Assembly: GCA_945861465.1 (NCBI GenBank)
Contig: CAMAVB010000054.1
Coordinates: forward strand, 1 to 34,534
Length of the DNA stretch: 34,534 nucleotides
Source: Candidatus Kuenenia stuttgartensis
GTDB taxonomy: Bacteria > Planctomycetota > Planctomycetia > Planctomycetales > Planctomycetaceae
Direction: 5' to 3'
The notes under the pieces were generated by a model. It did no database searches. It saw only the letters and a list, made by a program, of their open reading frames with translations, and was not told the origin of the DNA. How positions within the stretch are numbered: position 1 is the stretch's first letter; every line of letters begins with the position of its first letter. The translations under genes were made by a program, and so were the position numbers. Of this stretch, positions 1-34,534 are shown piece by piece.

Positions 1-35
1 ATGGAGTTGCTCACACAAGAACAGAGGGTTAACAA

Positions 36-911
36 GTGTCGATCTGGCCGAAGCTAAGCATTGGGTTTGCAGTCTGTGCGGGATTCCTCATTCCGTTGAA
101 CCAATCAATTCCGCAGGCTGATTTGGAAGACGCTGCGAAGCCGACTGCATTGCATTCGCAATTGATGGTAAGAAACGAGGGTGTACGACCATCCGTGCTT
201 GCTGTGACAGACTCCCTTTCGAACACAACGGAAGCTTTCACGAGTATGCGAGCAGCCCTCGCGATTGCAAAGTTACGAGCTCGTGAGCTGACGAGCTACA
301 CCGCCATCCTTGAAATGCAGGAGGAAGTGAATGGAAATCTAAGGGCTATGGATAGCATCGAGATCAAACTTCGTCAGCAGCCTTTCAGTGTCTATATGCG
401 TTGGACTGACAATGACCAGGAGGCTCTCTTTGTGCGTGGCAGGAATGAAGATCGTCTGCTCGCAAAGCCCGTCGGCGGTCTGGCTTCCCTGAAGCGGCTA
501 TGGAGACTCAATCCGGATAGCCGCATGGCAAAACAGTCGTGCCGCTATCCCATCACAGATTCGGGGATTGAAAACCTGGTGAATCGCGTTTACGAGTTTT
601 ATGCGGCCCGTAGCGATTGGTCATCCGCTGTGAACTGCAGTGTATCGAAATTGTCTGAGTCGGGTGACATCGTGACCGAATACTGCCTGCAATTTCGGGA
701 CAAGAGTGTTTCACCCGAGTATCTGAAAAGTCGACTCTGCTTCGAACAGGCAACAGGACTGCTGATTGTCGTCGAGAATTTTGGATGGACCGATGAAGAG
801 TCTCCTCGAATTGTGGAACACTATGCCTACCGCGCGATTGATCAGACTGCCACGCTGAGTGACCGCGACTTTGACGAGAAGAATTCAGAATACGAATTCG
901 TCGCACGTTGA
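36..911 (+). CDS. DUF1571 family protein, probably exported
   Basis: A 291-residue protein of the DUF1571 family, known mainly from planctomycetes and of unknown biochemical role. The recognisable core runs from about residue 85 to 260: a stretch on how the protein modifies a 'YMRWTD' segment, then a 'LFVRGRNEDRLLAKP' strand, the 'SRYPIT'-like signature (here CRYPITDSGIENL) and a C-terminal 'YAYRAI' strand, which together resemble LolA/outer-membrane-lipoprotein-sorting beta folds. Residues 7-25 are hydrophobic and may be a signal sequence. The start is GTG with an AGAGGG ribosome site about 8 bases upstream; the first bases of the window lie just before it. It is followed after 41 bases by the DUF1003 gene on the same strand, so the two may be cotranscribed. 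Family assignment is firm; function is not known. Confidence 0.8.
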   Translation: MSIWPKLSIGFAVCAGFLIPLNQSIPQADLEDAAKPTALHSQLMVRNEGVRPSVLAVTDSLSNTTEAFTSMRAALAIAKLRARELTSYTAILEMQEEVNGNLRAMDSIEIKLRQQPFSVYMRWTDNDQEALFVRGRNEDRLLAKPVGGLASLKRLWRLNPDSRMAKQSCRYPITDSGIENLVNRVYEFYAARSDWSSAVNCSVSKLSESGDIVTEYCLQFRDKSVSPEYLKSRLCFEQATGLLIVVENFGWTDEESPRIVEHYAYRAIDQTATLSDRDFDEKNSEYEFVAR

Positions 912-952
912 CGAGTTGCGCTCCATGAAGTGAGAGTAGAAGGCCGTCAAGC

Positions 953-1537
953 ATGTCGTCGATTCAGATTTCCACAACCGCGAAAAAGAATATCGAAGCG
1001 ATCGCTCATGTCGAGCACGAACTGCACGGACGACGCTCAAGGTTGGAAAGAGTCGGGGATGGAATTGCAGCATTCTTCGGCAGCCTGTGGTTCATCGCCG
1101 CTCACACGGTATTCCTCCTCATCTGGATCGTACTGAACAGTGGACTGCTGCCCCGACTCATAGCATTCGACCCATGCCCATTCTCGTTCCTTGGCTTAAT
1201 CATCGGTATTGAATTTATCTTCCTGACCACCTTTGTGTTGATGAATCAGAATCTGCAATCCGGACGTCAGGAAAAGTGGGGCCACTTGACCCTTCAGGTC
1301 TGTCTGCTGGCCGAACAGGAAGTGACAAAGAACATGCAAATGCTGCATCAGATTTGCCAGCACTTGAAGATGAAGAACCTCGAGGTTGACGAGGAGTTGG
1401 AGGATCTGACACAAGCGACGCAGGTCACAACGCTCGTGCAGGAGATCGAAAAGGCCCGTGAAGTCGGCGAGGAATTGATCGAACAACTGGACAAGCTGCA
1501 AGATGATCTCAGCCATCCGCACGATGCCTCCGATTGA
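953..1537 (+). CDS. DUF1003 family membrane protein
   Basis: A 194-residue DUF1003 protein. Two adjacent membrane helices sit at about residues 41-62 (FFGSLWFIAAHTVFLLIWIV) and 77-97 (FLGLIIGIEFIFLTTFVLMN), followed by the family-typical cytoplasmic NQNLQSGRQEKW segment and a long charged helix of about 90 residues likely to form a coiled coil. The conserved 'FDPxPFxFL' loop between the helices is present as FDPCPFSFL. Members are small inner-membrane proteins of unknown function, often near stress or transport genes. Length is usual for the family. It follows the DUF1571 gene with a 41-base gap on the same strand. Confidence 0.85.
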   Translation: MSSIQISTTAKKNIEAIAHVEHELHGRRSRLERVGDGIAAFFGSLWFIAAHTVFLLIWIVLNSGLLPRLIAFDPCPFSFLGLIIGIEFIFLTTFVLMNQNLQSGRQEKWGHLTLQVCLLAEQEVTKNMQMLHQICQHLKMKNLEVDEELEDLTQATQVTTLVQEIEKAREVGEELIEQLDKLQDDLSHPHDASD

Positions 1538-1788
1538 TGTGAAACATTTGACTGAAATGCTGCCGCGTGCGAAGTCTTTCCGTGCCGCCATCGCAATTGA
1601 ATTCCCTCTTTCATTTCAGTCTTAAAAAGTTTTTTCGACCGTTTTCGTCGTGATTTTGCCATTCGTCATTCCGAACTGCCGGCTTCTTTTGCCCTTTGCA
1701 TGTGCATGCAGAACAGCAAAGGTTGCCGACCGGGCTTCGGGCAGTTGTTCTGGCCGGTGCATTGTGAATTAGAACCCCTAAAACAACC

Positions 1789-1950
1789 ATGCTGGCGGCT
1801 GTCTTCTGGACGTGGTTGTGGGGACCGATGGGACTTTTGCTGGCGACGCCCCTGACTGTCTGCGTTCTAGTGGTTGGCAAGCACGTTCCGCAACTTTCGT
1901 TTCTGAACATTTTGCTTGGGACTGACCCCGTATTCGCTTTCCGTCGGTGA
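1789..1950 (+). pseudogene. relic of an AI-2E family permease (C-terminal membrane segment)
   Basis: Translation from 1789 gives about 53 residues that match the last membrane segment of AI-2E/PerM-type permeases: AVFWTWLWGPMGLLLATPL, then the family 'VGKHVPQLSFLNILLGTDP' signature, and a stop. The same region of the intact permease in this window (about 15.76-15.91 kb, minus strand) reads FWGYLWGPIGLVMSAPI and GKNIPQLAFLNLLLGSEP, so this is a relative rather than a copy: the relic is closer to the WTWLWGP subfamily. Nothing upstream in any frame encodes the other helices, so this is a deletion remnant. Confidence 0.75.
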
Positions 1951-2194
1951 AGCTCGTTGCGGGATTGTGGGACTCAACTGGTGATCTGAACAAGGCACAG
2001 GATCGCATCGGTTGCGGAGCGACAGTTGTTTCGACCCTGGCCGACGCATTGAAAGAAATCCTGCTGATGAGCGGGTCTCATTTTTCGCAGCCCGATCAGC
2101 CGTCACTGCCCGAGTGCGATCCAAAGATGACCGCAAGGGCCTGATCGCATCCATTCTGCTCTCAATCCTGGACGACGACATCGATCAGTGGCAG

Positions 2195-2962
2195 GTGCGG
2201 CAACAAACCCCGCTGTTTCACTGGACAGTCAAGGAACTTCGAAACGAAGATTCACTATCCGGCCAAGCCGGCGCGCATCCGGTTGGCACGGGTGTCGGTG
2301 CAGCATTGGGTGGAGCAGCGACTGGAGCCGCTGCAGGCGCTGTCGCCGGGCCCATCGGAGCTGCAGCCGGTGCCGCTGTGGGCGCAGTTGCTGGCGGACT
2401 AGCCGGTAAGGGTGTCGCAGAGAGTTATGATCCCACTGTCGAAATCGAGTATTGGCGAAACGAATACAGAGCACGTCCCTACTATTCGGACGACTACACG
2501 TTTGCCGACTATGAACCTGCGTATCGTGCCGGCGTCGTATCGCGCGCTAACGATTCGGATGCAACATGGCTGGATGCCGAACCCGATATCCACGCCAGTT
2601 GGGAAAAACAAAACCGCCAGCCGAAGCTGACATGGAAGCAGGCAAGACACGCAGCTCAGGATGCAACCGAGTTCCCACGCGGACGAACAAGCCACGATAA
2701 GTTGATTTTGGTTGCTGCGATCTCGTTGAGTTCGCGGACAAGCATCAACAGTCACAAGGTACGTGCGGCAGGTTTCCTGCCGCACTTTTGTTTTATCGGG
2801 CTTGCTTATGTCGGCAAGTCGCCCGAGTACCCAGGATGCTACTCCACGCTCGGCTTTGGTGGGAACGGAATTACTTTCAGCGTCATCGCGACGAATCTGA
2901 TTTCTGAATTGGTACGCGGCCATGAGCCGGAAGACGGTCAATTGTTTCGATTTGGCCGATAG
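2195..2962 (+). CDS. glycine-zipper family protein, start and end uncertain
   Basis: The recognisable part spans about 2250-2680. It has an 'AGAHPVGTGVGAA' lead, a Gly/Ala zipper of about 45 residues (about 2280-2410) that can insert in or pack against membranes, and a C-terminal module with EYWRNEYRARPYY, FADYEPAYRAGV and LTWKQARHAAQDA. This combination defines a widespread small protein family of unknown function, seen in stress-related clusters. The open frame extends upstream to 2012 and downstream to 2962, but neither extension resembles the family, and a strong terminator lies inside it at 2763-2794. The true stop is therefore probably near 2705, reached by a one-base frame change (finding below). 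The GTG at 2195 is the nearest plausible start, without a good ribosome site. Confidence 0.6.
   Translation: MRQQTPLFHWTVKELRNEDSLSGQAGAHPVGTGVGAALGGAATGAAAGAVAGPIGAAAGAAVGAVAGGLAGKGVAESYDPTVEIEYWRNEYRARPYYSDDYTFADYEPAYRAGVVSRANDSDATWLDAEPDIHASWEKQNRQPKLTWKQARHAAQDATEFPRGRTSHDKLILVAAISLSSRTSINSHKVRAAGFLPHFCFIGLAYVGKSPEYPGCYSTLGFGGNGITFSVIATNLISELVRGHEPEDGQLFRFGR
2763..2794 (+). terminator. Rho-independent terminator
   Basis: A perfect 10-base stem (GTGCGGCAGG / CCTGCCGCAC) closes a TTT loop and is followed by TTTTGTTTT. It faces rightwards and would end the glycine-zipper transcript, although the open reading frame of that gene continues through it. Confidence 0.85.
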
Positions 2963-3032
2963 CGCCTGCGGCATCGCCAGGTCGCCTGGCCACGAGACCC
3001 CTGATTCTATCTGTCCCTTTTGATTCTGTCAT

Positions 3033-3068
3033 CGACGACGACGATGCGGCGGGCCGTCGTGGTCGTCG
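3033..3068 (-). terminator. possible hairpin terminator after the hybrid kinase
   Basis: CGACGACGACG pairs with CGTCGTGGTCGTCG across a short GC-rich loop, about 50 bases past the kinase stop codon. There is no clear T run on the minus strand, so it may be a weak or Rho-dependent end. Confidence 0.3.
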
Positions 3069-3119
3069 GGTGGCTGGAAATGAAGAATTCCTCACACTGT
3101 CTTGGGACGATTGGTCGCC

Positions 3120-5147
3120 TCACGCCTTCACGGAATCCAGTTCGGCCAGCAGCTTCATCAGGGCTTGCGGGTCCACCGGCTTGACCATGTGGTGATCGAA
3201 CCCCGCCTCCTGCGACTTCCGCCGGTCGTTGTCCTGTCCCCAGCCCGTCACGGCGATGAGGATCATTTTCTTGTCCCAAGCCTGAGGCTTCATCTGGCGA
3301 CAGGCCTCGTAGCCGTTCAGTTTCGGCAGGCCGATGTCGCACAGCACCACATGGGGCTGGAACTCCCTCGCCGCGGTCACGGCCTCTTCGCCGTCATGGG
3401 CCGTGTGGATGTTGTTGCCCATCATCTTGAGCAGCATCGCCAAGCTCTCGGCGGCGTCCCGGTTGTCGTCCACCACCAGGATGCGGAGGTCGGAGGTCGG
3501 CTGGGCCTTGTCGCCGTCGTCGCTCACCTGGCGCGGGTAGGTTTGCTCCACGACGGTCGGCAGGCGGACCACGAACTCGCTGCCCTGGCCCAGCCCGCCG
3601 CTCCTGGCTTCGACGCTTCCGCCGTGCATCTCGACCAACCGCTTCACCAGACACAAGCCGATGCCCAGCCCGCCCTGCGACCGGGACAACGCCCCCTCGA
3701 CCTGCGAGAACATCTCGAAGATGGTCGGCAGCTTGTCGGCGGGGATGCCGATGCCCGTGTCCGTCACCGACACCACCACAAACGGAGTGTCGAGTGTGGA
3801 GTGGCGAGTGGCGAGTGAAGAAGGGTTCTCTGGCTCCTCGCTCGTCACTCGCCACTCGACTCTCGCCACTAATTCGATCCGGCCGCCGCGCTCGGTGTAC
3901 TTCGCGGCATTGTTGAGCAGGTTCAGGAACACCTGCGCCAGACGAGTCAGATCGGCGTCCACGATCACGGTGCCGGGCGGCAGCGTCACCGTCAGTTCGT
4001 GGCCCATGCTCTCGATGAGCGGGCGGCTCGTCTCGACGGCCCCCTGCACGATTTTCGCCAGTTCGACTTGCTCCCGCTTGAGTTCGATCTTGCCCTGATT
4101 GATGCGGCTGATGTCCATCAGGTCGTCGATCAGCCGGGCCATCGCCTGCGTCTGCCGGTCGATGATATCCCTCGCCCAGTGCAACTCCTGGATGTCCGGT
4201 CCTTTCATGCGCAGGATTTCAACGGCGTTCCGCACCGGGGCCAGCGGGTTGCGGAGCTCGTGAGCCAGCGTCGCCAGGAACTCGTTCTTGCGCCGGTCGG
4301 CCTCTTTCAATGCCGCCTCGGCCTCCTTGTGCTCGGTGATGTCAGCGCGGATAACCACATACTGGCGCGGTTTTCCCTCCTCGTTGAGGAACGGCACGAT
4401 GGTGGTGTCCACCCAGTAGAAGGAGCCGTCCTTGGCGCGGTTCTTGATTTCCCCCTGCCACACACGGCCTTGCGAGATCGTCGTCCACAGGTCGCGGATG
4501 AATTCCTTCGCATGGAAGCCGGAGTTGATGATGCGGTGGTCCTGTCCCAGCAATTCTTCTCGCGCATACTTCGAGATCGCACAGAACTTGTCGTTCACGA
4601 ACGTGATCCGGCCCCGCGCATCGGTGATGGCTACGATCGCGTGCTCGTCGAGCGCGGTTCGCAATTGGGCGACCTCTTTGAACGAAGCGTTCAGCGCCGC
4701 GTTGGCCCGCTCCAGTTCCGCCGTCCGATCGGCGACTTTCCGCTCCAGCTCGTCGGCGTGCCGTTTCTGTTGCAGGGCGTAGCGGATTGATCGTTCTAAG
4801 ACCGCGGCGTCGATCTTTCCTTTTACCAGGAAGTCGGACGCTCCGGCGTCCAGCGCTTGGAGCGCCAGGTCGCGATCTCCCTGTCCCGTAAGAAGTATCA
4901 TCGGGGCCTTGCACCCAAGGCGCAAACCCTCGCGCAGCAACTTGAGTCCGTCGCCCTTGCCCAGCCGATAATCGACCAGAAAGGCGTCGTGCTCGCCACG
5001 CGTGATCGCATCCAGGCCGGCGTCGAAGTCAGAGACCCACTCCAGGACAATCTTGTTCTCAGGGTCGTCTCCCAGCAACTCGCGCGTCAGGTAGTAGTCG
5101 TCCGGGTCGTCCTCGATCAGGAGCACCCGGACTGTGCCGTTATCCAT
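3120..5147 (-). CDS. hybrid histidine kinase, REC-PAS-HisKA-HATPase-REC
   Basis: A 675-residue cytoplasmic hybrid kinase. Domains in order: receiver (1-120; acidic pair in LLIEDDPDD, phospho-Asp 59 in FLVDY, Lys 109), coiled coil (125-165), PAS (about 165-275, ending in the PAC-type 'RADITEHKEAEAAL'), HisKA with His 296 in LATLAHELRNPLAP, HATPase with N-box NAAKYTERGG, DTGIGI and GGLGIGLCLVKR, and a second receiver (about 555-675, VVDDNRDAAESL, CDIGLPKLNGYEACR). Start chosen at 5147 because the upstream gene ends inside ATGGATAA, giving an 8-base overlap; an in-frame ATG lies 9 bases earlier. About 25 extra residues sit inside the ATPase domain and come from an inverted repeat. It is the last gene of a three-gene signalling operon. 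Its last 1.1 kb nearly duplicates the kinase at 8012-10447. Confidence 0.9.
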   Translation of the reverse strand: MDNGTVRVLLIEDDPDDYYLTRELLGDDPENKIVLEWVSDFDAGLDAITRGEHDAFLVDYRLGKGDGLKLLREGLRLGCKAPMILLTGQGDRDLALQALDAGASDFLVKGKIDAAVLERSIRYALQQKRHADELERKVADRTAELERANAALNASFKEVAQLRTALDEHAIVAITDARGRITFVNDKFCAISKYAREELLGQDHRIINSGFHAKEFIRDLWTTISQGRVWQGEIKNRAKDGSFYWVDTTIVPFLNEEGKPRQYVVIRADITEHKEAEAALKEADRRKNEFLATLAHELRNPLAPVRNAVEILRMKGPDIQELHWARDIIDRQTQAMARLIDDLMDISRINQGKIELKREQVELAKIVQGAVETSRPLIESMGHELTVTLPPGTVIVDADLTRLAQVFLNLLNNAAKYTERGGRIELVARVEWRVTSEEPENPSSLATRHSTLDTPFVVVSVTDTGIGIPADKLPTIFEMFSQVEGALSRSQGGLGIGLCLVKRLVEMHGGSVEARSGGLGQGSEFVVRLPTVVEQTYPRQVSDDGDKAQPTSDLRILVVDDNRDAAESLAMLLKMMGNNIHTAHDGEEAVTAAREFQPHVVLCDIGLPKLNGYEACRQMKPQAWDKKMILIAVTGWGQDNDRRKSQEAGFDHHMVKPVDPQALMKLLAELDSVKA
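3785..3870. repeat. GAGTGGCGAGTG inverted repeat inside a kinase gene
   Basis: The left arm holds repeated GAGTG/GCGAGTG units (3785-3818) and the right arm (3845-3870) is close to its reverse complement, with CGAGTGGCGAGTGA shared by both. The element lies in frame within the HATPase domain of the kinase at 3120-5147. The paralogous kinase lacks it at the equivalent place (about 8665-8700), so it is an insertion. Confidence 0.75.
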
Positions 5148-5610
5148 TCTCGCCGCCATTCCCATCGCCGGGCAATTCCACAATCTCCAGCCAATATTTG
5201 CCGACCGTCTTGATGACCTCGGCCATCCCGGCGAACGTCACCGGCTTAGTGATATAAGACGCCGCTCCCAGGTTGTAGGTCCGGTAGATGTCCTCCTCAG
5301 CCTTCGAGGTCGTCAAGACGACGATGCGGAGGCACTTGAGATTCGGGTCGGCCTTAATCTCCTTGAGCGCCTCGCGACCGTCCTTCTTCGGCATGTTCAG
5401 GTCGAGCAGGATCAGCCCCGGACGCGGCGACGTGGCTGGGTCGCTGTACTTGCCCCGACGTTGCAGGTAGTCCATCAACTCCACGCCGTCTTCGACGAAG
5501 CGCAAGTCGTTCGCCAGCCGGCTTTCCTCGAACGCCTCCTTCGTCATCAGACGGTCGTCGGCGTCATCGTCCGCCATCAGGATGGTGATCGGCTTGCTGG
5601 ATTTTTCCAT
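5140..5610 (-). CDS. single-domain response regulator, Rcp1/CheY-like
   Basis: A 156-residue stand-alone receiver with no output domain. Acidic residues are in ILMADDDADD (Asp 14-16), the phospho-acceptor is Asp 70 in LILLDLNMPKKDGRE, the switch Thr is Thr 100 in VVLTTS and the Lys is Lys 122 in YITKPV. The LDLNMP and 'DGVELMDYLQRRGKYSD' segments are typical of Rcp1-type partners of phytochrome-like kinases. It starts within the 3' end of the upstream kinase (47-base overlap), with AGAGGAAAAG four bases before ATG, and overlaps the downstream hybrid kinase by 8 bases, so translation is probably coupled. The likely role is to shuttle phosphate between the two flanking kinases or act by protein contact; partners are inferred from position. 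Confidence 0.9.
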   Translation of the reverse strand: MEKSSKPITILMADDDADDRLMTKEAFEESRLANDLRFVEDGVELMDYLQRRGKYSDPATSPRPGLILLDLNMPKKDGREALKEIKADPNLKCLRIVVLTTSKAEEDIYRTYNLGAASYITKPVTFAGMAEVIKTVGKYWLEIVELPGDGNGGENG

Positions 5611-7060
5611 GATGCTTTTCCTCTTTTGATTGTTGAACAGGGAGCGTCACCAGAAACGTGGCCCCTTGGTCCGGGGCGCTCTTTGCCGTGATCGAGCCGC
5701 CGTGCCGCTCGACGATCTTGTGGCAGATGGCGAGACCCACGCCCGTGCCCTCGTACTCCTGTCGGCTGTGTAGCCGCTGATAGACTTCGAAGATACGGTC
5801 GAGATAGATCTCATCGAAACCGATGCCGTTGTCGCACACGGCGATCTCGTAGCGCAGGTCCGTCCGTCCATTGCCGGAAGCGCCGTTCAGGAGCCGAGCC
5901 TCGACCCGGACGAGGGGTGGCTCGGCGGGCTTGTGGAACTTCAGCGCGTTTGCGACGAGGTTCTGTAACAACTGTCGCATTTGTGACGGGTCGGCGTCGA
6001 TCGTGGGAAGCGACCCCACTTCCACCCGCCCGCCAGACTGCTGCAGGCGGCCCTCAAGGTCGGAGACCACTTCCCGCGCCGTCGCCGCGAGATCGACCGG
6101 GACGAACGGCTGGGCCTTAGTCGTCACGCGCGAGAAGGTCAGCAGGGCGTCGATGAGGTTCCGCATCCGGGCGGCCGACGCCTGCATGCGCTCCACGTAC
6201 TCGCGTCCCTGCTCTCCCAGGCCATCGGCGTATTTGGCCTGGAGCCGATCGCCGAACGCCTGGATTTTTCGCAAGGGCTCCTGGAGGTCGTGGGATGCGA
6301 CCGATGCGAACTGCTCCAGTTCCCGGTTACTGCGCCCCAGAGCTTCCATGGAGGCGGCCAGTTCCGCAGTCCTTTCTCGCACCCGATTTTCCAACGTGTC
6401 ATGGGCCTCTTGCAACTGCTCGGCTTGCTCGGCAACGGCGCGCTCGCCCCTGACGACAGCATTGCCAATCACCCCGCTCGTCACCGCGGCGAGGACCACG
6501 CCCACGATCAGCAGGATCAAGGCGAAGCCCACGATCGTCTGCACGTCTTGCTGGGCCGCATCCCTGCGGGCGTCGTACGACTCCACGGCATCGACCTGCA
6601 TTTCATCGTCCAACAACTTCTCCAGGCCGGTGCGCAGGACGTACAACTTTTTCGAGTCCTCCAGATTCGCTGGGCGGTTTTCGGCGTCCAGCAAAAGGCT
6701 CTGGCCGAGTTTCTGGAACTCCTGCCACAAGGGGGCGAAGCGTCCCGCCATATCCCGCTGCCGGTCGGTCGTCGCCAGGCTTTCGTATTCTTTCAACTGC
6801 CGTTCCACTTGGGCGGCTTCAGTGATCGCGTCCCGCCGAGCCTGCGGCTCACCCGTCTGGAGAAAAGCCCGCACGTTCAGAGCGTAGCCAAGAGTGTTGA
6901 TCTCCAACTGCCGTGCCTCCGCACTGAGGTTGCGAGCGTTCGCCATCTTGCCCACCTGTTCTTCGATGGACCGGACCCGGACGATGATCGCCACGCTCGA
7001 CAGCACCATCAGGGCCGTCAACGTCCCGAAGCCCAGCCACAACTTCTGCGAGGTCGTCAT
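5564..7060 (-). CDS. membrane histidine kinase, CHASE3-like sensor with phytochrome-type transmitter
   Basis: About 498 residues from the start at 7060, which has GGAAAAG six bases upstream; the open frame extends 24 codons further through a tetranucleotide-repeat stretch. Membrane helices lie at about 8-28 and 175-198, flanking a helical periplasmic domain with the NTLGYALNVRAFLQTGE region typical of CHASE3 sensors. A coiled coil (205-250) leads to the HisKA with His 257 in ASVASHDLQEPLRKI, the signature of Cph1/bacteriophytochrome-type transmitters, and a HATPase with NALKFH, CDNGIGFD and GTGVGLAICHKIVERHGG. No receiver is attached; the next gene supplies one. It is the first gene of the operon with the Rcp1-like regulator and the hybrid kinase. 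The signal sensed is unknown. Confidence 0.88.
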   Translation of the reverse strand: MTTSQKLWLGFGTLTALMVLSSVAIIVRVRSIEEQVGKMANARNLSAEARQLEINTLGYALNVRAFLQTGEPQARRDAITEAAQVERQLKEYESLATTDRQRDMAGRFAPLWQEFQKLGQSLLLDAENRPANLEDSKKLYVLRTGLEKLLDDEMQVDAVESYDARRDAAQQDVQTIVGFALILLIVGVVLAAVTSGVIGNAVVRGERAVAEQAEQLQEAHDTLENRVRERTAELAASMEALGRSNRELEQFASVASHDLQEPLRKIQAFGDRLQAKYADGLGEQGREYVERMQASAARMRNLIDALLTFSRVTTKAQPFVPVDLAATAREVVSDLEGRLQQSGGRVEVGSLPTIDADPSQMRQLLQNLVANALKFHKPAEPPLVRVEARLLNGASGNGRTDLRYEIAVCDNGIGFDEIYLDRIFEVYQRLHSRQEYEGTGVGLAICHKIVERHGGSITAKSAPDQGATFLVTLPVQQSKEEKHHGKIQQADHHPDGGR

Positions 7061-7097
7061 GCGTTGCTTTTCCGCGCCTCGTGCCGTGCGCTGCGCA

Positions 7098-7121
7098 GGT
7101 CGGTTGGTCGGTCGGTAGGTC
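7098..7121. repeat. imperfect tetranucleotide repeat, GGTC-type
   Basis: Six tandem four-base units on the plus strand (GGTC GGTT GGTC GGTC GGTA GGTC) lie 38-61 bases upstream of the chosen start of the membrane kinase. They are translated in the longer open frame of that gene. Confidence 0.6.
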
Positions 7122-7311
7122 GCATAGCGCATTCCAGTTCAAGTCGGTGACAGCGTTTTTTTGGGTGCCCGGCAAAAAGTGCTTGCACTCGGTTCTGGCC
7201 ACACGTCGCCGCTCAGCGTTTCCGCTTCGGGCATTGTAACCGATGGGCCGACTGATAAGTAGGGTTCCGCTGTTTTAATCGCCCAGACGCTGCATAGACC
7301 TTCTTTTCTAC

Positions 7312-7455
7312 TTCGCAACCCCAAAGGCACCAGAAGAAAAAGCAGAGTTTAAGCGAACCATCAAAGCTGTCCGCAACGACGTGCCGCGCGCCGGAGCACA
7401 CGGCAAGTTTACGGCCGAACAGATGATTCAGATCATGGCCTTCAGTTATGAGTCG
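7312..7455 (+). pseudogene. relic of an IS630-like transposase (HTH segment)
   Basis: In the plus frame that includes 7381, the translation has PRAGAHGKFTAEQMIQIMA preceded by a charged helix (APEEKAEFKRTIKAVRND). This resembles the 'R-x-G-x-P-x-x-F-T-x-E-Q-I' helix-turn-helix linker common in planctomycete IS630-family transposases. No catalytic DDE domain follows and no terminal repeats are seen; the frame loses similarity after about 7455. It would be a decayed fragment in the spacer between the two kinase blocks. Confidence 0.4.
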
Positions 7456-7585
7456 TCAGTCTGGTCGATAGTGGGGGACTGCACTCGTCGCGCAGAATTA
7501 TGCGAAACTGCGCGGCATCCTTTACTCCGCTTAGTCCTGCTCCGGCCACCCGATCCATCATCGCACGGCTGACCGCGCACTCGAA

Positions 7586-7777
7586 CTATTTTCTGTCGAG
7601 TTTGATATCGACGTCCACTTTGCCCGACCCTTTGGTGCGTTCTACTTCGATGTCGCCAGCCGGTGTTTCGATGTCAATGACTTTCTCTTTCTGCTCGCAC
7701 CCAGTGATCGTGATCATTGAACCAAGTACCAGCGGAATTGAAAGAAGGATCGGGAAGCCTTGTCGAATGGAATGCAT
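7586..7777 (-). CDS. small lipoprotein, 63 residues
   Basis: The start at 7777 is supported by AAAGGA eight bases upstream; the longer frame to 7831 lacks a ribosome site. The protein has an N-terminal Arg, a hydrophobic stretch (about residues 9-26) and a lipobox ITGC, so mature lipidated protein would begin at that Cys. The mature part is about 36 residues, highly charged: EQKEKVIDIETPAGDIEVER and a lysine-rich VDVDIKL tail. The cell surface or periplasmic face of a membrane is the likely place. The domain is not recognised. A sigma-54-type promoter at 7931-7948 reads towards it, with a leader of about 145 bases. Confidence 0.7.
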   Translation of the reverse strand: MHSIRQGFPILLSIPLVLGSMITITGCEQKEKVIDIETPAGDIEVERTKGSGKVDVDIKLDRK

Positions 7778-7930
7778 CAGATTAGTCCTTTGAAAAATGA
7801 TTGAGTAAAACTGCCTTGTCACGAAAACCAATCGCAGCCGTGGCCCGACTTTGACAGTAAGCTACACGGCGACAGCTCGCCGCTGGTGTACTCCTCATCC
7901 AGAAGCGGAGAAACACGCTGACCACGAACA

Positions 7931-7948
7931 GAGCAATGACTGTGCCAA
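7931..7948 (-). promoter_or_regulatory. sigma-54-type (-24/-12) promoter, copy 1
   Basis: Minus strand reads TTGGCACAGTCATTGCTC: a full TGGCAC -24 box and TTGC -12 box with the fixed GG-N10-GC spacing. The flanking 70 bases (7931-8003) match those around the second copy at 13847-13917. It points at the small lipoprotein gene. Confidence 0.7.
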
Positions 7949-8011
7949 ATGGAGATTTGCTGGCGTGCCTGCATTTCGCGGGAGAACGCTGTATTGGGAC
8001 GATCGGTCGCT

Positions 8012-10447
8012 TCACACTTCAACGGAATCCAGCCCGGCCAGCAGCTTCATCAGCGATTTCGTATCGACCGGCTTGACCATGTGGTGATCGAACCCCGCCG
8101 CCGCCGACTTCCGCCGGTCGTCGTCCTGTCCCCAGCCCGTCACGGCGATGAGGATCATGTTTTCGTTCCATGCCTGTGCCTTTAACTGGCGGCACGCGTC
8201 GTAGCCATTCAGCTTCGGCAGGCCGATGTCGCACAACACAACATGCGGCCGGAACTCCCCCGCTGCGGCAACGGCCACTTCGCCGTCGTGGGCCGTTTGC
8301 ACGTTGTTGCCCATCGCCCTGAGGAGCATCGCCAAGCTCTCGGCGGCGTCGCGGTTGTCGTCCACCACCAGGATGCGGAGGTCGGAGGTCGGCGTCGCCA
8401 GGTCGCCGTCGTGGCTCGCGGGGCGCGGGTAGGTCCGCTCCACGACGATCGGCAGGCGGACCACGAAATCGCTGCCCTTGCCCGGCCCGCTGCTCCTGGC
8501 CTCGATGCTTCCGCCGTGCATCTCCACGAGCCGCTTCGCCAGACACAAGCCGATGCCCAGACCGCCCTGCGACCGCGACAACGCCCCCTCGACCTGCGAG
8601 AACATCTCGAAGAGGGTCGGCAGCTTGTCGGCGGGAATGCCGATTCCTGTGTCCGTCACCGACACCACTGCGTCGCTGCCTTGAAGCTCTGCACGCAGGT
8701 CGATTCGCCCGCCCCGCTCTGTGTACTTGGCGGCGTTGTTGAGCAGGTTTAGGAACACCTGCGTCAGACGAGTCAGATCGGCGTCCATGATCACGGGGCG
8801 CGGCGGTAGCGTCACCGTCAGCTCGTGGCCCATCTCTTCGATGAGCGGGTTGCTGGTCTCGACAGCCCCCTGCACGATTTTCGCCAATTCGACCTGCTCT
8901 CGCTTGAGTGTGATCTTGCCCTGGTTGATGCGGCTGATGTCCATCAAATCGTCGATCAGCCGGGTCATCGCCTGCGTCTGCCGGTCGATGACATCCCTCG
9001 CCCATTGCAACTCCGGGATGGCCGGTCCTTTCATCCGCAAGAGTTCGACGGCGTTCCGCATCGGGGCCAGCGGGTTACGAAGTTCGTGGGCCAGCGTCGC
9101 CAGGAAATCGTCCTTGCGGCGGTCGACCTCGGACAAGTCTGCGGCGTGCTGACGTAGACTTTCCTCAAGCCGCTTCCGATCCGATATGTCGCGGATGTTG
9201 CACTGGATGACGATGTCCCCGTCTTCGCCGTACATGTTGCTGACGAACTCCACATTGATCCGCCGTCCCGCCTTGGTTTCCAGAGGCAAGTCCTCGTACC
9301 GGATGTAGCCCTTCTCTTGCAGTTCTCGCATCGCCGCCTTGCTCGCCTCGACGTCCTTGAACAGCCCGATCTGCCAGAGTTCCTTCCCCACGAACTCTTC
9401 CGGCGAGTAACCAAGCAATTCGGCGATGAACGGGTTGGCGTGGGTGATCGTGGCGGCGTGGGCATCGAGGATCAGGATGCCGTCTTTGGCCGACTCGAAC
9501 AGCCGACGATAGCGGACCTCGGAAACCTTCAAGGCCGTTTCCCTGCGTTTGCTGTCGGTAATGTCCATCGCCGCCACCGTCAACCCTGCGACTTTCCCGC
9601 CTATGCCACGCAGCGGCTCGACAGTCAGGTCGTAGTGGTGGTGGGTGCCGCCGAATTCCACGGCGAACTCACTCCTCCTCGCCACCCCGCTCTCAAGTAC
9701 TTCTCGTTTGAGGCGGATCAGGGGCTCGGCCTTCTCCGGCGGCAGCAGTTCGTCGTCGCGGTGTCCGACGACTTCTGCGGGGTCGAACGGGGGATGCGGG
9801 TTACGAATCCAGGTGTACCGCAGGTCGAGGTCCGTCGTGTACACCAGGATGCCGGAGTTCTTGAGAACCACCTCAAACCGCGCCTCGCTTTGCCGCAGAA
9901 GATCCTCGGCCTCCTTGCGGGCGGTGATGTCACGGATGGCGGCGACAAATCCGGTGGGTGTGCCATCGGGGGCACGCAGCGTGCAGAAGACCGTCTCGAC
10001 ATGTAGCTCGCGGCCATCATTCCCGTGAACGATCAGTTCGCCACGCCACTTGCCGCATTCCTGCAGGGCCGTCCGTATGCTGCCTGCTAAATCGAGCTTT
10101 TGCCACTGCCGGTTGTAAATGTCGGCGAAAGCGCGACCCAGCACGTCGCTGGCGCGGACGCCGAATAGACGCTCGGCCGCAGCGTTGACGAAGGTGACGT
10201 GCTGATGCAGGTCGGTTGCGATGACGGCATCGCTGACCTGCGCCAGCAACTCGCCGCGGAAGCGGTTCTGCTGGGCGTCGAGGCCCTGGAGGGCGAAGAG
10301 TTGCGGTCCGGCGGCGGTTTCCACCATGAGCGCATCGACCTCGCCGGAGCGGATCGCGCGCAGCACTTCTTCGGCCTCCTCCAGCCGCGCGCGCAGCTCC
10401 GCGTTCTCGGCGCGAAGCGTTTCGTTGGTGGAGGCTGTTGCACTCAT
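8012..10447 (-). CDS. multi-PAS hybrid histidine kinase linked to KaiBC
   Basis: An 811-residue cytoplasmic kinase. A short coiled coil (15-35) is followed by three PAS domains (about 65-180, 190-300 and 312-425, each ending in a PAC-like IRDIT/MDIT/IRDIS motif), a HisKA with His 454 in LATLAHELRNPLAP, a HATPase (NAAKYTERGG, DTGIGI, GGLGIGLCLAKR) and a receiver (about 690-805; VVDDNRDAAESL, CDIGLPKLNGYDACRQ, KPVD). The start at 10447 has GGAGTG just upstream and lies 22 bases after the stop of the nearer kaiB, so it belongs to the kaiC-kaiB-kaiB operon. By analogy with KaiC-dependent kinases in other bacteria it probably reads out the KaiBC state, but no KaiA or SasA-type KaiB-like input domain is present. 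No DNA-binding output is attached. Confidence 0.9.
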   Translation of the reverse strand: MSATASTNETLRAENAELRARLEEAEEVLRAIRSGEVDALMVETAAGPQLFALQGLDAQQNRFRGELLAQVSDAVIATDLHQHVTFVNAAAERLFGVRASDVLGRAFADIYNRQWQKLDLAGSIRTALQECGKWRGELIVHGNDGRELHVETVFCTLRAPDGTPTGFVAAIRDITARKEAEDLLRQSEARFEVVLKNSGILVYTTDLDLRYTWIRNPHPPFDPAEVVGHRDDELLPPEKAEPLIRLKREVLESGVARRSEFAVEFGGTHHHYDLTVEPLRGIGGKVAGLTVAAMDITDSKRRETALKVSEVRYRRLFESAKDGILILDAHAATITHANPFIAELLGYSPEEFVGKELWQIGLFKDVEASKAAMRELQEKGYIRYEDLPLETKAGRRINVEFVSNMYGEDGDIVIQCNIRDISDRKRLEESLRQHAADLSEVDRRKDDFLATLAHELRNPLAPMRNAVELLRMKGPAIPELQWARDVIDRQTQAMTRLIDDLMDISRINQGKITLKREQVELAKIVQGAVETSNPLIEEMGHELTVTLPPRPVIMDADLTRLTQVFLNLLNNAAKYTERGGRIDLRAELQGSDAVVSVTDTGIGIPADKLPTLFEMFSQVEGALSRSQGGLGIGLCLAKRLVEMHGGSIEARSSGPGKGSDFVVRLPIVVERTYPRPASHDGDLATPTSDLRILVVDDNRDAAESLAMLLRAMGNNVQTAHDGEVAVAAAGEFRPHVVLCDIGLPKLNGYDACRQLKAQAWNENMILIAVTGWGQDDDRRKSAAAGFDHHMVKPVDTKSLMKLLAGLDSVEV

Positions 10448-10469
10448 CGTCACTCCAATCTCAGGAATC

Positions 10470-10820
10470 TTATTTCTCACACTTCTGCCGCAGATCCAGC
10501 CCGAGCAGGATACGCTCGGTCTTCGACATGTCCCCGATGAAGCGGCGCACGGGCAGCGGCAGTTTTTTGATCAAGGTCGGCGCGGCGATAATCTGCTCGC
10601 CTTCGGCCAGCGTTGAGCTCTGGGCGATGTCGATGAGTTCCAGGTCGTATCGCCCTCGCAGATGCTCCTCGCAAATCTTGCGGATGTTGATGATCGCCCG
10701 CGTCGAGTGCGGCGTGGTGCCGGTGACATAGAGCCGCAGGACGTAGCGGACGTTCGCGTATGCAGCTGCGGCGGCTTCGAAGTCGGCGGAATCGTCCGGG
10801 GTTGGAGTGTTTTTTTCCAT
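10470..10820 (-). CDS. kaiB: KaiB family protein (second kaiB)
   Basis: A 116-residue KaiB-family protein with a thioredoxin-like fold. After a 25-residue acidic tail come RYVLRLYVTGTTPHSTRAI, the helix ICEEHLRGRYDLELIDI and the KaiB signature IIAAPTLIKKLPLPVRR with the cis-proline region, then GDMSKTERILLGLDL. In the cyanobacterial clock KaiB binds the first ring of phosphorylated KaiC and inhibits it. Its ATG shares a base with the stop of the other kaiB (TGATG), and GGGGGAG lies eight bases upstream, so the two are translationally coupled. It differs strongly from its neighbour, so it is an old paralogue rather than a recent copy. Confidence 0.92.
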   Translation of the reverse strand: MEKNTPTPDDSADFEAAAAAYANVRYVLRLYVTGTTPHSTRAIINIRKICEEHLRGRYDLELIDIAQSSTLAEGEQIIAAPTLIKKLPLPVRRFIGDMSKTERILLGLDLRQKCEK

Positions 10821-11152
10821 CAGGCGGTCTCCCCCACCGGCTGCACATCCAGCCCCACGAGCACTCGCTCCTCATTCGAGAGGTCGCCGATGATTTTCTT
10901 GATCGGCTCGGGCAGACGGCGCACGAGCGTGGGGACCGCGAAGATCTGGTCGCCGGCGGCGAGCGCGGGGGTTTTCGTCAGGTCGATGACCTCGATGCGA
11001 TACTGTCCGGCGAGGTGCGTCTCGCAGATGCGCTTGAGATTGGCGAAGGCCGTGAGCGATTTCGCGGTCTGGCCAGCGACGTAGAGCCGCAGTTCGAAGC
11101 TGGGCGCGGTAGGCGTCTCCGGCTGTTTGGTTTGAGTGGCTTGTGTGTTCAT
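10820..11152 (-). CDS. kaiB: KaiB family protein (first kaiB)
   Basis: A 110-residue KaiB homologue. The core begins at about residue 18 with [19 protein letters not shown], followed by [20 protein letters not shown], the signature [20 protein letters not shown] and [15 protein letters not shown]. The ATG overlaps the kaiC stop as ATGA and is preceded by AAAGGAAAACG, a good ribosome site within the end of kaiC. Two different KaiB proteins per KaiC, without KaiA, is a layout known from several non-cyanobacterial lineages, where the system may act as a timer or stress switch rather than a full circadian oscillator. That role is inferred here. Confidence 0.92.
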
Positions 11153-12882
11153 CGTTTTCCTTTCGTCAGGCTGTTGCCTTCGGTCGTGTTGCCGCCGCGC
11201 AAGTGCCCCATGGCGTCGGAGTTTTGCTGTGTGGTATTTGTCTGCATGGTCTCCTGCGCTATGGCGAAATTCACCTCCGCCTCCTCCGCTTCGCCCTCGG
11301 CCACGAGCGCGGCGATCTGCGCGTCGAGTGCTTTTCGTTTGGCGGCGAGCTGGCGCAGCTTGCGCGCGTGATCCTCTTGACGTAGCTCGGCGGCGGCGCG
11401 TTCCTGCGTCTCTTGCGCCACCCGCGCAGTGCCGGTGAGCACGCGGTCCCCGCCAAGATACACGTCCCGGAGGTCGATGCCTGCGTCACTCATCAAGAAT
11501 TCCCGGACCTGATTCGAGTGCGCCATGCCGCGCGATTTCAGCACGGAGATCAGGCGGTTGCGCTCGCCGTTGAATTCCACATTGCGCAGCAGCAGCCACG
11601 TATCCATGAGCGAGGAGACGCCGATCTGGCTGTCCTCCGGCGCGTTGCCGCCGGTGGTGAGGCTGGTGAAGACCGAGGTGATTTGCAGCTTCTTCAGGAA
11701 ATCAATGAGCCGCATGAGCGTCGGCTTCACCTCCGCCTCGGTGTCGTCCAGCGTGAGATTGCTGATCGGATCGACGACGACGACGCTCGGCTGGAAGGCC
11801 AGCACCGTGTCGTGCATCATCACCAGATGCTGCTCCAGCCCGTGCATCGTCGGGCGCGAGCTGTGAATCTGGAGCAACCCCTTTTTCACCCACGGCGCGA
11901 GGTCGATGCCGACCGAGCGCATGTTGCGCAGCAGTTGCTCGGGCGATTCCTCATAGGCGAAAAGGATCGCGCGCTCGCCGCGGCGGCACGCGGTGTCGGC
12001 AAATTTCGCGCCGATGCTGCTCTTGCCCGTGCCCGGTGCCCCACTGATGAGCACGCTGCTGCCGCGATACACGCCCTTGCCGCCGAGCATGTCATCGAGC
12101 CGCGCAATGCCTGTGGGGATGCGGTCCGACGAGGCCTTGTGATCGAGCTGGATGGAAGTGATCGGCAGCACCGAGAGCCCGCGCTTGCCGATGATGAACG
12201 GGTATTCGTTGGTGCCATGCGCCGTGCCGCGATACTTCACCACGCGCAGCCGCCGCGTGCAGATCTGCTCGGCCACGCGGTGGTCGAGCGTGATCACGCA
12301 ATCGGCCACGTATTCCTCCAGCCCGTAGCGCGTGATCGAGGCCTCGCCCTTCTCGCCGGTGATGACCGCCGTCATGCCGCGGTCCTTCAGCCAGCGGAAA
12401 AGTCGGCGCAGCTCTGCGCGGAGGATGGCGTGATTTGGCAGCCCGGCGAAAAGCGCCTCCACCGTGTCCAGCACCACCCGCTTCGCCCCGATAGAATCGA
12501 TGGCGTGTCCGAGCCGGATGAAAAGCCCCTCGAGATCATACTCGCCCGTTTCCTCGATCTCGCTTCGCTCGATGTGGACGTGATCGAGCACGATTTTTTT
12601 CTGTCCCACAAGCTCGTCGAGGTCGAAGCCGAGCGAGCGCACATTGTCCGTGAGCTCCTGGGCATTTTCCTCGAACATCATGAACACCCCCGGCTCGCCA
12701 AACTGCGTCGCGCCGCGCACCAGGAATTCGATGGCGAGCATCGTCTTCCCGCACCCGGCGCTGCCGCAGACGAGTGTGGGCCGACCGGAGGGCAGCCCGC
12801 CGCCGGTGATTTCATCAAGGCCGGTGATGCCGGTGGGGGATTTGAGGAGGGTGGCTGAAATGGGGGGAGCTTGCTTATCCAT
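11149..12882 (-). CDS. kaiC: KaiC, circadian-clock-type double ATPase
   Basis: A 577-residue KaiC with two RecA-like domains. CI has Walker A GSAGCGKT (40-47) and the catalytic Glu pair 71-72 (MMFEEN). CII has GAPGTGKS (281-288) and Glu 311-312 (FAYEES). The place of the S431/T432 phosphorylation pair of Synechococcus KaiC is Ser 423-Ser 424 ([11 protein letters not shown]), so autophosphorylation on a Ser-Ser pair is possible. After residue 485 there is an Ala/Glu/Arg-rich coiled coil of about 60 residues and a polar tail, replacing the KaiA-binding tail of cyanobacteria. Start at 12882 chosen from GGAGGAACAAAATC before ATG; the frame extends 21 codons further without a ribosome site. First gene of kaiC-kaiB-kaiB-kinase. 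Confidence 0.95.
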
Positions 12883-12980
12883 GATTTTGTTCCTCCGCGT
12901 TACGGTGCGGTAGTCGTAACCGTGGAACGCCCGGACCAAACTCACGTCCGTCTATCCGAAAATTAAGGTTTGAAAAGGCA

Positions 12981-13103
12981 CTAGTGCATTGTCAACCGTG
13001 CTTTGATGTGTGCTACTGGCTCTGCCAGTGTTCTCCATCGCCATGAAGCACTGGCAGAGCCAGTGGCACACAACCCATCAAACCATCATTGACCGAGCAC
13101 TAG
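12981..13103. repeat. MITE-like inverted-repeat element with CACTGGCAGAGCCAGTG core
   Basis: Two imperfect arms of about 50 bases face each other: both begin CTAGTGC at the outside and share GTCA, TTTGATG, TGTG and ACTGGCTCTGCCAGTG, with an 18-base centre (ttctccatcgccatgaag). Each arm also ends in the self-complementary core CACTGGCAGAGCCAGTG. The remaining sequence of this 445-base gap upstream of kaiC (12883-13327) holds no gene. Elements with this core recur in planctomycete genomes (from memory, not searched). Confidence 0.8.
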
Positions 13104-13327
13104 CCTGTATTGCGCACCACGCCCCATACGGAAAGGCCTCCACATGCGGATCAGTGGTTGTGACATCATGACTTAACTTGCACGTGAGCCTTTTAAATGT
13201 CTGAGACACAGTGTACCGAACAATTGGAGCTTTGTGAAGTCGGTCGGCAGCAGGTCACGATGACTTTTAATGGCGGGCAAGTCGTCAACGGTGCCGGCTT
13301 GAGCACTGCAGATTTGAATCGAAAGTG

Positions 13328-13801
13328 TTACTTTCGATTCGCGTAGAGATCTCTCAAATCGCGAATGCGGTCGTGTCCGGCTTTCACATGGGAATACTGC
13401 TTCTGCAGGATGGCGTTCATCGCGCTGCCGGCGGTTTGCGTCAGCGCGTCTTCATAGGCATCTTTGATTTGATCTTCGCCGTACTCGGCGTCAACCAATA
13501 CCACATGTGGATCTCCACTGTTCAGTTTACTGCGGACATTGATCCACGCACGATGAACACCAGCCGCGAAAGATCCTTCGGCGATCGCTTCTTCGCCGTT
13601 CCACTCGACGTAGTCCTGAAGTTCCGTGGCCAGTTTCGATCGTTCCTGCGCAAGCTCGCGAAAAAGTGTGGCGATAGATGGGTCTTTGATTTCCTCGGCG
13701 GATTCACGCAATCCGTCGTAGGCATCAATGTTTATTCGAATGAGATCCTGTAGTTTGGTGACCGTTTCAGGTTTTAGGTTCGCTTTTGTTTCCAGTGACA
13801 T
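13328..13801 (-). CDS. PA2169-type four-helix-bundle protein (DUF2383)
   Basis: A 157-residue all-helical protein of the DUF2383 / 'PA2169 family four-helix-bundle' type, related to ferritin-like folds. Signature stretches: TVTKLQDLIRINIDAYDGLR, FRELAQERSKLATELQDYV, a GSFAAGVHRAWINVRS segment and the C-terminal helix NAILQKQYSHVKAGHDRIRD. Acidic and His residues in the helices could bind metal, but no full di-iron ExxH set is obvious. Members appear in stress and biofilm clusters with CsbD and DUF3309 proteins. The start at 13801 has AAGGAG six bases upstream. The gene has a clear sigma-54-type promoter about 50 bases before the start, leaving a leader of about 37 bases. Confidence 0.85.
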   Translation of the reverse strand: MSLETKANLKPETVTKLQDLIRINIDAYDGLRESAEEIKDPSIATLFRELAQERSKLATELQDYVEWNGEEAIAEGSFAAGVHRAWINVRSKLNSGDPHVVLVDAEYGEDQIKDAYEDALTQTAGSAMNAILQKQYSHVKAGHDRIRDLRDLYANRK

Positions 13802-13846
13802 GGTTTGCTCCTTGGTGATGGTGATGAATCTCTCTGAGCACAGAGA

Positions 13847-13864
13847 TAGCAATGTCTGTGCCAA
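13847..13864 (-). promoter_or_regulatory. sigma-54-type (-24/-12) promoter, copy 2
   Basis: Minus strand reads TTGGCACAGACATTGCTA, matching the TGGCAC-N5-TTGC consensus exactly. It lies directly upstream of the DUF2383 gene. The 50 bases further upstream (to 13917) share a conserved pattern with copy 1, including AGCGTT, GAAATGCAGG and AGCAAA blocks. Confidence 0.75.
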
Positions 13865-14051
13865 GTAGATTTTTGCTGCAAGCCCTGCATTTCACGGCCC
13901 AACGCTGATAGACGATGCGGGATTCTGTGACTCTCGTTAAGGTGCGATCCCGCTTTCTCGCGGTGTTTGGCTCTTCAACGGCCACTTCGATCGATGGCAA
14001 GCCTTGTTGAAGTGGCCCGGGAATACGACGGCAGACTCAGCCAGCCAGGAC

Positions 14052-14969
14052 TTACGCAGAAGGTCGGTGCCGGGAAACAACCTTTTCGACTGTGACGGCC
14101 TCGGCACCCGGTATTGGTTCGACATGCGAGTGATTCATGTCAGAGTAAACCTGTGTGAACTTTGCTCCAAAAAGCAGAACCTGGGCAGAGTAATAAATCC
14201 ATAACAGGGCAATGACAAGGGAGCTGGCGGCTCCGTATGTGGAAGTCAGGTCGATCCTGATCAGGTACTGACCAAACATGTATTTGCCCAGATTGAAAAG
14301 CAAAGCCGTAATAATCGAGCCGATCAGAACGTCGCGCCACGCCAGCCGCACGTCGGGTAGTATCTTGAAGATCATCGCGATCAATATGGTCAGCACACAG
14401 TACGAAACAATAAATCGGATCACTTGCCAGAAGCTCTCCTGGGTGTGGACCATTCCGTTCGTCATCGCATTAAAGGCTGACAGGCCTTCGCTGAAAATCA
14501 GTGCCGCCAGAAGCAGTAGACCAATCCCCACAATCAGCGAGAATGAAAGCAGGCGATCTTTTACCACGTTTCGAGTTCCACGGCCTGGTTTTCTGCGGAC
14601 TCCCCAGATCGTATTCAGCGAACTCTGAAGTTCTACGAAAGTCCCGGTTGCTGTGATGAGCAGCATCGACATGGCCAACATCGCAGCCCATGGGCTCCGG
14701 TTCTCCGTATGAGCCACGCTGACAAGTGATTGAATGGCGTCGCTGCCCTGATGTCCAACGGCACCTGAAACCTGTCCAAACAATTCTCGCCGAGCGGCCT
14801 CGTCACCGAACCAAAACCCCGAGATTGCGAGCACAATGACGAACAGTGGTGGGATTGAGAACAATGCGTAGAAAGACAGAGCCGCCCCGAGTCTGTGGAT
14901 GTCCTGTTCGATCCATTCGCTTGCAGTCTTCCTGATGACGAAGAAAGTTGAAGTCAGGATTCGCCGCAT
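14052..14969 (-). CDS. YihY/BrkB family membrane protein
   Basis: A 305-residue inner-membrane protein of the YihY/virulence-factor-BrkB family. The N-terminal helix carries the family 'DIHRLGAALSFYALFSIPPL' motif; further helices lie at about 35-55, 92-115, 140-162, 180-202, 215-240 and 245-268, and the last is followed by FGAKFTQVYSD, the usual family ending. Function is unsettled (transport or envelope integrity; early RNase BN claims were withdrawn). It starts six bases after the stop of the AI-2E-family permease and is surely cotranscribed with it. No strong ribosome site precedes the ATG, which fits coupled translation. Confidence 0.9.
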   Translation of the reverse strand: MRRILTSTFFVIRKTASEWIEQDIHRLGAALSFYALFSIPPLFVIVLAISGFWFGDEAARRELFGQVSGAVGHQGSDAIQSLVSVAHTENRSPWAAMLAMSMLLITATGTFVELQSSLNTIWGVRRKPGRGTRNVVKDRLLSFSLIVGIGLLLLAALIFSEGLSAFNAMTNGMVHTQESFWQVIRFIVSYCVLTILIAMIFKILPDVRLAWRDVLIGSIITALLFNLGKYMFGQYLIRIDLTSTYGAASSLVIALLWIYYSAQVLLFGAKFTQVYSDMNHSHVEPIPGAEAVTVEKVVSRHRPSA

Positions 14970-14975
14970 TTAATC

Positions 14976-16907
14976 TCAATGACCTGCAGGAACGAGTGTC
15001 GAAAGCCGTTCAACAATTGCGGGGACCGTCGCACGAACAAGGTCTCGGTTCAGTAGTGGCAGGCGAGAATTCAGAAGCTGAATCGTTTCAGCCAATGATG
15101 TCGTGACGAACGTGGCCCCAGCCTGTTCCAGTTGCTCACGCTCCAGTTTGCAGTTGCGTTTTTGGCCCCAACGACCAACCACGATCTGCAACTCGGGCGA
15201 ACTGTCGCGCAGTCGCTTGCACAGGTAGCGCGCATGTGCAAGACCCCGTGGTGGGAGTGCTGCAATGCACAGGATTGCCGGCGGATCGATCGCGATGCGA
15301 GCGGCAAGTTCTGAAGTGAGTGTTTCGACGGCGGTCTGTTCAATAATCCATTGGACTGATCCGAGAGACTGTCGCAGCATTATCAACGCCGCAGAATCTG
15401 ATGCATCGGCTCCCGGACAAACGAGCATCGTAACACGCCTGACCTCGACAGGTACCGGGGCATCGACTTCCGCTGTCGCCAGTTTCAGTTCATCCTCTTT
15501 CCGTTGCTCAATCGTCTGAAGGAACTTCTCTGTGTGGCCAAGGGAGTTATGAACACCTGCGAGCACCAGCTTGCAATCTTCTTCCGACAGCTGGTTCCGC
15601 AGGAAGTCACGCTTTGCGAAACTCAGGGTTGGTATCAGCATTTCATCGAATACCTCCTCGGTCGGTGCATCTTTCAGTCGCAGCAGAATGAGTCTGGTGG
15701 CTTCCTGCTCGTCACCCAGCATGAATCGCTGGTAAATTCCCATATCAGAACGCAGCGCTGGTTCGCTGCCCAGCAGCAGATTCAAAAACGCCAGTTGCGG
15801 GATATTCTTGCCAATCACCATCAGGCAAACGGCAATCGGAGCTGACATCACGAGCCCGATGGGCCCCCACAGATAGCCCCAAAACGCCGCGAATATGATG
15901 AGAGCTGTCGAGGAAACGCCCGTGCTGTTACCAAAAGTCCATGGCTCGACGATATTGTTGCCGACCAGCTCAAGGACCAGAACAAGTCCGAACACGGCGA
16001 TTGGCTGGAACCAGCCCTCAGACGTCGCCAGGGCAATCGCGATCGGCCCGATTGCTCCAATCCATGGCCCAATGTAGGGAATGAACCGGAGTGATCCGGC
16101 GAGGAACCCCCACAGGAAAGCATATGGAACCTGCAAAACGAACAGGCCCAGGCCCAGCAGAATGCCGAAGCCACCATTCAGCATGGCTACCATCAGCAGA
16201 TAGCGGCCGATGCGCTCCGTCACATCCTCCAGCGCTTTGCTGGTCATAGCGACTCGCGCTCGTCCGGCGAGGACCACGACTCGATCTCGCAGGTCGTCAC
16301 GGCTGATGAGAAACACAACCAGCAGAATCAGCGAGAAAGCCAGAGTGGCCAGAACTTCAAATGCGGAGCTGAGATAGCCTGTCAGCCCCAGCCACGGCGT
16401 CGATTCTGTTCGAACGATGACGGGTCCTGAAGCACCCGCCTTATCCAGGAGACTCAGATCTTTGATTTCACCTTGTGGAGTTGTTTGTTCTGCGGAGGGC
16501 AATGCCGTCGCTTCGCTGATTTCCTCAGCCATCTTTTCGAACTGAGCCGCCATAGGGCTGGACCCAAACTGCCGCAGAGTTTTCACCTTGGCCTTGATGT
16601 TCGCCGTATTCTGAGGTAATTCCGCGACAAGAATCGTGACTTGTCGTGCGACCAGGCCGCCGATCAACAGCATCACCAAGCCAGCTGCGGAAACACCGAG
16701 CATGACGGCCGGCGTTCTTCCAAGGCCCCGCTGCTGCAGTTTGTTGATGATCGGGTTTAGCAAAAAGGTGAGCAGGATCGCCAGTGCGATCGGAACCAGT
16801 ACGGGCCGTCCCCAATACAGTCCAATCACAATGATGAGGCTGAACACCGTTCCGGAAAGAATGATGATCGCGTTTTGCCACGAGGGAATGATCCGCGTTT
16901 TTGTCAT
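14976..16907 (-). CDS. AI-2E family transporter with C-terminal alpha/beta domain
   Basis: A 643-residue protein. The first 350 residues form the AI-2E/PerM permease domain with about eight membrane helices: paired N-terminal helices (15-55), a periplasmic loop (85-175), then the FIPYIGPWIGAIGPIAIALA region and the AFWGYLWGPIGLVMSAPI / GKNIPQLAFLNLLLGSEP signature. Residues 370-490 form a charged helical linker and 490-640 an alpha/beta domain (VTMLVCPGADASDSAAL, AILCIAALPPRGLAHARYL, ELQIVVGRWG) that looks like a Rossmann or B12-binding-type fold without visible ligand residues. Substrates of such long members are unknown; family members export small molecules or act as Na+/H+ antiporters. 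A relic of a related gene sits at 1789-1950. Confidence 0.9.
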   Translation of the reverse strand: MTKTRIIPSWQNAIIILSGTVFSLIIVIGLYWGRPVLVPIALAILLTFLLNPIINKLQQRGLGRTPAVMLGVSAAGLVMLLIGGLVARQVTILVAELPQNTANIKAKVKTLRQFGSSPMAAQFEKMAEEISEATALPSAEQTTPQGEIKDLSLLDKAGASGPVIVRTESTPWLGLTGYLSSAFEVLATLAFSLILLVVFLISRDDLRDRVVVLAGRARVAMTSKALEDVTERIGRYLLMVAMLNGGFGILLGLGLFVLQVPYAFLWGFLAGSLRFIPYIGPWIGAIGPIAIALATSEGWFQPIAVFGLVLVLELVGNNIVEPWTFGNSTGVSSTALIIFAAFWGYLWGPIGLVMSAPIAVCLMVIGKNIPQLAFLNLLLGSEPALRSDMGIYQRFMLGDEQEATRLILLRLKDAPTEEVFDEMLIPTLSFAKRDFLRNQLSEEDCKLVLAGVHNSLGHTEKFLQTIEQRKEDELKLATAEVDAPVPVEVRRVTMLVCPGADASDSAALIMLRQSLGSVQWIIEQTAVETLTSELAARIAIDPPAILCIAALPPRGLAHARYLCKRLRDSSPELQIVVGRWGQKRNCKLEREQLEQAGATFVTTSLAETIQLLNSRLPLLNRDLVRATVPAIVERLSTLVPAGH

Positions 16908-17023
16908 AAGGGCTGTCTCAGCTGTAGCAGTGAATACCGACGCAACCAGTCATTCAGCGAGATTGTCAGGAACATTCGAACCATGTGCAAACTTCGATAC
17001 GTTTGATGTTTGCTGAAACCGAT

Positions 17024-18625
17024 TCACACGTCGGCCAATAGCGGAGATTCCATCGGCAGCACAACTGGGTTCACTGCAGCAAGGTCGCAATTCGCCGGGC
17101 CGCATAGAAGTGCCCCTTGCATATCGAATCGGGAACCATGACACGGACAGTCCCAAGTGCTTTCATTGGCGTTCCATTCTACAACACACCCAAGATGCGG
17201 ACAAACAGCGGAGCACTCGTGCAGCGTTCCGGCTTCGTCTCGATAAGCGGCGACTTTCGTCAGACCCCGTCGCACCACAGCTCCGGTGCCTGACACAATT
17301 TCCTCTATGCTGCTGACGTCTCCACCGGTCACCCAGGCACCGTATTGAAGGGCGACATTCACGTTTTCTTTCACAAATCGTTCCGCGGCAGCCAACGTCT
17401 TTCGAGCCGGATCGTAGAGCGACGCCCAGGGGTTTTCCCGCTCCATGATCAAGTCGGTCAACAATATCCCTGCGATTGTCCCGTGCGTCATTCCCTGTCC
17501 GGAATCGCCTGTTGCGATAAAGATGTTGGGGCCGTCCAGCGGATTTCGGCCGATGTAGGCCAGACCATCCATTGTTTCCAGTACCTGTCCGGACCATTGG
17601 CAACACCTCGCGCCAGCCATTGGGAATCGTTCGCGAGTCCATGCTTCGAGGCGTGCATAGCGTTCCTCTGCGTCGCTCGCCTGGCCGGTTTTGTGATCCT
17701 CGCCACCCACGATGAGCAGCTCTTCCGTAAGCGACTCGCCGCTCGGTTCGCCTGCCGCCACGTCGGCCGGAAGATATTGGAGCCGAACATAGTGATAAGG
17801 GTCTTCTGTATCCCAGAACAAGGCTCGCGGGACAGTACCGCGAGGAACACGAAAGCCGAGCACGTAACTCATGTACGGTGCCTGCTTGGTATGCATCGTG
17901 ACGAAATCGTTGAACGGCGTGTTCGTGGCCACGACGACATCCGTTGCTGTGATCGTGAACTCTCCGTGTGTCGTGACTCGAGCCGGAGGGCCGCATTCAA
18001 TCTTTTCGGCACGTGTCTCCGTAAAAATCGTTCCTCCCATCCTCCGAATGGATTTCGTCAGTCCAGCGAGATACTTCCGAGGATGAAATTGCCCCTGGCG
18101 CGGAAATCGAAGACACACGCCGGTGTCGAATGGGAAGATCGGCGATGACTGGACAAGCTCCACATTTGCCACACCGGCTCGTCGAGCAGCCTGGAATTCA
18201 TTCTCCAGCAGCTCTGGCCCGGTCTCCGCAGGGGAGAACAGGAATCCGTCCAGCCGTTCGAAGTCGCAATCGATCCCTTCTCGGGCTGCGATCGCTTCGA
18301 TCGTGTCAATCGCCGCCGTGTGACTTTCCGCTGCCAGCTTCGCTCCGTCCTGACCGTGCCAGCTTTCGATCTCGGTATATCGATCGTCGATGGCATTCGA
18401 CAGATGTGCTGTCGTCCGTTCCGTTTGTCCGCCTCCGACCGGTCCGTCGTCCAGAATGACGACCGACTTTCCTTCCTTCAGCAGCAGGTAGGCGGTCGTC
18501 ATGCCTGAGATCCCGGCACCGATAACACAAACGTCCGCTTCGACGTCGGCGGTCAGCGCAGTATCAACGACAATCTCTCCGGTCTGCATCCAGACGGATG
18601 TGGTTTGTCCCAACTTTGTATTCAC
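17024..18625 (-). CDS. FAD-dependent oxidoreductase with C-terminal Rieske domain
   Basis: A 533-residue protein. Residues 25-400 are a DadA/glycine-oxidase-type FAD domain with VCVIGAGISGMTTAYLLLKE (dinucleotide motif) and the C-terminal FIATGDSGQGMTHGTIAG FAD contact. Residues 440-525 are a Rieske domain with ligands in CPHLGC and CPCHGS (Cys-His and Cys-His pairs), so a 2Fe-2S cluster is expected. This fusion is common and probably moves electrons from an unknown amine or aldehyde substrate; the exact reaction is not known. The start is GTG with AAAGGAAC seven bases upstream. No signal peptide is seen. It appears to be a single gene, 98 bases past the AI-2E permease start. Confidence 0.9.
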   Translation of the reverse strand: MNTKLGQTTSVWMQTGEIVVDTALTADVEADVCVIGAGISGMTTAYLLLKEGKSVVILDDGPVGGGQTERTTAHLSNAIDDRYTEIESWHGQDGAKLAAESHTAAIDTIEAIAAREGIDCDFERLDGFLFSPAETGPELLENEFQAARRAGVANVELVQSSPIFPFDTGVCLRFPRQGQFHPRKYLAGLTKSIRRMGGTIFTETRAEKIECGPPARVTTHGEFTITATDVVVATNTPFNDFVTMHTKQAPYMSYVLGFRVPRGTVPRALFWDTEDPYHYVRLQYLPADVAAGEPSGESLTEELLIVGGEDHKTGQASDAEERYARLEAWTRERFPMAGARCCQWSGQVLETMDGLAYIGRNPLDGPNIFIATGDSGQGMTHGTIAGILLTDLIMERENPWASLYDPARKTLAAAERFVKENVNVALQYGAWVTGGDVSSIEEIVSGTGAVVRRGLTKVAAYRDEAGTLHECSAVCPHLGCVVEWNANESTWDCPCHGSRFDMQGALLCGPANCDLAAVNPVVLPMESPLLADV

Positions 18626-18764
18626 GGCTCAGGTTCCTTTGTAAAAGTCAATGAGGACGCGGCCTTCATCCCAATTCAATCTACTGTTCGACAGGTCAAA
18701 CACGGTTCCCGCTCGTGGTTCATGAATATGCAGGCAAATCGCCATCATGTTATGCCGTCAGATG

Positions 18765-19451
18765 CTAATCGCCGGAGCCGCAATCTCGATTGAATGCCTC
18801 GCTGAACCAGGTCGTAATCGCCGTTTCCTGGGTCCGCGCACCAATGACGAATGCCAAGGCCAGGCGGATCACTTCCACGCGCAGGATTTCTGGCTTCTCC
18901 TCGTCTTGAGCGGATGACTGAGCGCGGTCGCTGAGTTGACTGAGAATGAGTGCGATTTTGTCGAATTCGATATGCAGCAGTTGTTCATCGGTAGCCCGCA
19001 GCTCCGCAACTCGACTCGAAAGATCTGTATCTTCCCGCAGGATCGTAGCGTACAAGTTGGCATGTGCGAGTTGTACGTCCTCTCGCAAGAGAACTCCAAG
19101 TTGTTGATGTGTGCGAATTGCAGCGGTCACCCAGTCCGCTAATTCGCCCGATATTAGCGGACGTTCGAGCGACGTTTCAAAGTCTTCCAGAGCCTTCTTG
19201 AACGAATCCGCTTGAGTGACGGCTGTCGGCGAAGCCAGCGTGGGATCGTCGGAGGACACTGCAGCCAGACGCTGCTCAGCAACATCGATCGCATTCCTGG
19301 CGAGTTCCGAACTGCCCACGAGATGGACCAGTTTCTGCGCTTCGAGTTGCACATGCTCCGAGACATGCTCATGCTCGGTCCAATCGACTGACTCCGAGAC
19401 CATCACTGGCATTGGCGATGTCGATGGCGTGGTATTTGTTTCGCGTTTCAT
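18765..19451 (-). CDS. uncharacterised helical protein, about 228 residues
   Basis: Not recognised. From the ATG at 19451 (GGGGAG eight bases upstream) the protein is almost wholly helical and acidic: a Ser/Thr/Pro-rich start, HVQLEAQKLVHLVGSSELAR, a long middle with many Glu/Asp/Leu, VTAAIRTHQQLGVLLRED and a C-terminal FVIGARTQETAITTWFSEAF. There are no membrane helices in this part and no Cys pairs. The frame stays open to a GTG at 19736 with AAGGATTCCTTC upstream, adding a membrane helix (about residues 14-32 of the longer form); that longer form is possible, but its last 35 residues before 19451 look non-coding. The order suggests a stress-related or hemerythrin-like bundle only by shape. 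Confidence 0.6.
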   Translation of the reverse strand: MKRETNTTPSTSPMPVMVSESVDWTEHEHVSEHVQLEAQKLVHLVGSSELARNAIDVAEQRLAAVSSDDPTLASPTAVTQADSFKKALEDFETSLERPLISGELADWVTAAIRTHQQLGVLLREDVQLAHANLYATILREDTDLSSRVAELRATDEQLLHIEFDKIALILSQLSDRAQSSAQDEEKPEILRVEVIRLALAFVIGARTQETAITTWFSEAFNRDCGSGD

Positions 19452-19564
19452 AGGATCGTCTCCCCAATTTCCGGAACAGCCACCTGCCCATAGGCTGTGC
19501 CGGTGAGGGCAAATCCCATCACTGCCCACGAAGATGAGTTCACAACTGTATTCCTTAAGACCAT
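19448..19564 (-). CDS. possible 38-residue peptide upstream of the helical protein
   Basis: An ATG at 19564 is preceded by GAGGAA with a 7-base gap. The frame encodes 38 residues with a signal-peptide-like part (SSSWAVMGFALTGTAYGQ) and a short tail ending in PEIGETIL. Its TGA overlaps the ATG of the next gene as ATGA, which is typical of translational coupling. It uses a different frame from the longer alternative of the downstream gene, so only one of the two readings can be right. Could be a leader peptide, a small envelope protein, or chance. Confidence 0.35.
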   Translation of the reverse strand: MVLRNTVVNSSSWAVMGFALTGTAYGQVAVPEIGETIL

Positions 19565-19965
19565 CGTCCATTTCCTCACAAAGTTTCTTCTTGTGTATGG
19601 GATTACCACGGAGCCGGGACGAACCATTCGCCCATATTTGATTCAGTCCCATGCAAAGCCAACACAGCGTTGCTGCGAGTACGACAATCGACGTGGCCAA
19701 CGGGCATTCTGCCCAGGCAATCAACGTGCCGGTCACGAAGGAATCCTTCCAATCGCCTCGTTACGGGCGCAATGCTGAATTGCCTGCGAATGATTTGCCT
19801 TCCTGGCGGAATTGGTTCAGTGACTTAAAGAATTGTGGGTAGACATCGCGGCAAACGGGCGGAGGTGGTCGCCATCCTGCCAGGATGATCGATCAACAGC
19901 CGCCTATGTGGCGAACATCGACCGATTCGCGACAATCGGTCCCAAACCACGAGAGTCACCCGTGA
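19565..19965. other. intergenic stretch
   Basis: About 400 bases with no convincing gene, except the possible N-terminal extension (19452-19736) of the helical protein. Two short hairpins lie near its left end after the PP2C gene: CATCCTGCCAGGATG at about 19874 and GACCGAT/ATCGGTC at about 19920, neither with a T run. Confidence 0.4.
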
Positions 19966-20958
19966 TCAGGATACTTTGTTACGAGTGACTTGAGGAAGTT
20001 GCTCCAGAGCAACTTCATTCATGACACTGCTTCGAAAATCTGTCTCAGCGGTTGCAATGTGGAAGTCAGCGACCACCACGGTAATGTTGTCTCGACCTCC
20101 CGCTTCGTTTGCACGCGCGACAAGTTCCCGACAAGCCTCTTCCGATTTGTCTGCGGCGTGAAGGATCTGGTTGATCTCGTCGTCCGAGAGCATTCCCGTC
20201 ACTCCATCCGAACAAAGCAGCAGCCGGTCACCGCCTTCCAGCAACAACTTGTGCACTTCGACTTTGAGATTGGCTGAACTGCCCCCGACGGCGTTGGTGA
20301 TGACATGACGCAGGCGGTGATTCGCTGCGTCTTCGATGGCCACGGTGCCGTTGCGGACCATTTCTTCCACCAGAGTGTGGTCGTGCGTCAATCGATCGAG
20401 AATTCCCTGACGTCGCAGGTAGCAGCGACTATCGCCGACATGCGCGACGAATAACACGTCATTCAGACTGTAAGCCAGCGTCAGCGTAGTCCCCATCCCG
20501 CGTAGTTCCGGCCAATCCTTTGCTTCGGCCAGGACGCGGGCGTTCGCCTCGCTCAAGGCTGTCTGAAAGTCCGCCAACACCTGATCCTGATCCGGGTCTC
20601 TAAATTGCGCGAACCACTTGAAGGCACCAAGAACATATGATTCAACCGAGTTGATGGCCATGGCGCTGGCTTGCTCCCCTCCGGCATGACCTCCCATGCC
20701 GTCGGCAACGACGAACAGGTGACTGCGATCCTGGCTAGGCTGCATCCTCCGCTGGGGGATACTCGTTTGCTCGACATGCAAGGCTTTGAGCAGCACGGCG
20801 ACCAGGAATTGATCCTCGTTTGTGGCACGCACCGTGCCAGCGTCTGTCAGACCAAAACTGCGTACGGACAATAATGGGTGATCCTCCGACAGCGGCGCAG
20901 CGCCAACAACATCCCGATTCACGTCGGTATCGCCTGAAGACATCTCTAAACTGCTCAT
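19966..20958 (-). CDS. PP2C-type protein serine/threonine phosphatase
   Basis: A single-domain PP2C (PPM) phosphatase of about 330 residues. All metal and active-site motifs are present in order: RATNEDQFLV, VVADGMGGHAGGEQAS, MGTTLTLAY, FVAHVGDSRCYLRR, LTHDHTLVEEMV, VITNAVGG, LLLCSDGVTGMLSDDEI and GGRDNITVVVADF. An insert of about 30 residues follows the first motif (SIPQRRMQPSQDRS). It removes phosphate from Ser/Thr, often opposing Hanks-type kinases, none of which is in the window. The start is uncertain: 20958 and 21015 both have weak ribosome sites; the domain begins about 30 residues after the nearer one. Acts in the cytoplasm (no signal peptide). Confidence 0.92.
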   Translation of the reverse strand: MSSLEMSSGDTDVNRDVVGAAPLSEDHPLLSVRSFGLTDAGTVRATNEDQFLVAVLLKALHVEQTSIPQRRMQPSQDRSHLFVVADGMGGHAGGEQASAMAINSVESYVLGAFKWFAQFRDPDQDQVLADFQTALSEANARVLAEAKDWPELRGMGTTLTLAYSLNDVLFVAHVGDSRCYLRRQGILDRLTHDHTLVEEMVRNGTVAIEDAANHRLRHVITNAVGGSSANLKVEVHKLLLEGGDRLLLCSDGVTGMLSDDEINQILHAADKSEEACRELVARANEAGGRDNITVVVADFHIATAETDFRSSVMNEVALEQLPQVTRNKVS

Positions 20959-21102
20959 AGATCCGTCCCACAGGTGAGGTGATCCGTCGTGTTTACCGTA
21001 TCCCGTTGAGAGCATTTATCTCGTTCGATGATCGCCATTCGTATTTTCCTTGAATGAATCAGAGCCATGTCGAATTGTTGAACACAACAACACGTCTTTA
21101 GC

Positions 21103-22221
21103 TCAGTGACACGAATTCGGTTCCAATTGAGAGCAGCTTTCGTCTGCGCTCGTCGGCGCACCCGACGTCACGCCTGCTCGCTGACGACGCCAGGCGGCTG
21201 AGACGGGGTACGCCCAGCGGCGGATGCGGTTGATGCCTCCCAGGGGACGATGGGCAGCGAGCGCATGCCAAACATTGAACGCGAGGTTCCGATATTCATC
21301 CTGTTGCCGCAGCAATGCGATGTCCTGACGCGGGAGAATGAGTTGCGCGACAGTTCGATACGGGGATTCGCTTTCCGGCCATTCGATGGTGACATCTTCG
21401 ATGGGCATCGTTTGATCGGATGTGCGCAGTTGCACCTGGAAATCAAACAGCACCTGCTCCGTTCGCAATGTTTCTTCGAGCGCCAATCGCAGCGCGTCGC
21501 TGTCGGACCCCAATCGCTTGACCAGATCCAGGTACGAGTCAGCGCGATCACCGACTGGCTTCGCCCGGTATTTTACCACGTATTTCCCGAACCGAATCGG
21601 GGACGTGCTGAAGTAGGTGTTACTCGCCAGGTGCGCGGGGAGTTTTCCCGCAATTTGGGCGACGCCCAGCATCTCACGCCAATGCCAATGAAGTGGATTC
21701 CAATCGCCCCCGGTCAGCGCTCCGCGCGCCGTGGCCAGCGGGCTGTCGTCCGCTTCGACCAGAACTCGCTCCAGGCGCAGAAAGTCCTTTGCGTTGCGGG
21801 CGAAAAACACGGGGTGGTTGATCATCAGGAAATCCTGCGTCGGGCCGTCCTGCTCGTCCGCCGAGACGATGTCACCGGTCACCCCCAGCACCTTGACCGC
21901 CATGCCGCGAGCGTCAGGAATCGCATCGGCATGCGGCTCGCTGGCTGCGTTGGAAAACCGAACCACTGTCCGGAAGACTCTCTCGCGTTCAAAAAGTCCC
22001 TGCGCAAGTTCGTCCGGCAAGTCCGGCAGCACCCGGAGTTCTCCCTGGGCGTAACCATGCGATTTGACATGGACGTCCGAGCGAAACTCGCCGCTGCTGG
22101 CCTGAGTTCGCGCTAGAAGCACCTTCATTGCCTGGACCACGCGCTTGATATCGTCCGCCTCGTCCGACGGAATCGTTTCGACGTCATCCGCGTAAGGCAG
22201 GGGTTGGTTCGCGTTCTTCAT
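21103..22221 (-). CDS. catalase-like haem protein
   Basis: A 372-residue member of the small catalase-like family that lacks the large C-terminal parts of true catalases. Visible features: SDVHVKSHGYAQGELRVL (strand with the distal His), VFRTVVRFSNAASEPHADAI, ARGMAVKVLGV, the QDFLMINHPVFFARNAKDFL signature and, near the end, a Tyr in INRIRRWAYP where the proximal haem ligand would be. Family members act as peroxidases or in peroxide/lipid chemistry with low catalase activity; the reaction here is not known. Start at 22221 chosen for AAGGAACATACC before ATG. It follows the small membrane protein gene (start of this gene is 11 bases upstream of that gene's stop), so they form a pair. Confidence 0.8.
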   Translation of the reverse strand: MKNANQPLPYADDVETIPSDEADDIKRVVQAMKVLLARTQASSGEFRSDVHVKSHGYAQGELRVLPDLPDELAQGLFERERVFRTVVRFSNAASEPHADAIPDARGMAVKVLGVTGDIVSADEQDGPTQDFLMINHPVFFARNAKDFLRLERVLVEADDSPLATARGALTGGDWNPLHWHWREMLGVAQIAGKLPAHLASNTYFSTSPIRFGKYVVKYRAKPVGDRADSYLDLVKRLGSDSDALRLALEETLRTEQVLFDFQVQLRTSDQTMPIEDVTIEWPESESPYRTVAQLILPRQDIALLRQQDEYRNLAFNVWHALAAHRPLGGINRIRRWAYPVSAAWRRQRAGVTSGAPTSADESCSQLEPNSCH

Positions 22222-22231
22222 GGTATGTTCC

Positions 22232-22507
22232 TTATTCAAGGGCCTTTGGCGTACTCGACCGTCTGGGCATGAATGCGATTACGGCCACGTACAACAGCGC
22301 TGCGGGGCTCGCGAACAACATCAGGAGCGGCCAAAGATTGCTCTCCTGCAAAAGGCCAACGACCGCATGGACGAACACCGGCACCATGACTAAGAGCGGC
22401 AGGCCGGCGGCGATCCGGGATCCGCCCGTAGAGCGGATCATCGCGACAACTTGCACTACCACATAGGCCGGAATCGTCAGCCACAGTAAATCAAGAGGCA
22501 TACCCAT
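22232..22507 (-). CDS. small membrane protein, three helices
   Basis: About 91 residues with three hydrophobic segments (roughly 5-25, 35-58 and 62-80: LLWLTIPAYVVVQVVAMI, GLPLLVMVPVFVHAVVGLL, PLLMLFASPAALLYVAVIAF) and a basic tail. No family recognised. The start at 22507 has GAGG seven bases upstream; other ATGs lie at 22501 and 22519. It is followed at 22221 by the catalase-like gene with a 10-base gap, so both are probably on one transcript; a helper role for the haem protein is only a guess. Confidence 0.65.
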   Translation of the reverse strand: MGMPLDLLWLTIPAYVVVQVVAMIRSTGGSRIAAGLPLLVMVPVFVHAVVGLLQESNLWPLLMLFASPAALLYVAVIAFMPRRSSTPKALE

Positions 22508-22714
22508 AATAATCCTCATCTATAAACTCGACGACTCCGATCACAGAGAAGCGACAGGAATGCGACATGAGTTGTGGTCCCGGCCAGGTGGTCCTTGCCA
22601 CGCAATAGTCGTGATGTCCTTTAATGTCCTGAACGAGTGTGGCCAGTCTTTCTATTCCCATCGTCTCCTGGCCGAGTCCGACATTCACAAACGTTTCATT
22701 TCACAAATCGCCGA

Positions 22715-23987
22715 TCAGAGCACTCTCAGAAATGCGACGAGGTCTGCCTTCTCGTCAATGGTCAGCTTGAGTTCCAAAATCAGATTGAAGAACTCGACGG
22801 TATCGTCCAGCGTGAGTAGTCGCCCGTCGTGCAGATAGGGTGGCGAGTCCTTAATGCCACGCAACGGAAATGTCTTGATCGGCCCGTCGGCCGACGCCAT
22901 CCGTCCATTAACTGTTTGCGGCCTGAAGAACCGTTCGACCTGCAGATTGTGCATCAGGTTGTCGGTATAGTACGGTGCCGTGTGGCACGTCGCGCATTGC
23001 GCTTTCCCAAAGAACAGTTTCTCACCACGCAACTCGGACTCGCGGGCAAGTGATGGGTTCAGTCGGCCAAGGATGTTCAGTTTCGGGGCGGGCGGAAAAT
23101 CCAGCAATGCCTGAAATTCGGCCATGAAGTGGACCTGACTGCCGCGCTCCAGGATGTTGACGCCCTTTTTCGTGGCAAGCACAGGATCACCATCGAAATA
23201 TGCGGCTCGTTGCTCAAATTCCGTGAAATCTTCTACGCTTTTCAACGCTCGCTGAGATCCAAACAGGCGCTGAATGTTGACTCCGCGCAGCGTCGGGGTA
23301 TCGAGCCGATGCCGGAATTCCTGGGGGCGAACGTCTCCGGCCAGATGCGTTGAGGCATTGGTGTGTCCGTTCGCGTGACAGTCGAAACACGCCACTCCGC
23401 GACTCGGGCGAACCGAGCGACGGTCATCAGTCTGGTTAAACTGCTGCTGCATAAACGGCGCGACAAGCAACCGCAGTCCTTCCAGTTGTTTTGGATTCAA
23501 CGCATTTTTGAAGAGTTCATGGAAATTGTCCATGGTCACGAGCTTACCCTGTGAAACGTCGCCAAGGTCAGGTCGCGTAGTCAGATAAATCGCGGGCGGA
23601 AACTCGGGAAGAAAGTGATCAGGCAAATCGTAATCAAGGTCAAATCGTGACAGATCACGAGCCTCCTGTTTCTTGATTTCGTCGATATGAAACTTCGGGA
23701 ACAGCATGCCTCCTTCCGGGTGATTGGGGTGCGGCAGCGGAAGAAATCCTGCGGGAAACAAACTTCCTTCGCGAATTTCTGCCGGCGTCATCTCGGCCAA
23801 ATCTTTCCACGACTGCCCATTGGCAAGTCGAACGCGAACGCCGTCCTGCACGGGCTTCTTTCGTGCCATTCTGAAGGATGGGCGGCTTCCGGACGGCATC
23901 CTGGCCGCTGGCCGCGCACAGAGACAGAGTCATTGCGAGAATCGTTCCTGCATACTTCGTGCAGCGTCGATGTTGAAGGTCAACCAT
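22715..23987 (-). CDS. di-haem cytochrome c peroxidase-like protein, apparent frameshift after the signal peptide
   Basis: The main frame (22715-23899) encodes a two-haem protein of the MauG/cytochrome c peroxidase type: VACFDCHANGHTN and AQCATCHTAPYYTDN are the two CxxCH sites, with the conserved FPLRGIKDSPPYLHDGR and LTLDDTVEFFN near the end. It would act in the periplasm, reducing peroxide. The N-terminus lies in another frame: an ATG at 23987 with AGGAG six bases upstream encodes a basic start, a hydrophobic run (YAGTILAMTLSLCAASG) and a plausible cleavage site, then 'KPPILQNGTK'. The frames meet at about 23845-23870, where one base too many (near acgaaagaagccc) would join NGTK to KPVQDGVRV. 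Either a real mutation or a sequence error. Confidence 0.8.
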
Positions 23988-24049
23988 AGGAAACTCCTGC
24001 ATGCCATTCAAAGACTGACGATTGTTGCGTTACTCAGCACGGCTGCCAG

Positions 24050-24307
24050 TTATTCTGAACCGTTCAATGGATTCTCATTTCGGGTCTTTGATGTACCCAC
24101 ATCCTGCGAGGTCCAGACTCCGCTCAGATCGACTCGTCGATGATCGCCGAGATCAGGGATCACATCAGCAGGCGCGTCCTTGAGGAGCCCGCTATGTTCT
24201 GACATTGAATCGTCTTTACAAACGGTCGTCATCATGGCAATCCTGATACCCCGGATATGGCTTGCCAGGTGGTCAATGTCCCGCGGTGATGTCGCAGTTA
24301 ATGTCAT
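24050..24307 (-). pseudogene. fragment of a general-stress (pyridoxamine-phosphate-oxidase-like) protein
   Basis: An 85-codon frame. Residues 8-38 (DIDHLASHIRGIRIAMMTTV, then DDSMSEHSG) resemble the start of general stress protein 26-type flavin-binding split-barrel proteins ('L..IKDIRIAMLTTVD.DGSLRSRPM'), which normally run to about 150-170 residues. The rest (LLKDAPADVIPDLGDHRRVD) shows no similarity and the barrel is missing. No good ribosome site precedes the ATG. Probably a decayed gene; could also be an unrelated short protein. Confidence 0.4.
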
Positions 24308-24324
24308 CAGTTTTTCGTTCGGTG

Positions 24325-24564
24325 TTAAGCTTCTTTTTTCGGATCACAGTGCGTTCTGCACCAGAACACCAGGAATCCGTGCAACAGGATTCCAGCTCCC
24401 CACCCGAGGAGTACCCAGCGACACCAGAGTTTGTCGGGAGATCTGACAAGGTTCAGAGTCACCAGACCGGCATTCACGAGTAGAAAGACGGTGAGATGAA
24501 TCCAGAAACCCTTCGGCTCTCTGCGATGTCTCATGGATACCTGTGCATGTTGCGTGTTTGCCAT
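24325..24564 (-). CDS. 2TM domain protein
   Basis: A 79-residue protein of the small '2TM domain' family. A basic N-terminus (QVSMRHRREPKGFWIHL) leads to helix 1 (about 22-42, HLTVFLLVNAGLVTLNLV), a short SPDKLWCRW loop and helix 2 (about 50-70, VLLGWGAGILLHGFLVFW) followed by a Cys/His/Lys tail. The loop SPDxLW and 'LGWGxGxxxHG' are the family hallmarks. The same domain is found fused to histidine kinases and LytTR regulators elsewhere; here it stands alone. ATG at 24564 has AAAGG three bases upstream and GGA further away. Function unknown. Confidence 0.8.
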   Translation of the reverse strand: MANTQHAQVSMRHRREPKGFWIHLTVFLLVNAGLVTLNLVRSPDKLWCRWVLLGWGAGILLHGFLVFWCRTHCDPKKEA

Positions 24565-24613
24565 CGACCTTTATTCCATTCCGATTATTGGGAACTAGCT
24601 GTTCAGCCACCGT

Positions 24614-24874
24614 TCATTGAGACTGATCACTTCGCCGGTGCGGCAACTGACGCAGTGAGACTGCCTTGTAGAGAGTCTTCACTCGCATTGAAGCGGCTGG
24701 AGAGCTCTTGCCGTCACCTGAAAAGCCCAGAAAGTCCTCCATATCGCGTGCTGCGTCGCGCTCAGCAGTTTCCGCGTTGAGCTCGTTCTGCCATTGCCAT
24801 GCCTTAAGAGCAGCACTTCGATTCGTTTGTTGATCGTACAACATGACTGTGTTTCCGTTCTCAAGGACTTTCAA
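24614..24874 (-). CDS. small unrecognised protein, doubtful
   Basis: An 86-codon frame starting at TTG, without a good ribosome site. The translation (VMLYDQQTNRSAALKAWQWQ, then ELNAETAERDAARDMEDFLG) is polar and could be one helix plus a basic tail. No family recognised. An in-frame stop lies just upstream, so it cannot be extended. Included because it fills a gap in a run of small minus-strand genes; it may be non-coding. Confidence 0.3.
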   Translation of the reverse strand: MKVLENGNTVMLYDQQTNRSAALKAWQWQNELNAETAERDAARDMEDFLGFSGDGKSSPAASMRVKTLYKAVSLRQLPHRRSDQSQ

Positions 24875-24962
24875 TGAACTTTCAGGTTACGTGCCACGAA
24901 CAAATACACCACCAAGGCTGGCTGCCGCGTATGACCTATGGCCATTTCTCAAGACCACCATT

Positions 24963-25190
24963 TCAGCCTTTGCGCGCGCCGAACCCGATCAAGAGGATTC
25001 CGCAGACAACTGCCAGCCCGCTGAGGGCTGCTGGAACCGGCCATGTGCGATTCGATTCGGCCGTGGCAGTGATTGGTCCGACATCGATCACGACGTCGCG
25101 ACTCCTGTAAGGAATGCCTCGATACGACAGCGCGACCGCGCCCGCGCCGATCAATAACAATCCGATCACAGCTATAAGCTTGTTACGCAT
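24963..25190 (-). CDS. DUF3185-like small membrane protein
   Basis: A 75-residue protein with two membrane helices: LIAVIGLLLIGAGAVALSY (4-22) and PAALSGLAVVCGILLIGFG (about 53-72). Between them is the family pattern SRDVVIDVGPITATAESNRT, that is 'DIGPI.ATAE' followed by a proline-led second helix. Such proteins are common in bacterial stress clusters and have no known role. Start at 25190 chosen for AGAG eight bases upstream and because the helix then begins right after MRNK; the open frame extends 18 codons further. It is 53 bases after the stop of the preceding small gene. Confidence 0.75.
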   Translation of the reverse strand: MRNKLIAVIGLLLIGAGAVALSYRGIPYRSRDVVIDVGPITATAESNRTWPVPAALSGLAVVCGILLIGFGARKG

Positions 25191-25243
25191 GAGACCAACT
25201 CTTTCATTCCACGGGATTCTGTTAACGCGTTTGAAGCAACTCA

Positions 25244-25624
25244 TCAGTAATTCGTAACGGCAGAGTTTCCAAAGTACACGACTTCGGAAGCACCCTGCAT
25301 TTTGGCAATTTCCGCAGTCTTGTCGGCAAGTTCAGGCACAACAACAGCCGCGAAAACAATCAGGTCATTTGCGACGGCGGCTAGATATCGCTGGAGCATT
25401 TCGCCTTCCATGTCTCCGAAGAAATACTGTGATACCGTTTCCTTCCATGTTTCCAGACGTTTGGTTCCGTTGGGGCCATTGAGAACTTCTACCTCGCGGA
25501 CTCCCAGAATCGCGAGCGATTCACACAGAGCCTTGAGTTGATAACGATACTTGACGACTCCAATGACTTTTCCATACAGCGCCCGATCCAGCTTCTGTTC
25601 GATGGTTTCGGTATTATTATTCAT
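25244..25624 (-). CDS. conserved protein of unknown function, 126 residues
   Basis: A soluble alpha/beta protein. Notable stretches: VVKYRYQLKALCESLAILGV, REVEVLNGPNGTKRLETWKE, a QYFFGDMEGEMLQRYLAAVA helix and VVYFGNSAVTNY at the C-terminus. The pattern LGVREVEVLxGxxG..FGD.E..M..RYL recurs in other planctomycete and proteobacterial stress clusters from memory, resembling the first half of general-stress flavodoxin-like folds, but no catalytic motif is seen. The start has AAGGA eight bases upstream; it overlaps the end of the preceding gene by 8 bases. Confidence 0.7.
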   Translation of the reverse strand: MNNNTETIEQKLDRALYGKVIGVVKYRYQLKALCESLAILGVREVEVLNGPNGTKRLETWKETVSQYFFGDMEGEMLQRYLAAVANDLIVFAAVVVPELADKTAEIAKMQGASEVVYFGNSAVTNY

Positions 25625-25823
25625 TGTGTGAATCCTTGGTTCTTAAGCCTCGTGTAGCGGCTCCGGCATCGTGTTTGACTTTATCAGTGTCCACGGACAG
25701 CTTGACGTCGATGTGGTGGTCCCCAGTTTCGCGGTCACCAGCTAATGTGAACCAGCCTCGGTAAACCCCAGCGCCGACGACAAAAATGGCGAGCAAAGTG
25801 ATCACCTGACAGAATCTCTTCAA
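25617..25823 (-). CDS. small membrane-anchored protein, TTG start
   Basis: A 68-residue protein. One hydrophobic helix (residues 6-23, QVITLLAIFVVGAGVYRGW) is followed by a polar, charged part with HHIDVKLSVDTDKVKHDAG. Its DVKLSVDTDKVK resembles the DVDIKL tail of the small lipoprotein at 7586-7777, so they may share a minimal charged domain. The start codon is TTG with AAGGA nine bases upstream; no ATG fits. It overlaps the next gene by 8 bases. No known family. Confidence 0.6.
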   Translation of the reverse strand: MKRFCQVITLLAIFVVGAGVYRGWFTLAGDRETGDHHIDVKLSVDTDKVKHDAGAATRGLRTKDSHNE

Positions 25824-25860
25824 AAAGAATATCCTTCTGAAACAGGTATACAGGAAGCCC

Positions 25861-26025
25861 TTACCCGATATGCACTTTGTCCAGCATCACCAAAACCACC
25901 AGAATCAACAACACCAGACCCAGTCCGCCGCTGGGGTAATAGCCCCAGTTGCGACTGTGCGGCCAACTTGGCACTGCACCGAGGAGCATCAGAATCAACA
26001 AGACAATTAAAATTGTTCCCAACAT
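25861..26025 (-). CDS. DUF3309 family small membrane protein
   Basis: A 54-residue protein that matches DUF3309 well: helix 1 (LGTILIVLLILMLLGAVP), the invariant-type loop WPHSRNWGYYPSGGLG and helix 2 (LVLLILVVLVMLD). Start at 26025 chosen for GGAG nine bases upstream and because the family begins at MLGTI; the open frame extends 13 codons further. Function unknown; often adjacent to CsbD and DUF2383 genes, as here within a few kilobases. Confidence 0.9.
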   Translation of the reverse strand: MLGTILIVLLILMLLGAVPSWPHSRNWGYYPSGGLGLVLLILVVLVMLDKVHIG

Positions 26026-26201
26026 GAGTGTATTCTCCGTCAAAGGGATGTAGCAAAAAAACATGAGCCGAAGCGGGTAAGGGAAGTCGAGTGACGAGCA
26101 ACGCCCGTCACCCGGACTTTGGACAAGAGCATCGGTCGATGCTGCGATCTTCAGATCTGTCGTGGGAAACTACTTTTCCTTGACGACGGTTTCGAGACAG
26201 A

Positions 26202-26645
26202 TCACTTCTGGGCCATCTTGACCATGTCGCGACATTCCGCAGCACAGTTGCGGCAAGACTTGGCACATGCAGCCATTTGCTTGTCGTCTTTCATCTTTTC
26301 GCAGGCCGCTGCGCAGTCTTCACAACACTTTGCGCAACACTCGGCGGCATGAGCGGAGTATGCACTTTCACGCCCACACAATGTGGCACACAATCGACAG
26401 CATTCAGCGCAATCAACGCAGCAGTGCATGCAGGATGCGTGTTCTTTCTTCCCGTCCGACACCATCGACGCACAGTGATGGAAGCATCCATCGCACTCGA
26501 CAGCACAAGCCGAGCAGGTCGTCGCGCACTTCATCATCATGGCCGCGTGCGGACTTTCTTTCTCGCCCAGTCCGGTGGATGTCACCGGATTTCCTGCAAG
26601 AACAGCAAGAGCCACCGCACACATTGAAATCGCTGTGTAAATCAT
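26202..26645 (-). CDS. Cys-rich four-helix copper-binding protein, exported
   Basis: A 147-residue protein with an N-terminal signal (IYTAISMCAVALAVLAGNPV) and about 24 cysteines in the mature part arranged as CxxC/CxxxC along helices: CATTCSACAVECDGC, ASCMHCCVDCAECC, AAECCAKCCEDCAAACEKM, CAKSCRNCAAECRDM. This is the pattern of DUF326/Csp-type copper storage proteins, in which Cys pairs line a four-helix bundle and bind many Cu(I) ions; the signal peptide resembles the exported Csp1 form. His residues near the mouth of the bundle (DGCFHHCASM, KEHASCMH) could also bind metal. ATG at 26645 has AAAGGAAAAG upstream. It stands alone, with no copper regulator or pump nearby. Confidence 0.88.
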   Translation of the reverse strand: MIYTAISMCAVALAVLAGNPVTSTGLGEKESPHAAMMMKCATTCSACAVECDGCFHHCASMVSDGKKEHASCMHCCVDCAECCRLCATLCGRESAYSAHAAECCAKCCEDCAAACEKMKDDKQMAACAKSCRNCAAECRDMVKMAQK

Positions 26646-26958
26646 AATACTTTTCCTTTAACTCAAAAAATCTTTGACGATTGACAGAAGCAACATGCTG
26701 CCGTCATCCAGGAGCTTTCCTGCGCAAACTGCGCTCTGCTTAACGTACTTGATGGCGTGCTGCTGAACACACTTTTCAGTTCAACGTCCGTTTATTCGGC
26801 ACGCGTCGAAACTTCCCGAAATTGACGTTGTGTTTCGTTGCCGCTTTGCCACTGCGGGGATCTCCGTTGTCACTGAGTCAGTGAAGTTCAGTCTGTGTCA
26901 CTGCGGACTCAGCACCCGCCGGAGTCAGCAGCGGGGCTGATGCTGTTCGTCGATGCGA
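26646..26958. other. intergenic stretch upstream of the copper-binding gene
   Basis: About 310 bases with no gene. A near-match to a sigma-54 promoter (minus strand ACGGCAGCATGTTGCTTC at about 26690) has one base too few between GG and GC and is not counted. Confidence 0.35.
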
Positions 26959-27177
26959 CTAATTTGCGGCTTTGACCGGCTTTAGTCCGTCAGCAAAATC
27001 ACTCATTTCCTTTTCCGCACGTTCTTTGGCATAGCCGTAGCGTTCCTGCAGAATTCCGACCATCTGATCCCGCTGCCCAGCGATTGTGGTCAGATCGTTG
27101 TCGGTGAGCTTTCCCCATTTTTCCTTGACCTTGCCCGTCATTTGTTTCCAGTCGCCTTTGATTTGATCCCAGTTCAT
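26959..27177 (-). CDS. CsbD family stress protein
   Basis: A 72-residue CsbD-family protein (YjbJ type): MNWDQIKGDWKQMTGKVKEK, then WGKLTDNDLTTIAGQRDQMV and LQERYGYAKERAEKEMSDF. Small hydrophilic helical protein, strongly induced in general stress in many bacteria, role unknown. The ATG at 27177 is preferred because AAGGAG lies eight bases upstream, while the earlier in-frame ATG is only two bases from it. It stands alone on the minus strand. Confidence 0.95.
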   Translation of the reverse strand: MNWDQIKGDWKQMTGKVKEKWGKLTDNDLTTIAGQRDQMVGILQERYGYAKERAEKEMSDFADGLKPVKAAN

Positions 27178-27483
27178 CGTCATCACTCCTTAGAATTTGT
27201 CAGTCCGGATTAAGCGAAGTTGCCGTCCGGAAACACACACTTCCTGCATCGTTACATTGGTTCGAAGACCTTCACGGTCGATGCTAACGCCGGTTCGCAG
27301 ACGTGATCTATTTGCTGAAATTCAATCCGTGGTCATCGTCAGCTGAACCCAGCATTTTAAAATTGAACTTAGAGGTCAACTTAAAAAACAACACTCAGAT
27401 CATTTGCAGGAGAACGTTTTCGCAGAATCTGCCGCGACAGATCAGGGAATGAGTATTGCCTGTCGACACGTGGCTGAGACGAA
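27178..27483. other. intergenic stretch between csbD-type gene and the His/Cys-rich gene
   Basis: About 300 bases. A longer minus frame (27381-27917) crosses it but is the shadow of the secreted protein gene and CsrA region. No promoter or hairpin is convincing. Confidence 0.35.
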
Positions 27484-27747
27484 TCAATAGCTGCAGCCGT
27501 AACTGCCATTCCTGTAACCGCCGTTGAAATGAGTGCCGTGTCCGTAGTGGATCTGGCAAGAGTTATTCCAGCCGTGGCCATGAATGCCGCAACCGGGATG
27601 GACATGAACCCGGTTACACAGCTGACTTTGACGACAGTTGTGCTGTCGACTCTGATGTCGCCATTGATTCGCTTCCGCATCGGCGTTGCCAAGGAACAAC
27701 GCAAACGCTGAAGCCAGCACTGCAAGTGACAATTGATGTCGTAACAT
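27484..27747 (-). CDS. small secreted His/Gly/Cys-rich protein
   Basis: An 87-residue protein with a clear signal peptide (MLRHQLSLAVLASAFALFLG, cut near NADAEA) and a mature part of about 60 residues rich in His, Asn, Gly and Cys: HQSRQHNCRQSQLCNRVHVH, PGCGIHGHGWNN, HYGHGTHFNGGY. The Cys and His content suggests metal binding or a disulphide-linked surface protein. The start at 27747 has AAGGAAG seven bases upstream; the longer frame does not. No family recognised. Next gene upstream is csrA, 102 bases away. Confidence 0.7.
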   Translation of the reverse strand: MLRHQLSLAVLASAFALFLGNADAEANQWRHQSRQHNCRQSQLCNRVHVHPGCGIHGHGWNNSCQIHYGHGTHFNGGYRNGSYGCSY

Positions 27748-27849
27748 TCCGGAACTTCCTTTGAGTAACAAACATGAGCCCAATGGCCCGAAAATCCTGC
27801 GAGGTACAGTCCTCTCAGGTGTCCACGTTTCAAACTCAGTAAAAGCTCG

Positions 27850-28050
27850 TCACGCGGACCGGACTGACATGCCGCCGTGAATTCGATCCCAAACTTCAAG
27901 TCGATGGATGAGAACATCGGGCGAAGCGTCGAAGCCCAGCTTCACAACGCCATTTTTGATTTCCAGCACCGTCACTTTGACAAATAGTCCGGAGACATCT
28001 GTTCCGCCGACCACAATTGACTCGTGCTGTTTCCTGGACAGGACCAACAT
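27850..28050 (-). CDS. csrA: CsrA/RsmA carbon-storage regulator
   Basis: A 66-residue CsrA: MLVLSRKQHESIVVGG, VKVTVLEIKNGVVKLGFDA and SPDVLIHRLEVWDRI. The RNA-contacting Arg in the conserved 'VHRLEVW' position and the Leu-Ser-Arg start are intact. It is an RNA-binding dimer that blocks or activates translation at GGA motifs in leader sequences. The ribosome site AAGGAGG precedes ATG by seven bases. Two tandem hairpins lie 150-270 bases upstream. Targets in this window would be leaders with GGA in loops; several small genes have AAGGA sites, but this is not specific evidence. Confidence 0.92.
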   Translation of the reverse strand: MLVLSRKQHESIVVGGTDVSGLFVKVTVLEIKNGVVKLGFDASPDVLIHRLEVWDRIHGGMSVRSA

Positions 28051-28197
28051 GACTTAACCTCCTTGTTCGCAAAACGTCAGCCAACCTGCTTCGCCCCGCA
28101 CGACGGACACTGAATTTGTGTCTGACTCGCGGCATTGACGAATCCCGGGGTTCCGGATCACCGGCTATACCCGGATTCACTCAGGCACCCACAAACG

Positions 28198-28250
28198 AAA
28201 AAAGCCGACACGGTCGATCCCCTGGAAGGATTCCACCATGTCGGCTTTCT
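28198..28250 (-). terminator. hairpin terminator, tandem copy 1
   Basis: Stem AAGCCGACATGGT / ACCGTGTCGGCTT on the minus strand with GGAATCCTTCCAGGGGATC between, followed by TTTTTT when read leftwards. It shares its stem and the AATCCTT part of the loop with the next hairpin. Confidence 0.7.
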
Positions 28251-28273
28251 TCACTGCTCACAACGCAAGCAAT

Positions 28274-28322
28274 AAAAAAAGCCGACGTGGTGAAACCCAA
28301 AGGATTTCACCGCGTCGGCTTA
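28274..28322 (-). terminator. hairpin terminator, tandem copy 2
   Basis: Minus strand stem AAGCCGACGCGGTGAAA / TTTCACCACGTCGGCTT with loop TCCTTTGGG, followed by TTTTTTTA. Long near-perfect stem plus T run: strong intrinsic terminator, facing csrA although no minus-strand gene lies upstream of it. Confidence 0.75.
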
Positions 28323-28718
28323 CTCATTAACTCGCCAACCGATAAGAACCGGCTTGCGATTTATTTAGTCGTCCGAATACCACAAACTCATGTGCCAGCA
28401 CCAAATACTGTTCACACTCGCCTGCGATGATAGCGAAGTGAATCCGAAATGCAATGCAGCCTGTGACTATCTTTCATAATAAATTGAATTTCGCTCACAT
28501 CTCTTGTGATTGGTCCATCGGATTGTTTTCAGATCTCCGTGAAGACGACATCCGCAGTCCGCAGCCACGCCACTTTGATCGTGAACGACAGACACTGAAC
28601 CTGGTCTCGTTTCAAACAAGTGGCACAATCGAGTATCATTGACAGCGTCGGTCAGGAGACGATGACGAGATGTGGGTGATTTGCATCCATTGATGACTCG
28701 ACCCGACAGGAGATAGGT
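28323..28718. other. intergenic stretch upstream of the DUF2294 gene
   Basis: About 395 bases, AT-richer than its surroundings, with no convincing coding frame on either strand. It must hold the promoter of the DUF2294 gene; TGGCAC at about 28621 lacks a matching -12 box. Confidence 0.35.
28708..28712 (+). promoter_or_regulatory. ribosome binding site that sets an ATT start
   Basis: AGGAG, six bases before the ATT codon at 28719. It is the only good site upstream of the DUF2294 gene and decides the start in favour of ATT over the downstream ATG at 28761. Confidence 0.65.
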
Positions 28719-29105
28719 ATTAAGACACAAGGCGAAATTGAAGCTGCAGTCTGCGACGGAATGTCACGGTTCGAGCACGATTTCATGGGCCGAGGTCCGA
28801 AAGACATCCGCACGCATCTGATTGGGGATCTATTGGTTGTTCGACTGCAGGGAGTTCTGACCGCTGCCGAACAGCATCTGGTGACGACACTTCCTCCTGA
28901 AAAAGGCCGTGATCTGTTGAAACAGGTCCGGACCCAACTGATCGAGATCGCCAGACCAGCACTGGAAAAACTCATCAGCGACACCACGGGCTGCAAGCCG
29001 ATCAGCATGCACCACGATATCAGCACGATCACTGGTGAGGAAGTTGTGATTTTCACACTCGTCGAGTCACCAGACTTCCGACCTTCGACAAGTAAAGCTC
29101 GATAA
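28719..29105 (+). CDS. DUF2294 (MpsC-like) protein, apparent ATT start
   Basis: A 128-residue DUF2294 protein. The family's N-terminal 'K-x-x-G-E-I-E-A-A-(I/V)' stretch is present (IKTQGEIEAAV), followed by RFEHDFMGRGPKDIRTHLIG, LVVRLQGVLTAAEQHL, GRDLLKQVRTQLIEIARP and ISTITGEEVVIFTL. The family is linked in some bacteria to a Na+/H+ or bicarbonate transport accessory (MpsC) and otherwise uncharacterised. The usual ATG is missing: in the only frame that yields the conserved N-terminus there is no ATG, GTG or TTG between an upstream stop (28677) and codon 28761; an ATT at 28719 sits six bases after AGGAG. A start at 28761 would cut off 14 conserved residues and lacks a ribosome site. Confidence 0.85.
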   Translation: MKTQGEIEAAVCDGMSRFEHDFMGRGPKDIRTHLIGDLLVVRLQGVLTAAEQHLVTTLPPEKGRDLLKQVRTQLIEIARPALEKLISDTTGCKPISMHHDISTITGEEVVIFTLVESPDFRPSTSKAR

Positions 29106-29124
29106 TTGGCGATCTTTCTTGACG

Positions 29125-29199
29125 CGGGCTTCGTCCGCAACCGAAACAAGTAAGCAGATTTCGCTGAAATCTGCTGTGCCGACTTCGGCGAAGTCGGCC
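29125..29199. repeat. cluster of three TTCG-loop hairpins
   Basis: GCGGGC-TTC-GTCCGC (29125-29139), GCAGATTTC-GCT-GAAATCTGC (29155-29175) and GCCGACTTC-GGC-GAAGTCGGC (29179-29199). The last two are perfect 9-base stems with the same geometry, and a partial third copy (TAGTCGGCC) follows. They lie just after the DUF2294 stop. Only the stem sequence changes between units, as in REP-like repeat families. Confidence 0.75.
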
Positions 29200-29503
29200 T
29201 ACATTGTAGTCGGCCTCAAAATGATGCGTTGCAAAAAATCGTCTCAGAAATATTCAACTCTCAACGTTTGCAGAGCAGAGTCTCTGTGTTGCCCGTGGCT
29301 GCAATCGCGCCCGGGTCAACGAGATGTGGTACCAGATTCCACCTCAATCAGCGCAGTGGTTTCGCGAAAATGCTGAAACCATGATCCGAGTCTGCTTTTT
29401 GCTCATAGCCAGAGGCGCCAACGAACTCTTTCAGCAGGCAATGTGCCACTAACGACCTTGTCGCATGAAATCAACTTTCAGTGAATCCGTAGTGTCACTC
29501 ATG
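29200..29503. other. convergent intergenic stretch
   Basis: About 300 bases between the DUF2294 gene and the transglutaminase gene. No coding frame stands out. A sigma-54-like match (minus TGGCACATTGCCTGCT, 29431-29446) reads away from any gene and is not counted as a promoter. Confidence 0.35.
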
Positions 29504-30343
29504 TCACGCCGTCGATACAGCTGCTTGTGAAATATCAGCGACATTGGCGGTGCTGTCGTTTGTAGATTTTGTGGCCTGCACGACTTTGTGAGTCATTAAT
29601 GCAGCGCCAATCAGCGTTGCGAAAGATGCATCTGCAGCATCTCGCCCGACACCGATTCGGACAAAACCACCAATAGAGGCCATTCTGGCAGGATCGAACA
29701 GGTACCAGTGTCCGTCGAGAAACGCTTCAAAAAAACCATGGAAGTCCGGCGGGTGCAGATCCACCGCGTAGCCTGCAACGTATCTCGCCGGGATTCCCAC
29801 ACCACGGCAAAGCGTTATCGCCAGATGCGCATAGTCACGACACACACCGGTTCTTGACAATACGACGTCCGCAGCAGTCGTCGTGGCATTTGTGCTGCCT
29901 GGCGTATATTCGAGATGAGAGTTAACCCAATCGCAGATCGCTTTGACACGACTAAACCCTCGCGGCACATTTCCGAATTCTTCAAACGCAAATTTTGACA
30001 ACAAATCACTCTCGCAGTAACGACTTGGATTCAGATACGTGAGTATCTCAGCCGGGATCTGCGCCGCGATTGACTCGCCCACAGTCGTCGGCACTTCCAC
30101 ATCTGGTGACAGTTCAACGGTCGCGCGATAACTGAAATGCATTTCACAGGGCTCAGCGACGATCCGCTGCAACTGATTTCCCTCAATCCCAATTGGACAT
30201 ATCTCAATATTCAAGTGTGGTTCGATGCGAAATTGACCGCGAATCAGCCGTTGATGTTCGGTTTGAGCTGCGGCGATCTGAAACAGAAAAATTGTGGACT
30301 GACGAATCTGATAAGTCAGGTCACAGCTGACATCAATCTGTTG
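29504..30343 (-). CDS. bacterial transglutaminase-family protein
   Basis: A 279-residue transglutaminase-like protein. Residues 1-90 are the N-terminal beta domain (VSCDLTYQIRQSTIFLFQIA, HFSYRATVELSP). The catalytic core holds Cys in SRTGVCRDYAHLAI, His in DFHGFFEAF and Asp in WYLFDPAR, so the triad is complete. Family members act as amidases, peptidases or cross-linkers; the substrate is unknown. Start at 30343 (GTG) chosen for AAGGA eight bases upstream, and it gives the usual N-terminus; the frame extends 13 codons further. It lies next to the Anbu gene, and this pair recurs in Anbu loci of other bacteria, suggesting a peptide-tagging or processing task. Confidence 0.88.
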   Translation of the reverse strand, partial: QQIDVSCDLTYQIRQSTIFLFQIAAAQTEHQRLIRGQFRIEPHLNIEICPIGIEGNQLQRIVAEPCEMHFSYRATVELSPDVEVPTTVGESIAAQIPAEILTYLNPSRYCESDLLSKFAFEEFGNVPRGFSRVKAICDWVNSHLEYTPGSTNATTTAADVVLSRTGVCRDYAHLAITLCRGVGIPARYVAGYAVDLHPPDFHGFFEAFLDGHWYLFDPARMASIGGFVRIGVGRDAADASFATLIGAALMTHKVVQATKSTNDSTANVADISQAAVSTA

Positions 30344-30406
30344 CACAGGAAAAATCCTTTCAGGAAGAAAAGCAGGAAGCAATGGCCAGTCTCACGCAAA
30401 ACTGTG

Positions 30407-30514
30407 GTAAGGACCGCTCGAGAAATAACTGTCTCTTTTTATACCCCTCACCCTGCCCTCTCCCCTTCCAGGGGAGAGGAGGATGCGGTCAATTATTTCT
30501 CGAACGGTCCTAAG
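30407..30514. mobile_element. MITE-like element with long inverted repeats
   Basis: Two arms, AAGGACCGCTCGAGAAATAA on the left and TAGGACCGTTCGAGAAATAA (as its inverted partner) on the right, flank a centre with CCCTCACCCTGCCCTCTCCC and a CCCCTTCCAGGGG hairpin. TA occurs at both edges, which fits a Tc1/IS630-type TA target. No transposase frame inside. It separates the transglutaminase gene (stop of arm is about 60 bases past its start) from the Anbu gene on the other side, splitting an otherwise typical operon. Confidence 0.8.
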
Positions 30515-30554
30515 TCGATGGTCACATACCGTTGAAGAGACCGGCCTTCAGGCG

Positions 30555-31277
30555 TTATCCATCCTTGAAAAGAACGTCGGCCCATTGCATCGGCATCGAA
30601 GTTAATGCTTCAGACAACATGTTTGACCACCACTCTGTCACCACTGAGATATCACTCTGCGCGAAACGATGAAACGTCGCATGTCGATTTCCTTCAGCGA
30701 TCACAGCAATATCAATCGGGCAATCGACATCGGTCACACTGGCTCGTGTTGCGTCAAAAGCGAGCAATGACAACGCGACGGCAGTACGAAGTGGAGTTTC
30801 AAACCGCAACAACCTGTCCAGAATTGGCTTGCCATAACTTGTCCGCCCGATAATGAAGTAAGGTGAATCGGGTGCTGCTTCGATCCAATTGCCTTCCGGA
30901 TAAACATAGAAAAGTTGCGGCGAAGTATCTTCAGCAAGGCATCCTCCAATAATTGCGTGGGTATTGAACGAAATGTTGCTTCTGGCAAGTGATGGTCCAT
31001 CTTCTTCGCGGACTTTCCGCAGCTCTTCACCAAACATGTTGACAACACGAAACAGGCGATTGAGCGGCTCAACCTGATTCCTGAGTCGCTCGCTCAGATA
31101 TGTCAGCGACTTGTCTCGTACCGATCTTAGTCCACTTGTCATGGCGAACATTGAATCGTTGGCGTGATATAAAGCCGCGAGTTTTTGTTTACTGACTCTT
31201 TCACTTCCGACGACAATCTGCGTGTCCGCAAGTGCGACAATACCTTCGCGGACTTTGATCCCAATCCCAAATGTCAT
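30555..31277 (-). CDS. Anbu, proteasome-like peptidase
   Basis: A 240-residue Anbu protein (ancestral beta subunit, a proteasome and HslV relative). Thr 2, exposed when the first Met is removed, is the nucleophile (MTFGIGIKVREGIVALADTQ), and Asp in ALADT and Lys in RVSKQKLAALY are in the places of the catalytic Asp and Lys. Later parts include TSGLRSVRDKSLTYL, HAIIGGCLAEDTSPQLFYVY, PYFIIGRTSYGKPILDRLL and DVDCPIDIAVI, as in the family. Anbu forms open-ring or helical assemblies and probably cuts unknown peptides. A GAGGAAG site lies nine bases upstream. Usually it sits with a transglutaminase, an alpha-E protein and a circularly permuted ATP-grasp; only the transglutaminase is here. Confidence 0.9.
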   Translation of the reverse strand: MTFGIGIKVREGIVALADTQIVVGSERVSKQKLAALYHANDSMFAMTSGLRSVRDKSLTYLSERLRNQVEPLNRLFRVVNMFGEELRKVREEDGPSLARSNISFNTHAIIGGCLAEDTSPQLFYVYPEGNWIEAAPDSPYFIIGRTSYGKPILDRLLRFETPLRTAVALSLLAFDATRASVTDVDCPIDIAVIAEGNRHATFHRFAQSDISVVTEWWSNMLSEALTSMPMQWADVLFKDG

Positions 31278-32624
31278 TCACGACTTCCTCGTTCAGTTTT
31301 CACGGATTTGCTTTGATCCTCGTCTCAATGAACTTTCCGGAAAAGCGACGAACTGCCAGGAAGTGACATGACGATGTTCGTTTCGTTAAACCACAAATTC
31401 CTTGAACGCAATTTCATTGCATCAAAGTCACCAATCCACTGCCGCGATGAAAAAGGCCGTCACGTATCCGAAGATTCCGATCATGACTGAGTCTTAGATG
31501 TTCCGTAGATTGTATCGATCGCGATCAGGTTCGTCCGGTTAGCTCACATTGGATTTACCCAAGTTGAGACTAAAGAGCATGTTCAAACTGGAGTTGGCTT
31601 CGCGATGCTGCCACCAATCTGTCGTATTTATCGCTTCTGCATGAATGCTGCATAAGAATTTGACTGACTGACACCGGTGTTGCCACATGTTCGCGGTGCG
31701 ATGTCTCCGAGATAAAGGAGCCTGTGACGAATGGCTCAACTGTGAAGTGGTGGCGATCGTGACGGCGGACGGCGGCGTGTCACGGGCCGATCGAGAGCAG
31801 CTGTTTGAGGCAAAGATCGAGGAGCTTCAATCGTTCCTCGATTAAAACTCTGAACGACATGGTGAAGATATGGACGTCATTTCAGGTCTCTCAGCATTCA
31901 GGCGTTTACGCGGAAGAAGTTCTCGTCGGATTCGCCACGGCCGCCGCTCCCGCAAGTCATCATGCATCTCATGCAACACGAATGGAGAAACTCATTGTCG
32001 CCGAATAACTCGCAGCACTTCACGTAATGCCCATGATGCAGTTTAAAGTCGGAGAGGTGGCACAAACATGCTTGCCGTCTAAACACATTTTAAGCAAAAT
32101 TGAGGTTGCCGCGTTCGCATGGCAGATGTTCCGCATCAGGTTATCATGCGTCGGCCATCGTCGGACGAAACATCTAAAGATGTGGCGACATGTGCCGCTG
32201 GTGCATTCTAATTGACGTCAAGCGAGGCACATTGTCTGGCCGGGCCCGCGAGTGTCGGAATCCGCTTCCCTCGACTACTCCGGCGGCAGATCTTCCCGTG
32301 CCGTTGCTCCCTCAGGATGAACCGTCCTGAGTGAGATGCGATTTCGTTTTCACTCCAATCCGGTGATGTCGATCGACCCAGAAAAGAGCACTTCATACAC
32401 TGCTCCGGTGGTCACGACCGAGGTGAGAACCGAAGTCGGCTCAACTGCGTCGGTCCGACACATCGGAGCAGCCAACAATTTGATTTGTGAGGACTCGTTT
32501 CGCGGTCAAATGGTGCAGTCGAAATGATGACAAACGCCCATTGGGAGAGCGGCGAGGGCGATCGGTAGACGGCAGGCAAACCCACGGTAACAATGAGTCT
32601 GCCTCTGTCAGGATTGGATTTTGT
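31278..32624. other. long stretch with little coding content
   Basis: About 1.35 kb between the Anbu and creatininase genes. Besides the doubtful small frame at 31687-31845, no frame has a ribosome site plus a convincing sequence. A hairpin CTCAGGA-TGAACCG-TCCTGAG lies at about 32311-32331 without a T run. A 63-codon frame at 32336-32527 is weak. It could hold a decayed region or a regulatory RNA; nothing positive is seen. Confidence 0.4.
31687..31845 (+). CDS. possible small protein, 52 residues, doubtful
   Basis: A plus-strand frame starting at ATG 31687 without a good ribosome site. The translation ends with VVAIVTADGGVSRADREQLF and KIEELQSFLD, and this part has higher GC and a more protein-like make-up than its neighbourhood. 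It may be the end of a larger, decayed gene. No family recognised. Confidence 0.25.
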   Translation: MFAVRCLRDKGACDEWLNCEVVAIVTADGGVSRADREQLFEAKIEELQSFLD

Positions 32625-33494
32625 ATGAGCCGTGCCGCAACTGAATACCGCTACGAGAAACTCACCTGGCCTGAGATTAACGATGCGGTTGAACTCCAGA
32701 AGGTGTGTCTTGTGCCATGTGGGGCGATCGAGCAGCATGGGCCGCATTTACCCCTTGATGTCGATGTGGTTTGTCCACAAGGCATTGCACTGGGAGCTGG
32801 AAGACTGGCGGCAGAGAACCTGCTCGTGTTGCCGACAATCTGCTACGGCTATACCGGCCATGTGATGGACTTTCCCGGAACGATCAATTGCCACTATCAG
32901 CATTTCATCGATCATGTGCTTGATGTCTGCAAGTCACTGGCCTACCACGGGTTCAAGAAGATCGTCCTGTTCAACGGTCATGGTTCAAATATGCCACTGC
33001 TGGACATTGCCGCACGTCGCGCCACGCTTGAGACTGATGCCGAGTGCGTCGCTCTGGCGTGGTGGGGGCTGCTGACGATCGACAAAGAGTTTCTCCCGGG
33101 ATGGAGGGAAAGTGAGTTTCCAGGCGGTTTCTCACATGCCTGCGAGCTGGAAACGTCTGTGTATCAGTATCTCGACGGCGATAATGTTCGTACGGACAAG
33201 ATTGCGCCGGGCAACCTGTCTCTCAACGACGACAAGAGCCCCTTTCTGTGGGTAGATCTTTTGGGTGGCGGTCCGGCCCTCTTCGTCCCCTGGACGAGTT
33301 CTTACACCAGGAACGGCGTGATGGGAGCAGCCCATCTTGCGACCGCCGAGAAGGGTCGGCTGGCTTACGAAGAAGCGGTGAGGCAACTCGTGCGATTCGT
33401 GTCGTACTTCAAAGAGCGACCGGCGGACCAACGAGTGGATCATCATGCCGTGAAGCCGACGATGCCCATGCCGTGGGGACAAAGAAGTGTTTAG
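32625..33494 (+). CDS. creatininase family amidohydrolase
   Basis: A 289-residue creatininase-family protein (creatininase / MftE / FAPy deformylase-like). Metal ligands: Glu and His in CGAIEQHGPHLPLDVD, His in NGHGSNMPLL and Glu in FSHACELETSVYQYL (the family 'HAG..ETS' site). Other landmarks are GYTGHVMDFPGTI, KSLAYHGFKKIVLFNGHG and the late TRNGVMGAA loop. It hydrolyses a cyclic amide or a similar bond with a two-metal site; the substrate cannot be told. Start at 32625 has GGA seven bases and AGGA eleven bases upstream; the frame extends 46 codons further with unlikely sequence. The next gene on the same strand follows after 175 bases. Confidence 0.88.
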   Translation: MSRAATEYRYEKLTWPEINDAVELQKVCLVPCGAIEQHGPHLPLDVDVVCPQGIALGAGRLAAENLLVLPTICYGYTGHVMDFPGTINCHYQHFIDHVLDVCKSLAYHGFKKIVLFNGHGSNMPLLDIAARRATLETDAECVALAWWGLLTIDKEFLPGWRESEFPGGFSHACELETSVYQYLDGDNVRTDKIAPGNLSLNDDKSPFLWVDLLGGGPALFVPWTSSYTRNGVMGAAHLATAEKGRLAYEEAVRQLVRFVSYFKERPADQRVDHHAVKPTMPMPWGQRSV

Positions 33495-33669
33495 ATGCGT
33501 CTCTATGTCATGCCAAGTACTTCCGTCAGGCTGGTAATCCTTGCCAGCCCCGACACGACAAGGATTTGAATGGGAGTGGTATTGCCGCCAGCGAGCCGGT
33601 TTGTCTGCGTAGCGGTTCTCGGTATGATCCACGGTCATGCTTGTTATCTCTCAAAAGGATCAGTTTGAA

Positions 33670-34422
33670 ATGAAACGCACCTTCACTGTCGCCGCAATCA
33701 TATTCGTCGTCTCCGCCGTGCCAGTATCCTTTGCAAGAGCAGAACCTCCATGGCGTTCATTTCCGCTGGCGACTGACGGAAAAGTAGATGCCGCATGGAA
33801 GCAGATTGGAGGAGGGCGGTTTGTTGTGGATAACGGCACGTTACGCGGTGAATCGGACGAAACTGGTATGGGGATGCTGCTGTATTCGAAGGAAGCCTTT
33901 GGCAACTGCCAGATTCGAGTTGTCTTTCGGGGCAAAGAGACGAGGTCCAACGCTGGCGTCTTTATTCGCATTGACGACGGCATCCTGAAAATCGCTGAAA
34001 ATAAGGAGGTGCGGAAGAAGCAGAGCCAGGATGAAGAGAAGGACGAATCGGAAAAGGAACTCGGCCCTTGGTATCCGGTCCATCGCGGTTTTGAAGTGCA
34101 GATCAGCGAAATCGGCGACGAACAACATCGCACAGGTTCCATCTATTCGCTCGCCAACGCCGAACAGCTGCCGCCGCTCGCCGCTACCGGCTGGCGGACA
34201 ATGGTGATAACCCTGAAAGGAAATCTCATCGACGTCGATGTCGATGGCAAACACGTTTGCTCTTTCGATTCCGAGACCACGAATTTTCCAGAACGGAAAC
34301 AGTACTGGGAACCGAAACGTGAGAACAAGCGACCTCAGGTTGGCTATATCGGCCTGCAGAATCACGGTCCAAATGATGTCGTGTGGTTCAAAGAAGTCAG
34401 CGTCCGCCCGCTCAGCGAGTAG
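33670..34422 (+). CDS. secreted DUF1080 (3-keto-disaccharide hydrolase-like) protein
   Basis: A 250-residue protein of the DUF1080 family, very abundant in planctomycetes. Signal peptide MKRTFTVAAIIFVVSAVPVS, cleavage near ARA. The mature lectin-like beta fold has WKQIGGGRFVVDNGTLRGES, LLYSKEAFGNCQIRVVFRGK, SNAGVFIRI, the HRGFEVQISE core, TGSIYSL, TLKGNLIDVDVDGKHVC and, at the end, RPQVGYIGLQNHG and VWFKEVSVRPL. A charged insert (about residues 110-135; KKQSQDEEKDESEKEL) interrupts the strands and is not typical. Members act on sugars in periplasm or outside the cell. Start at 33670 has AAGGA ten bases upstream; an in-frame ATG at 33637 is possible but would leave 11 hydrophilic residues before the signal. 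Confidence 0.9.
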   Translation: MKRTFTVAAIIFVVSAVPVSFARAEPPWRSFPLATDGKVDAAWKQIGGGRFVVDNGTLRGESDETGMGMLLYSKEAFGNCQIRVVFRGKETRSNAGVFIRIDDGILKIAENKEVRKKQSQDEEKDESEKELGPWYPVHRGFEVQISEIGDEQHRTGSIYSLANAEQLPPLAATGWRTMVITLKGNLIDVDVDGKHVCSFDSETTNFPERKQYWEPKRENKRPQVGYIGLQNHGPNDVVWFKEVSVRPLSE

Positions 34423-34534
34423 TCGTTTGACCACAACATTGCAGAACCACCAGACTTTCGTGTGTTGCTGGAGTGAATCAGACGCACTGCCTATCATCAG
34501 CCCATGGCTACGTTGCAAAGACTGATGGTGATTC

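Follow-up and report, generated by a model that had tools for sequence, protein, structure and literature searches.

An AUU codon matches the anticodon of the initiator tRNA at two of its three positions, and such complexes are disfavoured by initiation factor 3 (IF3). In E. coli, infC, which encodes IF3 and is the best-known gene with an AUU start, is autoregulated through the discrimination exerted by IF3, and the sigR gene of Streptomyces, with a GTC start, is repressed by the same factor (PMC5472188). Moreover, the expression of E. coli pcnB is limited by an AUU start (Binns and Masters 2002, in the account given by PMC13009471), while cvfC1 of Staphylococcus aureus gives less protein from its AUU start than from an AUG and depends on strong Shine-Dalgarno (SD) pairing (PMC13009471). 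An evolutionary reconstruction counted a single AUG-to-AUU switch among 61,358 AUG starts (PMC5622118). AUU starts outside infC are already known but very rare, and the interesting part of the present case is their recurrence in mpsC; the literature searched, in which DUF2294 is named in a single unrelated paper, yielded no description of such a start for the MpsC/DUF2294 family.

The window, that is, the whole stretch of DNA analysed, comprises 34,534 nucleotides of a contig assigned to Candidatus Kuenenia stuttgartensis. The original prediction had been that a DUF2294 gene starts at ATT 28719, six bases past AGGAG; these positions were confirmed, and the onset of conservation described below agrees with them. 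The features concerned are the following:

28677 to 28679, plus strand: in-frame TGA stop upstream of mpsC, read from the sequence.
28708 to 28712, plus strand: Shine-Dalgarno motif AGGAG, read from the sequence, with a 6-nt spacer to the ATT.
28719 to 28721, plus strand: putative ATT start codon of mpsC, from the conservation onset, the aligned starts in relatives and the lack of an earlier canonical codon.
28719 to 29105, plus strand: mpsC (DUF2294) coding sequence, 128 codons plus TAA, from the open frame and the PF10057 match.
28761 to 28763, plus strand: ATG at codon 15, the first canonical codon in the mpsC frame, rejected as start.

The product, of 128 aa, belongs to the MpsC family (PF10057, formerly DUF2294) according to a Pfam profile match with an E-value of 1.2e-34, which scores 119.1 bits, where the cut-off is 23, and covers positions 1-109 of the 111 in the profile. 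The start context reads GACCCGACAGGAGATAGGT ATT AAG ACA CAA GGC GAA ATT GAA. A codon-by-codon listing of the frame from 28680 to 28760 contained no ATG, GTG or TTG, which bears out the earlier claim that none separates the stop at 28677 from position 28761, and the sole near-cognates with a change in the first or third base of ATG were ATT 28689, ATA 28713, ATT 28719 and ATT 28737. The conserved frame of mpsC hence opens at an AUU with no canonical codon before it and with a suitably spaced SD.

Evidence on the start comes from the comparison with 104 distinct relatives sharing at least 60% identity, a comparison that the original prediction had itself proposed. Exactly at the codon aligned with the ATT, 0.89 of them carry ATG, GTG or TTG, and among 79 related loci in public genomes 71 are canonical at this codon (62 ATG, 7 GTG and 2 TTG). 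Upstream, at codons -13 to -1, the residue of the window is matched in only 0.01-0.38 of the relatives, the maximum of 0.38 coinciding with the GAG of the SD, and at codon -1 the value is 0.01. From codon 2 to codon 6 it rises to 0.87, 0.84, 0.76, 0.99 and 1.00, and it stays within 0.76-1.00 across codons 2-10. Furthermore, the changes at codons 2-14 with respect to the closest relatives are mostly synonymous (seven codons identical, five synonymous and one non-synonymous against locus L029). Both the jump in conservation and the synonymous changes indicate that translation covers codon 2 onward, and hence that codon 1 is the start. As a control of the method, csrA starts were read in the identical way, and all 51 proved canonical (49 ATG, 2 GTG). 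Taken together, ATT 28719 is very probably the start that mpsC really uses, as judged from these alignments.

The SD contributes less to this conclusion. In the surrounding sequence, 44 out of 619 positions have a match of at least 5 nt at a spacing of 4-9; taken by itself, the SD is weak evidence for the ATT, and the argument is made modest also by the 33 of 106 relatives which have no SD at all at mpsC. A 7-codon ATG...TAG frame (28693-28716, plus strand) contains the SD and stops two bases ahead of the mpsC ATT; it could reflect translational coupling to mpsC, or chance. The segment 28660-28760 folds no better than its shuffled versions (z 0.42), giving no sign of a leader hairpin masking the start.

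In the same genome, infC also reads as starting with ATT (GGAGGTAACC-ATT; CCGGAGGTAACC ATT AAA CGA). The pattern within the genus is GGAGGTA..C ATT AAA, and the genus members examined, together with L152 from the same family, have infC opening with ATT AAA/G behind GGAGGT or GGAGGC; in other members of the class the codon following the SD is mostly ATC or ATT-like.

A second lineage with an apparent ATT start was found among mpsC loci of the Pirellula type. Six of these (L040, L046, L049, L070, L076 and L083) have ACG, CAA, TCC or CCA at codon 1, and an ATT occurs at codon -4 in every one of them. The codons after this ATT read A[GT]C GA[AG] [CT]C[ACG], and an SD-like AAGGA, TAAGG, GGAG, AGGA or AGGT precedes it by 8-10 nt in each case. 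No canonical start common to the six was found ahead of the conserved MpsC N-terminus, and L046 lacks any canonical codon from the stop to that point. Four divergent members differ at codons -12 to -5, keep the ATT invariant and show only synonymous variation at codons 2-4; an ATG at codon 7 is common to the Pirellula-type loci, and the synonymous pattern argues that translation starts upstream of it. From these alignments, the ATT at codon -4 is the likely mpsC start in the six genomes, in which infC itself opens with ATT (four) or ATC (two) behind purine-rich motifs. The six loci group in one clade with an SH-aLRT support of 98, and the mpsC of the window falls elsewhere in a tree that is otherwise poorly resolved. 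Since the ATT occupies different positions, codon 1 in one case and codon -4 in the other, the two would represent independent events.

The case of L069, with CTG at codon 1, was rejected as a further non-canonical example, as it has an ATG at -19 behind AAGGAG, and so were L125, L126 and L128, which lack a start at codon 1 and have an ATG at -7.

With regard to mechanism, the ATT at 28719 would be decoded by fMet-tRNA with the aid of the AGGAG six bases upstream, and the mismatch at the third base would weaken initiation and expose it to rejection by IF3. MpsC may then be made at a low level, rising when IF3 becomes limiting, as is the case for infC. The analogy with infC, pcnB, cvfC1 and sigR points to weak initiation, sensitive to IF3, as the mechanism that can best be suggested for mpsC, and the idea fits, since ATT also appears to open infC in this genome and mpsC in a second lineage. 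That IF3 tunes the gene, or that its expression is kept low on purpose, as the original prediction suggested, would be an extrapolation from precedents in E. coli, Streptomyces and Staphylococcus. The likeness to each of these genes is partial. As in infC, including that of the same genome, the ATT stands behind a good SD, but mpsC does not encode IF3, so that any control would be one-way and not a feedback. With pcnB it shares an AUU start outside infC, although the proteins are unrelated and the expression of pcnB has been measured, whereas mpsC is read from sequence. Like cvfC1, it encodes a small protein from an AUU backed by an SD; the start of cvfC1, in contrast, was shown by ribosome profiling and reporters and has an extended SD, while mpsC has one of 5 nt and sequence evidence alone. 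Finally, sigR is likewise a case of near-cognate initiation outside infC, but it starts with GTC, encodes a sigma factor, has a demonstrated repression by IF3 and keeps its start across Streptomyces. The explanation as a whole, in which mpsC is translated from ATT 28719 by weak, IF3-open initiation, is considered probable.

The alternative that survives best accepts the ATT as the codon used and denies it any regulatory meaning: ATG, GTG or TTG would have mutated recently in an accessory gene that the cell can do without, the change being tolerated or else marking the onset of gene decay. An ATT at codon 1 of mpsC occurs in one genome only and is not kept in the nearest relatives, which have ATG, GTG or TTG there; any match to the MpsC family is present in only 3 of 17 other members of the genus; and deletion of mpsC in S. 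aureus gave no growth phenotype (PMC6689103). On the other hand, the frame is open and conserved across the whole domain, its SD is intact, and in the Pirellula-type clade the codon -4 ATT is kept in all six genomes in spite of their divergence. This neutral origin is possible, though rather unlikely. Conversely, that low or IF3-sensitive expression of mpsC matters to the cell is, by analogy with the genes described above, only slightly favoured.

A sequencing or assembly error hiding a true ATG, suggested by the fact that a single draft genome is concerned and that ATT is one base away from ATG, is very unlikely, since a consensus substitution error precisely on the start codon is improbable and six other genomes have an independent mpsC ATT start. 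Translation from farther upstream is scarcely credible: ATT 28689 does have an SD-like match of 6 nt (GGTGAT) with a spacing of 8 nt, but ATA 28713 has none, codons -13 to -1 are unconserved and the relatives begin at codon 1. Equally hard to defend is a protein 14 residues shorter, begun at ATG 28761, which is the first canonical codon of the frame but would drop 14 conserved codons with their mostly synonymous changes, is preceded by no SD match and has a canonical codon at its position in only 26% of the relatives.

As for the role of the protein, MpsC is dispensable for MpsAB function in S. aureus, and outside staphylococci mpsC does not adjoin mpsAB (PMC6689103). The product of the window is of the same family, PF10057, as that encoded in the S. 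aureus mpsABC locus, but its gene is not beside mpsAB, a DabA/MpsB homologue being found on another contig. A sequence search for solved structures in the family gave no hit. The genome also has a paralogue, L002 (G000:C77), a fusion in which the MpsC domain follows a response-regulator receiver domain, and long open frames similar to this fusion are present in many relatives. Genes for CsrA and CsbD lie near mpsC in the window, with a KaiC-like gene farther away; from this company of neighbours and fusions, a signalling or stress role for MpsC can be guessed.

The accessory gene csrA (27850-28050, minus strand) lies upstream of mpsC and divergent from it. A divergent pair of this kind, always on opposite strands and 0.4-2.4 kb apart, is present in about 16 other planctomycete loci (L027, L038, L045, L050, L054, L055, L057, L071, L072, L077, L098, L104, L111, L113 and L132, with a split csrA match in L003 and L044), and this recurrence suggests a functional link. 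An excess of GGA motifs of the CsrA type was looked for in the mpsC leaders and not found (1.25 per leader against 1.25 expected in the csrA-linked loci, and 1.13 against 1.27 in the unlinked ones). Two of the loci have a distant second MpsC homologue (L071:2259-2543 and L077:2245-2541, both on the minus strand; 29-31% identity) in the interval that separates csrA from mpsC, in the orientation of csrA.

Directly after mpsC there is a dispersed repeat of about 110 bp (29110-29225), with two hairpin-like inverted repeats, which has 43 matches spread over many contigs of this genome and, in the genus member G011, one match of 93%. A misbinned contig was considered in view of a creatininase-like gene (32628-33491) with no close homologue in the genus, and is unlikely given these matches of the repeat. 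A search for a plasmid origin on the contig gave no match.

The wider proposal that AUU arose and was kept repeatedly in planctomycete mpsC as a useful form of weak, IF3-sensitive initiation, with infC and mpsC making up a small IF3 regulon defined by its start codons, is speculative and, on balance, unlikely. Nevertheless, AUU starts would have arisen twice independently within one small family, and in the genomes concerned infC too opens with a near-cognate codon. Gene callers restricted to ATG, GTG and TTG would truncate genes of this kind or miss them. Should selection have favoured weak initiation, mpsC would offer a way into the function of its protein family.
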